A DNA stretch of 64,000 nt from Methanospirillum lacunae (lineage in GTDB: Archaea > Halobacteriota > Methanomicrobia > Methanomicrobiales > Methanospirillaceae): NCBI RefSeq assembly GCF_003173355.1, contig NZ_QGMY01000007.1:248001-312000 (forward strand), given 5' to 3'. Every line of letters begins with the position of its first letter. Positions within the stretch are counted from its first letter, which is position 1. Made by a program: the position numbers and the translations under genes. The notes under the pieces were generated by a model. That model worked only from the letters and a program-made list of their open reading frames with translations, made no database searches and was not told the origin of the DNA. Of the stretch, positions 1 to 64,000 are shown in pieces.

Positions 1-650
1 CCTATTGAAGGAAGTTGATCAGGATTGTTCTGAAGTGGTGAAACCAGGGAAGGATCTTTGGGAACCAGGGGAGCGTTCTCATCATACGAGATCATGAGGT
101 CAGCTGAGTCACGTAGATAATCCATCTCAATAACCTCAACCTTCGTCACCGGAAGGCCAGTTCGATCCCTGATATCGGCGATCAATTCATCCCGCATATC
201 TGCCCGTACGAGTTCGATCCTTTCGTACCTGACCAGTTTACACTGTTCATACCTAAATCCCCATTTTTTCTCAAGGATCCAGAGAACCAGGATGATCATG
301 AGATTTGAAAGGACCATGTTGACATACTGACCACTCCCAAAAAGGATCGAGTTCAGGATCGGGAGAGCGATGATGACAAAGAGATAGGTCATCTCCCTGA
401 TCGGGACCGTATCGGTGCGGTACCGCAATACAGAGAAGAGTGCAAACAATCCAAACCCGGCACCTATTGAGAGCTCGACCGATGTGAAAAGACCCATTAT
501 CAGGTATACAACCACTGAGAAGGCCATGAATGTAAAGACATAGTCCTGTGCCCGCCGATGAGGATAGTAAATTCCTCTGACAATGATCAGGGAGAAGATG
601 AGATTTATTACCATCCCGGCGACAAATAAAACAGAATCTGAAATTACCAT
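1..650 (-). CDS. DUF4956 family membrane protein, 3' end beyond the window
   Basis: I read this frame directly from the reverse strand. It starts with ATG at 650 and runs off the left edge, giving at least 216 residues. The first ~125 residues hold about four hydrophobic segments and a basic loop with RYRTDTVPIREM; a soluble domain follows (LVRADMRDELIADI), as in the DUF4956 family. The start lies inside the last codons of the upstream VTC gene (ATGGTAA, 7-nt overlap), so translation is probably coupled. DUF4956 genes are commonly found beside VTC polyphosphate polymerase and CotH genes; their biochemical role is not established. Family assignment is by pattern and neighbourhood. Confidence 0.85.
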   Translation of the reverse strand, partial: MVISDSVLFVAGMVINLIFSLIIVRGIYYPHRRAQDYVFTFMAFSVVVYLIMGLFTSVELSIGAGFGLFALFSVLRYRTDTVPIREMTYLFVIIALPILNSILFGSGQYVNMVLSNLMIILVLWILEKKWGFRYEQCKLVRYERIELVRADMRDELIADIRDRTGLPVTKVEVIEMDYLRDSADLMISYDENAPLVPKDPSLVSPLQNNPDQLPSI

Positions 651-1447
651 CGTATCGGTCCTCCGTGCATCATCTTCTGGAGTAAGCGGAGTGTCATGTT
701 GAAGTTGTTATGTTTGATCAGGTTACCGTACAATAATGAGATCCCGATACAGTACTTAGAGAATCCTTTTGGTTTTACCCGCATCCGGGTCAGATAGTCA
801 AAAGCTGGTGAGTCAGAGTGTTCACTACTCCGCTTCAATTCAGCAATCACAATTTCAGGAAGGGCTAGATCTGTCGATGCACAATGATAAGAGAGATCAA
901 CATCCAGAGTGATACGTTCAGGACCGGTTGTTGATACAAGTGTGATACGTTTGTATTCATTGACTAAAACCGGCATGAACTGGGAGTAATCATATGGAAG
1001 ACATGAACTAAAAAATTCACGGAGATCTGCCCCCAGGGTTGTAATGAGCCCATCAGTTTGCAGCCTGTGTTTTACTGTCCTTCCGGTGTTCTTCTTCTCT
1101 TTGACTTCAATGAAACTCAGATCAGACCCAACATACGACCTGGTCCTTACTTTGTAGCGTGGTTTGTTTCCGTTATGATGGGTCAGGTAAAGGCTCAAAT
1201 GAGGTGAGTCATAATATGTTGTCGAATAGGTCTGGACACGTTGCCCATTTACCTCAAATACCCGGTATGTATCAGGGAGATGTAAGATAAGATCCCGAGC
1301 CTGCTCTGCAGTAAGCAGGTATTTAGACTCTTTACGGTCCTGCAAACTGGCATGCTCCATCTCTTCAAGTCCAATGGACTGGAACCGATCAAGAACAGTA
1401 TCAGGTGATTGTTCTTTTTCGGATACATGTTGCACGGATTCCATCAT
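644..1447 (-). CDS. VTC domain polyphosphate polymerase-like protein
   Basis: 267 residues. The pattern is that of the VTC tunnel fold: RKESKYLL near residue 40, alternating basic strands (KPRYKVRTRSY near 95-105), EVKEKKN near 115, and acidic strand ends such as LDVDLSY and IAELKRS. In eukaryotes and bacteria this fold makes polyphosphate from nucleoside triphosphates. There is no SPX domain, as usual in prokaryotic members. The start overlaps the upstream CotH stop by ATGA, and the end overlaps the DUF4956 start, so the three genes form one tightly coupled operon. Family is confident; actual polymerase activity in this archaeon is inferred. Confidence 0.88.
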   Translation of the reverse strand: MMESVQHVSEKEQSPDTVLDRFQSIGLEEMEHASLQDRKESKYLLTAEQARDLILHLPDTYRVFEVNGQRVQTYSTTYYDSPHLSLYLTHHNGNKPRYKVRTRSYVGSDLSFIEVKEKKNTGRTVKHRLQTDGLITTLGADLREFFSSCLPYDYSQFMPVLVNEYKRITLVSTTGPERITLDVDLSYHCASTDLALPEIVIAELKRSSEHSDSPAFDYLTRMRVKPKGFSKYCIGISLLYGNLIKHNNFNMTLRLLQKMMHGGPIRW

Positions 1448-3138
1448 GCAACCCCCTGATCTTTAAGGAACTTCTGTGCAGCCTCGTACTGTGATGAGGT
1501 GTGGGAGATCAGTGAGTCAAGGGATTTCGTGAAATCCTCTGAACTCTTTAGGTGTGTATATCCTTCCTGCTCTCCATTCTCCCCCACCACATACGGGCTG
1601 ATGAGTTCGTGATTTCTGGTATAGATGGCATTCATCCGATCCGGGTTGAACACTTCAGTGATGACTGCATCAACTGCACTCACATATTTCTGGTGATATA
1701 CCGGATCATCCATCAGATACCTGATAAGAGGCCAGTCACTCGTGACATTTCCAAGACTGATCTCCTGCGTTGCGCCACCAGGTCCCATATGGGTCATGTT
1801 CATCCCATCCCCCATACCCCCAGGACCTCTCATTGGGAATGCTTTGGGTGTCAGGTTCACATTGGTGCCCACATCCTGATTGCCAACATTGTCCATACCA
1901 GATGAGAACGGGAAGTTGTTTCCGGCAGAGAAGTTACCAAAATCAGGGTGATCTCCACCCATACCTTCAGAGCCATTCTGCAGTGCAAAGTTGTTGTCCC
2001 AGGGAATCCAGGTTACCTGGCCGGTTGAAGGATTGGTATACAGATAGAAATTATGGGCCATCGAGCCGTATGTATCCCAATTCTGGATGACAGTGTTTGT
2101 TGCAAGCCAGGTGATGAACTCGTTTACATCAAAGATGGATTCAAGATCAGATCTCCATGCTGAAGGATCTGATATTCTCTTTTCAGAGTTCAATGCAGTG
2201 TAGAACTGTTCAAGATCACTGTAATCATTCTGCTTCTTATTTGTCTCCTTATCAAAGAAACTGGAGTTGAATGTGCCGTTTTGGAAGGTTGCATCATGTT
2301 CACCTTCGGCTTTGTACAAATTACCAGAATCATCGTCGAACTGGGATGAGATCATGGTATCTCCCACGTCTTCGATCATCGTGTAAAGACCGAAATACTC
2401 CGGACCATTCCCTTTATCGATGTATAATTGATAGAAAGAGGCTCTGGGAGCACGGACCCCAGCATCGCGGAAGATCTCTGTGACAATCTTGTCCCTCATC
2501 AGGGAATTGTCCCCATACCCACTCTGGAGATTGAGTCTATCAAATCCATAGAGAGTCTGTCCTTTAATTTCAGGATGATCATCCTTGAATTGATCACAGT
2601 CTAATTTCAGAGATATTTTGTATGTGCCTTCGCGCCAGGATCCTGATAGAGAGCTGAATCCTTTAAACCTGACCCCTACATTATCAAGGGTTTTTCCATT
2701 CAACGTGACTTGGGCAGGAACATACACGGGATTCACGTCAGGCATCCCATGCCCACCAGGCATACCCATCTCTCCAGAATTTTCACCTGGAGTGAAATTC
2801 TCATTTGGTAGAGGCATTTGAGTGTTATTTCCAAATTCACCGTAGAGTTCGGTCATGTTATTCAGCATCTTCTGCCAGTCATCAGGTTTTATGACTAGAT
2901 CAATCCGATTTACAGAGTTATTTGGAAATACCAGATCATAGTCGGGTTCATCTGAATCATCAGCCCCTGTATCCAGATTATCCTGTTTTGAATCGGTTGT
3001 GGCAAGGGTAGATACCATGCCTGGAGATGAGGTATTGGAGATCACAGCTGCCTGAACCAGCCCTGCACTGAGCAGGATAATGAGAACTGGCAGAATTCGA
3101 GTATATATCATTTCATTCATTCCGATGTTGGTTTTCAT
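1444..3138 (-). CDS. Secreted CotH kinase family protein (copy 1)
   Basis: 564 residues with an N-terminal secretion signal (ILPVLIILLSAGLVQA). The protein-kinase-like CotH domain is visible: RFKGFSSLSGSWREG near 155, YTMIEDVGDTMI near 253, and the metal-binding signature WIPWDNN near 375. CotH proteins are atypical secreted kinases that phosphorylate surface proteins on serine. A Gly/Met/Asn-rich, probably disordered insert lies between about 395 and 455. The gene heads the CotH-VTC-DUF4956 operon, with ATGA overlap at its end. It is a close paralogue of the 547-residue CotH protein just upstream, which points to tandem duplication. A TATA-like stretch (CTATATAG) lies about 90 nt before the start. 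Confidence 0.9.
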   Translation of the reverse strand: MKTNIGMNEMIYTRILPVLIILLSAGLVQAAVISNTSSPGMVSTLATTDSKQDNLDTGADDSDEPDYDLVFPNNSVNRIDLVIKPDDWQKMLNNMTELYGEFGNNTQMPLPNENFTPGENSGEMGMPGGHGMPDVNPVYVPAQVTLNGKTLDNVGVRFKGFSSLSGSWREGTYKISLKLDCDQFKDDHPEIKGQTLYGFDRLNLQSGYGDNSLMRDKIVTEIFRDAGVRAPRASFYQLYIDKGNGPEYFGLYTMIEDVGDTMISSQFDDDSGNLYKAEGEHDATFQNGTFNSSFFDKETNKKQNDYSDLEQFYTALNSEKRISDPSAWRSDLESIFDVNEFITWLATNTVIQNWDTYGSMAHNFYLYTNPSTGQVTWIPWDNNFALQNGSEGMGGDHPDFGNFSAGNNFPFSSGMDNVGNQDVGTNVNLTPKAFPMRGPGGMGDGMNMTHMGPGGATQEISLGNVTSDWPLIRYLMDDPVYHQKYVSAVDAVITEVFNPDRMNAIYTRNHELISPYVVGENGEQEGYTHLKSSEDFTKSLDSLISHTSSQYEAAQKFLKDQGVA

Positions 3139-3282
3139 GACGGTCCGGGGATTCTCTCTCCGGACAGGGTTGTTATCATCTCAGAATCACTTCCCAGAGG
3201 TCATATTCTGCCATGTGCGAAAGAGCAGACTATATAGTAGTACATAACTTACCGACCTATTGAGAATATGATTAATCTGATA

Positions 3283-3340
3283 CAACCAATGGTTGCTATG
3301 CTAGGTAGTAAAGAATTTCACAACAACAGGGTTGGATATT
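3283..3340. promoter_or_regulatory. Candidate TrmB operator sites upstream of cotH copy 1
   Basis: The 325-nt gap between the two CotH genes has no gene. It contains CAACCAATGGTTG (3283-3295), a perfect inverted repeat with a one-base centre, and CAACAGGGTTGGATATT (3324-3340). The second closely matches the site just before trmB at 5223-5242. Shared dyads at the regulator and at a CotH gene suggest a common operator. This is an inference from sequence pattern only. Confidence 0.45.
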
Positions 3341-3463
3341 GAATCTTTCAGTTCGAAGAGACCATAGCAAAGGTCTAACATCAACTGATGGAAAATCACA
3401 TTATGAATCAAGGAAAAATAGAACCTTTTTTGAGAAAAAACAGGATAATTGAAAGATATTGGA

Positions 3464-5107
3464 TCAGGAAGCCCCGGCTAAGTTGCCTTTCATCTCTGCC
3501 AGGTACGCCATTGTATCGGTGTACCTGGAATCTGCATGAGAGAGCAAAGCTTCAAGTGATGAATTAAATTCTTCAGGACTTTTGAGCAGAGTATAACCCT
3601 TCTGTTCTCCATTTTCCCCGATAACATATGGTGCAATGAGATCATGATTTTTAGTATAGAGCGGTTTCAGATTATCTGGATAAAATGCTCCAGATATTAC
3701 CTTCTCAACCGCTTGAACATACTTCTCATGGTACACCGGATCGTCCATAAGATATCTTATGAGCGGCCACTGGTCATCAACTTCATCAAGGCTGAGGCTT
3801 AACTGACCACCCAACGGATGATCACCTCCCATTCCTCCACCAATGCCTTGACCCCCGGGTGGTCCATTCATCGGGGAATCATTTCCAGGTTCAGGTGGCA
3901 TCCTGGCAAACCCAGGTCCCGCAGCTGGTGACAGGTTTTCTGATCCTATTCCAGCACCTGGTCCAAAGTTGCCACCCATCCCTGCAGACCGATTCTGCAA
4001 TGCCTCATTATTGTCCCAGGGGATCCAGACAAACCGACCATCTTCCGGATTATGGTATAAGAAGAAATTATGAGACGCCATACCATAGGTGTCCCAGTTC
4101 TGAATGATGGTGTTTGCTGCAAGCCAGGTGATGAACTCATCCACATTGAGAATTGATTCAAGACCTGAACGCCATGCAGCAGGATCTGTTGTTCGGAGAT
4201 CTGAGTTCAGGGCTTCGTAAATCTGTTCAAGATCAGCGGACCCTTTCTTCTTGTTGGTCTCCTTACTAAACCCGCTAATATTAAAGGATGAGTTTGCAAA
4301 GGACGATGTACGAATGTTTTCTGCCTTGTACAGATTGCCAGACCCATTCGTGAACTGTGAAGTAATCATTGTATCCGCAACATCTTCGATCATTGTGTAC
4401 AATCCAAAGTATACAGGTCCGCTTCCGGTGTCCACATATACCTGGTAAAAGGCAGTTTCCGGGGCAGGAACACCGGCATTCCGGAAGATATCAGGGACAA
4501 CCTTATCACGAATCAGGGAACTGTCACCAAACCCGCTCTTCAGGCTGAGTTCGTCAAATCCAAAGAGTTTCTGATTTTTCAATTCTGGGTTTTCATCCTC
4601 GTACTCATCACAGTTTAGTTTCATGGAGATCTTGTAAGATCCTTCTCTCCATGAACCAGAGAGCGAACTCTGTCCTTTAAACCTTATCCCAATTTTATCA
4701 AGAGTAACATTCTGGACAGTCACTTTTGCGGGAACAACAACAGGATTGTCAGAATCATCCTGATTCATCTCCAGGCCTTGATGCATCTCTCCTTTTCCGG
4801 GACCATCCTCATCAGGATTTCCAGGACCCGGCCCACCCATCGGCATCTGTGAACTATTCCCAAATTCACCATATCTGTGAGTCATATCATCAAGCATCTT
4901 CTGCCAATCTTCAGGAGTAATGATGATGTCAATACGTTGTACAGAGTTCTGCGGGAACATAACCTGATAATCAGGTAATGAAGAAAAAGTCAGATTTTTA
5001 CTATCCGTGTTACCCATCTTTAAAGAGGAATCGGCTGCGAGAACCAGACCCATGCTGGCAATCACTATAGTTACAAGAATTAATCCTGCATACAATTTTG
5101 GTTTCAT
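3464..5107 (-). CDS. Secreted CotH kinase family protein (copy 2)
   Basis: 547 residues, signal peptide at the N-terminus (LYAGLILVTIVIASMGLVLA), then the same CotH kinase fold as its neighbour: RFKGQSSLSGSWREG near 153, YTMIEDVADTMI near 243 and WIPWDNN near 365. The Gly/Pro-rich insert follows the WDNN motif, as in copy 1. The two genes are clearly paralogous through their whole length. Unlike copy 1 it has no coupled VTC partner. It is divergent from trmB, with 155 nt between the starts, so the regulator probably acts on it. Confidence 0.9.
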   Translation of the reverse strand: MKPKLYAGLILVTIVIASMGLVLAADSSLKMGNTDSKNLTFSSLPDYQVMFPQNSVQRIDIIITPEDWQKMLDDMTHRYGEFGNSSQMPMGGPGPGNPDEDGPGKGEMHQGLEMNQDDSDNPVVVPAKVTVQNVTLDKIGIRFKGQSSLSGSWREGSYKISMKLNCDEYEDENPELKNQKLFGFDELSLKSGFGDSSLIRDKVVPDIFRNAGVPAPETAFYQVYVDTGSGPVYFGLYTMIEDVADTMITSQFTNGSGNLYKAENIRTSSFANSSFNISGFSKETNKKKGSADLEQIYEALNSDLRTTDPAAWRSGLESILNVDEFITWLAANTIIQNWDTYGMASHNFFLYHNPEDGRFVWIPWDNNEALQNRSAGMGGNFGPGAGIGSENLSPAAGPGFARMPPEPGNDSPMNGPPGGQGIGGGMGGDHPLGGQLSLSLDEVDDQWPLIRYLMDDPVYHEKYVQAVEKVISGAFYPDNLKPLYTKNHDLIAPYVIGENGEQKGYTLLKSPEEFNSSLEALLSHADSRYTDTMAYLAEMKGNLAGAS

Positions 5108-5222
5108 GATGTCAGTACCTTATCTAAACTATAGAGTCAATCATACGGCAATTGAGATAATCAGAACCGCAGAGAAATCTACTATCGTCAGTGTTGTCCG
5201 GAAATACTAGTAAAAAATTTTA

Positions 5223-5242
5223 CAACCAATGAGTTGGATATT
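5223..5242. promoter_or_regulatory. Candidate TrmB operator in the trmB-cotH2 divergent promoter
   Basis: CAACCAATGAGTTGGATATT lies 20 nt before the TrmB start. It shares CAAC...GTTGGATATT with 3324-3340 and CAACCAATG with 3283-3295. The position would block trmB transcription (autoregulation) and could affect the divergent CotH gene. No footprint or expression data support it here. Confidence 0.45.
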
Positions 5243-5262
5243 AACAGGTATCTGATTAGTAT

Positions 5263-6096
5263 ATGACAGACAAGTTCCACCAACCTCTTATCTCTGCTCT
5301 CAATACGCTCGGTCTTACAACATACGAGGCTAAAGTATATGCAGCACTTGTCCTGTATGATCAGGCAGGAGCCAGGGATCTCATCGAATTCCTGCACATT
5401 TCAAAACCAAGTATCTACGAAAGCCTTCAAAAATTACAAGATATGGGCCTTGTTTTTAAAAAATATACTAAACCTGCCGTATATGCGCCAGTACACCCTG
5501 AAACCGCCCTCCGTATTCTTCTTGAAACTCATACCCAGGCTGCTTCAATTGCAGCAGAAGAGTTAGACCGACTCAAAAGAGAGAAGATAACAGAAGAACT
5601 GGATGAGGCTGTCTGGTCGGTATATGGGAATACCGTAGTAGAACATAAAATCCTGGATCTTATCACCGGGGCTGACCATAAGATTGACTGTGTTATGGGA
5701 GAACGTTATCTCCCCATATTCTTTAAAACAAAAATCAGATGCCCGGCCATTTCTCTGACTATCATATCTGACAATCTAATACAGGAACAGGAGTTAATAG
5801 AGAGATTCAAGAGCAAAGATGTAACCATTAGACTTTTTACACCTCCCGGTCCTGATTGCCTGCCCCACCCACCGGACTCTAATCCTGATATAGATCAGTA
5901 CATTGAGATCAGAAATATTCTAGACCTCGTGATTGATGATCGAGAGGCTTTTTCCATACCACCCATAAGGGCGAAAAAGGTATCAGGACTCCATTCTTCA
6001 AACAAGGTGATCATCCTGATGACCAGGGACAGAATATCAAATTTTTCTCGACACCTTGAGGGTTGCCAGGCACCTTCTCACAAAAAAGATGGTTAA
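5263..6096 (+). CDS. TrmB family transcriptional regulator
   Basis: 277 residues. The N-terminal ~75 residues are a TrmB-type winged helix: LGLTTYEAKVYAALV, then ISKPSIYESLQKLQDMGLV. A coiled helix follows (AASIAAEELDRLKREKI near 95-115), then a sensor domain related to the TrmB/PLD-like ligand region. TrmB proteins are usually sugar-responsive in archaea; the ligand here cannot be read from the sequence. The gene is divergent from cotH copy 2 and carries a dyad 20 nt before its ATG. No convincing Shine-Dalgarno is seen, so a short-leader transcript is possible. Confidence 0.88.
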   Translation: MTDKFHQPLISALNTLGLTTYEAKVYAALVLYDQAGARDLIEFLHISKPSIYESLQKLQDMGLVFKKYTKPAVYAPVHPETALRILLETHTQAASIAAEELDRLKREKITEELDEAVWSVYGNTVVEHKILDLITGADHKIDCVMGERYLPIFFKTKIRCPAISLTIISDNLIQEQELIERFKSKDVTIRLFTPPGPDCLPHPPDSNPDIDQYIEIRNILDLVIDDREAFSIPPIRAKKVSGLHSSNKVIILMTRDRISNFSRHLEGCQAPSHKKDG

Positions 6097-6207
6097 TGGT
6101 ATAATCTTGAGAGGTGTCCTATTCATTGAAAATAAATCATTTGCACGCATTGGAACAAATATCGTTTCATGTGGTTGCTCTAAAACAATATGATATGCAC
6201 TGTAATC

Positions 6208-6669
6208 CTATGATGGATATACCTCTCCTCCCGACTGGTTTATCCAGTCTCCAAAGAAAGTGGCAGGAATATACATTGGCTGGTGTCGTATCCTTATCCT
6301 AAATTTCTTCTTTCTGACAATCGACGTGTGCCGCCCATGCTCTTTCTGGTGGCATGAATGACAGAGAACTCTAAGGTTGTGGAGTGTTGAATCACCACCT
6401 TCAGAAAGAGGAACTATGTGATGGACCGAGAGCTCTGCAGTATTACCACAGATCTGGCACTGGTGTCCATCCCGCTCAAGGGCCTGACGCCGGATAAGAT
6501 TCCAGAATGGCGGCCTGCTTCCCCTGACAGATGCAGGTTCAGTTTCCAGCCAGGTGAGAAACCGCCTTTCACAGATATCAGAACAGTACGTCTTCCGTGA
6601 TCCGGTCAAATTTCCACACCAAAGGCAGGGATGCCCGGCAGGACCAGAAATGGTGTCTGAATCCACCAT
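6208..6669 (-). CDS. HNH endonuclease family protein
   Basis: 153 residues. The HNH core is clear at about 75-115: RDGHQCQICG, then LSVHHIVPLSEGG, then LRVLCHSCHQKEH, with paired Cys ligands around the ββα-metal fold. A separate N-terminal zinc-binding part (CLWCGN...YCSDICE, residues 16-35) precedes it. This is the small stand-alone HNH type often seen in genomes of mixed origin; the target is unknown. It converges with trmB and has no operon partner. Confidence 0.85.
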   Translation of the reverse strand: MVDSDTISGPAGHPCLWCGNLTGSRKTYCSDICERRFLTWLETEPASVRGSRPPFWNLIRRQALERDGHQCQICGNTAELSVHHIVPLSEGGDSTLHNLRVLCHSCHQKEHGRHTSIVRKKKFRIRIRHQPMYIPATFFGDWINQSGGEVYPS

Positions 6670-6885
6670 AATTGATCATCGCCTTCAAAAATATATAGAT
6701 TTTTCCTAAAGACAATATCTTAAGACCATTTTAACCAATAAAAAGAAGTAATACTAACAAAACCCACATATGAGAGGAAATTTTGAACAATATGTCCAGA
6801 TGAGGCATAACAAAAATATAGAGAAACTGATACTACCATAAACTCGGTAAGAAACAACCTTGTAGATATCAACAGGAGTATCCCC

Positions 6886-7815
6886 ATGGACAGCAGTTCC
6901 ACCCCGATTCCCCCAAACATTTCAGAACTGATGGGATTAGACAAATACGATATTCATACCAATACCCAGTCAGAGTTCTCAGAGGAAGAGATCAGACAGC
7001 GATCACTCTCTCTTATTGCCAACCTTGTGAGAAGCAGGCTTAAAACCAATAAAGCCTGGGATCTTCTCTCCCATGATTCCGACCTTGTAATACATTGGGA
7101 GTGTGCAAACTATATAACAGTCGAGAAACTTGGGATGAATGACCACGGAAGAGTTCATGCCATTGTTGCAACTGCATCTGCTCTTCAGATACTCGAATAT
7201 CTCATCGCCGGAGGCATTGTTCCCGATATCATCAACTCAGGGATGGGTGATCTTGATGATGCCTTTTTGATAGTATTAACAGCTGCGTTATGTCACGATA
7301 TAGGGAATGAGGTCCACAGAACAGATCATATTTCACACAGCCTTCTCCTTGCAAGTCCCATCCTCGATCGAATTCTCCCGCAGATCTATGAAGATCAGGA
7401 GAAGATGGCAAGAATCAGGGCATTCATTCTGGGATCGATCTACACCCATCATGGAGAGCCAAAACCCCTCACCATTGAAGCCGGAGCAGTCTGTATAGGG
7501 GATGCAACTGACATGACCACAGGGAGAGCGAGAACTGCCTACGATCAGGGGAGGGTTTCTATTCACACAATATCTGCACTATCTATCGACACAGTGCAGA
7601 TAGAACGAGGACAGGAAATTCCAATAGTAATCGCTATCCGGATGTCAAACTCTGCGGGCCTCTATCAGGTACAGGAAATTTTGGGACCAAAGATCGCAGC
7701 CGGCCCACTCACCCCATACATAGAAGTAAGAATTGAGTGCAGCGGTGAAACCGATGGATCGGAGAAGCAGATTTTGAGTGGAATGAAATTCATCCAGGGC
7801 ACACTAATCAGGTAA
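6886..7815 (+). CDS. HD domain phosphohydrolase
   Basis: 309 residues. The HD metal site is seen as the early His (HGRVHAI near 88), LCHDIGNEVHRTDHISHS near 135-152 and a later YTHHGEP near 187. These are the histidine and aspartate ligands of HD-family metal-dependent phosphohydrolases, which act on nucleotides or related phosphates. The start is set by AGGAG seven bases before ATG 6886. The C-terminal 80 residues look like a separate small domain. No gene is coupled to it. The exact substrate cannot be given. Confidence 0.82.
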   Translation: MDSSSTPIPPNISELMGLDKYDIHTNTQSEFSEEEIRQRSLSLIANLVRSRLKTNKAWDLLSHDSDLVIHWECANYITVEKLGMNDHGRVHAIVATASALQILEYLIAGGIVPDIINSGMGDLDDAFLIVLTAALCHDIGNEVHRTDHISHSLLLASPILDRILPQIYEDQEKMARIRAFILGSIYTHHGEPKPLTIEAGAVCIGDATDMTTGRARTAYDQGRVSIHTISALSIDTVQIERGQEIPIVIAIRMSNSAGLYQVQEILGPKIAAGPLTPYIEVRIECSGETDGSEKQILSGMKFIQGTLIR

Positions 7816-7950
7816 ACGATGCTAAAAACCTGAACCTTTCCCTGAAGACCTGAAACTCTTTTTATAATCAGGAAACATCCGTCATTTCAATAAAACCGAA
7901 GTCAGTGCTGTTAAACAATTAAAAAAAAGTGGAAAGTTTTAATTCAGAGA

Positions 7951-8814
7951 TTATACCCTGAATCCGGACTGGTAGGTGAAGGCCTTCTGTAAGGTCTTGA
8001 TGCCACCGGTCACTTCGGTAGTGTCTTTCCAGGTGTTGGTTGCTGAGGTCTTGTTCCAGGTTGCAGATGCGCCGCCATTTGCACCATTTAATGCATAGTT
8101 GCTGTCGCCGCCATCACGGGCTTCCATGATGCTGCCTGCAAAGACTGTCTTTACAGTACCTTCTGCAAAGCCGCTGCCTGAGTTTGCATCAGGAGTGACT
8201 GCAATCTGGTAGTTCAGAGCTGCCGGAACATCAGCGGTCTCGGCTACTCCACGAATCTGACCCTTGGTCGAGATCTGAGCGCTGTTTACATTGACAAGGC
8301 TGCTCTTGGCAGAGACAATGTTACAGAATGCCGGAAGGTTGCTATTGTCTGCCTGTGAGAAGACACAACGGATGTTACTGTCGCCGCTTCCATAGTTACC
8401 TGCAACTGAGAGAGTGTATTCCTCTTCCCCGACCAGGTGTGCCCCTTCTGTGCTGGCGTAGGTCAGAACCTTCTGCTGCTCAATGTTGTACAGACCGTTA
8501 GCCTGGTTCTTGGAGTTGAAATCAAAGTTCTTGTTCTCTGCGAGCTTTCCACCATTAGTGAGTATTGAGTCACGGAATGTGACATCAGCAATAGACTGAC
8601 CAGCCTTCAGAATTCCGGTTGGAATAGAGCTGGGGTTTGCAATTACCCAAGACATAGTGGTCTTGTCGTCGACTGCTCCAGTAACATCAATAACGGTATC
8701 AATAGAGAAGACCTGGTTTTCAGGGGTTGCATTGGGCAGACGGTCTGCTGATGCAAAACCGGTAAGTGCCACAAGGGCAACCACTGCTATAAGTGCTGCA
8801 ATAGAGAATCTCAT
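7951..8814 (-). CDS. Secreted or surface protein of unknown function
   Basis: I start it at ATG 8814 (MRFSIAALIAVVALVALTG), because GTAGGAGTAAGA lies just before it; the longer frame to 8853 adds 13 residues without such a site. The product has 287 residues: a signal peptide cut near SADR, then a β-rich body with many Ser, Thr, Asn and Gly (DGGDSNYALNGANGG) and no membrane anchor. I recognise no domain. A decayed second copy lies just upstream (9063-9460), so the family has been duplicated here. The product is probably extracellular. Confidence 0.75.
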   Translation of the reverse strand: MRFSIAALIAVVALVALTGFASADRLPNATPENQVFSIDTVIDVTGAVDDKTTMSWVIANPSSIPTGILKAGQSIADVTFRDSILTNGGKLAENKNFDFNSKNQANGLYNIEQQKVLTYASTEGAHLVGEEEYTLSVAGNYGSGDSNIRCVFSQADNSNLPAFCNIVSAKSSLVNVNSAQISTKGQIRGVAETADVPAALNYQIAVTPDANSGSGFAEGTVKTVFAGSIMEARDGGDSNYALNGANGGASATWNKTSATNTWKDTTEVTGGIKTLQKAFTYQSGFRV

Positions 8815-9062
8815 TCTTACTCCTACAATATTTGCCGATACTCTCAGCATCAACTAGTACTCATGGGTGGATACATGATAAATCGTTTCTTATAATGAAC
8901 AACCGATGTCATTGAAACAAGTTATATAGATAAACATTGCGAACCATCGAAGGATATTTCTTCGAAATGAATATGCAAATAGATCCTTGTCACCCGAAAA
9001 AATCCGCTAACATTTTCGTAAAATTGATAGATTAGGATTTACCTTTGAAGTCTTATATGTAT

Positions 9063-9460
9063 AATGTCACCCGGATAGTCTTTATTCCACCGGTTACTGT
9101 GGCCGTGCCTTGTTCTAGGTCTATATGTATCATTTTGTACAATTGCATTCCCAAGTTTGCATCTGATATGATTACAATCTGATAATTCAAGGCGCTGGAA
9201 CATTATCAATTCTTTTATACACTAAACCGTCCCCTGGAAGAAACATGAGCGCTTTTTAAACGAGGTTACTTTTAGAGAGATAATTTTGCAGAATACCAGG
9301 AATATTGATAATAATGGATGTAAAAAAACCAGTGATCTTTTCTGATGTGCTTATTCAGTTACCTGCGACGGGGAGTGAATATTCTTCCTTTCCAAATAGG
9401 TGAGTACCTCCGGTGGTCGCATAATAAGAACCAACAGGACTCAGCATTGCACAGCCCATT
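9063..9460 (-). pseudogene. Decayed copy of the secreted protein at 7951-8814
   Basis: The DNA aligns in order with the intact gene. ATAGTCTTTATTCCACCGGT matches the coding stretch near 7993-8014; TTTGCATCTGATATGATTAC matches that near 8186-8205; GTTACCTGCGACGGGGAGTG matches that near 8396-8415; CAGCATTGCACAGCC matches that near 8488-8510. Stops and deletions break all frames, and neither the signal peptide nor a start is left. It reads as a tandem duplicate that was lost. Confidence 0.72.
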
Positions 9461-9544
9461 CTCCAGATCAAGAAAAAGGGAAATTGAAATTCTCTCATTT
9501 CATCAATACTACCAGGTATCCTGGAAAAAAGGGAGTTTAAGAAA

Positions 9545-10450
9545 TCACTTGTTAAGGGTTACAAACCCTTCTTCTGTGACGAGTTTCTGTCCATCAGGAC
9601 TGTCAATATATGCAATGAAATTTGTTGCATCGCCTGAAGGCTCTCCCTTGGTCAGGAGGTAAAGAGGGCGTGCAAGTGGATAGGTACCTGCTTTTACGGT
9701 CTCAATACTTGGAGTGATAGTAGTTCCGTTCACCGAAACGGGAACTGCATGAACACTGGAATCGATATATCCAAGTCCTACATATCCGATAGCATTTTCT
9801 GTCTGGGCGATGGTCTGCTGGACAGCACCGTTCGAGTTCTTCTCAAGTTGGGTCTTGACATAATCTGCATTCTTCATTACAGATGAGGTCATGAAGTCCC
9901 GTGAACCTGAAGCACTATCACGGCCGACTACAACGATTGCAGCGTCACTTCCTCCGACATCTTTCCAGTTGGTGATGTTACCATCATAGATCTTTTTGAC
10001 CTGCTCCAGAGTCAATGATGGAATAGGGTTTTTCGGATTTGTAATGAACGCCAGACCATCGATTGCAATCTGGTGAGTCTTCAGGCCCGGGTACTTTGTC
10101 TTCTCATCACTAGTAAGGTCACGTGAAGCCATTCCAATCATGGTAGTACCTTCACCTGCTGCCTTAACTCCTGCACCAGATCCTCCTCCAGTCACCTGTA
10201 CATCGATACCGGGGTGAGCAGTCATAAATGATTCTGCAGCTTTTGCTGCTACAGGCAGGACAGTGGTTGATCCGGCAACAGTGAGAACTGATCCACCGGA
10301 TGTGGCTTTTACGGCAGTGGTAGTGTTTGCAGGGGTGACTTTCTTTTCAGTCTGGCCTGAAGAATTACCAGTGCAACCTGCCATCAGAACAGAGCACAGA
10401 AGAAGGCCAATCAGAATACATCCTAACATAGCGGTTTTTGAATTCATCAT
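9545..10450 (-). CDS. PstS-like phosphate-binding lipoprotein
   Basis: 301 residues. A lipoprotein signal with lipobox LMAGC lies near residue 26, followed by a Ser/Thr linker. The PstS-type periplasmic fold follows: VAGSTTVLPVAAKAAE, VTGGGSGAGVKAAGEG, and GRDSASGSRDFM near 178, the residues that bind the anion in this family. Two ATGs (10450, 10447) follow TTGGAG. No PstC, PstA or PstB gene is nearby. A close paralogue lies at 16558-17400, on the other side of the sensory operon, so a sensing role alongside transport is possible. Confident on fold, less so on phosphate as ligand. Confidence 0.85.
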   Translation of the reverse strand: MMNSKTAMLGCILIGLLLCSVLMAGCTGNSSGQTEKKVTPANTTTAVKATSGGSVLTVAGSTTVLPVAAKAAESFMTAHPGIDVQVTGGGSGAGVKAAGEGTTMIGMASRDLTSDEKTKYPGLKTHQIAIDGLAFITNPKNPIPSLTLEQVKKIYDGNITNWKDVGGSDAAIVVVGRDSASGSRDFMTSSVMKNADYVKTQLEKNSNGAVQQTIAQTENAIGYVGLGYIDSSVHAVPVSVNGTTITPSIETVKAGTYPLARPLYLLTKGEPSGDATNFIAYIDSPDGQKLVTEEGFVTLNK

Positions 10451-10576
10451 ACTCCAACACTCGTGGGGTTCATACTACTCTGACCTGAGTGCTCATGGGC
10501 TTTCCCGCTATACACCATAGAGAGAAAGGATGAAGATGTATTCAACTGATTCCTATAGAGATCTATTGAGAAACAA

Positions 10577-13447
10577 TCAGACATTAAACCTGCTAATATC
10601 AGAGTGAATACGACCTGCAAGGCCTGCAACAGTCTCGATATGCAGAGAGATTTCCTCAACAGAACGGCAGGATTCATTACAAGCCTGTGATGATGCATCA
10701 GCGTCTTTTGTTGTCTCCTGCATTAGATCACCAATTACCTGTGCACGTCTATCAAGGATCTGAATCATCTCTTCCTGCTCATCAGCAACCTGAACTACCC
10801 CCCTGCTCATTATAGCGATGGTTCCTATCTCACAGGACATATTCTGAAACATGTTTACCATCTCTTTTACCGCAATACTCCGTGTTTTTACTTCCTCTCG
10901 TGCACCATCAACCCCATCCCTTACCTCTTCAAACGCCTTATTTAGTGATTGGAGGGTATCTGAAATTCCCACCAGTGCACTCTTTGAATCTAGAGCCAGT
11001 CGTTTTACTTCTGAAGCTACAACTGCAAACCCTTTACCTGCGTTTCCAGCCTGGGCAGCTTCTATTGCGGCATTTACTGCGAGCAGGTTTGTCTGGCTCG
11101 TAATATCGGTAACAAGGCCTATGATCTTGTGTATTCTGCCAAGTTCCTCCTGTATTCTGATTGTTCTTGCAGCGATGAGTTCAGTCGCACCTGATATTGC
11201 ATCCATGCCGTCTCTACTCTTTCCTGCAAGTTCAATTCCCCGGGACGAGATTTCATCAGCTCTGGATGAGATATCTGCAACAGATTCAGACTTTGATGTC
11301 ATCAATCGAAGGGAATGCATTGCGGCATCAGTCCCCTTTATCATCTGCTGGACTTCATTTTTGACCTGACCAGCCCGTTCTGAAACAGAATACGCATAAG
11401 CAGCGAGCGTCTCTGCCTGACCTGCAACTGAGGCTATCCCTTCTCTCATGAGATCAGCCTCATTGTTCATGGTGGTGGAAGTACTCTTGAGATCCAGAAT
11501 ACTCTCAGAGATCCTGACCCCAATATTGTCAAGAGACGACCTGATAGTGACGAAATCACCAGTTACTTCGAGTTTTCTCCCCATCCGGTTCGCGAAATCT
11601 CCGTCAGCATAACCGCTGCACACACGGTCAATCTCGCTGACCACACCCTGACAATAGATACCTATTGCATCAAGTGAGGCTTTCAGGTTCTCAAAATCTC
11701 CAGGATATGAGATATTTTCATCCATCCGTGCATCAAACCTGCAAAGGGCATACTCACCACTCACCCTCCTAACTTCTTCAAGCGGTGCATGAATAAGGCC
11801 AATCATCCGGTTCATCCCGGTTACCAGTGCCTGGTAGTAACCTGAAAGACCAGAGAGATCACCTCGTGTCGAGAGATCACCATGCATCACCGACATTGTC
11901 AGCGATTCCACTGTTGCAATCATCATTTGAAGTGAACTCAGGGCTTCGTCGAGATCCCTGATCATTCCTTCAAACGGGCCAGAAGGAATATCTCCAACTG
12001 ACACAGGAATCCAACCGGTTTTCAACTGTTCGATGGTTGTTGCTAGTACTCTGTACTGGGCCTCCACCGAGTCGAGCATCTGGTTCATATCCAATACCAG
12101 GTCTGAAACCTGTTCATTCTCCTGAAATTGACCAGGATCTAGACGGACAGACAAATTACCGGATGTAAACTGCTTACAGAGATTGGATATCTCATGATGC
12201 AATGAATCTCCTGACTGTTCTGGAGCACGTTCCTCTTCCCTGGACTTAATAAGTGCCTCATTAAAAATTTCACCAATATCTGCAAACAATCCCTTGTACT
12301 CATTAAGGTTAAGAGGGGTGAGAGAAACGGCCGGTTGAGAACATAAACCACCGGGATGAATACCCAGATCGTGGCGAAAAGACTCTATCATAAGCAACGT
12401 CATCCGCGTCCGTGTGCTCATTATGGCATCATCAGGAATTTCAGGGTCAGAGGAGAGGATAACATCCTGAAGGAGAGCCCGTTCAGATATTAGCCCCTGT
12501 ACCTGTGACATCAGATCCCTGGGATTCTGGTGACCCCCGCACATTAGATGCCCACCTGAAATATCAGTGCAAATCTGCCGGACAGTCTGGCAGCATTTTT
12601 GCAGATCAGAGGCACCGGGATCCGTGGTACTGTCTATTAGCGAGCACAATTCTAAAAATCCGTCAGGAATGGAAGATATCCCGGAAGGCAAGGGAGTGAT
12701 CAGGAGGTGAACAACATGGCGTTTGAGAAGAGGAATCATTCTCCGGTCAGCCTGCACTAGGAAAGAACATAACCCTGGTAACAGAAAAGACACTGGTTCA
12801 TCCTCTTCCCTGACAGCAAGAATCTTCTCCAGAATCTGATCACCAGGGATTTCTGTTGCCTGAAAGTGAGAAAGGGTTTGTAACCTTATTCCACGGGAGG
12901 TAGTTGGATTTACTCCTAGATATGATGCGGCCAGATGAGATATTGAGAGGATAGTTCCATCAGATTCAACAAGTATTTCAGCATGATCTGACCAGGAACG
13001 CCGGATTTTGTCATACGAAGGGAGATCATCATCCTCTCTGATTTCAGCCAGAATAAGCAACAAATAGATGAGTGACCCATTTCCATCCATCACAGGCAGG
13101 GCAGTGGTTTGATAGAGATCAGACCTGGAAGGGAACCTAAACTCAACAACACTACTTGCGGGTTTTCTCATCAAAGCAGCATCCCAGACAGATTCACCTG
13201 ACAGAAGTGACATCGGGATATCCTTCAGATGACTGCCACTCAGGGATCTTGATGCATACCCTGATGTGAGGTAGAAGGCATCGTTTGCATTAAGGATGGT
13301 CAGCATACCGTCGCAGACAAGAATCGGAGACGGAAAGACCCTGACTTCTTCGCTCCAGTCAGTGTGATTATCTGACGATGAAGTGAGAAGACGGATCAGC
13401 AATTCGAGATCGCCAGGTCTTGATGAACCTGCATTATTTGCGTTCAT
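10577..13447 (-). CDS. Soluble chemoreceptor-type protein (PAS plus MCP signalling domain)
   Basis: 956 residues with no membrane segment, so it is cytoplasmic. Residues ~30-140 look like a PAS domain ([20 protein letters not shown]), and a second PAS-like stretch starts near 155. HAMP-like segments lie between about 430 and 640 ([20 protein letters not shown]). The MCP signalling hairpin is at about 640-956 with the tip [17 protein letters not shown] near residue 790, which contacts CheA and CheW in chemosensory arrays. The start overlaps the upstream histidine kinase stop (ATGA). It is the last gene of a four-gene sensory operon. Confidence 0.9.
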
Positions 13448-15075
13448 CCCTCGCTCACCGGCAGGGAAATCCTTCCGGACACATCATGTCCGTTCTTGAT
13501 ACGGTATCCTTTCTTCGGGATATGGATTTCAAATCTTGCACCTTTCAGGTTTTGCCCGGTCTCTGCAATGCCCATCCCGGTGATTCCCAGAATTTCTCTT
13601 GTATAATAGAGCCCAAGGCCGGTGTTACTCCCAAACCCGCGTTCAAAGATCTTCTCTTTGAGATCATCTGGCACTCCAACCCCATCATCCTCTACGACCA
13701 GAACACCGCCATTAATCTCCTCCATAAAACTGATCCTGACAGTAGTGACCCGTTTTCCATGCATGATTGCGTTCTCTATCAGGTTGCTAATAATTTTGCC
13801 AAACATCACATCAGTATAGACTTCAACCATTCCGGTAGAGTGAAGGATAGCAAGATCGCCAAACTCATGAGAGCAAGTGATCCCTTCTATTATTGCACCT
13901 ACAGAGAGCCATCTCGGCCTCTGAATCCCTATTTTCTGATACACATCAGAGAAAACCAGGTGCTCATGAATGCTGTTTATACTAGAACCAATTGCAGCAA
14001 CATACGGCCTAATCTCGGGGTTAGCTTCTGCACACTCAAGCAGGAGTTCATACGAGTTCATCTGGATGGTAAGTTGGTTCCTGATGTCATGCCTGGTAAT
14101 ACTATTAATGATGTGCAATTTCCTGCTCGTCCCCATTAGTGCCTCCATTGCAGTCTGCTCTTCTTCAAGAGCATAATGGTGGATTGCATAGGCAATCTCA
14201 CTGCACAACTCAGAAAACATGGCCAGTTCATCAGGATCGGATGCGTAATCACCCGAAAGGGTGACAGACAGCACTCCGTAAACTTCACCGGCATGCTCAA
14301 GCCTCATGGTCAGGGCATATTGTCCCTGATGATCAGGATAGAGAGGACATTCCATGCAGGTCTGATTAGGCTCACAGATCACCGGTTCTAGACTCTGTAC
14401 TATGGCACGACGAGTGCAGGAGGTCCGATTTCCTGCCTTGAGATACGTGATGAGATCATTGATCCGGCTTTCAAGGCCTGCATGATACACTGACCTGACA
14501 CCACCATCCCGGTCAAAAATGACGACCCGGACATTATGATACCCACGGCCTGAAGAGATGATCCTGCATACATTCTGAAGTTTTCTCTCGATCTCCTCAT
14601 CACCGTGCAGAGTCCCTGATACCTCACGGAGTGCCTGAAATATCTGGTATAGGTGGTGGATTTTCTGCTTTGTTCTGTACTGTCCGGCAGCATGAAGGAC
14701 TTTTTTTGCAAGTTCTGCAAACTGGGATCCCGGATCTCCTCCTTTTTGAAGATAGAACGTGGCACCGTTGTTAAATGCCCTGATGACGACCTCTTCACGA
14801 CCTCTCCCGGTGAATAGGATGAACGGAAGATCATGCCCACAGTCCCTGATCTCTTTGAGAAACTCTATCCCATCCATGACAGGCATCTCATAGTCTGAAA
14901 CAACCGCATCATATCTGAAAGAGGAGAGTTTCTTTATGGCTTCCTGTGGGCTTGTAGTCGTATCAACAGAGATTTTCCCGGTTTTTTCGAGGTACATCCT
15001 GGTGATCTCCAGAATGATCGGTTCATCATCAAGATGAAGAATGTGGATATGGCCAGGCTGCCGGAAAGTTCTCAT
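13444..15075 (-). CDS. Receiver-GAF-histidine kinase hybrid
   Basis: The start is put at ATG 15075 ([13 protein letters not shown]), which overlaps the 77-residue gene by ATGA; the longer frame to 15174 lies inside that gene. 543 residues. A receiver domain comes first ([19 protein letters not shown] with the phospho-acceptor Asp, ILFTGRG). A GAF-like domain follows, with a cysteine group ([13 protein letters not shown]). The kinase has the H box [11 protein letters not shown] and ATPase motifs [26 protein letters not shown] receiver at the N-terminus suggests it is itself controlled by another kinase. It is coupled to the chemoreceptor gene downstream. Confidence 0.88.
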
Positions 15076-15305
15076 ATTCCGACCCTTTTGATCTTGTCTG
15101 CAAGTTCCTGTGCCTGGTCCTGTTCGATGAACATGGCCGATGCGATGCCTACCCACTTTGAGAGGTCTGCGCAATGTGACGGTTCAAGATCCCTGAACGT
15201 TAATCCGTTCATGTGAAATTTGGTCTGACGTTCAAGGAGGGTGATAGCTGCCGGCCCGAGGTACTCGGTTGCAATCACCAGGACGGTGTCTGAAGTCGTG
15301 GTCAT
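15072..15305 (-). CDS. Small protein of unknown function in the sensory operon
   Basis: 77 residues. I recognise no family. It overlaps the kinase start by ATGA and begins 20 nt after the Cache-HAMP gene stop, so it is almost certainly translated in the operon. The N-terminus reads as a β-strand and helix (TVLVIATEYLGPAAITLLE). The C-terminal half has a helix rich in Gln, Asp and Lys (IEQDQAQELADKI). There is no signal peptide or membrane segment. A role as an adaptor between sensor and kinase is only a guess from position. Confidence 0.68.
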   Translation of the reverse strand: MTTTSDTVLVIATEYLGPAAITLLERQTKFHMNGLTFRDLEPSHCADLSKWVGIASAMFIEQDQAQELADKIKRVGI

Positions 15306-15324
15306 AATGGTCCACCAGGTTGGA

Positions 15325-16137
15325 TCACTCCTGATAATCCTGATGCATGAGAATCTTCAAACTGGTGACCATTCGCTTGAATGAGGAGGCTAGCTCACCG
15401 ATCTCATCATTGCGTGAGATAGAGATCGTTACGTCTGTCTCTCCCCTGCTTATCCGGTTTGCAGAATCGATAAGGATGTGAATATCCCTGATCATTGTCC
15501 GAGAAAAGACCGCGATAATCAGACCGGCACAGATAATTCCAAGGATCAGAATGAGATAGATCGTCTGTCCGACAAAGTTCATCCTGCCCTGAACCACTCC
15601 GGCATCCATATCAACACCGACGATCCCGATAACCTGACCTTTTGCATCTTTTATCGGGGCATATGCTGCAAGTACGGTTCCCCAAGGGCGATTTACAAAC
15701 TCCGGTTCAACCTGTCGTTCAGAGAAGGCGTCTTTCATCGCCCCAGTTGGTGTAGATTCAACATCGCCAATCCTGAAATTTCGCTTTCCTGTATTGTATC
15801 CGGAGTCTACAACATATTCTATGTCTGAACTGCCATTACGCAGAGTATATATCTTGACAATATCAGGATCTGATTTTGCCATTTTTGCGAGTTGTTCTGC
15901 ATTCATAATGTACAGAACTTCAGATTCCATTCCTGGCTGTAACTTGGCAATTTCATTACCATTCAGATCCGCTGCAGTTATTGAAGCCAGCGCCAGCAGT
16001 TCCTGCTGGGTTGACTCCTGAATTTTTCCTGAAGAGGCTCCATAGGTGAAGAGGAAGGTAAGCCCTGATATAACCAAAACGAGGATAACAAAACCAGCGG
16101 TGAGTTTTGTCATGATCGAATTGATCATGGACGTCAT
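15325..16137 (-). CDS. Membrane Cache-HAMP sensor without an output domain
   Basis: ATG 16137 is chosen because GGGAG lies seven bases ahead; the longer frame adds 45 residues with no signal features. 270 residues: membrane helix 1 (LTAGFVILVLVISGLTFLF), an extracellular Cache domain of ~160 residues (WGTVLAAYAPIKDAKGQVIG, a typical sCache strand pair), membrane helix 2 (IYLILILGIICAGLIIAVF), then HAMP (ANRISRGETDVTI...DEIGELASSFKRM). The protein ends after HAMP, where a chemoreceptor or kinase would carry its signalling part. Signal output is probably passed to products of the genes downstream. Confidence 0.85.
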   Translation of the reverse strand: MTSMINSIMTKLTAGFVILVLVISGLTFLFTYGASSGKIQESTQQELLALASITAADLNGNEIAKLQPGMESEVLYIMNAEQLAKMAKSDPDIVKIYTLRNGSSDIEYVVDSGYNTGKRNFRIGDVESTPTGAMKDAFSERQVEPEFVNRPWGTVLAAYAPIKDAKGQVIGIVGVDMDAGVVQGRMNFVGQTIYLILILGIICAGLIIAVFSRTMIRDIHILIDSANRISRGETDVTISISRNDEIGELASSFKRMVTSLKILMHQDYQE

Positions 16138-16557
16138 ATTGCTTCTCCCATGCACCCAGGCTGCAGAGGGGCATTTTTTGTGAGAGGATGCTTCTGGTAT
16201 TTCATGAAGGGATGATGAGAATGCTGGATCAATAATAATTCTGAATATAATCTCTTTATTAACCCTGAACATCAGGTCTCTCCTGATAGATCAGGAGATC
16301 AATAGAGGAAGAGAAGAGGAATTGAACTATGCCCATGATCCATGAAAAATCTCATACTAAAGGAAGAATAACTCATCAGACAAAGCCACAGAATGTGGCA
16401 ATTTCTTAAAACAGAGAGATCAAACAAGGTGAAGAGATAGGACCCGGAATGAGTGTCCCAGGATCCTACAGGTTTAGAATGAAATTTGTGTGTATCTCTT
16501 CACCGGTAGATCAGATCTTCTAAATTATAGGGCTGGCTATGGCTTTCTTACACTGTT

Positions 16558-17400
16558 TTACTTGAGTGATACAAATCCCTGCTCTTCAACAATCTTCTGA
16601 CCATCAGCGCTCAGGAGGAAGTCGATAAAGTCCTTAGCTGCACCTGAGGGTGCTCCGTTGGTTATGAAGTATAAGTCACGGGAGAGCGGGTATTCCTTGC
16701 TTTTGACGGTTGCCGTAGTTGGTTTGAGCATCTTTCCATCAACATTCAGGTTAAGAACCTTGACTCCGTCTTCAAAGCCCATACCCACGTATCCGATTGC
16801 ATTCGGAGTCTGGGAGACGAGCTGCTGGACAGCACCGTTTGAGTTCTTCTCAACCATGAATGGAGTGAAGTCTGCCTTCTTAAGAACTTCGGAAGAGAAG
16901 AATTCTCGGGTCCCGGATGCACTATCACGGCCTACAATACTAAACTCAGCCTGCTCTCCTCCGACATCTTTCCAGCTCTTGTCTTTGCCGGTGTAGATAT
17001 CCTTTATCTGGGAAAGAGTGAGTGAATCAACCTTATTTGCCGGGTTGACGATGATGGCAATACCGTCCTTTGCCACAGGTGTGACAACCAGTTTTGAGTT
17101 GGCTGCTTTCTCATCAGAACTCAGTTCTCTGGATGACATACCGATATCGACGGCTCCTTTCGAGATTGCAGAGATACCGGCACCTGATCCGCCTCCGCTC
17201 ACCTTGACATCAACGTCAGAGTGCTTTGCCATGTATGCTTCGGCAACTGCCGAGGCGATGGGGAGGACGGTGGTTGAACCGGAGATCGTGACTGTCTTTC
17301 CTTCTGCACTCACCGCTGCCGGAAGAACTGCAAGGACTACCAGGAGTCCTGCAACCAGGGCAAGAGCGGAGAGTTGTGAACCAGGTACATGCTGCGACAT
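16558..17400 (-). CDS. PstS-like phosphate-binding protein (secreted)
   Basis: Start ATG 17400 (MSQHVPGS) is seven bases after AAGGAGGT; the frame could extend to 17421 but the site would then lie inside the gene. 280 residues: signal peptide (LALVAGLLVVLAVLPAAVSA), then the PstS fold with ISGSTTVLPIASAVAE, VSGGGSGAGISAISKG, GRDSASGTREFF. No lipobox cysteine, unlike the copy at 9545-10450. It lies upstream of the sensory operon on the same strand with ~420 nt between. No transporter genes are adjacent. Confidence 0.88.
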   Translation of the reverse strand: MSQHVPGSQLSALALVAGLLVVLAVLPAAVSAEGKTVTISGSTTVLPIASAVAEAYMAKHSDVDVKVSGGGSGAGISAISKGAVDIGMSSRELSSDEKAANSKLVVTPVAKDGIAIIVNPANKVDSLTLSQIKDIYTGKDKSWKDVGGEQAEFSIVGRDSASGTREFFSSEVLKKADFTPFMVEKNSNGAVQQLVSQTPNAIGYVGMGFEDGVKVLNLNVDGKMLKPTTATVKSKEYPLSRDLYFITNGAPSGAAKDFIDFLLSADGQKIVEEQGFVSLK

Positions 17401-17421
17401 ACGCATCACCTCCTTAATCAC

Positions 17422-18086
17422 GTGGGAATGATCATAGAGATTTTCTCATGAAAAACGGGGATCCATAGAGTCATGAGAGAGATCTATATCATCTATTCAC
17501 CTCCGGAGAGAGTCGAGATCAAGAGGGACCATTTTTGGGATCATATTATACCTATCAGAAATCCGAATCCACGAATAAAGAACTACATGTCTTCTGTTAT
17601 GGTAAAGATGGTTGATTTGTGCAAACACGTGTAATGACACATAAATAACGGTTCTGCTGGGTAGAGAATATAACGGGATATTAGATATCTGACACCCTAA
17701 TGCCATGATTTACATGGAGAGTAACATGAACCACCTCGGGATCCACTGGAATTTTACAGGACAGAAAAGAAGAGAAGATGTATAACCAGGTGATCATAGT
17801 TCAACAGGAAGCAACGATACTATACTCAGCGACAGAAACTCAAATTTTCAATATCTCTAATTTAGCACCTATTTAATCCTAAAACCCTATATGTTTGAAT
17901 AAGGGAGTTTCATTCATAATTTACTATGGCGTTGAGTATAATAAAGCAGGGTTATTCAACTCGACAATCGGTAGGCTGAATCAGAGAAAGTTTTCTCATA
18001 CCTGCAGAAACATAACCGGATCTGTCAAAGGTATCAGATCAAAACCAAACCAAACATATTAATCGCTCGCCACCTGACGCTGTTTC
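17422..18086. other. Intergenic stretch without recognisable gene
   Basis: AT-rich DNA with frequent stops in all frames between the divergent pstS-like and LEA14-like genes. It should hold both promoters. A TATA-like ACATATTAAT lies near 18053-18062, about 30 nt before the LEA14 start. I see no RNA gene or repeat. Confidence 0.5.
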
Positions 18087-18617
18087 ATGAAGAGCCAGTA
18101 CTGGATCATTCTTGTGGTCATTGTCTTGCTTATCGGGATAGGCGTTGGCGCATTATTCACTCCAAAGGCTCCTACCTTCACTGTCAAGGGGGCCGAGATC
18201 AATTCAGTCAATCTTTCTGCGATTGGTCTTTCATTTATTATTGAAGTTGATAGTTCTTATCCAGTTGCTATTCCAATTAAAACACTTACATATACTGTAT
18301 CATATCAGGGAAGAGATGGCCCTATCCAACTCGCATCAGGTGAAAAGAAAGGAATTATGATAAAGCCAGGTAAGGATGAACTGGTTATTCCCGTACTTGT
18401 TTCAAATCCATCCATCGTGAAATCTGCATTTGAAGTATTACGGACAGGGGAAATCAGGTTGATTATTAACGGAAGTGCAACACCAGACTTTTTAGGTGTC
18501 GCTCCGGCAGTGCCATTCAGTAAAGAGGTGGCAGTTCCAGTAAAACTTGGTGATATTAGTGGAGATATTATCTCCAGTGTCGGATCACTTGCAGGATCAC
18601 TTCTTTCAACCAAGTAA
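18087..18617 (+). CDS. LEA14-like (WHy domain) membrane-anchored protein
   Basis: 176 residues. One N-terminal membrane anchor (YWIILVVIVLLIGIGVGAL) is followed by an outside domain of β-strands (FTVKGAEINSVNLSAIGLSFIIEVDSSYPVAIPI), the pattern of LEA type 2 / WHy domains. These are linked to desiccation or stress tolerance in plants and occur widely in archaea with unknown function. The gene is alone and is followed by two T-runs. Confidence 0.78.
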   Translation: MKSQYWIILVVIVLLIGIGVGALFTPKAPTFTVKGAEINSVNLSAIGLSFIIEVDSSYPVAIPIKTLTYTVSYQGRDGPIQLASGEKKGIMIKPGKDELVIPVLVSNPSIVKSAFEVLRTGEIRLIINGSATPDFLGVAPAVPFSKEVAVPVKLGDISGDIISSVGSLAGSLLSTK

Positions 18618-18621
18618 CCCA

Positions 18622-18651
18622 GTTTTTTTCCATCTACTCTTTTTTTACGGA
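18622..18651 (+). terminator. T-rich terminator after the LEA14-like gene
   Basis: Two runs of seven T within 30 nt just after the stop codon, separated by CCATCTACTC. Poly-T tracts serve as intrinsic terminators in archaea. No stable hairpin is needed or seen. Confidence 0.55.
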
Positions 18652-18867
18652 TTTCAGCACGAACGAAACAGCTTATATTATATATTACTATGCCATGCAA
18701 AATCGATAGAATTATGGTAACATCTGTTAGAGTACCTATTCTCTATTCCTGCTTGGATAACAGGGAGAAGAGGAGGGATAATTCTGAAGGTAAATACTGG
18801 AGAAAAGATTTCATTTTTTTTAAATAATGCGACAATAGGACAGAAGATCAGGATCATCTGCCTGATA

Positions 18868-21225
18868 TTGGTCATCGTACCGGTCCTCACTCTCGGAGCC
18901 ATTGCATACACTAGCGCCTATAACGCAGTGTACAGCGATATCAGTCAGAACCTTGGAAACCAGGTTTCTGACATGAAAGATGAAAGCGCGACGGTCTACA
19001 ACCTTACCCAGAACAAGGTGAATGACGATCTTAACATCCTGAGAAATTCGTTTTATTCTAAAGGGACTCCAGAGATCAATGATGGTAAACTGATACTCTC
19101 ATCGGGATCATCACGTTATGTGGTGAATGATAACTTCGAGATCGTTGATGGGGTGCAAAAACTGGTTGGTGGGGCTGCAACAATATTTCAAAAAGAGGGT
19201 GACAAGGCAGTCAGGATCTCCACTAACGTCATTGGTGATGATGGCAAACGGGCAATCGGCACGACTGTATCTCAGGCAGTATATGACGCAGTCATCAACA
19301 AGGGTGAGACCTACTACGGATCGGCAATCGTTGTAGGTAAACCGTATATCACGGCTTATGAACCTATCAAGAATGCAAAAGGGGAGATCGTCGGGATTCT
19401 TTTTGTGGGTGTTGAAGAGAATGCCACGGTTGGTGTGCTCAAATCCCAGATAAAGGCAAAGAAGATCGGGGAGAAGGGGTACATGTACGTCCTTAACAGT
19501 ACCGGGTATACTATCCTTCACCCGACAAATGAAGGGAAGAGCGACACAGATCTCCCCTTTATCAAAGAGATCATCACCAAGAAAAACGGATTTATACACT
19601 ACAATTATAACGGTGTCGAAAAAGTCGCTGCATACGCGTATTATCAGCCCCTTGACTGGATCATCATCGCAAACGGATCCCTTGCCGACTTTATGGGCCC
19701 GATTGATGCTATCAGGAACACCATCATCCTCGTAATCATACTTGGTGTCATCGCAGGGGTTGCCATCTCATACTGGTTTGGAAACTCGATATCAAGGCGG
19801 ATGACCGAACTCGTCAGGGTTTCTGAACAGATTACCAAGGGTAACCTTTCAGTCAGCGTCAATGAGTCAGCGAGTATGGATGAAATCGGGATCCTAAACA
19901 GGTCCTTCCTTGAGGTTATCAGAACATTTGAGCGGTTCAGGGATGAAGTTCAGACGATCAGTTTTGCTACTGCTGAGGGAAATCTAAATGTACGAGGAGA
20001 CTCATCCAAATTCCAGGGTGACTATGCCCTAATCATCGGTGGAGTAAACAAGACCGTTGACGCGATGGCAATACCAATCAAAGAGGCGATGAGACTTTCA
20101 GGCGAATATGCAAAAGGAGACTTTTCCGCACGGGTTGACCAGTCACTTCAGCTTAAGGGCGAGTTTCTCACTTTCAGGGATGCTCTTAACACCATCGGTA
20201 CCGATATCTCCGAAGCCATCACCAAGGTCAAACAGGAGGTTGATGGATTGTCAGAGGCAATGGGCCATGTGGGGGCTAACGTCAATTCTGTAACGAGCGG
20301 AATGGTTGAAGCACACCACAGTATTGAAGACGTCTCTAAAGGAACCGGTCAGGTTGCCCAGATCGCCAGTGCAGTCAACACGATGGCAGACCATTGTGGC
20401 AACAGTACCAAACAGATCATGAATGCAATGCAGGATCTCGCAACTACTGTGTCTGAAGTCGCTACTAAGATGAATGATGTAACATCACTGACAGGAAGTG
20501 CATCTCAACTCTCAGAACGCGGTAAGGAGGTAGCAGGAAAGGCTGAAGCCGGGATGCAGGGAATCATGCATTCATCATCTGATATCGAACGTATGGTTAC
20601 CGATATCAACAACCAGATGAGCGAAATCGGAAGGATTGTAGATATTATCAGTTCGATCGCTGAGCAGACAAACCTACTCGCTCTTAATGCTGCGATAGAA
20701 GCTGCACGGGCTGGGGAGGCAGGACTCGGATTTGCTGTTGTTGCCGGTGAAGTCAAGGATCTTGCAACCGGTTCACAGAAATCTGCAGAAAATATTGCTT
20801 CAATCATCACAGCCCTGCAGCAGAAGACGGCACTTATTGCGGATGCAGTGAAGGTCTCATTGACAGAGGTGAAGAATGGTGATGAGGCAGTTGGAGAGTC
20901 ACTTGCCATATTCAGCGATATTGTCGGGTCCATATCTGAGATCGACAAGAATATGAACGAGGTGGCAGCAGCGAGCCAGGAACAGGCTGCCTCTGTTGAA
21001 GAGGTGACCGCTACTGTTCATGAATTCGGAGACATGATCCAGAAAACTGCAAAGGAGTCAGTTGGACTTGCAGCAGCAAGTGAGGAGTCTTCAGCAGCAG
21101 TTGATCAGATCGTCACCATGATCGACCATGTAAACACCTCTATGGATGAAATTAGAAGTGTTGTAAGTAAGGCCCTCGAATCGACTCAGTTTATCGAGGA
21201 AGAGATGAGCAAATTCAGAATCTGA
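18868..21225 (+). CDS. Transmembrane methyl-accepting chemotaxis protein (Cache sensor)
   Basis: 785 residues from TTG 18868, the only conventional start. The frame stays open upstream to 18721, and the codons before the TTG ([10 protein letters not shown]) complete the first membrane helix, so the real start is probably upstream at a non-standard codon such as CTG 18784, six bases after AGGAGGG. A double-Cache extracellular region follows ([34 protein letters not shown]), then membrane helix 2 ([19 protein letters not shown]), HAMP-type segments and the MCP signalling domain with tip [17 protein letters not shown]. It should sit in a chemosensory array with CheA/CheW. It is monocistronic. 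Confidence 0.9.
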
Positions 21226-21290
21226 TCATAAGGTCAGAACCTCCCTTCTCCCGCCTATTTATCGGGCTTTAACACCAATGTGTTCTGACC

Positions 21291-22370
21291 GTGATCTCGT
21301 CTTCTACAAGGCCAATTCTCTTTGTCCTTGCTGCAGCATTTCTCTTTGGCTCTTCAGCACCGATGGCAAAACTGGCACTGGCAGGTATTGCACCGATCAC
21401 GCTAGCTAGTATAATCTATTTTGGAAGCGGGGGAGGAATGGCAGTATACCGGCTTTTCCGTTATCTTCGTGGGATTGCTGAAGAAGAGCCACCGCTCAAT
21501 AGGAGTTCTGTTCCCTGGGTTATCGGGGCTTCATTCTTTGGGGCTGTTCTTGCAACAACCAGTCTCACACTTTCACTTCGCACCGTTACAGCCTGGGAGG
21601 CATCAGTCCTACTCAGTTTCGAAGCTGTCGCCACTGCACTGGTTGCCAGGGTTGTATCAGGAGAGAGGGCAGGCCCAAGGGTGTGGACTGCACTTGGATG
21701 TATCACTCTCGCCTGTATTACCCTTGTCTGGAGACCGGACCATTCACTCGGACTTTCCATAGGAGCAGCCGGCATTATCTTCACCTGCCTCTGCTGGGGT
21801 GTGGATACCAGTTGCTCACGAAAGATAGCAGGTCGTAATCCGCTTGAGATTGTGATGTATAAAGGCCTCTTTGCCGGAGTAGTCACCTTCGCAATTTCTA
21901 GAATTATCGATGAACCACTTCCACAAGCAGGTCCGGCAGTGGTAGCCGCGATCATAGGTATAACCGGGTTTGGCGGTTTGATGACATTCTGTTTCCTTAA
22001 AGGGCTCAGGGATCTGGGTCCAGCCCGAACCGGCTCTTACTTCGGAATAAACCCGGTGTTTGGTATCATCATGGGTCTGATAATATTCAGGAACATTCCA
22101 GGCTTGATCTTCATCCCTGCTGCTGGACTGATGCTCACCGGGATCGCAATCCTGTTGACTGAGCATCACAGCCATATGCACCGTCATTCTCCTGATGTTC
22201 ATGATCATCGGCACAGGCATACCGACGGACATCATGATCATCCACACCCAAAAGGGACCCTTCCTATAGGACCGGATGGATATCATACTCATCTTCACTC
22301 GCACCGGGACCTCATTCATGAGCATGAACATACTCCAGACATTCATCATCAACACCAACACACACGGTAA
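21291..22370 (+). CDS. EamA/DMT family exporter with His-rich C-terminal tail
   Basis: 359 residues from GTG 21291. Ten hydrophobic segments in two EamA repeats (LFVLAAAFLFGSSAPMAKLAL; GAAGIIFTCLCWGVDTSC) fill the first ~285 residues. The last ~70 residues are dominated by histidine: 24 His in runs such as HHSHMHRH, HDHRHRH and HEHEH. Such tails bind zinc, nickel or cobalt in metal transporters and chaperones but are unusual on EamA proteins. Transport substrate is unknown; metal sensing or metal efflux is an inference from the tail. Confidence 0.85.
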   Translation: MISSSTRPILFVLAAAFLFGSSAPMAKLALAGIAPITLASIIYFGSGGGMAVYRLFRYLRGIAEEEPPLNRSSVPWVIGASFFGAVLATTSLTLSLRTVTAWEASVLLSFEAVATALVARVVSGERAGPRVWTALGCITLACITLVWRPDHSLGLSIGAAGIIFTCLCWGVDTSCSRKIAGRNPLEIVMYKGLFAGVVTFAISRIIDEPLPQAGPAVVAAIIGITGFGGLMTFCFLKGLRDLGPARTGSYFGINPVFGIIMGLIIFRNIPGLIFIPAAGLMLTGIAILLTEHHSHMHRHSPDVHDHRHRHTDGHHDHPHPKGTLPIGPDGYHTHLHSHRDLIHEHEHTPDIHHQHQHTR

Positions 22371-22447
22371 CAGATTTCCGGAGATCTTAGGTAGAATCAT
22401 ACTTCCTGCAGCGCAGGATTAAGAATAATCCGGTTCAACCTATCAGC

Positions 22448-23596
22448 ATGTTTGCAAAACGGATCGATAACCTGCCCCCGTACCTCTTCGCCCGCATCGA
22501 TGAGATGAAGGCAAAGAAACGCAGTGAAGGGGTGGATGTCATCGACCTCGGAGTAGGGGATCCCGACCTTCCCACTCCGTCCCATATTGTGCAGGCACTC
22601 ATTGACGCTGCACAGGATCCAGACAATCATCATTACCCCTCATACCTTGGAATGCAGGCATTCCGTGAAGCAGTAGCCGGATGGTATAAACGCAGGTTCT
22701 CAGTTGATCTTGACCCATCGTCTGAGATCATCTCATTGATGGGCTCTAAAGATGGGGTCGCCCATATCCCAGAAGCACTCGTCAACCCGGGAGACTATGT
22801 CCTTGTACCAAGCCCCGGATACCCGGTGTACTCCACCGGAGCACTCTTCTCAGAGGGAAAAGTTCACGAGATGCCACTTCTTTGCGAAAACAACTTTCTC
22901 CCTGACCTGGATGCAATTCCTTCAGACATAGCAAAAAAATCCCGGCTCATGTGGATCAACTACCCAAACAACCCCACATCAGCTATTGCTCCGCCAAAAT
23001 TCTTTGAAGAGGTTGTTCAGTTTGCCCGAGACAACGATATTGTGGTTGTCAGCGACAATGCCTACTCTGAAGTCTCTTTTGACGGATACAAAGCACCCTC
23101 ATTTCTGGAGACCGACGGAGCATCAGAGGTTGGTATTGAGATGCACTCCCTTTCAAAGACCTACAACATGACTGGCTGGCGTATCGGAATGGCAGTCGGA
23201 AACAAGGAGATCATCAGGGGCCTTGGAGTGGTCAAGACAAACATTGACTCAGGAACTTTCAACCCGGTGCAGTATGCTGCTATTGCTGCACTTTCAGGTC
23301 CGCAGGACTGTGTCGCAGAAGCCTGCTCTATTTACCAGGAGCGCCGTGATGTTCTGGTTTCAGGGTTGCAGAAACTCGGATTTGATATCCAGGCACCAAA
23401 GGCAACATTCTATGTCTGGCTGAAAGTAGAGGACAGTATGGCAACCGCTGCAAAGATGCTCAATGAAGCAGGAATCGTCGTAACTCCGGGTATTGGATTT
23501 GGTAAATCAGGCGAGGGATATGTCAGGTTTGCAATAACCAGGTCTGTTGACCGGATTCGTGAGGCTATCGGAAGGATGGAGTCGGTATCATGGTAA
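22448..23596 (+). CDS. dapL: LL-diaminopimelate aminotransferase
   Basis: 382 residues of a class I/II PLP aminotransferase. SLSKTYNMTGWRIG near 235 carries the PLP lysine; DLGVGDPDLPTP near 34 and NYPNNPTSA near 176 are typical of DapL. It converts tetrahydrodipicolinate with glutamate to LL-diaminopimelate for lysine synthesis, the route used by many methanogens. The stop overlaps the next gene, lysA, by seven bases. Coupling to lysA supports this function over other aminotransferases of the family. Confidence 0.9.
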   Translation: MFAKRIDNLPPYLFARIDEMKAKKRSEGVDVIDLGVGDPDLPTPSHIVQALIDAAQDPDNHHYPSYLGMQAFREAVAGWYKRRFSVDLDPSSEIISLMGSKDGVAHIPEALVNPGDYVLVPSPGYPVYSTGALFSEGKVHEMPLLCENNFLPDLDAIPSDIAKKSRLMWINYPNNPTSAIAPPKFFEEVVQFARDNDIVVVSDNAYSEVSFDGYKAPSFLETDGASEVGIEMHSLSKTYNMTGWRIGMAVGNKEIIRGLGVVKTNIDSGTFNPVQYAAIAALSGPQDCVAEACSIYQERRDVLVSGLQKLGFDIQAPKATFYVWLKVEDSMATAAKMLNEAGIVVTPGIGFGKSGEGYVRFAITRSVDRIREAIGRMESVSW

Positions 23597-24885
23597 TGAC
23601 CCTTCCACCACACCTCTCAGTCAAAGACCGACACCTGCGAATCGGCGGCTGTGATGCAGTGGAACTTGCATTTAAATACGGAACCCCCCTCTATGTCACA
23701 GATGAGGACCGGATAAGGGCTAACTTTCATGGATACAAAAAGGCCCTCTCATCACGGTACCAGAATATCAGAATTCTGTATGCTGCTAAAGCAAACGGTA
23801 ACCCTTCAATCCTGAAGATCCTTGCAGAGGAAGGAGCAGGAGCAGATGTCTTCTCTTCAGGTGAACTCACCATCGCTTTGCAGGCAGGAATGAAACCTGA
23901 GTACCTCCTCTTCAACGGGAGTTCAAAGACCGAAGCTGATCACCGGCTTGCAGTCGAAAAGGGCGTCAGAGTCTCACTTGACTCTATCGACGAACTGATG
24001 CAGCTTGACCAGATAGCAGGTGAGGCAGGAAAGGTAGTTGAGGTCTCATTCAGAGTAAATCCGGCTATTGATGTTCCAACCCATCCAAAGATTGCCACAG
24101 GACTGGCCACCTCTAAGTTTGGAATTCCGGCAGCAACCATCACAGAGGCATATGCACAGGCTCTTGTATGTAAGAACGTTGTTCCGGTCGGGATACACTG
24201 CCACATCGGGTCGCAGATTCTCTCTGTGGAACCATTTGCGAAAGAAGCACAAGTTCTGATGGAAGTGGTTGCAGAGCTTCACAAAATGGGTGTAAAATTC
24301 AAGTTTGTGGATCTCGGAGGTGGCCTTGGAGTCTGCTATGAGCACTATGGCGGACCTGCTCCTGCATTTGATGCCTATGCAGACGCAATCATGCCAGAGA
24401 TCATCTCAACCTTCACAAGACTGGGTATCTCACCAGAGATCTGGATAGAACCAGGCAGGTCAATGGTCTGTGACTCTACGATCCTGCTCACAAAGGTCAA
24501 CTCAGTGAAACAGGCACACAAAACATTCGTGAATGTGGATGCAGGGTTCAATACCCTGATCAGACCAGCGATGTATGACTCGTATCATGAGGTGTTAGTA
24601 GCAAACCGTGCAGGAGAGGAACAGGCAGGAACCTACACCATAACCGGGCCGATATGTGAGACCGGTGATATCCTTGCCCATGATCGCAAACTCCCTGCAA
24701 TTCAGGTAGGAGATCTCATTGCTCTTCTTGATGCAGGGGCCTATGGGTACTCAATGGCATCGCAGTACAACGGCCGGGGACGCTGCGCTGAGGTACTGGT
24801 AAAAGGGGATAAATCAGCCCTGATGCGAAGAGCAGAAACAGTTGATGATCTTCTGGCAGCTGTGGTAACACCACCATGGCTGTAA
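23590..24885 (+). CDS. lysA: Diaminopimelate decarboxylase
   Basis: 431 residues, the usual length. PLP lysine in YAAKANGNP near 61; HCHIGSQI near 207; glycine loop DLGGGLGV near 240; EPGRSMVCDS near 292; CETGDILA near 354 with the catalytic cysteine; YGYSMASQYN near 387. It makes L-lysine from meso-diaminopimelate. It overlaps dapL by seven bases, so the two last parts of the pathway are coupled. The first codons are ATGGTAATG; either ATG could serve. Confidence 0.95.
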   Translation: MVMTLPPHLSVKDRHLRIGGCDAVELAFKYGTPLYVTDEDRIRANFHGYKKALSSRYQNIRILYAAKANGNPSILKILAEEGAGADVFSSGELTIALQAGMKPEYLLFNGSSKTEADHRLAVEKGVRVSLDSIDELMQLDQIAGEAGKVVEVSFRVNPAIDVPTHPKIATGLATSKFGIPAATITEAYAQALVCKNVVPVGIHCHIGSQILSVEPFAKEAQVLMEVVAELHKMGVKFKFVDLGGGLGVCYEHYGGPAPAFDAYADAIMPEIISTFTRLGISPEIWIEPGRSMVCDSTILLTKVNSVKQAHKTFVNVDAGFNTLIRPAMYDSYHEVLVANRAGEEQAGTYTITGPICETGDILAHDRKLPAIQVGDLIALLDAGAYGYSMASQYNGRGRCAEVLVKGDKSALMRRAETVDDLLAAVVTPPWL

Positions 24886-24889
24886 AGTC

Positions 24890-24903
24890 TTTCCTTTTTT
24901 TCT
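24890..24903 (+). terminator. T-run after lysA
   Basis: TTTCC followed by seven T lies within 20 nt of the lysA stop. It is a likely intrinsic archaeal terminator before the RPA gene. Confidence 0.5.
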
Positions 24904-24942
24904 TGACTGAACCCTGCAGAATTACGAGACCGGAGAAGATCC

Positions 24943-26238
24943 ATGGTCAGGTATCACTACGCACTTGTTGATGACCTGATCAGCAGGGAAGAGTTTGATC
25001 GCAGGATCGAGAAAAAGATCGAAGCCTGCGGTAACCTTGCCGATGAAGTAGCTGCTGCTCTTCTGGTAGTCCGGGATCTTGGTAGATCACATGTGAAAAT
25101 CAAAGGACTACGAGGGAGATCCTCGCTCTTCTGTTTCTATGCAAAGATCCTTGCCTACTCAGAAGTTAAGGAATTTGATAGGGCTGATGGGAACAAAGGG
25201 CTTGTCGCACGGGTCACGGTTGCTGACGAGACAGGTCAGACAGACCTGGTCTTCTGGGATGAACAGGCTGCAGCGATTAGTGAGTCTTTTGAGGCAGGGG
25301 AGGTTGTTGAAGTCATCGGAAGGCATGGAAAGAGCCTGAAAGAGATTCAACCCCTTAACCTGAGGAAAACACATGTCGAGATAAACTGCGACATGAATCC
25401 GAAAGAACAGAGGCAGCCTGAGCGAAAGGATATTGATCTCATGTTCATCAGCCTGCAGCCTGCCAAGACCTTTACCAGGAAGGATGGTACTACCGGAGAG
25501 ATGGTCAGCGGAATTGTAGGGGATGCAGGAGGGACAGCACGTCTGCTCTGTTGGGATGCAGTAATGCTCTCAGGACTTACTCCAGGCATGGCAGTACATG
25601 CAGGAGGTGTCCTAGAGAAAGAAGGGGATTTTGGGGGTAGGGAGATCGTGATTGATGAAAATACCCAGATATCTCCTGTAGTACAGATGCCTGAAATTCC
25701 ATACATCCCGCTCGGAGAAGTGAAACCAGATCAGACCGTGACAGTATCAGGACACTTTGTGCAGGTACTGCCACCACGGCCCTTCACCAGGAGGGATGGA
25801 ACTTCTTCGTGGGTACGGAATGTAAGGATCTCTGATGAGACAGCCACACTCCCGGTAGTACTCTGGGACGATGAAGCATCCCGGACGTTTCTCACAGGAG
25901 AAAAGGTGATCATCTACCATGTGCCTGCCCGGGTAGGGAGAACTGGTGAGACTGAACTTTCGGTGGGAAGAGGAAGTTGTCTGATCATTGTTCCTGAAGG
26001 TGGAGAGAGGATCAGTATAGATGGAACCATCATCGAGAGCCCTGAAGGTAAGGTCATTGACAATGGCGTGCAGGCGTTTTTGATCGAGGGATCATACCAG
26101 CACGGGACTGAGATCATTCTTCATGGAATCATGAGCGGAAAGAGGCTGTTTATAGAGGGTGATGAGAAAACCGGCATATCTCTGGAGATTGTACAGACAG
26201 ATCTTAAACAGTTTCTTGAGAGCCTCGAATCAGCCTGA
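24943..26238 (+). CDS. Replication protein A (OB-fold ssDNA-binding protein)
   Basis: 431 residues with repeated OB folds: FYAKILAYSEVKEF...ARVTVADETGQTDLVFWDE near 65-110, a second near 165-215 (TGEMVSGIVGDAGGTARLLCWD) and a third near 265-320 (WVRNVRISDETATLPVVLWDD). Each has the strand pattern ending in W-D/E that is typical of archaeal RPA. It coats single-stranded DNA in replication and repair. An N-terminal helical part (residues 1-55) resembles that of other methanogen RPA proteins. radA lies downstream, which fits a DNA repair neighbourhood. Confidence 0.88.
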   Translation: MVRYHYALVDDLISREEFDRRIEKKIEACGNLADEVAAALLVVRDLGRSHVKIKGLRGRSSLFCFYAKILAYSEVKEFDRADGNKGLVARVTVADETGQTDLVFWDEQAAAISESFEAGEVVEVIGRHGKSLKEIQPLNLRKTHVEINCDMNPKEQRQPERKDIDLMFISLQPAKTFTRKDGTTGEMVSGIVGDAGGTARLLCWDAVMLSGLTPGMAVHAGGVLEKEGDFGGREIVIDENTQISPVVQMPEIPYIPLGEVKPDQTVTVSGHFVQVLPPRPFTRRDGTSSWVRNVRISDETATLPVVLWDDEASRTFLTGEKVIIYHVPARVGRTGETELSVGRGSCLIIVPEGGERISIDGTIIESPEGKVIDNGVQAFLIEGSYQHGTEIILHGIMSGKRLFIEGDEKTGISLEIVQTDLKQFLESLESA

Positions 26239-26635
26239 AAATACACTTTCACACAGTGATTTGCACGACCATATAATCATTACGATATTACAACCCTCAA
26301 TCCACCAGAAAATATCCAATTTACTCCCTTTTTTTGGCACCGACCATTTGATCCTACTACAAGGACCAATCCATCTCATCATTTGCAAAATTCACATCCC
26401 GTATGAAAAAATTTGAGGGTGAAATGATGACCATATCAGCCGTTTTTCACCGGATTCATGATCCGCATATCCATATTGCGAAAGTATTGAAAACGCACAA
26501 TTTCAGATAATTCAAAAATTAAGGGCCAATTATGGCGATTAAGAGTAGTTCTGAATTCTCTCTTTTCACTTTCGCCCTGTTTCCCTGAAGTTTAAATGGG
26601 GGTCTGAGTGATGGGTAGAGTAGGGATAGAACATT
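26239..26635 (+). promoter_or_regulatory. rpa-radA intergenic region with radA promoter
   Basis: No gene is seen in this 397-nt AT-rich stretch. GAAGTTTAAATG at 26587-26598 is a good archaeal BRE/TATA candidate, about 38 nt before the radA ATG. That would give an RNA with a short leader. No other feature was found. Confidence 0.45.
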
Positions 26636-27862
26636 ATGGCAGCAGAAGCATACCAACTTGAGGACATACCAGGCGTCGGACCAACCACTGCAGAAAAACT
26701 CCGCGAAGCAGGATACGAGAGCGTTGAAAAAATAGCACAATCAACAGCCTCTGAACTGTATGAATCTGCCGAGATCGGTGAGGCTACCGCTCGGAAGATG
26801 ATCAAGTGGTGTATTGCTCAGACTTCTCCTGCTGAGCAGTCAGACAGTGAATCCACCTCAGCAGACGCCGGTGTTGAGTTAGCGCCTATGAATACCAGAA
26901 GACTGGAAATCGAGGATATACCCGGTGTAGGGCCTGCAATAGCAGAAAAACTTCGTGATGGAGGGTTCCTTACAATTGAAGGAATTGCAACAGCTACTCC
27001 ATCGACACTCTCAGAGGCCGCCGAGATTGGTGAATCAACCGCCAAGAAGATGATCAAGTGGTGCAGGGAGCAGGCAGACATAGGGGGCTTCAAGACCGGC
27101 ACAGAGGTCTTTGAGGCACGACTTCTCATCAAGAAACTCAGAACCCTGGTTCCTGAAGTAGACGAACTCCTGGGAGGCGGATTTGAAACCCAGGCAATCA
27201 CTGAACTCTACGGTGAGTTTGGTTCAGGTAAATCACAGATTGTTCACCAGCTTGCAGTAAACGTTCAGCTCCCCGAGGAACTTGGCGGACTTAACGGATC
27301 GGTCATCTACGTTGACACCGAAAATACCTTCAGACCTGAGCGTATCGAACAGATGGTCAAGGGACTTGAGATCGAGGGAGCAGACCCACAGGAATTTCTC
27401 AAGCACATACATGTAGCCCGGGCCCAGACATCAGATCATCAGATGCTCCTGATAGAGAATACTCATGAACTTGCAGAAGAACTCAAGAGCCAGGGCAAGC
27501 CGGTAAAACTCATCATTGTAGACTCGCTCACCGGCCTTTTCCGGTCAGAGTATGCAGGCAGGGGAACCCTGGCTGAACGTCAACAGAAACTGAACAGACA
27601 TATGCATGACATCTTTAAACTCTGTGATGAGTACAACGCAATCGGACTTGTCACAAACCAGGTAATGTCAAACCCGGCGGTTTTCTTCGGCGACCCCACA
27701 AAACCAATTGGAGGAAACATCGTCGGGCACACGGCAACATTCAGGATCTATCTGAGAAAAAGTAAGGGAGGAAAGCGTATCTTCAGACTGGTTGACAGCC
27801 CGAACCTGCCAGACGGTGAAGCTACATTCCTCGTGGAAGAGGGTGGCCTCAGGGCCTGTTAA
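26636..27862 (+). CDS. radA: DNA repair and recombination protein RadA with duplicated HhH domain
   Basis: 408 residues against ~325 usual for RadA. Walker [10 protein letters not shown] near 193-201, Walker B LIIVDSL near 291, and the RadA polymerisation and ATP-cap region ([18 protein letters not shown]) are intact. The extra length is a second helix-hairpin-helix domain: [15 protein letters not shown] at 8-22 and [15 protein letters not shown] at 92-106, each ending in MIKWC, with a Ser/Glu-rich linker of ~25 residues between. An in-frame ATG at 26888 (residue 85) would give a normal 324-residue RadA. RadA forms filaments on ssDNA and drives strand exchange. Confidence 0.93.
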
Positions 27863-27865
27863 GTT

Positions 27866-28564
27866 GTGCTACGAGCAGTTATCACTGACATAGACGGGAC
27901 ACTTACTGACGAGAGACGCAGGCTCAGTACGTGTGCAATAGAAACGATTAGAAAACTCCAGGATAACGGGGTTCAGGTAGTTCTCGCTAGTGGGAACACC
28001 TCCTGTATCCTCAAAGGTCTCTCCAAGCTTATCGGAACCAGTGGGACATTTATTGGTGAAAATGGCGGAGTATACAGGGTAGGATTCACCGGTGATCTGA
28101 AAATTCTCCCTAACCGCCAGATAGCGCTTGATGCCCTGGATCTCCTTACCAGGCATTTCCAAGAACAGGGGATTACTCTTGACATGTACTCTCCCCGTGA
28201 AAGGTTCGCTGATGTCGCATTTGCCCGTAATGTTCCGGTTGACGAGGTCAGAACTCTTCTTGCAGACTGGAACGTATCAGTTCTTGATACCAATTTTGCT
28301 ATTCATATCCAGGAGAAGGGCTTTAGTAAAGGCTCTGCCTTCAGGCATATCGCAGGTGATCTGGACATACCGCTGTCAGATTTTCTTGCCATCGGCGACT
28401 CTGAGAATGATACCGACATGATTCAGGCTTCAGGAACAGGATGCTGTGTTGCTAATGCAGTACAGGAAGTAAAACAAGCTGCTGATTACGTATCCTCAAT
28501 TCCGTACGGAGAAGGATTTGTTGAGGTTATGACCCGGTTTTTCCCTCACATTCTTGAGAGATAA
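27866..28564 (+). CDS. Phosphoglycolate phosphatase (archaeal HAD family)
   Basis: 232 residues from GTG 27866, three bases after the radA stop. HAD motif I DIDGTLTDE, motif II ASGNT near 41, the C2 cap in the middle, and motif IV GDSENDTDM near 185 are all present. Archaeal members of this type hydrolyse 2-phosphoglycolate and are related to sucrose-phosphate phosphatases. It probably shares the radA transcript. Its 3' end overlaps the convergent PRC-barrel gene by 19 nt. Confidence 0.85.
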   Translation: MLRAVITDIDGTLTDERRRLSTCAIETIRKLQDNGVQVVLASGNTSCILKGLSKLIGTSGTFIGENGGVYRVGFTGDLKILPNRQIALDALDLLTRHFQEQGITLDMYSPRERFADVAFARNVPVDEVRTLLADWNVSVLDTNFAIHIQEKGFSKGSAFRHIAGDLDIPLSDFLAIGDSENDTDMIQASGTGCCVANAVQEVKQAADYVSSIPYGEGFVEVMTRFFPHILER

Positions 28565-28797
28565 CGGTCAATCACAATAAAATCCTTGATATCACGAACA
28601 GATTCAAACGGAACCATCATCCGGTCCCCATCCATTTGGTATCCGGTGGTGTCGTATGTCTCGTCTGGTTCGATGATCAGGTCTGTTATCTGTCCGGTAT
28701 CAAAATCAACCATAAGGTTGCGCAGCTCGCCGATGGCTTTCCCGTCGTTGGTCATGATCTGCTTGCGGGAGAGGCTCCGTGCAAGTACCGCTTTCAT
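28546..28797 (-). CDS. PRC-barrel domain protein
   Basis: 83 residues from ATG 28797 (MKAVLARSLSRKQIM). The longer frame to 28896 adds sequence unlike the family. The pattern is that of small archaeal PRC-barrel proteins: GKAIGELRNLMVDFDTGQITDLII, then MMVPFESVRDIKDFIVI. In other archaea such proteins bind FtsZ (CdpB type) or RNA factors. Which kind this is cannot be decided from sequence alone. The end overlaps the convergent phosphatase gene by 19 nt. Confidence 0.82.
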   Translation of the reverse strand: MKAVLARSLSRKQIMTNDGKAIGELRNLMVDFDTGQITDLIIEPDETYDTTGYQMDGDRMMVPFESVRDIKDFIVIDRYLSRM

Positions 28798-28939
28798 AAC
28801 AGATTTTTCGGTCGTGAACGATATTAAAGATACTTTTTTGAAAGGGTATTTCACCAGGTTATCCCCCGCAACAGGCTCGCAGATGATTATGACCACCAGG
28901 AGCGTCTGATGAGCGCAAAACTTATGGATTTAGTTTTGT

Positions 28940-29266
28940 TTAGACGGTCTCATTCATGACCCAGTCAATATATCCGGAAAACCCTTTGGAAACCGGGAGT
29001 GCAATGATCTCAGGTACCTCATACGGATGAATAGTTCTGATTGCTACAATAAGGTCTTCAACACAATGATTCGCAGTTTTAATGATGAGAAGGTCTTCCT
29101 TTTCATCACAGAGATGGCCTTCCCATCGGTAGAGAGACCGGACGGGAGTTATGTTCACACATGCCACCAACCGGCGCTCCAGGAGCTCGCGGGCGATTCG
29201 TGTTGAATCATCAGAAGGAGCAGTACAGTAGATAACCGAGATATCAGAAAGGTTCTCGTCAGCCAT
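28940..29266 (-). CDS. cutA: Divalent cation tolerance protein CutA
   Basis: 108 residues from ATG 29266; the frame to 29302 adds 12 residues that do not fit the family. CutA signatures: IYCTAPS at the N-terminus, LLERRLVACVNITPVRSLYRWEG near 30-52, EDLLIIKT, and HPYEVPEIIALPVSKG near 78-94. CutA is a small trimeric ferredoxin-like protein linked to copper tolerance in bacteria; its molecular role is unclear. Confidence 0.92.
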   Translation of the reverse strand: MADENLSDISVIYCTAPSDDSTRIARELLERRLVACVNITPVRSLYRWEGHLCDEKEDLLIIKTANHCVEDLIVAIRTIHPYEVPEIIALPVSKGFSGYIDWVMNETV

Positions 29267-29322
29267 TGATAGTTCTCGGCTTTCAGGATATATGAAGATC
29301 ATTCCCTAGCAAGGGAGGAGAC

Positions 29323-29336
29323 AAATATGTTTAAGT
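29323..29336 (+). promoter_or_regulatory. Box A promoter element of the tRNA gene
   Basis: AAATATGTTTAAGT centred about 38 nt before the first tRNA base fits an archaeal TATA box. A second AT-rich stretch (CTAATATAAG) lies only ~10 nt upstream of the tRNA and is too close. Confidence 0.45.
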
Positions 29337-29367
29337 GCCTGAAGGTTGTTCTAATATAAGCATCTGT

Positions 29368-29456
29368 GCTGTTGTGGCCTAGCTGGTTAGGGCGCCAGAC
29401 TCATAAGAGAAATCTGAGATATCTGGAGGTCGCGGGTTCGGATCCCGTCAACAGCA
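29368..29456 (+). tRNA. tRNA-Met(CAU) with 15-nt intron
   Basis: Acceptor stem GCTGTTG/CAACAGC, D arm GCCTAGCTGGTTAGGGC, anticodon stem CCAGA/TCTGG, anticodon CAT at 29402-29404, T arm GCGGGTTCGGATCCCGT and discriminator A. A 15-nt intron (29406-29420) sits at the standard 37/38 place. The splice site is a bulge-helix-bulge: CTCA pairs with intron TGAG, with three-base bulges TAA and ATA on each side, closed by a GAAA loop. The mature tRNA has 74 nt, and CCA is not encoded. Elongator tRNA-Met is more likely than initiator, which would normally begin with A; tRNA-Ile2 cannot be fully excluded. Confidence 0.93.
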
Positions 29457-29989
29457 TACTAATTTCAGGTTGGAATTTCTAAACACAATTCCTGCTTGAA
29501 TTGAAGTTCTTTTTTTACATACCAATAAGATTGAAAACTACTAGAAATGAAGAGGCTATCAAAATATCTCCATTACACGTTTAGATCTCTGGTCTGAATT
29601 GCAATACAGACCCCCTTCCTATTACCAAACCATATGGGGCGTAGGGATGGGCGTAATGTATGCGGGGGACTCAGATCATTATCAGAACTTCAACCATAAT
29701 TTGTCCCATTCTTTTAATCATATAAAAGCCCGAAAGATAAATTATCTGTTCACGAATTGTGTCTTCTGAAAGGGGGGTTAATTATCCTCAGAAAATCACG
29801 CTGATGAGAAACTATTTCACGTGACACATCATTGTGGTTCTGCAGACGGATCAGTAAATTCTTACAATAGTTTTGAAAATATCATTTTTGTTGATTAGAT
29901 TCACTTCTATTTTTATGTAATTCTCTGTAGCAGTAAAATCAATTTTTTATCTGCGTCCAACCTTTTGCAAAACCCAGGAACTGAATTTA
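29457..29989. other. Long intergenic stretch between tRNA-Met and the RRM gene
   Basis: 533 nt, AT-rich with stops in all frames. It must carry the promoter of the RRM gene; T-rich DNA (TTTTTATGTAATT near 29910) could be part of it. I see no gene, tandem repeat or clear RNA. Confidence 0.4.
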
Positions 29990-30292
29990 ATGGATGGAAG
30001 TAAGTTATACGTAGGCAATCTCTCCTACTCAACCAAAGAGAATGAGTTATCAGATCTGTTTTCAACATACGGTCAGGTCGTAAGTGCAAAAATTATCGAG
30101 AACAAAGGATTTGGATTTGTCGAGATGGGATCATCAGATGAAGCACAGGCAGCTCTCGATGCACTAAATAACGCTGATTTTGGCGGCAGAACTTTAAAAA
30201 TTGATGAAGCACGCCCGATGCAGCCAAGGACAAATTTTGGCGATAACAGAAGCGGAAGTTCTTCCGGCGGCTATAATAAAAGACGTTACTAA
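29990..30292 (+). CDS. RRM-type RNA-binding protein
   Basis: 100 residues. One RNA recognition motif fills residues 5-78: RNP2 LYVGNL at 6-11, RNP1 KGFGFVEM at 39-46, and LKIDEARP at the end. A Gly/Ser/Arg-rich tail follows (NRSGSSSGGYNKRRY). This is the glycine-tailed RRM protein common in cyanobacteria and some other bacteria, where it helps in the cold; RRM proteins are rare in archaea, so transfer from bacteria is likely. It is transcribed alone and converges with aIF-1A. Confidence 0.92.
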   Translation: MDGSKLYVGNLSYSTKENELSDLFSTYGQVVSAKIIENKGFGFVEMGSSDEAQAALDALNNADFGGRTLKIDEARPMQPRTNFGDNRSGSSSGGYNKRRY

Positions 30293-30411
30293 TTGTAAAG
30301 TAACACAAAAATCCTTTTTCTCACCGATATTCTTTAAAAAGTTTATATCGATGGTTCTATTTTTTTTATTGAATTAACTGGTTTATTCCAGAACCAATAA
30401 AAAACAGAAAT

Positions 30412-30687
30412 TTAGACATACTTATTTCTTCGTAACCAGTCCCGTTGAGGAGGAGTGTATCGATAAATAATGTCACATTTCTCGTCCTGGAATGCCCACG
30501 GGGTTATTAGTATAATGTCCCCTTCACGAATCCAGACACGGCGTTTCATTTTTCCTTTGATTCTACCAAGGCGGCTCACTCCATCTGAACTACGGACTCG
30601 TATATGAAAAGACCCAAGCATTAATTCTGCAATTGCGAATTGTTCACCCTTCCTACTATTAGGAAGTCGGACTCTTATTGTGTCCAC
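30412..30687 (-). CDS. Translation initiation factor aIF-1A
   Basis: 91 residues from GTG 30687. The S1-like OB fold is clear: IAELMLGSFHIRVRSSDGVSRLGRI..KMKRRVWIREGDIILITPW, then the aIF-1A tail DEKCDIIYRYTPPQRDWLRRN. It helps place initiator tRNA on the small ribosomal subunit. The frame remains open for about 28 codons upstream with plausible hydrophilic residues (GDTNTNPAPAVPGQPE) but no ATG, GTG or TTG there. GTG 30687 leaves a short N-terminus, three residues before the conserved IRVR. Confidence 0.9.
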   Translation of the reverse strand: MDTIRVRLPNSRKGEQFAIAELMLGSFHIRVRSSDGVSRLGRIKGKMKRRVWIREGDIILITPWAFQDEKCDIIYRYTPPQRDWLRRNKYV

Positions 30688-31358
30688 TTCAGGCTGTCCA
30701 GGTACCGCTGGTGCCGGATTGGTATTTGTATCGCCATCTATCTGTGTTATCTTATCATCTCCGGTAAAAAGTGCAAAGAAACTACGAAAAACCTGTCAAA
30801 ATGAAAAATTCAAGATTTGAGCAATCAGTTCGCACTAGTAACTATGACGAAATTTCTCTTTTGAAAAAACGTAGTTAGTTGTATAAATAAATGGTGTCTC
30901 AACGTATGTATGTATCGGTGTCAGAAAAAGGAGAGATTGCAAATTTTTTTGAGAAAATCGGTTATCAGAGATAACCGGTCTGACAGTTTGCTGAAGAAAG
31001 AGAATTAAAGAGGATGCATATGGGTAAAGATAAATCAGGTAGAATCTATACCGGGCATCATCTTACCTACACTCTTTATTATTAGAGAAAACCGATTTAA
31101 AAAAGAGTAAATTCTTTGGATTTTATTTAACGGTTAAAATGCAGCTACATTCTCATTTATACCACTGTTGGAGGGGCGACTCTGTTTTTTAAACACCATT
31201 ACTGTGATATCACAAATATAAATCGGTTCAATCCTTTCTTTTCAGGATTAATCCCTCTTCCTGATCCCATTCCATAGTACGATCACAGGATCCTTTCTCT
31301 TCCACGTGTGTCATCCGTTTTCCTTATCAGGGTATGATCTGATAGAATCCCTCAATCT

Positions 31359-31514
31359 TCAAATTGCTTTTGCACCAATGATGGTTTGTCTGGCAAGGAT
31401 GGGGAGCTGTTGATCCTCTATTTCCCGGATAAAATTCTCCATATCTTCATATTTATCCAGTGAATTAGTCCAAACAAGAAACAGAACATATCTCTCAGCT
31501 TTACCAAGATCTAA
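31359..31514 (-). pseudogene. Possible gene remnant downstream of the C39-like peptidase
   Basis: An open frame of 51 codons without a start codon reads like a protein end (AERYVLFLVWTNSLDKYED; then FIREIEDQQLPILARQ). No family is recognised. The rest of the 30688-31530 gap (843 nt) is AT-rich with stops in all frames, and I found nothing else in it. This could be chance. Confidence 0.3.
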
Positions 31515-31530
31515 TTAAGAAAAAGGAGAC

Positions 31531-32904
31531 TCAGGTTGACACTGTTAAATTAACTGTATATGTCCCTGAATTATTGTATTGGTGAGATGGATTCTGCTTT
31601 GTTGAACTGACACCATCACCAAAATTCCAGTTCCAGGATGAAGGACTTCCAGTTGATGCATCATAGAACTGGATGGTGAGAGGGTTTACATTCAAACCAG
31701 GGACACCATAGAATTTTGCGACCGGGAGAGATTTGATATGAATAACGCCTACACCATAATGTTTCATTCTGGCATAATACCCACCCCAGGTCATGTAATG
31801 GTCTGAATAATCCCATGTGTCATGTAAGATGACTTGATCAGTACCAGAATATCCTATTCCAAGCATTGTATGTCCACTCACCTGAATAAGAACTGGATAA
31901 CCTGCATCAATTTCTGCTTTATATTGAGCATAGGTAAACCCATATCTATAACCCATGGAGTCGATATACTGGTTATAATTTGTTAGGACACTGTAACCGC
32001 GTGATTCGGCAAACAGTCTCATACCATGCATCCCATCGCGGCTAAAGTAGTCGTAATCTTTAAAATCATATGTGGGTGAACCATCTGCATACCACCAGAA
32101 AGTGGTACTTCCATCACCATTTCCATATTTTTGGTTCATATTTGTACCCATATAATCGGCGATACAATCCTGAGGTGTATGCTCTGCCCAGGAACCGTAA
32201 TATGGATCTACACCGGAGCCATATGCATAGTAATAATCATCCTTGTGCCCTTTTGTTGCCCTCCCATCAAGCCCATATTGAGATGCTGACAACGGGCACT
32301 GACCATACCCTTCAGATGAGGAACCCCAGACGGTGTTGGTTAATGGGAACACTCCGCCATTGGTCGGACCTGTGTAAATATTAGAAAACCCTGCTCTGTC
32401 ATAGTACCCAAACAACATAGTAGCAGAGGTTGCAGAACATCCATATGACCACCTTAATGCAGGGACTTGACTTGAGGGCAGAGTTTTTACAGAAATATCA
32501 CTTTTATCTATGATGTTTGATGCCCCGTTCCACCCATCAGGAGGCAGGCCGGGTCCAACAATTCGTTCATCAATTAGACTGCCATTGAGAATTTGACGTG
32601 ACTTCAGTGTTGTATCCGATGTAGTTAACAAGCCAGAACTGATAGTCGTATTTACTGAAGCGGACATATTTACTGTTGAATTATTTACAGACTGGGTTGT
32701 CAGACCCAGAATAGAATGAGAACCAATCTCTTTAAAAATAGATGTCTCATACCTTTGTCCCATTAAAGAGACATCCAGGACATTTGGAAAATCCAAAGAT
32801 AGGAGACCATTACCAGAGACAGGAAACGTGAGGGCACAAGCAGGGACGGTGAAACCCATAGTGCAACACATCACCAATAACAATGACGAATAACGCAGGT
32901 TCAT
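31531..32904 (-). CDS. Secreted C39-like cysteine peptidase with PKD domain
   Basis: 457 residues. A signal peptide (LLLVMCCTMGFTVPACA) is followed by a ~100-residue Ser/Thr/Asn-rich region, then a papain-like C39-type domain: SYGCSATSATMLFGYYD near 153 with the candidate catalytic Cys, VSGHTMLGIGY near 345 with His, and ILHDTWDYSD near 359 with Asp. The last ~55 residues are one PKD domain (FYDASTGSPSSWNWNFGDG), common on methanogen surface proteins. It has no membrane anchor, so it is probably released or surface-bound through PKD. Peptidase activity is inferred from the triad. Confidence 0.82.
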   Translation of the reverse strand: MNLRYSSLLLVMCCTMGFTVPACALTFPVSGNGLLSLDFPNVLDVSLMGQRYETSIFKEIGSHSILGLTTQSVNNSTVNMSASVNTTISSGLLTTSDTTLKSRQILNGSLIDERIVGPGLPPDGWNGASNIIDKSDISVKTLPSSQVPALRWSYGCSATSATMLFGYYDRAGFSNIYTGPTNGGVFPLTNTVWGSSSEGYGQCPLSASQYGLDGRATKGHKDDYYYAYGSGVDPYYGSWAEHTPQDCIADYMGTNMNQKYGNGDGSTTFWWYADGSPTYDFKDYDYFSRDGMHGMRLFAESRGYSVLTNYNQYIDSMGYRYGFTYAQYKAEIDAGYPVLIQVSGHTMLGIGYSGTDQVILHDTWDYSDHYMTWGGYYARMKHYGVGVIHIKSLPVAKFYGVPGLNVNPLTIQFYDASTGSPSSWNWNFGDGVSSTKQNPSHQYNNSGTYTVNLTVST

Positions 32905-33690
32905 AGTTCTTCTCTTTCAATGATTGATAACCGAAACCATAGCCCTTAATAAATTTGGGAAGGACAAATACGATGTATAAAAGTCAGCGTCATATCTGCA
33001 TATAATAACTTTCAAATGATATGCGGATACTCCCCCCATAATTAGAATGAATCGGTATATTTTTTAAAAATCGTCTGCATGGAAACCAAGCAGGACCAAG
33101 ACTGGTCCCGCCGCCAGTGATTCTGATATTTCGATCGAAGGGCTCCCCGTCGATCTTAATCCAGTCGTACATGGTAAAATCACATGCACTTGAGACGATG
33201 ATGAATCAGATTCCTGAAAAACTATTTACTTGGAGGACGGATGAGGAAAAGCACTTTTCATCAATAATATACAAGATGCTCCAGGGATCATCAAGTAAAT
33301 GTATCGGTTTAAAGGACTTGTAATAAAATTCCTAACAGTATCAGCCTGTAACAGAACCCTTGCCGGGGATGAGAGTGGTTATCATTCACACACCGAAGAA
33401 CAAAGGCCTTCTTTTGGAATGGGCCTTCGAGGCCAGTAAATATGAAGTGAATGTTGGCATGAAAGAGATGACCCCCCATCAAGTGATGATACCCCTATCC
33501 TGGTGAAAAAAAGGAGCAGAATACTGATCTGAATATTCCGGCACTTCGGAAAGTTTCGGACAAATTACAGAAATTTCCGCAACCAATTCAGGCACCAATT
33601 GCAGTCAGATCTAGAATTAATAAATAATAATATAATTTTATGTACTTATTACGGAAATTGTGAGAAAACAGAGAGCAGGATAATTGATTC
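32905..33690. other. Degenerate accessory DNA between the peptidase gene and the replication-protein remnant
   Basis: 786 nt with short open frames only. Fragments read like protein: MRVVIIHTPKNKGLLLEWA in frame from 33369, and LRKVSDKLQKFPQPIQ near 33542. Neither has a full gene around it. They may belong to the same decayed element as 33862-36017. I recognise no family in either. An open stretch on the minus strand (33172-32990) is not convincing. Confidence 0.35.
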
Positions 33691-33861
33691 ATGAGAGTGC
33701 TTGTGTCTCTTCATCTGAAATTTGCAATTCCGCAAATGGAGATCATGATCATCCATCTGGAGAAAATTTACACTCATATTGTAAAAATAGTCGCCATATG
33801 CATTGCAACGATGTCCGCAAATCGTTTGCAGAAACTCATAATGAGTTCAGATAAATCGAAA

Positions 33862-34071
33862 TCTCCGCCAATCCTGGTGAGGAGTCATCTAGGTCCTGGA
33901 AGGGGAGGTGCTCTGATTTTTGCGAGATTGACCAGGGATTTGGCAAAGAGTCATGAAATTCTGTGGTCTGAATGGGTTCATTACATGGAACGGATGCCAA
34001 TAGAGAGACTGTCTATTCATCCTCGAATAAACTGGAAAATCCCGGTCATATTATGCCAAGAGAAAGATTGA
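33862..34071 (+). pseudogene. Decayed second copy of the zinc-finger tail of the element protein
   Basis: The frame contains SEWVHYMERMPIERL...HPRINWKI, which matches SKWVNYQERMTSARL...APRMNRKI in the tail of the 34428-35735 product, and LTRDLAKSHEILW, which matches VSKDLGKCEVCG there. The zinc-binding cysteines of the intact copy are lost. So this is a scrambled duplicate, not a working gene, although the whole frame 33691-34071 is open. Confidence 0.5.
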
Positions 34072-34432
34072 CATTGTCGCATCGTTCAGGTCTTTTCTCG
34101 GTGTGATTTATCCTACATCCCAGGACAGGTTTGCAAATCATTCAGGTCACGGATTCTTTGGAAAGGGTTTGGATATCACCGATGTTAAGGATTACTCTGC
34201 CTCATCACTTCTGATTCTTGTTCGATAACCCCGTGCCCTGGAAGATTGGCAGTCACAAGTAAGATCATTTTGCGAATAGAGGACAGATCACCCGGTTCTG
34301 GATAATATCAAACTCTCTGATGCGATGAAGGAGGTCTTAAAAATAGTTACACCTTCTTTTAAAAAGCCGTTCAAGTACCAACAGTTGACATGGACCGGGG
34401 AGGGAAGACGTCCATCATTCCTGAACGGTGTG
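34031..34432 (+). pseudogene. Middle part of a broken replication/helicase-type element protein
   Basis: One frame reads through two stops (TAA 34226-34228, TAG 34277-34279) as continuous protein: KRKIDIVASFRSFLGVIYP, NHSGHGFFGKGLDITDVKDY, LEDWQSQVRSF, HPVLDNIKLSDAMKEVL, FKYQQLTWTGEGRRPSFLN. It is followed in a neighbouring frame by DMDRGGKTSIIPERCVWWVAK, then by the frame that starts at 34428. Two stops and a frameshift mean a dead gene. The layout suggests a large mobile-element replication or helicase protein; that family guess is uncertain. Confidence 0.6.
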
Positions 34433-35735
34433 TCTGGTGGGTTGCAAAGGTCCTGAGATCCAGCGAAATCCAGATATGCTGCTTGTTCTGGTGAAGGCTC
34501 ATGCTGTGTTGATGCAGAACCAGCGGGAGAGGAGCGAGTCAGAAAACATGGTCATCATCAACGCAACGGTTGAGGACTTCAGGAGTGCCTGCCGGCTGTA
34601 TACAGCCCTGAACGGGACCGATGGAGGTCAGCAGTCCAAGCTGACCAGAAGAGAGTCTGAACTGGTTGAGGCGATCAGAACCCGGGGACAGGGCGAGATC
34701 ACGATCTCGGAGATGCAACATATTACCGGGTGGTCATACTCGGTGATTCATAAGATGCTACATGGTTCAGTCAGTCGCGGGCACCAGTATTCAGGGCTTC
34801 TTGAGAAGTGTCCTGCCATCTCGGTCTGTGACCGGACACTGGTTACCGACGAGGGAGGACTCAATGCAGCTCACCGGAGGTCAAAGGCGTATGCCTGGGA
34901 TCCCTACGTGTATGACTGCTGGATCCCTGATGATGGCTGCTGGCTTGACGGGTACGGGCCAGGTGATATGAATTGGAAGGATCCATCTGGCGGAGATGCG
35001 AACGGTGACGGAAGGATAACGAAAGATTCCACCATTGTATCCGGGGATGGTAGCGGGTTGGAAGAGGATAATCTTAGTAATAATAAGATTATTAGTACTC
35101 ATAACGGAGAATCTGTAAGTATGAAGGAGGGGATCGGAGAGCGATCCTCTGTATGTACACATATACGTGAACTGTCAGGTTCCGCCAGTGTTGATCAAAG
35201 TACCCAATCTGATGATGCTGATTGCCCGGTTTTAAAATCAGGGGATGATTCTTGCAGCCACGAGATCCGTAATCTTCCCGCAGCTGCCTCTGTTCGTTCG
35301 CCAGGTTCTGAGAATTCCGAAGGATCAGGATCTCTTCCTTTGAGCGGGATCAGGTCAGAGGAGTTTACCAGTATAACCGGGGGATTTGGCACCGGTCCCT
35401 GTGACTGTTGCGGGTCTAAATGGGTGAACTATCAGGAGAGAATGACCTCTGCACGTCTGAAAGAGGCTCCACGGATGAACAGGAAGATCTGCAACAAGTG
35501 CTACGAGAGGGTACTCAAGGCCGAGTCGTTACAGGTCCGGGTTCTTCCCGGTGTTCTGAATCCGGAATTGATGACCCGGGTCAGCAAGGATCTCGGGAAG
35601 TGTGAGGTCTGCGGGAGGCAGAAGGCAACCTGGCAGGATCCGGAAACGAAGACTGTGATATGTGAGATCTGCTACCAGAATCTTCCCGGGATAAGGGAGG
35701 CTGCCGATGAGAAAAACGCTGACTCAGTGGTGTGA
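34428..35735 (+). pseudogene. C-terminal part of the broken element protein (HTH and two zinc knuckles)
   Basis: 435 codons from GTG 34428, but the N-terminal part lies in other frames, so this is a truncated gene that could still be expressed. RNPDMLLVLVKAHAVL starts the recognisable part. LTRRESELVEAIRTRG...ITISEMQHITGWSYSVIHKML near 83-130 is a winged helix. A long Ser/Asp/Gly-rich linker follows. The tail has two zinc sites: CDCCGSKW...ICNKCY and CEVCGRQ...ICEICY. I take it for the DNA-binding end of a plasmid or virus replication protein. Confidence 0.6.
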
Positions 35736-35759
35736 GAGGGTCTTGTCTGGGTCTGCTTT

Positions 35760-36017
35760 GTGAGTGGAAATCTGAACCCTGATTCAGTACATGATGCAGT
35801 CCGGGTGATTGTTGACTGTCAGGGGGAGATTATCGGCGGGGTAGAACCTCATCCGGTGTTTCCATCCGATGAGGGTGACCTTCCTGAGTCGGCCTAGGGA
35901 GTTAAGGTGACGATTCCGGTAGAGGGTCCGGTATATATGGTGGTAGCAGAGCAGGTAGGGAATATGCTGGAGAGGCGGTCCAGGAAAAAGGCGGCAGTGT
36001 TTATGCTTATGGAATAA
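35760..36017 (+). pseudogene. Small remnant after the element protein, cut at the AT-rich junction
   Basis: From GTG 35760 the frame reads MSGNLNPDSVHDAVRVIVD and ends at TAG 35895-35897 after 45 residues. The same frame continues with VTIPVEGPVYMVVAEQVGN and then changes abruptly into AT-rich DNA near 36010. The first part may be a real small gene. The change in base composition marks the left edge of the inserted island. Confidence 0.4.
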
Positions 36018-36073
36018 TTTTACAACATGATCAATCAATATTAAATCAAATTAGTCATATTATTGAATATTAT

Positions 36074-36835
36074 ATGCAAGAAGAAACAGAGAACCAGCCT
36101 TTATTTATCGAGATAGATAAAGAAGGATTTATTAATTCAATTGATCAACATTTTGAAAGTAAAATAATTGAACTTCCATCTTTTTATAATCCAATTCATC
36201 CTATTTTTTTAGGAAAATCACATCTGTTTTCGATATATCAAGATTCGTATCTATGTATTTTGTGTGGTTTGTACCATCCAGGTATCATGTTGATGGGACA
36301 ATTATTTGAGATGATTCTAAAAGAAATCATCTTAATTTATGATGGTGTCAATGATGAAAGACCATTAGAATCGATGATTAAATATGCTAAAAATGAAGAC
36401 AACAAAAAAAGACCCATTAATGGACCTCTGTTACCTCTACCAATATTAGATCTATTTACTAGGGTAAAGGATAATATTCGGAACCCGTATATGCATTTAA
36501 ATTATGCCAAAATATTCGGTGATGAAAAAATCAGAGGTTTTAAATTTCCATCTGGTGCTACTTTCGATGAATTAATTGAAAATAGCCAAAAAGCGTTTGA
36601 TAAATTAAATAAAGGAGAGATTAAACTAGTCGATATTGATCCTGTTGTAGATAAGATTATTGCTGACACTACAAAGCGAGATAATGATGCTAAATGGGCA
36701 ATAGAATGGGCTTGGGAACTATTTCCCTTGTTTGAAATGCTAATTGATGAATATCTAACTGAAGACCAATATGAAAAATATGCCATAGAACATAAGGGTG
36801 ATTATGATACTATTCCATCCATTGAATTAGATTAA
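36074..36835 (+). CDS. HEPN-type protein (RNxxxH motif), putative defence RNase
   Basis: 253 residues, very AT-rich codons. I recognise no named family, but VKDNIRNPYMHLNY holds R136-N137 and H141, the R-N-x-x-x-H signature of catalytic HEPN ribonucleases. It lies after a long helix (GIMLMGQLFEMILKEIIL near 70-87), as in HEPN folds. A second helical part is rich in Trp and Glu (WAIEWAWELFPLFEML). HEPN RNases act in toxin-antitoxin, abortive infection and CRISPR systems by cutting RNA. It faces the minus-strand nuclease group 50 nt away. Family by motif only. Confidence 0.7.
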   Translation: MQEETENQPLFIEIDKEGFINSIDQHFESKIIELPSFYNPIHPIFLGKSHLFSIYQDSYLCILCGLYHPGIMLMGQLFEMILKEIILIYDGVNDERPLESMIKYAKNEDNKKRPINGPLLPLPILDLFTRVKDNIRNPYMHLNYAKIFGDEKIRGFKFPSGATFDELIENSQKAFDKLNKGEIKLVDIDPVVDKIIADTTKRDNDAKWAIEWAWELFPLFEMLIDEYLTEDQYEKYAIEHKGDYDTIPSIELD

Positions 36836-36886
36836 GATTGGAAATAATGTTTTAATTTTTATTATTACTTCATTTATGTGTCTTTA

Positions 36887-37225
36887 TTATAGTAATGGAA
36901 ACAGTTTATGATATTTTTTCCAATACTCATTTAATGCAGTTTCGTAATGAGACATAATAATTATTGCATCACTGCTTAATGGTAGGTTTTCCGCATTCAA
37001 TAGATCTAAGAATTCTGCTGATGGCTGATCCACTAGAAGATCTTTTATTTTTGATAATAGAAAGTTTATTTTAGTTATTTTTAATGGGTTTAACTCGTCT
37101 TTTTGTTTACCTTTGGATAATATCTTTAATTCATTAAAAATTCCATCAAACATACTTTTTAATAAATTATATTTTTCCCAATCAACCTCAGAGGGATAAT
37201 TATTCGTAGAGGTTAGTTTCTTCAT
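36887..37225 (-). CDS. Small AT-rich protein, intact member of a tandem pair
   Basis: 112 residues, mostly helical, with no known domain. The start lies directly after the stop of the broken paralogue at 37226-37612, preceded by GAGG at seven bases. SSDAIIIMSHYETALNEYWKK near 81-101 corresponds to NSDVTIMLSQYLESMERYRC in that paralogue, and ELNPLKITKINFLLSKI to EINIFKLNFINKVL. It is the last gene of the minus-strand group with the 38992 nuclease gene, so it may be an accessory or immunity-type partner; that is inferred from position only. Confidence 0.7.
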   Translation of the reverse strand: MKKLTSTNNYPSEVDWEKYNLLKSMFDGIFNELKILSKGKQKDELNPLKITKINFLLSKIKDLLVDQPSAEFLDLLNAENLPLSSDAIIIMSHYETALNEYWKKYHKLFPLL

Positions 37226-37612
37226 TTATAATCCTCTTAAATGAAATTTTTTGGGGGGGTATGTTTTTACTTTTTTATTATAATCATCGGTTATCCAAAT
37301 CCAGTCATTAGAAAATTTTTTAATATTTTCACATCGATATCTTTCCATACTCTCTAAATATTGAGAGAGCATTATAGTAACATCACTATTTGATGGCAAC
37401 TTATCTATCTCAAACACCTCAAAATCTGAAAATGGCTTATTGTTTTCCGATAATAATGTGTTTGCATTTTATAACACTTTATTAATAAAATTTAATTTAA
37501 ATATATTTATCTCATCGTTTGGTTTTTTGCTTGAAAGCAGTGAAACCTCTTTATAAAAAACTTCCATTTGTTCTTGAGTAGTTATAAAAAGTTCTATTAT
37601 TTCTATGTTCAT
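37226..37612 (-). pseudogene. Paralogue of the 36887-37225 gene, broken by one in-frame TAA
   Basis: Starts at ATG 37612 after GAGGTGAT, ten nt past the upstream gene's stop. It reads MNIEIIELFITTQEQ...LNFINKVL, then TAA (37469-37471), then continues in the same frame as NANTLLSENNKPFSDFEVFEIDK and on to the stop at 37226. Only one codon breaks a frame that otherwise aligns end to end with the 112-residue neighbour. A GTG at 37417 could restart the last 63 residues. TAA is not a pyrrolysine codon, so recoding is unlikely. Confidence 0.7.
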
Positions 37613-37621
37613 ATTATCACC

Positions 37622-38992
37622 TCATGAAGGACATAATCGAGTAAATTCTACATATTTTTTGTTAATTACTTCTATAGGAAATCGTTGTTTATTTTCATAA
37701 ATATTACACATTTGAATAATGTCACTATCAGAAAGTATTAGTATACACTTTCTGTTTCCACCCCATAAATTTATTGTATTTCTTACTATTTTGGGTAAGG
37801 GAGGGTTTCGAGTAACAATAATCCCGAATTTGCCAAATTGTTCACATAAATATCGATTAACTTGATTTATATGCTCAGGTAATAATTCCTTAACATTTTT
37901 TAATTCAAAAACAATTTGACGACAATTATATTCATCATAAAAATATTGCAAAAAAGAAAGAGAACGGTTATTATAAAAGATTAAATCGCGTATTAATATC
38001 CCTGAATCGGTCCTACTTTGTTCTGATGCAAAATCTAAATGGGGATAAAATATTGATGGTAACAACTGACAAATATTGTTTTCGTACTTTTTATCAGCAT
38101 TTCCATCCTTTCCAGTTGGGATTTTTAAAATTGTCGAAATCTTATTTTTAGCTGATAAAATTGGAATTGATGTAAATAAAGGATCATTTGCGCAATCCTT
38201 GGAACTTCTTTCTTTAATTTTTAAATATGTCTGTATTTGATCATAATTATTGCGGTTATAACTAAGTATTTTAATGCGATCGGGTAAGATTTCTCCGGGT
38301 TTAAGGATTTTTTTAGCAAAAAAATTGTCGCAATAATCTTCACTATTTATCCATGGAACAAATCGAAGCCATCTTTTTGGAACTAATAAGATGGGTTCTC
38401 TTGTAGATGGATTTTGTGGAAGGTAGGTCTCTTCATCAATGAAATTATGTGTTTTATAGTCATATACTTTAATTTTAGTTCTATCAATTGGAATATTGTA
38501 CTTATCACACTGTTCTAATGTGAAATCAATTAAAAATGATTTAATAAAATTACAAGCGATGTCACTAACCCTATCTTTGGATATTGACTCAACATATAAC
38601 TGTATTTCTTCAAAGTGGACGAATCCAGATTCTTTAATTTGAGGAATATCTTTGAATAGTGAAAGAATCTCTAACCCTTTCTTCTCACCGATACATGTTC
38701 CTTTTCTTTTTTTTGAATTTCCTAAACCAACCTCATTACATTCAGATGATTGTATTAAAATATCCAAAGCAACTGATTCTTTTCCAGTTGTTACTAATTT
38801 TCCCAAATTATTAAAACAATTAGTAATTGCAGTATGTAATGAATTATCCTGTTGAGATGGAGATTTCCAAAGAAGAAAAGGATCTAAGTATAATGGAATG
38901 TCCTCATCTAAATAAGGAATTGCAAAATCAACTTCATTTTGAGTAACGGGAATATTATAATAATCATTCAATCTTGGTCGAATTATTGCCAT
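37622..38992 (-). CDS. Putative PD-(D/E)XK nuclease, AT-rich island
   Basis: Start ATG 38992 (MAIIRPRLNDYYN) follows GAGATGGATAAT; the longer frame to 39034 adds 14 residues. 456 residues. No family is recalled with certainty. The C-terminal third reads as a restriction-type nuclease core: GILIRDLIFYN near 345, then RQIVFELKNVK near 368 (E-x-K after a strand), then INQVNRYL and GIIVTRNPP. The first part (VDFAIPYLDEDIPLYLDPFLLW) looks like a conserved recognition domain. Together with the HEPN-type gene it suggests a defence locus. The catalytic assignment is by pattern. Confidence 0.65.
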   Translation of the reverse strand: MAIIRPRLNDYYNIPVTQNEVDFAIPYLDEDIPLYLDPFLLWKSPSQQDNSLHTAITNCFNNLGKLVTTGKESVALDILIQSSECNEVGLGNSKKRKGTCIGEKKGLEILSLFKDIPQIKESGFVHFEEIQLYVESISKDRVSDIACNFIKSFLIDFTLEQCDKYNIPIDRTKIKVYDYKTHNFIDEETYLPQNPSTREPILLVPKRWLRFVPWINSEDYCDNFFAKKILKPGEILPDRIKILSYNRNNYDQIQTYLKIKERSSKDCANDPLFTSIPILSAKNKISTILKIPTGKDGNADKKYENNICQLLPSIFYPHLDFASEQSRTDSGILIRDLIFYNNRSLSFLQYFYDEYNCRQIVFELKNVKELLPEHINQVNRYLCEQFGKFGIIVTRNPPLPKIVRNTINLWGGNRKCILILSDSDIIQMCNIYENKQRFPIEVINKKYVEFTRLCPS

Positions 38993-39179
38993 ATTATCCA
39001 TCTCTATGTTAATGCCTATGAATCCCATGAACACAATAATTGATCATTGTTGAAAAAATTATCTCCAAGCCGTCTATCTTTGAAATTTATCAGTATATGA
39101 GATTAAAATATTCATCAAATTGTTATGTGTGTATTAATCAGAATAATTGACCATACAAGAAGGATGTCAATGCTTACAG

Positions 39180-39488
39180 TTATTTTTCTAGTATACTACC
39201 AGATAATGTGCCGTATGTTGGTGTTCCTCCTAATAGTACTTTTTTAAGGTATTTTTCACCTTTTGGAGTTATTCTACATATATTATATGAAATAACATTC
39301 CCTCTTCCATCAAAAATTATATCACCCTCAATATAATTTTCTAATTTCAAATTTTTTACAGATTCTGATATTTGTATCGGATTATAATCTTCAAAAGGAG
39401 GAATATTTGTCATTGGATTGACATTTCCATCTTCAAAATAATCATTAATTAGACATAATACTGATAAGTCACAATACGAACCTCTCAT
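39180..39488 (-). CDS. Small AT-rich protein, possible winged-helix regulator
   Basis: 102 residues from ATG 39488. No named family. LSVLCLINDYFEDG, ISESVKNLKLENYIEGDIIFDG and ICRITPKGEKYLKKV follow the helix-strand order of a winged helix: the last phrase is like the wing and end of MarR/PadR-type domains. It lies upstream of the nuclease gene on the same strand with ~190 nt between. Regulation of the island is a reasonable guess. Confidence 0.6.
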   Translation of the reverse strand: MRGSYCDLSVLCLINDYFEDGNVNPMTNIPPFEDYNPIQISESVKNLKLENYIEGDIIFDGRGNVISYNICRITPKGEKYLKKVLLGGTPTYGTLSGSILEK

Positions 39489-39530
39489 ATATAGGGTAAT
39501 TTTTTTTCAAATAGAAAAAGTTGCGCAACA

Positions 39531-39726
39531 ACTAAAAAAACCAAAGATACTATTTCCGGTATCTCTCGGAGATATAAAATGGACAGAATATTATTCATGC
39601 AAGTTCTTGTACAAGAGCACCGGAGCCAAGACTGTCGGACAGTTTTCAGATTGCACCGTCATCGCAGTTACCACAATTGGGATGACTCCAGGGTACGACA
39701 GTTCAGAGGACTTCATTCAGCTGTAG
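39531..39726 (+). pseudogene. Protein remnant at the right edge of the AT-rich island
   Basis: One frame without a start reads KPKILFPVSLGDIKWTEYYS and FSDCTVIAVTTIGMTPGYD, ending at TAG 39724-39726. Base composition is again close to that of the core genome. The rest of the gap to 39962 has short frames only. It may be the far half of the element interrupted by the island. No family recognised. Confidence 0.4.
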
Positions 39727-39965
39727 GCTAAAATTCCACGGAAGCAATAGCGAAATTTCAATATCATTCATGTACGATTCACTGATTATCATACTATGAA
39801 CTCGATCCAATGATAACCGGCATCCAGATGAGAAGAAATATGAGGTTCAGCAAGAGCGAGTGAGGGGTAATACGGGGGAATATGGATGGAAAACCCGAAT
39901 TTGAGTTGAATATTTTCAGAGAGAGGTAATGATCGCGGCACTTGTACTAAAATTCATCTACCTTG

Positions 39966-40199
39966 ATGAGCAATATGTGCAATATGGCCAGTGCCCAACC
40001 ATACAAACGCATACCCCTCACCCCTTCAACATGGGAACAACTCTCTCTCCTAAAAAAGCCTGGTGAAACATTTGACCACCTGATATCTGATCTCATCGAA
40101 GAACGACAACGGCAGGATATGATCAGACATGTCAGGCATGTAGCAGAACATGGGGACTTTGTCTCACTTGACGAAGCAGAAGAAGCCTGGAAAGAATGA
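39966..40199 (+). CDS. Antitoxin of a RelBE/ParDE-like pair
   Basis: 77 residues from ATG 39966 (a TTG one codon earlier and ATG 39984 are also possible). ITLT-like strand RIPLTPSTWEQLSLLKKPGETFDHLISDLIEER is the ribbon-helix-helix type of archaeal antitoxins. The C-terminal part is acidic (FVSLDEAEEAWKE), as in toxin-neutralising tails. It overlaps the toxin gene by ATGA. No clear Shine-Dalgarno is seen. Confidence 0.8.
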   Translation: MSNMCNMASAQPYKRIPLTPSTWEQLSLLKKPGETFDHLISDLIEERQRQDMIRHVRHVAEHGDFVSLDEAEEAWKE

Positions 40200-40462
40200 G
40201 GGTAGAAGTAGAGAGGCGTGCGTGTGATTTTGTCAGGGAATTACCAATAAAGAGCCGTCGTATTATTCTCACCCATTTGAGAAGACTTGAGGACCCATTA
40301 CATATTCCTGAGATCGAACGGCTTGGCACTGATGTGTACCGGATGCATATTGCAAGAACATATACGGTTTTTTTCCTCGTTCTACTGGAACAGGATCTGG
40401 TCAGAATTACAGACATATATCCCATTGGGATCGCTCACAAACGCTACAACAGACTAAGTTGA
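40196..40462 (+). CDS. RelE/ParE family toxin
   Basis: 88 residues. VEVERRACDFVRELPIKSRRIILTHLRRLEDPL at the start, GTDVYRMHIARTYTVFFLVLLEQDLVRITDI near 44-74, and the closing Ile/Lys/Arg-rich part are the fold order of RelE/ParE toxins, which cut mRNA on the ribosome or block gyrase. Basic residues K19, R21 and R47 could be catalytic. It overlaps the antitoxin by four bases. The pair lies next to the accessory island and may stabilise it. Confidence 0.85.
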   Translation: MRVEVERRACDFVRELPIKSRRIILTHLRRLEDPLHIPEIERLGTDVYRMHIARTYTVFFLVLLEQDLVRITDIYPIGIAHKRYNRLS

Positions 40463-40654
40463 GAGACAAATCGAGGGGATATGTGCATATCGTGAAATCT
40501 TATTTTTACTTTTTTTTCACCAGGTCAGCCAACGGAGTAATTTCTTTTCGATAGCCTGCGGTTATCGCATACCTAATGAAATAATCGGATCTAGTGGATA
40601 ATTGATGACTTTCAGCCCACTATCTGAATACTATCACCCATTAATTATACCAAC

Positions 40655-40692
40655 TTGCAATTATTAACTAACACAATTATTTACTATTGCAA
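40655..40692. promoter_or_regulatory. Candidate MarR operator, inverted TTGCAAT/ATTGCAA
   Basis: TTGCAAT at 40655-40661 and ATTGCAA at 40686-40692 form an inverted repeat about 18 to 55 nt before the MarR start, around a TATA-like ACAATTATTTACTA. This is the usual place for an autoregulating MarR protein. Pattern evidence only. Confidence 0.4.
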
Positions 40693-40709
40693 CTAATAGA
40701 TCTGGGTAG

Positions 40710-41213
40710 ATGATCAGCCAGGAAGAAAATATCCAGGATGTTGCTGCGAATGAGATTATGAGCCTCTTTATTGACGTCCATACCATCATGATGCTCACAG
40801 CCCCGGATATAACCGGAATGCAGGAGGCAAAAATCCGCCTGCTCGGCCTTCTGGAAATGACAGGTTCACAATCGATGACCGAGTTATGTAACCAGATGTT
40901 TATATCAAAGCCTTACATGACCCGTCTCGTGGATAGCCTGGTATCTGAAGGATCAGTTGAGCGACATCCGGATGTGAAAGACAGAAGAGTCATAAACATC
41001 TCCATGACAGAAAAAGGGAAGGAATACCTCTGTAATATGCTCATGGAGTTAAGGAACCGCATGAAATCCTTCCTTTCCGAATTTTCTTCCACTGATCTCG
41101 AAACAATCTCCAAGGCCAGTACAGAATTACACAGAACAATCTCAAAAAACCCCAGAGTCAAAAATCAGGGAACATGGTCATTCTACAATGCACAGAATCT
41201 AAAGGAAAAATGA
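40710..41213 (+). CDS. MarR family transcriptional regulator
   Basis: 167 residues. Winged helix at ~45-115: RLLGLLEMTGSQSMTELCNQMFISKPYMTRLVDSLVSEGSVERHPDVKDRRVINISMTEKGKEYL, with the wing DVKDRR. Flanking helices form the dimer. It heads an operon with a COG1361 surface protein and an RND exporter, so it probably senses a compound exported by that pump. The start is ATG 40710. Confidence 0.92.
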   Translation: MISQEENIQDVAANEIMSLFIDVHTIMMLTAPDITGMQEAKIRLLGLLEMTGSQSMTELCNQMFISKPYMTRLVDSLVSEGSVERHPDVKDRRVINISMTEKGKEYLCNMLMELRNRMKSFLSEFSSTDLETISKASTELHRTISKNPRVKNQGTWSFYNAQNLKEK

Positions 41214-41310
41214 CAGACCCCGGATCGATTCTCTCTGGCATACCAAAGATCCATCAAAGCGGTATCCACCCTTCATACACACCGGGTGGAAACAAGGTGA
41301 CACCATTACC

Positions 41311-42627
41311 ATGAAACTCACACAACTTACAAACGCATTCCTTATTGTGGGCATAGCCCTCCTGACCGTATCGATACTGACATCCCCGGTTCTTGCCGGA
41401 ACGAAGTACATGTCCGGATCTCCGGATCTTTCTGTCACTATTGTTGGAAACAACGAGTTCGCACCCGGAACAACAGTACCTCTTCAGCTCCAGGTTCAAA
41501 ATTCAGGATTGAACGAGATCAAATTTGTTCAGACTGATATTGTAGACACTGATGACAATCCAAGCACCGCAAAAATGGTGTCAGTCTCCCTCCTCCCTGG
41601 TGATAGTCCTGCCCTGATAAAGTCAGACCCACAGATGATCGGGGACGTTAAGGGATCATCGAGTGTCCCGGTAAATTTTGCTATATTAGTCCCTGATAAT
41701 GCAAAGGCCGGGAAGTACTCGCTGCCGGTTGAACTGAACTACACCTACCTGCAGAATGCCGAACAGCAGGGAACAGACAGCATCACCTATCGGTATGTTC
41801 AGAAGAAAGTAACATTCGATCTGCCATTCGTCGTGCAGTCTGCAATCACCATGCAGGTATCTGATGTAAAAGCCGAGAACATCAACTCCGGTGGTTCGGG
41901 ATATCTCACACTCACCCTGAAGAATGTTGGAACTGATACCGGGACAAATGCGGTTGCAAACCTGAGCAGAAGCGGGAACTCCCCGATTGTTCCGGTCTCA
42001 AACAGCGTATTCCTGGGAACATTAGCACCAAATACTACTGCAACGGCCAAATATAAGATCAGTGTCTCAAAAGATGCAGAGCCCCAGGACTACCCGGTCG
42101 AGGTATCTGTGATGTATGACAACGCTGATGGCGAGACCCAGGTCACACCGTCCCAGAAAGTGGGTGTTTCAGTAGGATCTGATGTCGATTTCACTATAAC
42201 AAGCCAGAGCCCTGAACTCAATCCTGATAAGAAGAGTTACGTCGAAGTTACATACCGCAATGACGGATCGGTCCCGGTGTACGGGGCAGAAGTGAGGATC
42301 AGTGCAGTAGATCCGTTCACCAGTGCTGATGACCTTGCATACCTCGGAGACATGAAACCAGGGGAGAGCAAAGTTGCCAGATTCGGCTTAACCCTCGATG
42401 CAACCGCTGATACCAAGATGTATGGCCTTGATTCAGAGATAAAATACCGTGACGCCCTGGACGACAGCCATGTTTCAGATACCATTAAGGTACCGATCAA
42501 GGTTGTTCCCAACGCAGGACTAGCGGCACTCATGTCTAATCCGGTTGTAATCGGCCTAATTATGATAATCATTCTCGGAGGAGCATATTACCTCTATGAG
42601 TACCGGCGCAAACAACAGAACCGGTGA
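41311..42627 (+). CDS. COG1361-type secreted surface protein with C-terminal anchor
   Basis: 438 residues. Signal peptide (FLIVGIALLTVSILTSPVLA), then three or four Ig-like CARDB/S-layer related domains (LSVTIVGNNEFAPGTTVPLQLQV; GYLTLTLKNVGTDTGTNAV; SYVEVTYRNDGSVPVYGAEV) and a membrane helix (VVIGLIMIIILGGAYYLY) with a basic tail. In methanogens this family sits beside HAE3-type RND exporters and may act as the outer partner. It lies between the MarR and RND genes in one operon. Confidence 0.88.
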   Translation: MKLTQLTNAFLIVGIALLTVSILTSPVLAGTKYMSGSPDLSVTIVGNNEFAPGTTVPLQLQVQNSGLNEIKFVQTDIVDTDDNPSTAKMVSVSLLPGDSPALIKSDPQMIGDVKGSSSVPVNFAILVPDNAKAGKYSLPVELNYTYLQNAEQQGTDSITYRYVQKKVTFDLPFVVQSAITMQVSDVKAENINSGGSGYLTLTLKNVGTDTGTNAVANLSRSGNSPIVPVSNSVFLGTLAPNTTATAKYKISVSKDAEPQDYPVEVSVMYDNADGETQVTPSQKVGVSVGSDVDFTITSQSPELNPDKKSYVEVTYRNDGSVPVYGAEVRISAVDPFTSADDLAYLGDMKPGESKVARFGLTLDATADTKMYGLDSEIKYRDALDDSHVSDTIKVPIKVVPNAGLAALMSNPVVIGLIMIIILGGAYYLYEYRRKQQNR

Positions 42628-42650
42628 GAATAGCGGGGTAAAAACCGAAC

Positions 42651-44900
42651 ATGCAATCAATTTTTTCCGCAGTCTCTGATCTCATCGTTCACAGGCCGGG
42701 AATCCTCACCAAGATAATCCTTGTACTGATGGTCATCTCCCTGTTTGGGATGACAATGGTCTCAATGGAGACCGGAACCGCCACCTACATGGATGTAAAT
42801 TCTCCGGAAGGAGTCCTGATTGAACATTATACAGATACCTTCTCGAAAGAAACCGTAATCCTGCTTGTAGAATCAGATGATTCAACAAGTCCGGAACTCA
42901 TGCAGTATATCGATACACTGGAAGATCCACTGAGAAACCTTCAGTATGTAACCTCTGTATCAACCATCGTAGATGTCGTGAAATCCCTCAATAACGGAGT
43001 CATTCCTTCCTCATCCGGAGAGATGACAGAAGTAATGGCAAAGGTTCCTGATAATGTAAAGAGCGGATATGTTCCATCAGGGATGCTGAATATGGGGGCA
43101 ATCGGCCTTGAGGCAGGATTATCTGAAAACCAGAAAAAAAGTGCTCTTGCAAATCTCAGGAAGTTTATTGCAAGCACGAATGCTCCACCGGGTGTTTCGA
43201 TTAAACTGACCGGCTCTGCTGCATTCGATGAGGAGATGGGCGCTGCGATGGGAGAATCCATGGGGACTCTCATCATGGCAGCACTCGTCCTCATGGTCAT
43301 TGTGATGGGCCTGCTCTTCGGATATGTCAATCACCGGTTCCTCCCGGTTGTCATTGTAACAGCAGGACTTATCTTTACATTCGGATTCATCGGTCTTGTT
43401 GGCTACAAGATCAGTATGGCCGTCATCGCAGCGTTCCCGGTTATGATAGGGCTTGGTATCGACTACGCCATCCAGTTTCAGTCCCGGCTTGAAGAAGAGT
43501 CCAGGGATCATCCCCTCGCTGAAGCGGTGTATATCACGATTACCAAGACCGGTCCTGCCGTGATGTATGCCATGCTTGCAACATCCATGGGATTTGTAGC
43601 CATGTACATCTCACCGGTCCCGATGATGCAGGGGTTCGGCCTCGTCAGTATCATCGGTGTGGTGACCTGTTACATCACCTCGCTCATCGGAATTCCCCTG
43701 ATTGCAGTACTTATTAATTACAAGGCAAAAGGGCACGGGAATTCAAGGCAGGCGGCAATCGTCGACTCAGTGCTCTCAAAGACTGCGGTCTGGGTAGCAA
43801 AACGACCGGTCCCGGTTCTTCTGATCGTTCTTCTGGTTGCGTTTGTTGGAATCCAGGTCGACACCCGGATTCCGGTAAACACAGATGAGAACTCATTTGT
43901 GCCACCTGATATGCCCTCGAAGACTACCCTGGACAAGGTGACCAGGACGATGGGTTCTACTGATACAGCACCGATCGTTATCCATGGATCTGATGTTCTC
44001 ACGCTTGATTCGGTGAACTGGATGAAGGAGTTTACCGATCTTGAGGTCAGGACACGATCGAAGATCACCCAGGGAACCAGTATCGCGGATTATGTGATCA
44101 CCTATAACAACGGGGTGATGCCACAGACCCAGAGTGAACTGGATGCGGTTCTGAATACGATTCCTAAAGATGTCAGGGACTCGTACGTAAACGGGAATAA
44201 CGAGGCAGTTATCCAGTTCAATACCGTAAAACTGACGACAACGACCCAGAGTGACCTGAAAGAGGATATCGAAGGGGATTTACTGCTATACCCGGCACCT
44301 CCGGGGATCAAGTCACATGTTACCGGTAACTTTGCGATGTTCACCAATCTGGTCAATGATATTGTCGAGAGTAAGGAACTTATCACCTATACCGGATTTA
44401 TCCTGGTAGTTCTGTTCCTGGCAATTGTATACCGGAACGTAAATGCAATTACCCCGATTGTGCCGATCGCCGCCGTAGTCGGGTGGAATGCAGTCGCTAT
44501 GAACCTCCTTGGTATTGACTACAATGTCATGACTGCATGTCTGGGATCGATGACAATCGGTGTTGCTGCGGAGTATACCATTCTCGTGATGGAACGGTAC
44601 ATCGAGGAGAAGGAGAAGACCCCTGATGTAATAGAAGCACTCAAGAATAGTGTAAGTAAGATAGGGTCTGCCATCATGGTATCAGGATTTGCAACCTTCT
44701 TCGGGTTCTCTGCCCTGATCCTCTCGACCTTCCCGATCATCTCTGACTTCGGGTTAACAACCATCATCGCAGTGCTCTTCTCTCTGATCGGAGCAGTCGT
44801 CATCATGCCGGCAATCCTCTCATTTGTTGACAGGATCAAGCATGGTGTAGAAGAGTTAGAAGAAGAAGTGCTGCATATTCCCCTTGCTCACCAAAAATAA
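42651..44900 (+). CDS. RND family exporter, HAE3 (MmpL-like) type
   Basis: 749 residues. Membrane helix 1 near 20, an outside loop of ~180 residues, five helices near 210-360, then the same pattern repeated from ~395 to 735. Motifs GLGIDYAIQFQSRLEEE near 266 and the equivalent GVAAEYTILVMERYIEEK near 640 carry the proton-relay acid of RND pumps. Archaeal HAE3 members export hydrophobic or isoprenoid compounds. It is 23 nt downstream of the surface protein, with MarR upstream, so induction by the substrate is likely. Confidence 0.92.
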   Translation: MQSIFSAVSDLIVHRPGILTKIILVLMVISLFGMTMVSMETGTATYMDVNSPEGVLIEHYTDTFSKETVILLVESDDSTSPELMQYIDTLEDPLRNLQYVTSVSTIVDVVKSLNNGVIPSSSGEMTEVMAKVPDNVKSGYVPSGMLNMGAIGLEAGLSENQKKSALANLRKFIASTNAPPGVSIKLTGSAAFDEEMGAAMGESMGTLIMAALVLMVIVMGLLFGYVNHRFLPVVIVTAGLIFTFGFIGLVGYKISMAVIAAFPVMIGLGIDYAIQFQSRLEEESRDHPLAEAVYITITKTGPAVMYAMLATSMGFVAMYISPVPMMQGFGLVSIIGVVTCYITSLIGIPLIAVLINYKAKGHGNSRQAAIVDSVLSKTAVWVAKRPVPVLLIVLLVAFVGIQVDTRIPVNTDENSFVPPDMPSKTTLDKVTRTMGSTDTAPIVIHGSDVLTLDSVNWMKEFTDLEVRTRSKITQGTSIADYVITYNNGVMPQTQSELDAVLNTIPKDVRDSYVNGNNEAVIQFNTVKLTTTTQSDLKEDIEGDLLLYPAPPGIKSHVTGNFAMFTNLVNDIVESKELITYTGFILVVLFLAIVYRNVNAITPIVPIAAVVGWNAVAMNLLGIDYNVMTACLGSMTIGVAAEYTILVMERYIEEKEKTPDVIEALKNSVSKIGSAIMVSGFATFFGFSALILSTFPIISDFGLTTIIAVLFSLIGAVVIMPAILSFVDRIKHGVEELEEEVLHIPLAHQK

Positions 44901-44908
44901 TTTTTTTT
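44901..44908 (+). terminator. T8 run directly after the RND gene
   Basis: Eight T follow the TAA stop codon directly. A plausible intrinsic terminator for the MarR operon. Confidence 0.5.
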
Positions 44909-45009
44909 CTGGTCCTGCAGAAAGATCCTGGAACCGGTATTGGTTACAGCCCTATTGTCCGGATGTCCCAAAGAACCACGGGTAATAGATTTAGATACCG
45001 CTTAAACCA

Positions 45010-45549
45010 TCAGACCCGGTCAGCAGGCCCTGCGTATATACCTGATCCGAGCCACCAGTCCTCATCTACCCTCTGTACATATCCCAGTTTGGATTCGATC
45101 GTCTGGTTGTGAGCGGGATTTGAGTAATAAAATCGGACAAATCCCGACCCGTTTCGTGCCGCATCGAGAAACTGCTGTGTATACGGGTTTCCATATGCAT
45201 CAGATTCTCCAAGTCTGTTCTTTCCAATCTTTTCCGGGTTGAACGGGTGGGCAAGCGTAGTGCAGTTAAAATCATAGGCATAGATATAGAGTTCACCCTT
45301 GACAAACGAACCATTGGGGTTGGAAAATTCAACCAGTGCTGCTTCCCGGCCATGTGTTTTAGCATAGGAAACCGCATTCTCAACAAAAGTGACAAGTGTC
45401 TCATTTGAGGTATACTTCTCATGAATTGTAGAATTCGTAGTATCAGGAGTTGAAATGGGGATCGGGGACTGGCTATATACATGACCAGTAGAACTCAGAA
45501 CAAGGCAGAGAATAAGCACAGCAAGGAGCGGGACCGGGGTATTTATCAT
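45010..45549 (-). CDS. Secreted single Cache domain protein
   Basis: 179 residues: signal peptide (LLAVLILCLVLSSTGHVYS) then one Cache domain (LVTFVENAVSYAKTHGREAALVEFSNPNG...ELYIYAYDFNCTTLAHPFNP...IGKNRLGESDAYG...GFVRFYYSNPAHN...GYVQRVDEDWWLGSGIY). No membrane helix follows, so the domain is free outside the cell or loosely bound. Secreted sCache_2 proteins like this occur in methanogens and may pass a bound small molecule to a receptor. Ligand unknown. Confidence 0.85.
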   Translation of the reverse strand: MINTPVPLLAVLILCLVLSSTGHVYSQSPIPISTPDTTNSTIHEKYTSNETLVTFVENAVSYAKTHGREAALVEFSNPNGSFVKGELYIYAYDFNCTTLAHPFNPEKIGKNRLGESDAYGNPYTQQFLDAARNGSGFVRFYYSNPAHNQTIESKLGYVQRVDEDWWLGSGIYAGPADRV

Positions 45550-45645
45550 ACTATAGTGTTGGGTGATCTAATAAAAATGAATCAGTAACTCCCCTAATAA
45601 CCCATTTGGTCTGTTCATCCCGCAGATGGAGGATATTTTACCGGA

Positions 45646-46034
45646 TCAGGCCAGGTCTGTTGGTCCGAAGGAATTTGGAAGCAGATCACGGATAGTGGTT
45701 ACTTTCATCTCGGATCCATTTGAGACAACGACCCGTGTGTCCAGCCCGAATTCTGATATTTTCTGCCGGTCAGATCCGCACGGGTACGCAAAATCCCCTC
45801 CTGAACTCATAACTGCTATCGCTGAAAACGTCTGCTCTCCTTCTGAAACTGCTTTATAAACCGCAACCTCTGCTGCGGTTACAGATGAGCCGTAAATAAC
45901 ATTCTCCACGTTTGCCCCTGTGAATACAGCTCCATTAGCGGTAAGTAGGGCTGCACCTACTTTGAAGTGTGAATACGGGCAGTATGAGTTATTTTGAGCC
46001 TCAATAGATACTTGATCAGGTATTCATCAGTCAC
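45646..46034 (-). pseudogene. Broken cytidine deaminase
   Basis: The frame from GTG 45909 gives the last 87 residues; further upstream the same frame reads NSYCPYSHFKVGAALL, the typical Cdd start region, but with no start codon. A second frame begins GTG 46034 as MTDEYLIKYLL. One lost base near 45998 would join the two. The zinc site is also degraded: the usual C-A-E is A-A-E (SSVTAAEVAVYKA), and P-C-x-x-C is PCGSD. So both the frame and the active site are lost. Intact members deaminate cytidine to uridine. Confidence 0.72.
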
Positions 46035-46254
46035 TGATTCTGGTGCGATCCCGGTTTTATGAATAATCTAATCATCAGCAGAGAGAGGAATTACGATCAG
46101 ACTGACGATGACCAGGACCAGATAAGCCAATACTCCATTGTACATACCAGGTATCTATAACTGATAATGAAAATAAACTCGATTCATCTCACAATACATG
46201 AAAGAATCAAATATTTGATTCTCATATAGCAAGAGTAATAACGGGTATGCATCT

Positions 46255-46614
46255 ATGAGGCCGAAAGAGGTCCTTCAACAATTTGTTGAGGCATTTAACA
46301 GGACTGATGTCGAGAAACTGGTCAGTCTGTACCATGAGGAGGCAATCAACCACCAGGTCGCAGAAGAAACAGTCCAGGGGCACGATGCAATCAGGAAGAT
46401 GTTTGTAGAAAGTTTTGCGAATGCATCAATGACCTGTATTGTAGAAAATATGTTTGAGGATGGAGAATGGGCCATCATGGAGTGGAGGGATCCACAAGGT
46501 CTCCGGGGATGTGGGTTCTTTCATGTCATTGACTCGAAGATAACGTTCCAACGGGGGTACTGGGATAAATTGACGTTTTTAAGGCAACAGGGTCTCCCAA
46601 TTCCCAGGGAGTAA
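46255..46614 (+). CDS. SnoaL-like (NTF2 fold) protein
   Basis: 119 residues. VLQQFVEAFNRTDVEKLVSLYHEEAINH, then GHDAIRKMFVESFA, EWAIMEWRDPQGLRGCGFFHV and ITFQRGYWDKLTF follow the strand order of SnoaL-like polyketide cyclase/NTF2 proteins. Members are enzymes or small-ligand binders, and function cannot be read from fold. It is transcribed alone. Confidence 0.82.
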   Translation: MRPKEVLQQFVEAFNRTDVEKLVSLYHEEAINHQVAEETVQGHDAIRKMFVESFANASMTCIVENMFEDGEWAIMEWRDPQGLRGCGFFHVIDSKITFQRGYWDKLTFLRQQGLPIPRE

Positions 46615-47415
46615 AGAGTTTATTATATGACAATGATTCAGGAGATTTACTATCAGTAGTGAAAACCAGGATATACCAACAGTTTCTGGCACTGAGTCAG
46701 TGGATGGAAATAAGATCTGCTTGAATCAACAGATTTTCGGAGATCTAGTCAAAGTATCACAAGTCATTATCTCCCTGAAGTCATACTCACGAATACCTTA
46801 TCTACCCGGATGCAGGATTTCCTCATAATTTCGCTTGGACTTCCTATCTTCTCCTATAGGAGATCCCAGCCTTAGACCACGGAACAGGATACCAGCGAAC
46901 ACACTTTATCATTATTCGAGAGACGAAGGTAATGAACATCATAGGATCTATCCTGTTCAGAGACTTGAAATCATAAAAGGGAACAGTGAAACAGGTTTAT
47001 GACCCTACCCTGTCCCATACCGATTCATGGTTATACAACCTGCTAGTATCAATCTCCGGCAGTATGATCGGACAGTCATCCACCGCTCTCTTTTCATCCG
47101 CGATTCACGAACAGATTACCACGGAGCACCCGGACATAACCCTCATCACTTTCCTGTTTCAGAGCGTTGCAACAAGTTGCAACAGTTTAAACCAGGGATA
47201 AAACCCACAATCCCTTCTATTTTTTCCATTTATTTTAAAATGCATTTCCCATCTAAAACCAGATGCAACATCCCCAGACGCTGTTAGTTCAGTTATCATG
47301 ACACTAAGGTAAAGGGGACACTGAAAAAACAATAATCATTATTCAAAAATTATTTCTAACTGATTTTAACAGGTTTTTGCTAACTTATTTATAACCTGTT
47401 TCATGCAACAATAGT
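46615..47415 (+). other. Intergenic region with GTTGCAAC palindromes and a promoter
   Basis: No gene is seen in 800 nt. GTTGCAAC occurs twice, ten bases apart (47166-47173 and 47176-47183). The same octamer occurs upstream of the paralogous leader at 54968-54975, about 245-250 nt before that leader. TTATTTATAA near 47384-47393 is a TATA candidate for the leader that begins near 47416. Confidence 0.4.
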
Positions 47416-47668
47416 ATGTCACACAGAGCCCTGCACAAGGGTCGCCCGAAAAACCCGGACACCCAGGCAGGTTCTGTGCACAATAGATGAGCTGCGTTCA
47501 ACATGTCCTCCTACAATCAATGTGACTCATCATCAAAGCAGGAAACCAGACCTCTCAGGAAAGGTTTCCAACTCTCTGTTTGCTGCAATGATCCAAAAGA
47601 ATCTCAACCAGCCGCCAAATCGGCTGGTCCTTCCTCCTACATTCAATCAATTAGTACATGGAGTTATT
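47416..47668 (+). promoter_or_regulatory. Conserved 5' leader of a winged-helix gene (locus A)
   Basis: Matches the leader at 54441-54723 in order: ATGTCACA at the start, 25 identical bases at 47494-47518 (contains CAACATGTCCTCCTAC), a hairpin CCAGCCG/CGGCTGG (47608-47627), then TTCCTCCTACATTC (47631-47644). In locus B the hairpin stem has another sequence yet still pairs. UCCUCCU resembles the anti-Shine-Dalgarno end of 16S rRNA and could pair with the GGAG before the gene. Small overlapping frames are also present: ATG 47416-TGA 47490, then ATG 47487-TGA 47525, then GTG 47522. Confidence 0.55.
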
Positions 47669-47920
47669 ATGTTCGCCAAAGGCACACTCACCAGTACCTA
47701 CAATGAAAGACAGATGACCCTGATAAAGTATCTTGAAGACAGGGTCAAAGAGGGAAAAAATTTCTTTAAATCCAAGTATATCGCCAGAGAAACTGGTCTC
47801 TCCTCTAAAGAGGTAGGAACAAACATGGGACTCCTGGCTGAAAATTGCCCCAAGTTCACAATTCAGAAATACAGTTATTCAAACAGCACCACCTGGTTGA
47901 TAACACCCTCCCAGGTATAA
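47669..47920 (+). CDS. Small winged-helix protein (DUF7123-like), locus A
   Basis: 83 residues from ATG 47669, after GGAG at five bases; a GTG at 47522 in frame would give 132. The core is YNERQMTLIKYLEDRVKEGKNFFKSKYIARETGLSSKEVGTNM, a winged helix, ending YSNSTTWLITP. The same length and sequence order are found at 54189-54440. I believe the family is DUF7123 of haloarchaea and methanogens, though the number is from memory. Probably a DNA- or RNA-binding regulator. Confidence 0.8.
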   Translation: MFAKGTLTSTYNERQMTLIKYLEDRVKEGKNFFKSKYIARETGLSSKEVGTNMGLLAENCPKFTIQKYSYSNSTTWLITPSQV

Positions 47921-48603
47921 CCAGTCTTTTTTTACCAGTTCTCTGTAAAGTACAAAATAACAAGATACTAACACAGAGTTACACCCTTGCCGCCAATCAG
48001 AGATAAAATGTTTATAGCCATTTCAGTTCTGGATATCTGACAGAATGATAATCGGTTAGATTTTCTTTTAGATCAAGATTCATATAGACTTCGGTCTTCT
48101 ATTCAACCTCTGAACAACGCAAGGGGTGAGTGATAACTCTGTAACCTTCAGATGTGAGAGCCTGAACGTATCAAGGTATGAGGTTATCAAAGTTATAGTA
48201 TGACCGGCATTGAGTCATATGTTGTCACTGATACAGTTCTGACTAAATCCCGTTTTCCAGGAAATGTTTGCACAAACATTTCAACAAAATATCAAAGATG
48301 AACCCATTATCAGAGATTTGCACGCCCATTCTATTGGATCACTGAGGAACCTTATAAAGAAAAAGAGTTGTCAGACGTATGTCTGCCGAATTTTTCCATA
48401 CTTCGTATAGATCAGGTATCAGGTGAAAAATATAGAATACCTTAATCTATGAGAGCCGGATTTTATTATATTTAGATCTTTATGTCTTTAGAAAAAACCC
48501 GAATCTGAAAGTTACGCAGAAAAATATAAGTACAAGCCTGTAACAAAGGAAGGATATCCTTTTTCATATGAGAAGGATATTGGCTTTTTTGGATTGCTCT
48601 ATT
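47921..48603. other. Intergenic stretch before the alkylsulfatase remnant
   Basis: 683 nt with stops in all frames. I see no RNA gene, repeat or protein remnant. It may include the lost start of the sulfatase gene, but no N-terminal motif can be read. Confidence 0.35.
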
Positions 48604-49690
48604 TTGCCCTTATTTGCGGGACAATATACCCGGTGAAAGTGGTCATATACTCTCATCCCCATGCTGATCACTATCAGGGAGTAAAGGAGGTCACAACAGA
48701 TGAGACTTGTAATTCCGGTGATGTCCAGATCATCGCCCCTAAACACTTCATGAAACATGCCTGAAGTGAAAATATGAATGCAGGAGATGTTATGCTCAGG
48801 CGTGCAACCTACCAGTACGGAATTCAGTTGTCAGGGATCCAAAAAGCACCATTGACATAGGCCTTAGCAAAAGCCCGTCACCTGGAACTGCGTCGCTGAT
48901 CGCCCCCATTGTTAATATAAAAAGGTCGGACAGAAACTGACTGTCGACGGCGTTCAGATAGAATTCCAGTAGGCTGAGAACACAGAAAAATGCCATTTTA
49001 ATGGCAGAAAACTGTACTGCAACTTATCATAACCTTCTGACCCTTTGAGGGGCATAGGTTAGAGACGCATTCTTCGATCTAATAATCTGAAAGAGGCACG
49101 TGAGATGGAAAACAGATGCCCTTGAAAAGCTCGGATACCAGGTTGAGTCAGGAACAACTCGAAATGCCTACTTAACGGGTGCACAGGAACTGAGAAACAC
49201 TGAACAGGTCACCTCTGGAGTAGTATATCAGAGGATATCATGACTGTCATGTCCATGAGCCAGTTATTGGATTATATTTCTGTCAGGTAAATGGAAAGAA
49301 GGCTGATGGAGAGGATTACAAGATGAATATCGTTCTATCAGATATGGGTGATAAGGCTCTTATTCAGGTGAAAAATGACGCACTCATACACTGATACACT
49401 GGGTTGATACATCCTATCCGGATCCAGCTGTAACAGTTTCGATGCCAGGGATAACACTTGAAAAACTTGCACTCGATCCCTCTGTATTGCCTGATAACGT
49501 TACGACAATGGAGGATGGTAAAACCTTTGAGACGGTTTGTCGGAATGCTAGTCCAGTTTTATCCCAGGCTGAACATAGTTACTCCCTGAGTATCCGATTT
49601 TTTTCATATCCCATATCAGGGACCTGGGGAATGTGCCACCTGCCCAGCAAAACCTCAAAACATTGGCTTTGAACATCAATCAGAAAAAAG
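48604..49690 (+). pseudogene. Decayed alkylsulfatase (metallo-β-lactamase fold)
   Basis: Frames shift often but the order matches SdsA1/BDS1-type alkylsulfatases. VVIYSHPHADHYQGVKEV (48634 onward) has the H-x-H-x-D-H zinc motif. IIAPKHFMKHA, TGA 48762-48764, then SENMNAGDVMLRRATYQYG. GQKLTVDGVQIEFQ near 48927. MAENCTATYHNLLTL near 49001. ADALEKLGYQVESGTTRNAYL near 49115. The SCP2-like end follows (DYKMNIVLSDMGDKALIQV near 49317). At least three stops and a large deletion near 49090 show that the gene is dead. Intact enzymes cleave primary alkyl sulfates such as SDS. Confidence 0.8.
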
Positions 49691-49764
49691 GAATACTACT
49701 CTCCTGGATATACTGGTTGAAATACTCACGGCTTCAAACAAAATAATTGATTAAATTAAGTAGT

Positions 49765-51912
49765 CTATACTACTCCCTTACAATCATATAACGTATTTCG
49801 CATCATTGATGTAGAATTTCCTGGATTTGTCTCGTCATTCCATTCTCTTTCAGGAACAACAGGACAACTATCCTGTATCCATTGAGTAATTCCTCCGCTT
49901 TTTCTTCCCGGCATTCCCTGTCCATTCTGGCCAAGCAGGAAAAACCTGATCTTTCCGTTGTGAATAAGCGTTTTCAGGGATTCGTTTGTGAGAATGTTAT
50001 CACCACCAGAATATCCGCCCATTGCCATAACAGGGGCACCATATTTGATGATAAGATCATCTGCTGAACGGGAACTCTCAACTCCAACTAGGTACTTCTC
50101 ACCAGCCTGATGAGATACCAGGTACAAGTAGACAGCAGAACTGTTTCCCTGAAACTCCCCTGGTCTCATACTATCCTGTCCATGATCCAAAACCAGACCT
50201 GGACCCGCAGACGGCATATTGCCTTCTCCTTTAAAGATAACCGAAGTGCATGACCATGCAAATGGTGCAACACAGAGAAGACCAACTGTGAGCAGAACCA
50301 CCAGGGTCTGCTTCCCTGATGATACCGGAAGAGTGCGTAAGAAGGCCAATACTATAGCACCAAGGATTGATCCTGCAAGAACGATCCAGGAGAGTGGTGC
50401 CAGAAAATCTGGATTATACCTGAGAAATATCCACTGACAGGCACCTGTTGCAATGATTGCAGCAATGAACAGCCATCCTTTGATCCCAGGCTTCTGATAG
50501 GCATCATACATCAAAAAAGCCCCGATTCCAACGAGACCTGCAAGTGGAATTGCCACCATAACCACGTAATAAGTGTGATAGAATCCGCTTGTGAAACTGA
50601 AATACAACAACTCAGGAACAAGCCAGAGAGTCAGGGCGATTGTGAGAATTTCCTTCTCGCTTAGGGCAGTCAATACAGACCACCTGGGCCTGGAAACCCA
50701 GGCTAACAGGCCGATTAGGGCAAATGGGAGGAACCAGCTGATCTGTCCAGACATGCCTGAATCCCCCATCCTGAAGAAGCCCGGTTCACCTCCGTCGTTC
50801 ATTCCCGGATTACCACCAGGACGTCCTCCTTCCATCCCGAACGGAGGGGTACCAGGCGTTCCATTTCCGGCAAACCCGGGTGGGCCTGCAAAAAACCTTC
50901 CTCCGGGTTCATACATAGAGCCATCAGTTCCATCAGGCAATGAACCCTGTTCAGGGGGCGTGATATTCAAGTCAGATCCCGGATCTCCAAATCCACCGTT
51001 TATACCAGGAGGGAATACTCCACCTGAACCGTCTGGGAATGCTCCCGGAGATCCTCCACGCAACGACCGATTACCACCAATTTCACCACCGCGGAACGGC
51101 ATAAACCCGCCGAGTAACCGGTTTAGCCCATTATATCCAAAGATTAGGTTAAATTCAGAGTTATCAGTGCTACTTCCGATGTATGGCCGCTGATCGGCCG
51201 GTGTCAGATCCATCATCAAAGCCCACGATGCAGAGACCAGAATCAATACAACTAATGCTGGAGCAAGATGCAGGATCTTCTTCTTCCATGAGAGCCTGAA
51301 ATTAAGCAGATAGATGCCAAAGCAGGCCGGAACAACAGCAAACGCCTGTATCATCTTTATATTAAACCCTATTCCGATAAGAACCGCAGATCCTACAAGG
51401 TACCAGGGAGAACCTGTTTTCCAGGCAGTCACAGCCAGAAAAACAGCACCAAGAAGAACAAAGATCAGGAGCCCATCCATGTTGTTTGTCCTGGCGACAG
51501 CCACAAAGATGGGAGTGATGGTGAGAGCAAATGCGGCAACAAGTCCAGCCTCTTTTCCCCAAGATCTTGAAACCAGCAGGTACAGCAGTAATACTGAACA
51601 GATCCCGGCAAGGGCCTGGGGAAGAATAACGGAGGGGCCTGAAAATCCCAGTAATGCAGCACTCACGGTCTGAACCCAGAGACTAACCGGAGGTTTGTCA
51701 ACGGTCACAAATCCGGTTGGATCAAAGGAGTTATAGATCATAATCCCTGGATTTGTGAGCATACTCTTCACTGAAGCAGCATAGTACGAGTTTGAATACC
51801 CTTCCTTTGCCAGATTAAAGAGGAGAAAGACTGATGCCATGATCAGGATTCCCACCAGAATCAGTTCATGACGATATGTACGAATATCAGATTGAAGGTT
51901 CACGAAATTCAC
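49765..51912 (-). CDS. GT39 family membrane glycosyltransferase
   Basis: 715 residues. About 11-13 membrane helices. After helix 1 comes SYYAASVKSMLTNPGIM, then DPTGFVTVDKPPVSLWVQ near 64-81, the acidic/KPP loop of ArnT/PMT-like transferases. FNIKMIQAFAVVPACFGIYLL near 188. A Gly/Pro/Asn-rich outside insert fills ~270-385, much like the inserts of the CotH proteins. The last ~170 residues are an outside domain. These proteins transfer sugars from lipid carriers to surface proteins or lipids. It is monocistronic. Confidence 0.88.
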   Translation of the reverse strand: MNFVNLQSDIRTYRHELILVGILIMASVFLLFNLAKEGYSNSYYAASVKSMLTNPGIMIYNSFDPTGFVTVDKPPVSLWVQTVSAALLGFSGPSVILPQALAGICSVLLLYLLVSRSWGKEAGLVAAFALTITPIFVAVARTNNMDGLLIFVLLGAVFLAVTAWKTGSPWYLVGSAVLIGIGFNIKMIQAFAVVPACFGIYLLNFRLSWKKKILHLAPALVVLILVSASWALMMDLTPADQRPYIGSSTDNSEFNLIFGYNGLNRLLGGFMPFRGGEIGGNRSLRGGSPGAFPDGSGGVFPPGINGGFGDPGSDLNITPPEQGSLPDGTDGSMYEPGGRFFAGPPGFAGNGTPGTPPFGMEGGRPGGNPGMNDGGEPGFFRMGDSGMSGQISWFLPFALIGLLAWVSRPRWSVLTALSEKEILTIALTLWLVPELLYFSFTSGFYHTYYVVMVAIPLAGLVGIGAFLMYDAYQKPGIKGWLFIAAIIATGACQWIFLRYNPDFLAPLSWIVLAGSILGAIVLAFLRTLPVSSGKQTLVVLLTVGLLCVAPFAWSCTSVIFKGEGNMPSAGPGLVLDHGQDSMRPGEFQGNSSAVYLYLVSHQAGEKYLVGVESSRSADDLIIKYGAPVMAMGGYSGGDNILTNESLKTLIHNGKIRFFLLGQNGQGMPGRKSGGITQWIQDSCPVVPEREWNDETNPGNSTSMMRNTLYDCKGVV

Positions 51913-52324
51913 CCGGTTCGAAGATATACAATTAAAAGTTGTGAGATGCTGATCTGTGTGCAGTTATTTAATATTCACTATACTTAGTTGTTTGAAGAGA
52001 CCACCTTACGGTTAAGAATTCGATAATTTAAAGGAACGATCGTAAAAAATCATACCGATTGCATGAAGTTAAGCAGGGAGAAGAAATACCTGTTTCGTGA
52101 TCAAAGAGATGAAGATTAATCCTATCCTGTAACCGATATAGACTTGTTATCCTGCATATTCATCCTCAGAACCCGGATAAGTGAAAGTGGAACCAACAAC
52201 AGGGATATACACCTCAATGATGGCATCTTCTTTATTCTCTCATACGGGGATAGCATTCATCAAACAGGACATATGGTGTATATTGCCCTGAAAAGTTGTA
52301 TACTCAAACAATGGGATGTTCAAG
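51913..52324. other. Divergent promoter region between GT39 and PEGA genes
   Basis: About 400 nt with no gene that I can support; one open frame (52144-52557) runs across the PEGA gene in another frame and has no family features. Promoters for both genes should lie here. Confidence 0.4.
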
Positions 52325-53440
52325 ATGAAGCAATCAGCATACGTAACAGTAATCCTCATTTTAGTTGTATTATTTTCAAGTCTTGTGTCAGCAGAAGAGA
52401 TGAATTTTCAGAAAAACCCCGGAGACCAAATTCACCCAAATATGACCACGGGAACATCAGAGGACATAGTTTCGGGCAGCAAGAATCTGGGTCCTGGTCA
52501 ACAGGGAGAACAGAGAGGGAAACAGAACATTGGGCAGAGTTCACCAGATCCCATTAACACAGGTGTCCCGGGATCCCAGACTGGAGAAAGCCCTGTTTCA
52601 GAGGCAAACCCACAGACAACAAGGCAGACTGCTCCATTACAGAATGAACAGACTGTAAACCAGATGCCCCAGGAAAACCCCACACAGGGAGAAAAACTGG
52701 GCACAATTATTAAAGAACCAGTACAGACAAGCAATCCTGCGCAGAAGGTTCCTGAACAAAAACAGTCCCAGGCACAACCGATACAACAACAACCAGACAG
52801 CCAGTATCACAACATCCCATTCCCCCAGTCATATCCTGTGTTTAAACAGGATCATGCAGCAATTCAGGTAACCAGCAGCCCGGCTGGTGCATATGTATAT
52901 CTTGATGGATCCTACAAGGGAATTACACCCTCATCAGGATACCTTGAAATATCAGATCTTTCACCAGGGTCATACACTATTCATCTAACCCTCACAGGAT
53001 ACTCTGACTACACTACAGAGATATTGTTATCCAGAAACGAGGTCTCCACGATCTCTGCAGATCTGACATTATCATATGTCTCATCAGAGTATGGAGCACT
53101 CTCAGTTCAATCAAATCCTTCAGGAGCAGGTGTTTATCTGGACAACGAATACAAGGGAATAACACCAGTCACACTCCAGGGGGTTAGAGTTGGGTCCCAT
53201 TCAGTACTAATCAAAACTGATGGATACTCATCGTACAACGGAGATGTGAATATCATCCCAGATCAGGCCTCTGGGCTCTCAGTCACTCTCACACCAATTG
53301 TCACCCAGGCACAGACTCAGGAACCAGCCCCCACACTTCCATCCGCACCGGCACCAACAAAATCACCAGTATCTCCCCTGATAGTCGTGGGTGGCCTTGC
53401 AATAGCAGGAATCAAACTTGCTATACAAAAGAAACAGTAA
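52325..53440 (+). CDS. Secreted PEGA domain protein
   Basis: 371 residues from ATG 52325 (an ATG three codons earlier is also possible). Signal peptide (YVTVILILVVLFSSLVSA), then ~150 residues rich in Gln, Pro, Asn and Gly, probably disordered, then two PEGA domains: IQVTSSPAGAYVYLDGSYKG near 180 and LSVQSNPSGAGVYLDNEYKG near 260. A last hydrophobic helix (PLIVVGGLAIAGIKLAI) with basic end anchors it. PEGA domains are surface β-sandwiches linked to S-layers and are common in Methanomicrobia. Confidence 0.88.
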   Translation: MKQSAYVTVILILVVLFSSLVSAEEMNFQKNPGDQIHPNMTTGTSEDIVSGSKNLGPGQQGEQRGKQNIGQSSPDPINTGVPGSQTGESPVSEANPQTTRQTAPLQNEQTVNQMPQENPTQGEKLGTIIKEPVQTSNPAQKVPEQKQSQAQPIQQQPDSQYHNIPFPQSYPVFKQDHAAIQVTSSPAGAYVYLDGSYKGITPSSGYLEISDLSPGSYTIHLTLTGYSDYTTEILLSRNEVSTISADLTLSYVSSEYGALSVQSNPSGAGVYLDNEYKGITPVTLQGVRVGSHSVLIKTDGYSSYNGDVNIIPDQASGLSVTLTPIVTQAQTQEPAPTLPSAPAPTKSPVSPLIVVGGLAIAGIKLAIQKKQ

Positions 53441-53687
53441 GGACGAAATATACAACACAGGGTTGACAGACATCAATCTGTCAGACTCTTTTTCAGATAG
53501 ACAGGTCATCATCGTGGTCCTGATCCCACTTATATCATACAGTTTCATATACTTTCCTACAATGCCCGGTCAATCTGCCTGCGCTGTTATCTGAAAGCCC
53601 TTTCAAATACATCAAACCAGACAGATATTCCAGATATCAGGCTTATTTATCATAAACATTAATCTGATACGCAGCGGATGCCTCATA

Positions 53688-54125
53688 ATGAAATATCTCT
53701 TTCTTCTGATCTTTCTTCTCTCTATATCAGGATATGCCACGACCGCTGCGACCGTTGATGATCCCCAACAGGCTGCAGCCTGGTTTGATAAAGGAAAAGA
53801 CCTGGCATCCATGAGCAACTATGGAGAGGCTATATCAGCGTATGACAAGTCACTTGAGTACGGAAACAAAGATGAAGCAGTATGGCTTGAAAAGGGTAAA
53901 GCACTTGCCAAACTTGATAAATATGCAGAAGCTGTAAAATCATTTGAAAAGGCAATCGAGATAAAATCTGATGATATCGACGCATGGACTCAGAAAGGCG
54001 ATGCTCTCAACTGGCTTGGGAAAGACAACGAGGCACTCGATGCATATGATAAGGTCCTTGAACTCGATCCGAAAAATTCCGTTGCAAAATTGAAGAAGAA
54101 CATTATTCTCAACCTCCACAATTGA
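53688..54125 (+). CDS. Secreted TPR protein (three repeats)
   Basis: 145 residues. Signal peptide (YLFLLIFLLSISGYATT), then three 34-residue TPR units (AAAWFDKGKDLASMSNYGEA; AVWLEKGKALAKLDKYAEA; DAWTQKGDALNWLGKDNEA). TPR arrays bind partner proteins. It converges with the winged-helix gene at 54189-54440. Confidence 0.88.
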   Translation: MKYLFLLIFLLSISGYATTAATVDDPQQAAAWFDKGKDLASMSNYGEAISAYDKSLEYGNKDEAVWLEKGKALAKLDKYAEAVKSFEKAIEIKSDDIDAWTQKGDALNWLGKDNEALDAYDKVLELDPKNSVAKLKKNIILNLHN

Positions 54126-54188
54126 TACCAGTAGATTAGTTCAAAAATCTGACAGAGAAGAGCAGCCAAATCGGGAAAAAGAGTGATA

Positions 54189-54440
54189 TCAGGCCTGCAC
54201 AGGAGTAACAAGCCAGGTCGTACTGTTCGAGTAACTGTACCTCTCAATGGTGAAGTCGGGACAGGTCTCTGCAAGTATAGCCATATTCGTCCCAACCTCT
54301 TTTGAAGAAAGCCCCAGTTCGCGTGCAATGTACTTGGACTTGAAGAAGCCTCTGCCAGAGCGAATCCGGTCTTTTAGGTACTCAATCAGGCAGATCTGAC
54401 GGTCATTATAGTTGTTATTGAATCGTGCATGTAATAACAT
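54189..54440 (-). CDS. Small winged-helix protein (DUF7123-like), locus B
   Basis: 83 residues from ATG 54440 with GAGAGG six bases before. The frame extends to ATG 54533 (114 residues), which overlaps an upstream small frame by ATGA. Core YNDRQICLIEYLKDRIRSGRGFFKSKYIARELGLSSKEVGTNM and end YSNSTTWLVTP match locus A (47669-47920) closely. The repeat of both gene and leader suggests duplication of a regulatory unit. Function as regulator is inferred from the winged helix. Confidence 0.8.
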   Translation of the reverse strand: MLLHARFNNNYNDRQICLIEYLKDRIRSGRGFFKSKYIARELGLSSKEVGTNMAILAETCPDFTIERYSYSNSTTWLVTPVQA

Positions 54441-54723
54441 GAAATACCTCTCTGCTTTTGAAATGTTACTGATGAACATTGGATGTCGATTGTAGGAGGA
54501 AGCCGGTGTGACACCGGCATGAAGTTCGTTCATCTGTGTTCATGAAGTTTGCAAGAGAGACGTACCAGAACCTTGGACCTGACTGACATCCATTGAGGAC
54601 ACGGATTGTAGGAGGACATGTTGAACGCAACCTCGTAGAGTGGATACCAGTCATGGTCCTGGCACTGTAACCAGGTACGCAGGTTCATAGAACCCGGCAT
54701 CCCAGTCGGCCTCTCTGTGACAT
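54441..54723 (-). promoter_or_regulatory. Conserved 5' leader of a winged-helix gene (locus B)
   Basis: Starts ATGTCACA at 54723 on the minus strand, has the 25-base identity with locus A at 54604-54628, a strong hairpin GCCGGTGT/ACACCGGC (54502-54518) and TTCCTCCTACAATC directly after it (54488-54501). Small frames overlap in a chain: ATG 54723-TGA 54685 (12 codons), ATG 54688-TGA 54530 (52 codons, with LQCQDHDWYPLYEV and NPCPQW), then ATG 54533 of the gene frame. Whether RNA, peptides or both matter is open. Confidence 0.55.
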
Positions 54724-55104
54724 ACCAATGTTACTTGAAATAGGCTATAAGGAAAACAGGTAAAACTGGGAGAGATCAGTTCGAAATCCGTTCAGGTCAA
54801 CATAACAGCGATTCAATCAAAACTGGATTACACAAAACGACGTATTTGAATAATCATGCCGTTAAAATCTGTTGCATCCGGTTCAGACTTCATAATGATC
54901 TTTAGGATCATATTGTCCCTTCAGGTCTCATGAATTCCCGGAAGATGGGTTTTCACTGTTGAAACCGGTTGCAACTCTATGAAACTGTTGCCATTTTCGC
55001 ATCAACTCACTGATAATACAGCTTTATGAAACTTATGTTTATGATGAAAACGCGGATGGAAAAGGTTCCTTGTCCTCACAAAGGACATCAGGATATACAG
55101 ACTA
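54724..55104. other. Divergent promoter region of the locus B leader and a TPR gene
   Basis: About 380 nt with no gene. GTTGCAAC lies at 54968-54975, as in the region before locus A. On the minus strand AACATTGGT precedes the leader start, similar to AACAATAGT in locus A, so the promoters are related. Confidence 0.4.
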
Positions 55105-55800
55105 ATGGTACTTATGAAGAAAACGTTCATCATCCTGATATGCCTGGGTCTCATGGCAGGTCCTTGTATCGCTGATAAGACCGTGGAAGAGTGGAACAAT
55201 CTTGGTGTTGCATATTTTGGACAGGGCAACTATGACGAGGCTATCGCTGCATATTACAATGCTACGGCTCTCGACCCATCAAATGCTATGGCATGGGGAA
55301 ACATCGGTCTCGCCCTGGCAAGCCAGGGAAAATACGAAGAAGCACGTGAAGCCCTGAATAAAACCACCACCCTCAACCCGAACGATGCCCTGGCCTGGTC
55401 CAACATGGGTCTTGTGCTTGATCACCTTGGGCAGTTTGAGGAGGCCATTGCCGCATATGACCATTCGCTTCAGCTTAAACCAGATATTGCAAGGACCTGG
55501 AACAACCGCGGTCTTGCCTGCCATAACCTCGGGAGAGAGGATGAGGCTCTGACAGACTATGAAAAGGCAACAACCCTTGATCCAAAGTACGAACCTGCCT
55601 GGAAAAACAAAGGATCTGCATTATACAACCAGGGAAAATATGAAGAAGCCCTGAAGGCCTGCGAAACTGCACTTACCCTTAATGCAGAAGATGCAGCAGC
55701 ATGGAAGATAAAGGCTGATGTACTGGAAAAACTGGGTAAAGGGGATGAGGCTCAGAAAGCTTCAGAAAAAGCAGCATCAATCCTTGCAAATTTAACATAA
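55105..55800 (+). CDS. Secreted TPR protein (about six repeats)
   Basis: 231 residues from ATG 55105; ATG 55114 gives a neater signal peptide (KKTFIILICLGLMAGPCIA). About six TPR units follow (VEEWNNLGVAYFGQGNYDEA; AMAWGNIGLALASQGKYEEA; TRTWNNRGLACHNLGREDEA; AAAWKIKADVLEKLGKGDEA). Probably a secreted scaffold for protein binding. It ends eight bases before the methyltransferase start but the two have no clear link in function. Confidence 0.88.
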   Translation: MVLMKKTFIILICLGLMAGPCIADKTVEEWNNLGVAYFGQGNYDEAIAAYYNATALDPSNAMAWGNIGLALASQGKYEEAREALNKTTTLNPNDALAWSNMGLVLDHLGQFEEAIAAYDHSLQLKPDIARTWNNRGLACHNLGREDEALTDYEKATTLDPKYEPAWKNKGSALYNQGKYEEALKACETALTLNAEDAAAWKIKADVLEKLGKGDEAQKASEKAASILANLT

Positions 55801-55808
55801 GATAGACC

Positions 55809-56606
55809 GTGCAGCTCTCGAAGGTGCTTAGAGAGGTTATCCCAAAGTCCCTCCATCACCTCATACCAGACCGGTTTGAAGTGATCGGGGATATTGCAAT
55901 CCTCTCTATTCCGGACGAACTTTCGCAATACCAGACAACCATCGCCAAAGCGCTAATCAGTCAGCGAAGGAGTATCACCACAGTTCTCAGGCGAGTCTCA
56001 AAGATGGGTGGAACCTGTAGAATTGCAGGGTATCAACCAATAATCGGAACAAAGACCAGGACACTTTACAAAGAGTCAGGCTTCAGGTACCGGGTTGATC
56101 TCTCTCATGCATTTTTCACGAGCCGGCTGGCAGGAGAACGCCAGCGTATATCAGGTGTTATCAGGCCTGGTGAACTTGTCCTGGTTCCCTTTGCCGGTGT
56201 CGGGCCCTTTGTTATTCCAGTTGCTGCCAGGGGGGCACAGGTCATTGCAATCGAGATAAACCCCGATGCCTGTCTCCTTCTCAGAGAGAACATCAGATTG
56301 AACCATCTCGAAGACAGGGTTGCCATAATCATGGGTGATGCTTCCCTGGCCTGCAGGATGCTTAAGATCATGTCAGACCGGGCAATTATCCCAACCCCAT
56401 ACGGCCTTGACGAGACTCTCATCCCCCTTTCCCGGATGGTACGCGAAGGGGGGAGTATCCATTTTTATACTTTTGACAATAGGGATGGTGCACAGGAGCG
56501 TGCCAATATCCTCTCTCAATCAGGTTTTAATGTTGACCGCTTCCATCGCTGCGGTAATGTTGCCCCCTCAGTCAGCAGATGGGTGTATGACCTGACCATC
56601 CGATGA
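55809..56606 (+). CDS. tRNA methyltransferase of the Trm5/Taw2 family
   Basis: 265 residues from GTG 55809. The N-terminal part (HHLIPDRFEVIGDIAILSIP) and ESGFRYRVDLSHAFFTSRLAGERQRI are the Trm5/Tyw2 family signatures. SAM motif LVPFAGVGPFVIPVA near 134 and AIEINPDACLLLREN near 157. Trm5 has N-L-P after motif IV; here IIPTPYGLDE is found, so exact activity (m1G37 or the wyosine Taw2 step) is open. It acts on the anticodon loop of tRNA-Phe or similar. Confidence 0.82.
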   Translation: MQLSKVLREVIPKSLHHLIPDRFEVIGDIAILSIPDELSQYQTTIAKALISQRRSITTVLRRVSKMGGTCRIAGYQPIIGTKTRTLYKESGFRYRVDLSHAFFTSRLAGERQRISGVIRPGELVLVPFAGVGPFVIPVAARGAQVIAIEINPDACLLLRENIRLNHLEDRVAIIMGDASLACRMLKIMSDRAIIPTPYGLDETLIPLSRMVREGGSIHFYTFDNRDGAQERANILSQSGFNVDRFHRCGNVAPSVSRWVYDLTIR

Positions 56607-56692
56607 TCAGATTAGATGCCAATACCTGAATATTTTTACAGACTGCAGATGAACTGTACGACTGAATCGATCATACCAAACGAGGAGAATAG

Positions 56693-57493
56693 ATGCAAGA
56701 GACCCCGTACTCAAAGATATTTGCTACAGCCCGGACCCAGACACCTCTAATTCATCATATCACAAACTACGTCACTGTCAATGATTGTGCAAACATCACC
56801 CTTTGTGCAGGAGGTGCACCGGTGATGGCACATTCAACCGATGAGATTGAGGAGATGGTGCAGTATGCCGGTGCCCTTGTTCTCAACATCGGAACACTTG
56901 ATCTGGCACAGATTGAATCCATGCTTCTTGTCGGAAAAGCAGCAGGAAAGCGGGATATACCAATTATCCTTGATCCGGTAGGGGCCGGGGCCACAACGCT
57001 CAGGACTAATGCAGCCCGTAGATTAATGACTGAATTGCAAATATCTGTTCTGAAAGGGAACGCAGGTGAGATAGGAGTACTCGCTGGAGTGGATGCAAAG
57101 GTCAGGGGAGTGGATTCAGCAGGAATATCCGGAGATCCAGTTTCAATCACAACGGAGTATGCAGGCCGCTCGGGAATGACCATCGTCATGAGCGGACAGA
57201 CAGATATTGTCAGTGATGGCACCAGAACTCTGCTCGTCGAAAACGGCCATCCACTCATGGGAGCCATTTCAGGAACAGGATGCATGGCAGCTTCGGTAAC
57301 TGGTGTATTCGCTGCTTCAGGAAAAGACAGGGTCACCAGTTCTACAGCAGCACTAGCCGCATTCGGAATCGCAGGAGAGAGGGCTGCAACCCTGGCTAAA
57401 GGTCCGGGATCATTCAAGGTTGCTCTCTTTGATTCTCTCGCAGCTCTTACCCCTGACGATCTTGCAGAAGGTGCCAGGATCAGGACAGCGTAA
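56693..57493 (+). CDS. thiM: Hydroxyethylthiazole kinase
   Basis: 266 residues, normal length. [28 protein letters not shown] near 21-48 is the ThiM signature. [11 protein letters not shown] near 97, [12 protein letters not shown] near 122, and [14 protein letters not shown] near 198 with the catalytic Cys. It phosphorylates 4-methyl-5-hydroxyethylthiazole for thiamine salvage. Its TAA stop directly touches the ATG of thiE, so the two are cotranslated. Confidence 0.95.
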
Positions 57494-58120
57494 ATGAGTT
57501 ACGAACTCTACGTGGTTACTGACGAGGAACTTTCACATGGGGTAAGTCATGTGGAAATTGCACGGCAGGCAGTAGCAGGAGGTGCTGATGTTATTCAACT
57601 GCGGGATAAAAAACTCCCAGGCAGAGACCTATTCAGAATTGCATGCGACATCAGGGCAGTCACTGCCGGATCCGGAGCACTCTTCATTGTCAATGATCGG
57701 CTGGATATCGCTCTTGCCAGTAATGCTGACGGAGTGCATATTGGCAAGCAGGATCTCCCGCTCTCTGTCATCCGACCCCTCGCACCATCGCCATTTATCA
57801 TTGGTGTATCGGTCTCATCAGTAGAACAAGCAAAAGTATCAGAAGAGGAAGGGGCAGATTATGTCGCAATCAGCCCGGTTTTTTCCACAGGATCAAAACA
57901 TGATGCAGGCCCGGGACTCGGTCTCGGGCTGGTAAGGGAGATATCAGAAGCGGTCTCAATCCCGGTCATCGGAATAGGCGGGATTCATGCAGATAATGCA
58001 GGAAATATCTTTAGAGCCGGGGCTGATGGTGTTGCAGTGATATCAGCCGTGGTCAGCCAACCAGATATAACTGAGGCTGCCCGTGCTTTTAAACTCCGGA
58101 TCAGGCAGTTCAGGCCCTGA
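57494..58120 (+). CDS. thiE: Thiamine-phosphate synthase
   Basis: 208 residues. IQLRDKKLPGRDLF near 33, FIVNDRLDIALASNADGVHIGKQDL near 61-85, and DYVAISPVFSTGSKHDAGPGLGL near 122, then IGIGGIHADNAGNI near 162: all ThiE sites for HMP-PP and thiazole phosphate. It joins the two to thiamine phosphate and completes the pathway with thiM just upstream. No THI-box riboswitch was seen before thiM. Confidence 0.95.
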   Translation: MSYELYVVTDEELSHGVSHVEIARQAVAGGADVIQLRDKKLPGRDLFRIACDIRAVTAGSGALFIVNDRLDIALASNADGVHIGKQDLPLSVIRPLAPSPFIIGVSVSSVEQAKVSEEEGADYVAISPVFSTGSKHDAGPGLGLGLVREISEAVSIPVIGIGGIHADNAGNIFRAGADGVAVISAVVSQPDITEAARAFKLRIRQFRP

Positions 58121-58164
58121 TTATCACTCGTTTTGAAACTATGATCCTGTAATTAATTCGGATA

Positions 58165-58599
58165 TTATTCGGTAGAATTACCGTGATCTTCGGCTCCTGA
58201 AGAGGGAGCCGTTGCCTGTTCTTTAGCCCATTCTTCTCGTGCCCATGAAAGGACCATTTTTCCTCCTTCAATCAATTCATGAACGCGTTTTTCAGTGAGA
58301 AACACGATCTGTTCTGCTGATATATCAGACTGCCATGCAAAGGGGGTGATATCTAATAGAGCATTTATCGGCTGATCCAGGGTATCGGGGATATACTGCC
58401 GCGTCGCATGATGAAGCTCACTGAGTGTCGAGCCACGTTCAGGCCTGACACCGGTCTTCATCACGATCAGTCCTTCCAGGATATATTCAAGGGCACGGTG
58501 GGCATAACTGGCAGCCCAAAGGAATGAACCTGCGTTCAGGAGTTCCTGAGCCAAGACAAGTTCATGATCAGCACGATTCAGCCACTGTTCAGCTTTCAT
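58165..58599 (-). CDS. HEPN domain protein (MNT-partner type)
   Basis: 144 residues. WLNRADHELVLAQELLNAGSFLWAASYAHRALEYILEGLIV is the classic HEPN start of Pfam HEPN proteins usually paired with MNT nucleotidyltransferases. No R-x4-H RNase motif is seen, and no MNT gene is next to it. The Ser/Glu-rich tail is probably loose. It may work with a partner encoded elsewhere or be an orphan. It converges with thiE. Confidence 0.85.
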   Translation of the reverse strand: MKAEQWLNRADHELVLAQELLNAGSFLWAASYAHRALEYILEGLIVMKTGVRPERGSTLSELHHATRQYIPDTLDQPINALLDITPFAWQSDISAEQIVFLTEKRVHELIEGGKMVLSWAREEWAKEQATAPSSGAEDHGNSTE

Positions 58600-59174
58600 T
58601 CCGGTTCCTGTATAGAGTTATCAGAGTATCGTATACACTGATAAGAAAAAAGGACTATGCTGAGACAACAGAGTGAGAGGTTCTCCCTTACCATTTACAC
58701 GAAAAATGGATTGCTATTCTAAGTCGCCGCCCTGATGATCCTTCTAGTTTAGAGACCGTATGGGCGATTACCGTCACACCAACAAGATCAAGGGTACCTT
58801 CAGGGGTGTAAATTACCTCGTGTACCTCGATCGCACAGGGCAGCAGATTAGTATGCCATAGGTGGTATTCCCTGTATACCACTGATAGAATATTCACTCC
58901 AATGGCAGGGATCAACCCGTATTATCAAAAGCATCAGGTGGATAGAATATGGCATTATGATTTGGTAAGAGAACTATTCCCCTGGATCATGTTTCAGGGA
59001 GTGGTGCAATGAGAGGTACTAACCTGTCTGAACTTTGACTGAACAGTCAAGAATACCGGAGAGGAAAGAGAGTCACAACCTCAATACAAATTGTGGAATC
59101 AGAAATAATGCGATCCCTATCTATGATCACAGGATTTGGAATACTTCCATGATTTACTGGTATCATGATAGGTT
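58600..59174. other. Intergenic stretch with one doubtful small frame
   Basis: 575 nt between the HEPN and methylase genes. A minus-strand frame from TTG 58915 to 58688 (75 codons) has plausible residues (IEVHEVIYTPEGTLDLVGV) but no Shine-Dalgarno or known family. I leave it unassigned. No repeat or RNA gene seen. Confidence 0.3.
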
Positions 59175-60200
59175 CTACTCTGAATAATTCATCACGATGA
59201 TCTCACTAATAGTTCCCCGTTTTTTCCCATTGCTGTTGATGGCCCGCTTTGCCATAACCCGCTCAATTCTGTATTGCTCATAAAGATCATCAAAGAAGCG
59301 GTCAGTTGGATCTTCGTTTCCAGGATCAGAATTACTCAACATCACTGATGCACCAATCCTGTCGACAGCGTCAAAAAAATCCTTAAGTCGGATTTGATCC
59401 TGATCAGAAAACCCGTCACGTGAGTAGCTTGTGAACGAGGATGATTTGCTTAGAGGTCTATATGGAGGGTCAAGATAGACAAACGTCTGGTCGTCGATGT
59501 ACTCAAGACATCGTGAAAAGTCCCCATGAAGGATAGTTGTGTTCTTTAGTAATGCCGAAGCCATCCGCAGATTGTGCTCATTCACAATTCCAGGATTGCG
59601 GTATTTTCCAAACGGGACATTAAACTCTCCACTTGAGTTTACCCTGAATAGACCGTTGAAACAGGTTTTATTAAGAAAGAGAAGTTGTGAAGCACGATTG
59701 ATCCAGGAAGGGCCGTAGGAGGAAAAATCAAAGTTTGATCGTTCTGCATTCAGTTCTGATCTGATATCCAGGAACAGTTCCTTCTGTTCTGCTTCACCAA
59801 GAGCATCATAACGGGACTGGAAATCCTGCAGAAGGAGGAGGAGGGGCTCAACATCCTTTCTTATTACCAGATACGTAAGGACAAGTTCCTCATTTGCATC
59901 ACAGATAACTGATTCTTTAAACGGAAACAGTTGCATCATAAAGAAGAAGACTGCTCCCCCTCCGATGAATGGTTCTACGTACCGGTTCAGTGCACCAGAC
60001 CTGAGTCTATCAGGAAATCTGGCATCAAATTCATGGAGAAGTTGAGTTTTTCCGCCAGCCCACTTGAAAAATGGTTTTGCGTATTCATTATCAGCGATGC
60101 TCCTTTTTCTGCGGAAGGAGCGGATCAGGGTACTGCTTTTTAGGGTCATGGGATGATTGCGGGTCTTTACCCCGATGTCAGTACATTTTACTTCAATCAT
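59175..60200 (-). CDS. Orphan DNA adenine methyltransferase (D12/Dam class)
   Basis: 341 residues. FFKWAGGKTQLL near 44 (SAM site), YVEPFIGGGAVFFFM near 72 and the catalytic DPPYRPLSKSSSF near 246 are the D12-class N6-adenine methylase motifs in Dam order. AINSNGKKRGTISEIIVMNY closes the fold as in Dam. No restriction gene lies nearby, so it is an orphan, perhaps methylating GATC, which occurs often in the window by eye. The N-terminal ~40 residues are variable and the start could be internal (ATG 60149). Confidence 0.88.
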   Translation of the reverse strand: MIEVKCTDIGVKTRNHPMTLKSSTLIRSFRRKRSIADNEYAKPFFKWAGGKTQLLHEFDARFPDRLRSGALNRYVEPFIGGGAVFFFMMQLFPFKESVICDANEELVLTYLVIRKDVEPLLLLLQDFQSRYDALGEAEQKELFLDIRSELNAERSNFDFSSYGPSWINRASQLLFLNKTCFNGLFRVNSSGEFNVPFGKYRNPGIVNEHNLRMASALLKNTTILHGDFSRCLEYIDDQTFVYLDPPYRPLSKSSSFTSYSRDGFSDQDQIRLKDFFDAVDRIGASVMLSNSDPGNEDPTDRFFDDLYEQYRIERVMAKRAINSNGKKRGTISEIIVMNYSE

Positions 60201-60319
60201 GAATCATACCTCTCATTTCAGTAACTGAGTAACACCGGACAGGATGACAACTACATCATTGAAAACCTGCAGAGAACATTTCACAACCCATAAGAACTAT
60301 AAAACCGATACGGACAATT

Positions 60320-60763
60320 ATGATTCGCAGCGGAATTCTCGTAGTACTCCTCATCATAGTCATCCTGTTTTCAGGATGCACCGGAAAAACCCAGGATGAT
60401 GACTTTAAGAATCTCGTACAGAACGTGGTAAACGATTTCAAGGATCAGAAAGATTTGATTGCAAAGCCCAATCAGGGCGTGACCGCAGAAAAACTGAACC
60501 AGTACAAGTCAGCAGCAGCGTCTGCAAAGGCAACTGCCGAAGCAATGACCCTTTCAGATAAGGTTGGAAAAGCACGAGGGGTGTTCGTCATGGGAATGAA
60601 TGCAACAATCAGCGCAGTAGATACACTTCAGGCTGCTGGAAAAATGTCAAACCCATCTGATATTGTCACCACAGAGTCGGTTAGCGGATTCTTTGTCACC
60701 ACTCAGACCAAGCTGGATGACACATGCGATATGATTGGTATTAAAAAAGAGAAGGCATTCTAG
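60320..60763 (+). CDS. Small lipoprotein
   Basis: 147 residues. Lipoprotein signal with lipobox LFSGC (Cys near residue 20). The body is helical and rich in Lys, Asp and Ala (FKNLVQNVVNDFKDQKDLI; YKSAAASAKATAEAMTLSDK). No family recognised. Start ATG 60320. Confidence 0.75.
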   Translation: MIRSGILVVLLIIVILFSGCTGKTQDDDFKNLVQNVVNDFKDQKDLIAKPNQGVTAEKLNQYKSAAASAKATAEAMTLSDKVGKARGVFVMGMNATISAVDTLQAAGKMSNPSDIVTTESVSGFFVTTQTKLDDTCDMIGIKKEKAF

Positions 60764-60980
60764 ATACCATTTAAGGAGGAATATACTCTATTTTTGTACT
60801 CTCAGGCCGCGGGGGAGAGAGTAGCACAATATTATTTTTTGTAACATCTGAAAACTGACACATCCTTTGGTTGTTATCTTAAACAATCACTAATTTGAGT
60901 GATATTACATTATGTAACGCCCATTTGACAATGGATTTTCATAGAGAAACCTTAAAACCTGAATTCTGAAACATACAGTT

Positions 60981-61481
60981 ATGGAGAAGTTAATCACTTC
61001 AGTTATCCTTCTCGTTGCAGCAGCTCTTCTGATCCCCGGATGTTTAGCAGTACAATCTGGGGAAAATGCAACCGAGAACTCAACTGCACCGGTTGAGATC
61101 GTAGAGAACATTACTGTTGCTGTAAATGAATCAGCATCCCAGGCTGTAGCATCAGTACCAGAACACACAGACTATACCGCTGATGTCAACACGACTAACC
61201 TGACTATGAAGGTAAACCAGACGGTTAGTGTCTCCCTTAAGGAGAACCCAACCACTGGCTTTGAGTGGAATGCCACCAACTCAACAGGACTTGAAATTGT
61301 AAACAGTACTCATAATCAGGATAAGGCTCCTGAAGGGATGGTCGGTGTTGGCGGAGTTCATACCTGGATCCTGAAGGCAGTTGAAGTAGGTAACCAGACA
61401 TTCGACGCAGTATACATGCGTTCATGGGAACCGACAACCGGCAAAGAAGATTCCTACGCACTCAACGTGACGGTTGAATAA
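60981..61481 (+). CDS. Chagasin-type cysteine protease inhibitor (I42), lipoprotein
   Basis: 166 residues. Lipobox LIPGC near residue 21, Asn/Thr-rich spacer, then the I42 domain: KENPTTGFEWNAT near 91 (NPTTGF loop), GVGGVHTWIL near 125 (GxG loop) and RSWEP near 148 (RPW-type loop). These three loops block papain-like peptidases. The protein sits outside the cell and may protect against papain-fold enzymes such as the secreted C39-like peptidase at 31531-32904, though no link is shown. Confidence 0.88.
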   Translation: MEKLITSVILLVAAALLIPGCLAVQSGENATENSTAPVEIVENITVAVNESASQAVASVPEHTDYTADVNTTNLTMKVNQTVSVSLKENPTTGFEWNATNSTGLEIVNSTHNQDKAPEGMVGVGGVHTWILKAVEVGNQTFDAVYMRSWEPTTGKEDSYALNVTVE

Positions 61482-61548
61482 CCGTCCACCTACCCAATCA
61501 CTTTTTTGACCTTCTGATGAAAGGGATATTGCAGAGTAACACCCCAAT

Positions 61549-62223
61549 ATGTGTGAAACTGGGTTTACCATGCCGGATACCAATGATACCGGATCTAACC
61601 GTGAAAAGATGCTGAAAGATCCACCATTTTACCTCCCTGAGTTTGAACAATCATACAGATACATCATTGATGAGTATGATGTCAGTCCACGCGACATAGC
61701 TATTTTCATGCCCTGTGCTATGCGTAAACCCTACAGCACCAGCCCAAGCCACCGCCTTATAAGATCGATTATTGCAGATGTTCTTGACCCGTCACAATAT
61801 CATATCGTTATCTTTGGAACCTGTGGGATACTCCCGGCAGAACTTGAATTGATGTACCCCTACGCCCACTATCACTACATGCTTGGGAAAGTTAAAGACC
61901 AGAATATTAAAGATGACTTTCTTCGCATAGAGACTGAACGGGTGGCAGGATACCTGGAAAAGACACGGAATACGTACCGGTTCAGGGTTGCTTACTGCAT
62001 TGGCCTTTTCAGGGAGGCACTTATCAGAGGATCAGAACAGGCCGGAGTTCCGTTCGATCTGATTCTTCCTTCCAGGGATTTGATCAACGTCATCATCGAA
62101 GAAGATTGTCCATTTCAAGAGGGGAGCCTTTCAATGGACGAATATTTACAGGAATTTCATCAGGGCCTGACCGAGATCAAATCAAAAATGGAACAGTCAG
62201 AATGTAAAAAATTGGACTGTTGA
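61549..62223 (+). CDS. DUF5591 family protein (related to archaeosine synthase domain)
   Basis: 224 residues; ATG 61549 or ATG 61570. IFMPCAMRKPYSTSPSHRLIRSII near 59 is the PC...KPY..S.SH signature of the DUF5591 domain found in ArcS-type tRNA modification proteins. IVIFGTCGILPAELELMYPYAHYHY near 92, then ILPSRDLINVII near 182. ArcS helps convert preQ0 to archaeosine at G15 of tRNA. This one is the stand-alone domain; its own activity is not established. Confidence 0.75.
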   Translation: MCETGFTMPDTNDTGSNREKMLKDPPFYLPEFEQSYRYIIDEYDVSPRDIAIFMPCAMRKPYSTSPSHRLIRSIIADVLDPSQYHIVIFGTCGILPAELELMYPYAHYHYMLGKVKDQNIKDDFLRIETERVAGYLEKTRNTYRFRVAYCIGLFREALIRGSEQAGVPFDLILPSRDLINVIIEEDCPFQEGSLSMDEYLQEFHQGLTEIKSKMEQSECKKLDC

Positions 62224-62298
62224 TTCTCTGTGTACCTGTATTCACACGAAAAGATCAATATCTTCAATTGGACAAACGTGGATACTCTCCAATAGTTC

Positions 62299-64000
62299 AT
62301 GAAGACAGATCCCCGGTCTTTTTCATCTTTTTCTGCCAGGCTTGGTATTTTTCTGTTGATAATATTTCTCGTTATGATGGTTGTTTTTCTGACTAACTGG
62401 TACCTGACAGCCAGGGAAGAGAAAGAGCAAGACTTTCTCTCATCTGAAAAAACCATTGACCAGATTCTGCAGCAATCAATACTCTGGATTGACAGGGGAC
62501 TGTACCTTTATGACCTCACCTTTGAGACCCCTCTCCGGGATGCAATGAAGATCTACCAAGATGAGTATAATGCCACAGGAGGGGATCCTGAAAAAATTGA
62601 TTATCAGGGAGTAAAGGAGAAGATTGAGAAGACACTTGGGGATGAATATCAGGTATACGTGATCGAAAACGGGATCATTACTCACACAACTGATCCAAAG
62701 GATCTGGGTCTCAATTTTTCTACTTTTGCTCCAGAACTCATACCCAAGTTTAATAAGATCCAGGACTCTGGCCAGTTTATCCTTGATAGATCAGTAAAAG
62801 GACATGAGAGCAATGTTCCGGTAAGACTTTTTGCCTACCAGGGCACCCCGGATCGTAAATACCTCCTTGAAGTGGGAAGGATCTTTATCCAGTACACACC
62901 TGAAGAAAATAAGGCATATTATTCTGATCTCACAAATATCCTCTGGACACTCAACCCGGACATCGTCTCATTTGATCTCTATAATAGTTTTAACATCCTG
63001 ATAGCCAACCGTTCAGAAATATCACTTTCAAACACGGATAACGAGACGTTAGATGTGATTGGCAGGACTATCAAGAACGAAAAAGGATCAATTTTACACG
63101 ATAAGGTGAACCATCGCGACATCGTGTATACGTTCATGCCGGTTCTGCAAACAGATGCACCATCTACCAAGTGGATGAATGTCGCAGCTAGAACGGTTTA
63201 CTCAACAAACCGGCTTGATAATGAACTGATGATGTTGACCCTGTGGTATATCGGATTTCTGGTAATCACATTCATCCTCGCATTTATTGCAGCATTCACG
63301 ATCTCCAGGCACCTTACCAGACCACTTCGATGTATGCTTGAGGATCTTGATCTCATCTCTGCCGGTGATCTCAAACATAAAGTCAGGAAATCACCACATC
63401 ATGAGTTGAATCGTATATCAGATGCAATTAACCAGATGGTGGGTGAGATACTGAACAATATTAGTGCACTCAGGGTTTCTGAGTCACGATATCGCGGTCT
63501 TTTTCTATCATCCAATGATGCCATACTGGTTTTGGAAGGAATCAGGATCGTAGATGCAAACCCGGCAGCTGTGGACTTTTTTAGCATTATGAAGCCCCTT
63601 GCAGGAGAAAATATTACTTCGATCCACGGACCTGTGGGAGCCATCCTCACAGAGATGATCTTTAAGGATAGTACCCACCAGTCAGTGAAGCAGTTCGTCG
63701 AGAGAATTGAGATCATTAAGAATGAAATAGGATCTGAGCAATTTCTGAATATCAGAATAAGTAAGGTGAAGGGTGGAGAGAAATACCTCAGCCAGGTGAG
63801 GATTCGGGATGAGACCCAGCAACAATTGGCATTCCGGCTATCGGCACAGCAGGTAGCACTGAGCGAGGCATACAGGCAAATCGAGAATATTCTTGCTATG
63901 CTTCCAGATCCGACATTTGTTATTGATACTACCGGACGTGTTCTCATCTGGAATCAGGCCATGGAGAAGATGACCCGGATTCCTTCTGCAGAGATAGTAG
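62299..64000 (+). CDS. Membrane sensor with HAMP and PAS domains, 3' end beyond the window
   Basis: I read this frame from ATG 62299 to the right edge, 567 codons without a stop. Membrane helix 1 (LGIFLLIIFLVMMVVFLTNWYL), an outside sensor domain of ~280 residues (KIEKTLGDEYQVYVIENGII), helix 2 (LWYIGFLVITFILAFIAAFTI near 313), HAMP (RPLRCMLEDLDLISAGDLKHKV near 340) and then two PAS domains (GLFLSSNDAILVLEGIRIVDA; ILAMLPDPTFVIDTTGRVLIW). Most methanogen proteins with this order end in a histidine kinase, which would lie past 64000. No partner gene is adjacent. Confidence 0.88.
   Translation, partial: MKTDPRSFSSFSARLGIFLLIIFLVMMVVFLTNWYLTAREEKEQDFLSSEKTIDQILQQSILWIDRGLYLYDLTFETPLRDAMKIYQDEYNATGGDPEKIDYQGVKEKIEKTLGDEYQVYVIENGIITHTTDPKDLGLNFSTFAPELIPKFNKIQDSGQFILDRSVKGHESNVPVRLFAYQGTPDRKYLLEVGRIFIQYTPEENKAYYSDLTNILWTLNPDIVSFDLYNSFNILIANRSEISLSNTDNETLDVIGRTIKNEKGSILHDKVNHRDIVYTFMPVLQTDAPSTKWMNVAARTVYSTNRLDNELMMLTLWYIGFLVITFILAFIAAFTISRHLTRPLRCMLEDLDLISAGDLKHKVRKSPHHELNRISDAINQMVGEILNNISALRVSESRYRGLFLSSNDAILVLEGIRIVDANPAAVDFFSIMKPLAGENITSIHGPVGAILTEMIFKDSTHQSVKQFVERIEIIKNEIGSEQFLNIRISKVKGGEKYLSQVRIRDETQQQLAFRLSAQQVALSEAYRQIENILAMLPDPTFVIDTTGRVLIWNQAMEKMTRIPSAEIV

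Follow-up and report, generated by a model that had tools for sequence, protein, structure and literature searches.

An AT-rich island in a methanogen genome: candidate defence system PDC-M36 and a HEPN-motif gene as probable independent cargo of a mobile-element hotspot

Does an AT-rich island in an archaeal genome hold one defence system with two cutting arms, or two systems that merely share a site? The question is raised by a stretch of 64,000 nucleotides (hereafter the window), part of contig 7 of a 3.74-Mb draft archaeal genome. A sequence-only reading of this DNA had proposed that a HEPN gene and a putative PD-(D/E)XK nuclease form an undescribed defence locus, with RNA- and DNA-cutting arms on opposite strands. 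Our analysis leads to another answer: the island is probably swappable cargo of a defence hotspot, made of two independent modules, the candidate defence system PDC-M36 and an unlisted HEPN-motif protein.

The island extends from 36010 to 39590, without assigned strand, and its edges (36003-36010 on the left, about 39590 on the right) were placed by composition and by a break in homology. The GC profile bears out the abrupt switch to AT-rich DNA that had been noticed: at about 36000-36020, GC content falls to 0.26 from a level of 0.54, and by about 39600 it is back to about 0.5, so that the island stands at 26-33% against about 40-54% outside. Codon use, also said to be unlike that of the neighbours, differs in the same way, with a GC3 of 0.12-0.23 in island genes and 0.36-0.55 in neighbour genes. 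Homology of the left flank to two sister genomes ends at 36003 (G075) and 36009 (G083), with different DNA beyond, and the left edge is therefore sharp and confirmed by comparison; to the right of the island, homology resumes at 39914 and 40627, respectively. At the island ends we found no direct or inverted repeats, and no convincing target-site duplications or terminal repeats. The same site is occupied by other genes in the sister genomes. In G083, a 36-nt direct repeat, 94% identical between its two copies (L093:6688-6723 and 8922-8957), flanks a cargo gene encoding a 679-aa Schlafen/AlbA-like protein; a related pattern was looked for in the window and is absent. In G075, the site contains a gene of 25% GC (L092:3587-4084) for a 166-aa protein with hydrophobic, membrane-like stretches, which has no match in Pfam or PADLOC.

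The 3' end of a mobile-element gene is precisely where the island sits, and a decayed element, into which the island had been supposed to be inserted, is indeed found next to it. This gene, for which 'prim' is a working label only, is the remnant of a 1015-aa mobile-element protein at 34295 to 35735 on the plus strand: tblastn with the intact L092 copy recovers residues 466-533 and 598-1015, the rest being lost. It is followed, directly upstream of the insertion edge, by 'cap', a decayed 100-aa companion gene (35766 to 36002, plus strand; 63% identity by tblastn). The 'prim' protein has no match in Pfam, PHROGs or the PDB. Many partial copies of the remnant are present in the genus, with 26 DNA matches in the source genome.

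What lies downstream of other 'prim' copies? Twelve further match regions, drawn from five genomes belonging to the genus, were considered; a 'prim' match is contained in 11 of the twelve, and the 9 kb downstream were scanned. Core genes of known defence systems follow 'prim' in 5 of these 11 regions: a DRT UG5-nitrilase with a UvrD-like helicase (L100), a type I restriction-modification (RM) system (L101), cas genes of CRISPR I-C (L102), and BREX twice, as BrxB/BrxC (L103) and as BrxA/PglZ/BrxHI (L105). Another region (L097) shows weak SIR2- and Schlafen-like matches. For comparison, 12 segments of 9 kb, chosen arbitrarily in two genomes, yielded nothing but scattered single-gene PADLOC matches at an E-value of 1e-20 (PDC-S01, mad3, an SNF2 helicase and PsyrT). 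The enrichment of defence genes downstream of 'prim' is suggestive rather than proven, because the set of regions is small and was picked after the window had been seen. Two AT-rich genes (22-24% GC; 265 and 607 aa) without a PADLOC match occupy the same kind of hotspot at L096:4563-7177, and are candidates for new defence genes.

The largest protein of the island, 456 aa encoded at 37622 to 38992 on the minus strand, is PDC-M36A of PADLOC-DB, as it matches model PDLC04597 over its full length (positions 1-457 of 457, E 1.3e-227). The nuclease and the small proteins beside it thus belong to an already catalogued candidate, PDC-M36, and the label 'undescribed' does not apply to them. PDCs are the output of a guilt-by-embedding screen, most of them without experimental validation (PMC12988326); that paper refers for their introduction to a preprint (bioRxiv 10.1101/2024.01.29.577857). 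In the collection of papers searched, none names PDC-M36.

M36A comprises an N-terminal domain (residues 15-240) and a C-terminal domain (about 265-456), and the putative PD-(D/E)XK nuclease of the sequence-only reading is well supported for the latter, by a predicted fold that matches and by invariant motif residues. With VIA-align, residues 265-456 match Nt.BspD6I (Z 11.3) and FokI (Z 10.8) over 153-173 residues, the Z-scores to these two nucleases spanning 10.4-11.3; lower matches include LlaBIII, MspJI, RPB5, Shedu, HindIII and Can2. The E-L-K motif that had been read in this protein is E363-L-K365, and E304, D336, E363-x-K365 and Q377xxxY381 are invariant across 10 sequences. The likeness to FokI and Nt.BspD6I (Z about 11) is one of fold over the C-terminal 190 residues, at an identity of 9-10%. 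Confidence in the model is mostly confined to the part beyond about residue 275 and is low in the N-terminal half, in which nothing points to the DNA-recognition part of these enzymes. Unlike these two enzymes, the island has no methyltransferase partner.

The N-terminal domain of M36A also matches proteins that have other C-terminal parts (E 2e-27 to 5e-6). One of them, from a cyanobacterium (L039:1432-3588), joins an M36A-like N-domain to a C-terminal TIR domain (E 4e-17) and is possibly an undescribed TIR effector. Conversely, at L046:274-2046, WD40 repeats are fused to an M36A-like C-terminal nuclease domain. Swappable parts of this kind would suit a protein in which sensor and effector are coupled: the N-terminal domain is probably the part that senses the invader or gates the protein, linked to a FokI-like PD-(D/E)XK nuclease, and a virus or plasmid would trigger M36, leading to DNA cleavage.

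Downstream of M36A, the tandem pair of small proteins that had been described is there as two side-by-side copies of PDC-M36B on the minus strand, but only one is intact. Copy 2 (B2; 36887 to 37225) is a full 112-aa frame (PDLC04600, E 2.5e-28). Copy 1 (B1; 37226 to 37612) is split by a single in-frame TAA at 37469-37471 and is open in one frame on both sides of it, its N-terminal part matching positions 1-47 of PDLC04599 (E 6e-13) and its C-terminal part positions 67-123 (E 4e-19). The M36B partner is present beside M36A, as an intact B2 and a split B1. The two small paralogues would be partners of M36A, most likely regulating or assembling it. The stop points to decay, or else to an error of sequencing or assembly, and on its account this copy of M36 may be impaired or no longer active.

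In the 13 other distinct close-family loci available with flanks, the order is A-B1-B2 in 10 and A-B1 in 3, so that B1 is retained in all 13 and B2 is missing from some. The window resembles these loci in its full-length M36A and in having the B genes directly downstream in the usual order; it differs from them in the interrupted B1 and in the unrelated HEPN gene that converges on the operon. An interrupted copy of a partner that these 13 loci keep, next to a broken 'prim' and 'cap', would be expected if the locus were a relic in decay that at present serves no function. We consider this rather unlikely, as the HEPN gene, M36A and B2 are all full-length open frames.

A further small frame (39180-39488, minus strand, 102 aa) corresponds to the small possible regulator that had been pointed out; it is winged-helix-like, with an HTH_34 match under the cut-off (E 0.011), and it is absent from other M36 loci.

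Beyond the window, relatives of M36A with 52-64% identity occur in Bacillota, cyanobacteria, Acidobacteria and two archaea that share the phylum but not the family, on plasmids (in Leptolyngbya and Methylobacterium), and in five viral or prophage contigs of IMG/VR; annotated phage records contain none. In four divergent loci of cyanobacteria, a B-like gene is located upstream of an M36A relative. In the tree, the M36A of the window groups with the two archaeal sequences, with the Bacillota sequences and with one viral contig (support 97/100), which implies transfer between domains. Several of these loci lie among defence or mobile genes: ThsA and two ThsB genes (Thoeris) are found within 5 kb of M36 at L002, genes for a methyltransferase and for type II restriction lie upstream of it at L073, Cas1 adjoins it at L012, and an integrase-like frame is directly upstream at L074.

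On the other side of the island, convergent with the M36 operon, is the gene at 36074 to 36835 (plus strand), whose 253-aa product contains the R-N-x-x-x-H motif that had been read there, as R136-N-P-Y-M-H141. Shuffles of this protein contain R[ND]xxxH in 1.7% of cases and the looser Rx4-6H in 35%; the motif alone is therefore weak, and its conservation in distant relatives is better evidence. Relatives are found in six other archaeal genomes (the one in G003 is divided between two contigs, and the G253 copy has two stops), and R-x-P-Y-x-H is kept in all five that span the motif (L023, L024, L071, L095 and L122). No relative was found in plasmids or viral contigs.

Is this protein a HEPN RNase? 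The conserved motif is what it shares with known HEPN RNases (DUF4145, Swt1-like, RiboL-PSP and others), whereas no sequence match at the family level links it to them, and its fold is putative. Searches of Pfam, PADLOC, NCBIfam and PHROGs with the protein returned nothing that rose above noise, and Pfam run on all members of the family gave nothing relevant; a single-sequence AlphaFold model reached a pLDDT of 36; and hhalign against DUF4145, HepT-like and Swt1-HEPN sequences did not rise above controls, in a comparison of few sequences and low power. A PDB profile of the family produced a weak match (E 0.001) to the antitoxin RelB of E. coli, along a 47-residue stretch that ends in R-N-P (residues about 98-140, window positions 36365-36490), which we judged to be probably due to chance. 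The motif claimed for this gene thus stands, while the fold was not confirmed by any of these approaches. On balance, we regard a HEPN RNase as a fairly likely identity for the protein, which, when triggered, would most likely cut RNA.

The surroundings of its relatives are diverse. At L024, the relative lies inside a BREX locus, in a series made of PglX, IetA, IetS, dGTPase, HEPN, a TATA-binding protein (TBP), PglZ and BrxL. The TATA-binding-protein gene of this locus (L024:7796-8308; PF00352, E 5e-35) lies between the dGTPase and PglZ genes, and a literature search on such a gene within BREX returned nothing but general treatment. Standalone HEPN genes have been reported as auxiliary genes of BREX loci (PMC12839542), a situation matched by the L024 relative; the HEPN gene of the window, in contrast, accompanies M36 and not BREX. 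Elsewhere, the relative follows SIR2, HsdS and HsdR of a type I RM system (L095) or, at L023, adjoins PDC-M34B and the 'prim' protein already known from the window. Counting the window, known or candidate defence genes are thus present in 4 of 7 contexts, and the remaining three have no nearby defence gene (L071, L122 and L009/L010). The family, a small one, probably accompanies many defence systems; it is itself absent from the PADLOC defence catalogue.

These contexts also bear on a reading in which the HEPN gene is a toxin, an addiction module or a regulator without a role in defence, and the island a chance set of selfish genes. Toxin-antitoxin pairs commonly include HEPN domains, the relative at L071 adjoins a RelBE-like pair, and the one at L122 is surrounded by ordinary genes. 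However, no conserved partner gene was found beside the HEPN relatives, and the defence genes in four of the seven contexts point the other way, so that we hold this reading to be unlikely. We propose, tentatively and with somewhat less than even confidence, that this unlisted HEPN-type RNase family of methanogens may be a portable accessory of many defence systems that are unrelated to one another (BREX, type I RM, PDC-M34 and PDC-M36), travelling in a genus-wide cargo hotspot 3' of an uncharacterised mobile-element protein.

Could the HEPN protein and M36 nevertheless act together, as an RNase and a DNA nuclease of one new system? The two lie side by side within a single AT-rich island, alike in composition and convergent. 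However, they are on opposite strands, and they do not recur together: the HEPN gene is in none of the 20 M36A neighbourhoods fetched besides that of the window, no M36A was seen beside the other HEPN genes, and among nine M36-bearing genomes or records searched, G398 alone has a HEPN relative, weak and distant, located elsewhere in the genome. HEPN relatives, for their part, accompany other systems. For want of such co-occurrence the proposal of a single two-armed system was rejected, and we consider it very improbable. As the HEPN gene is absent from the other M36A neighbourhoods examined, it is best to regard the two modules as cargo items independent of each other. The defence setting that had been supposed is nonetheless found for each of them separately, M36 or HEPN relatives being located beside Thoeris, RM, Cas1, BREX and PDC-M34B genes.

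In terms of content, the island is mostly of a catalogued candidate kind; what is new is the stop in B1, the HEPN family with its travels, and the mobile-element hotspot. The locus is an archaeal example of PDC-M36, a system spread across domains; its predicted nuclease fold and motif set are clear, and it singles out B1 as the M36 partner to examine. It also draws attention to a mobile-element gene of methanogens whose downstream site is filled by differing defence systems, and the site 3' of 'prim' may thereby be usable for finding new archaeal defence genes.
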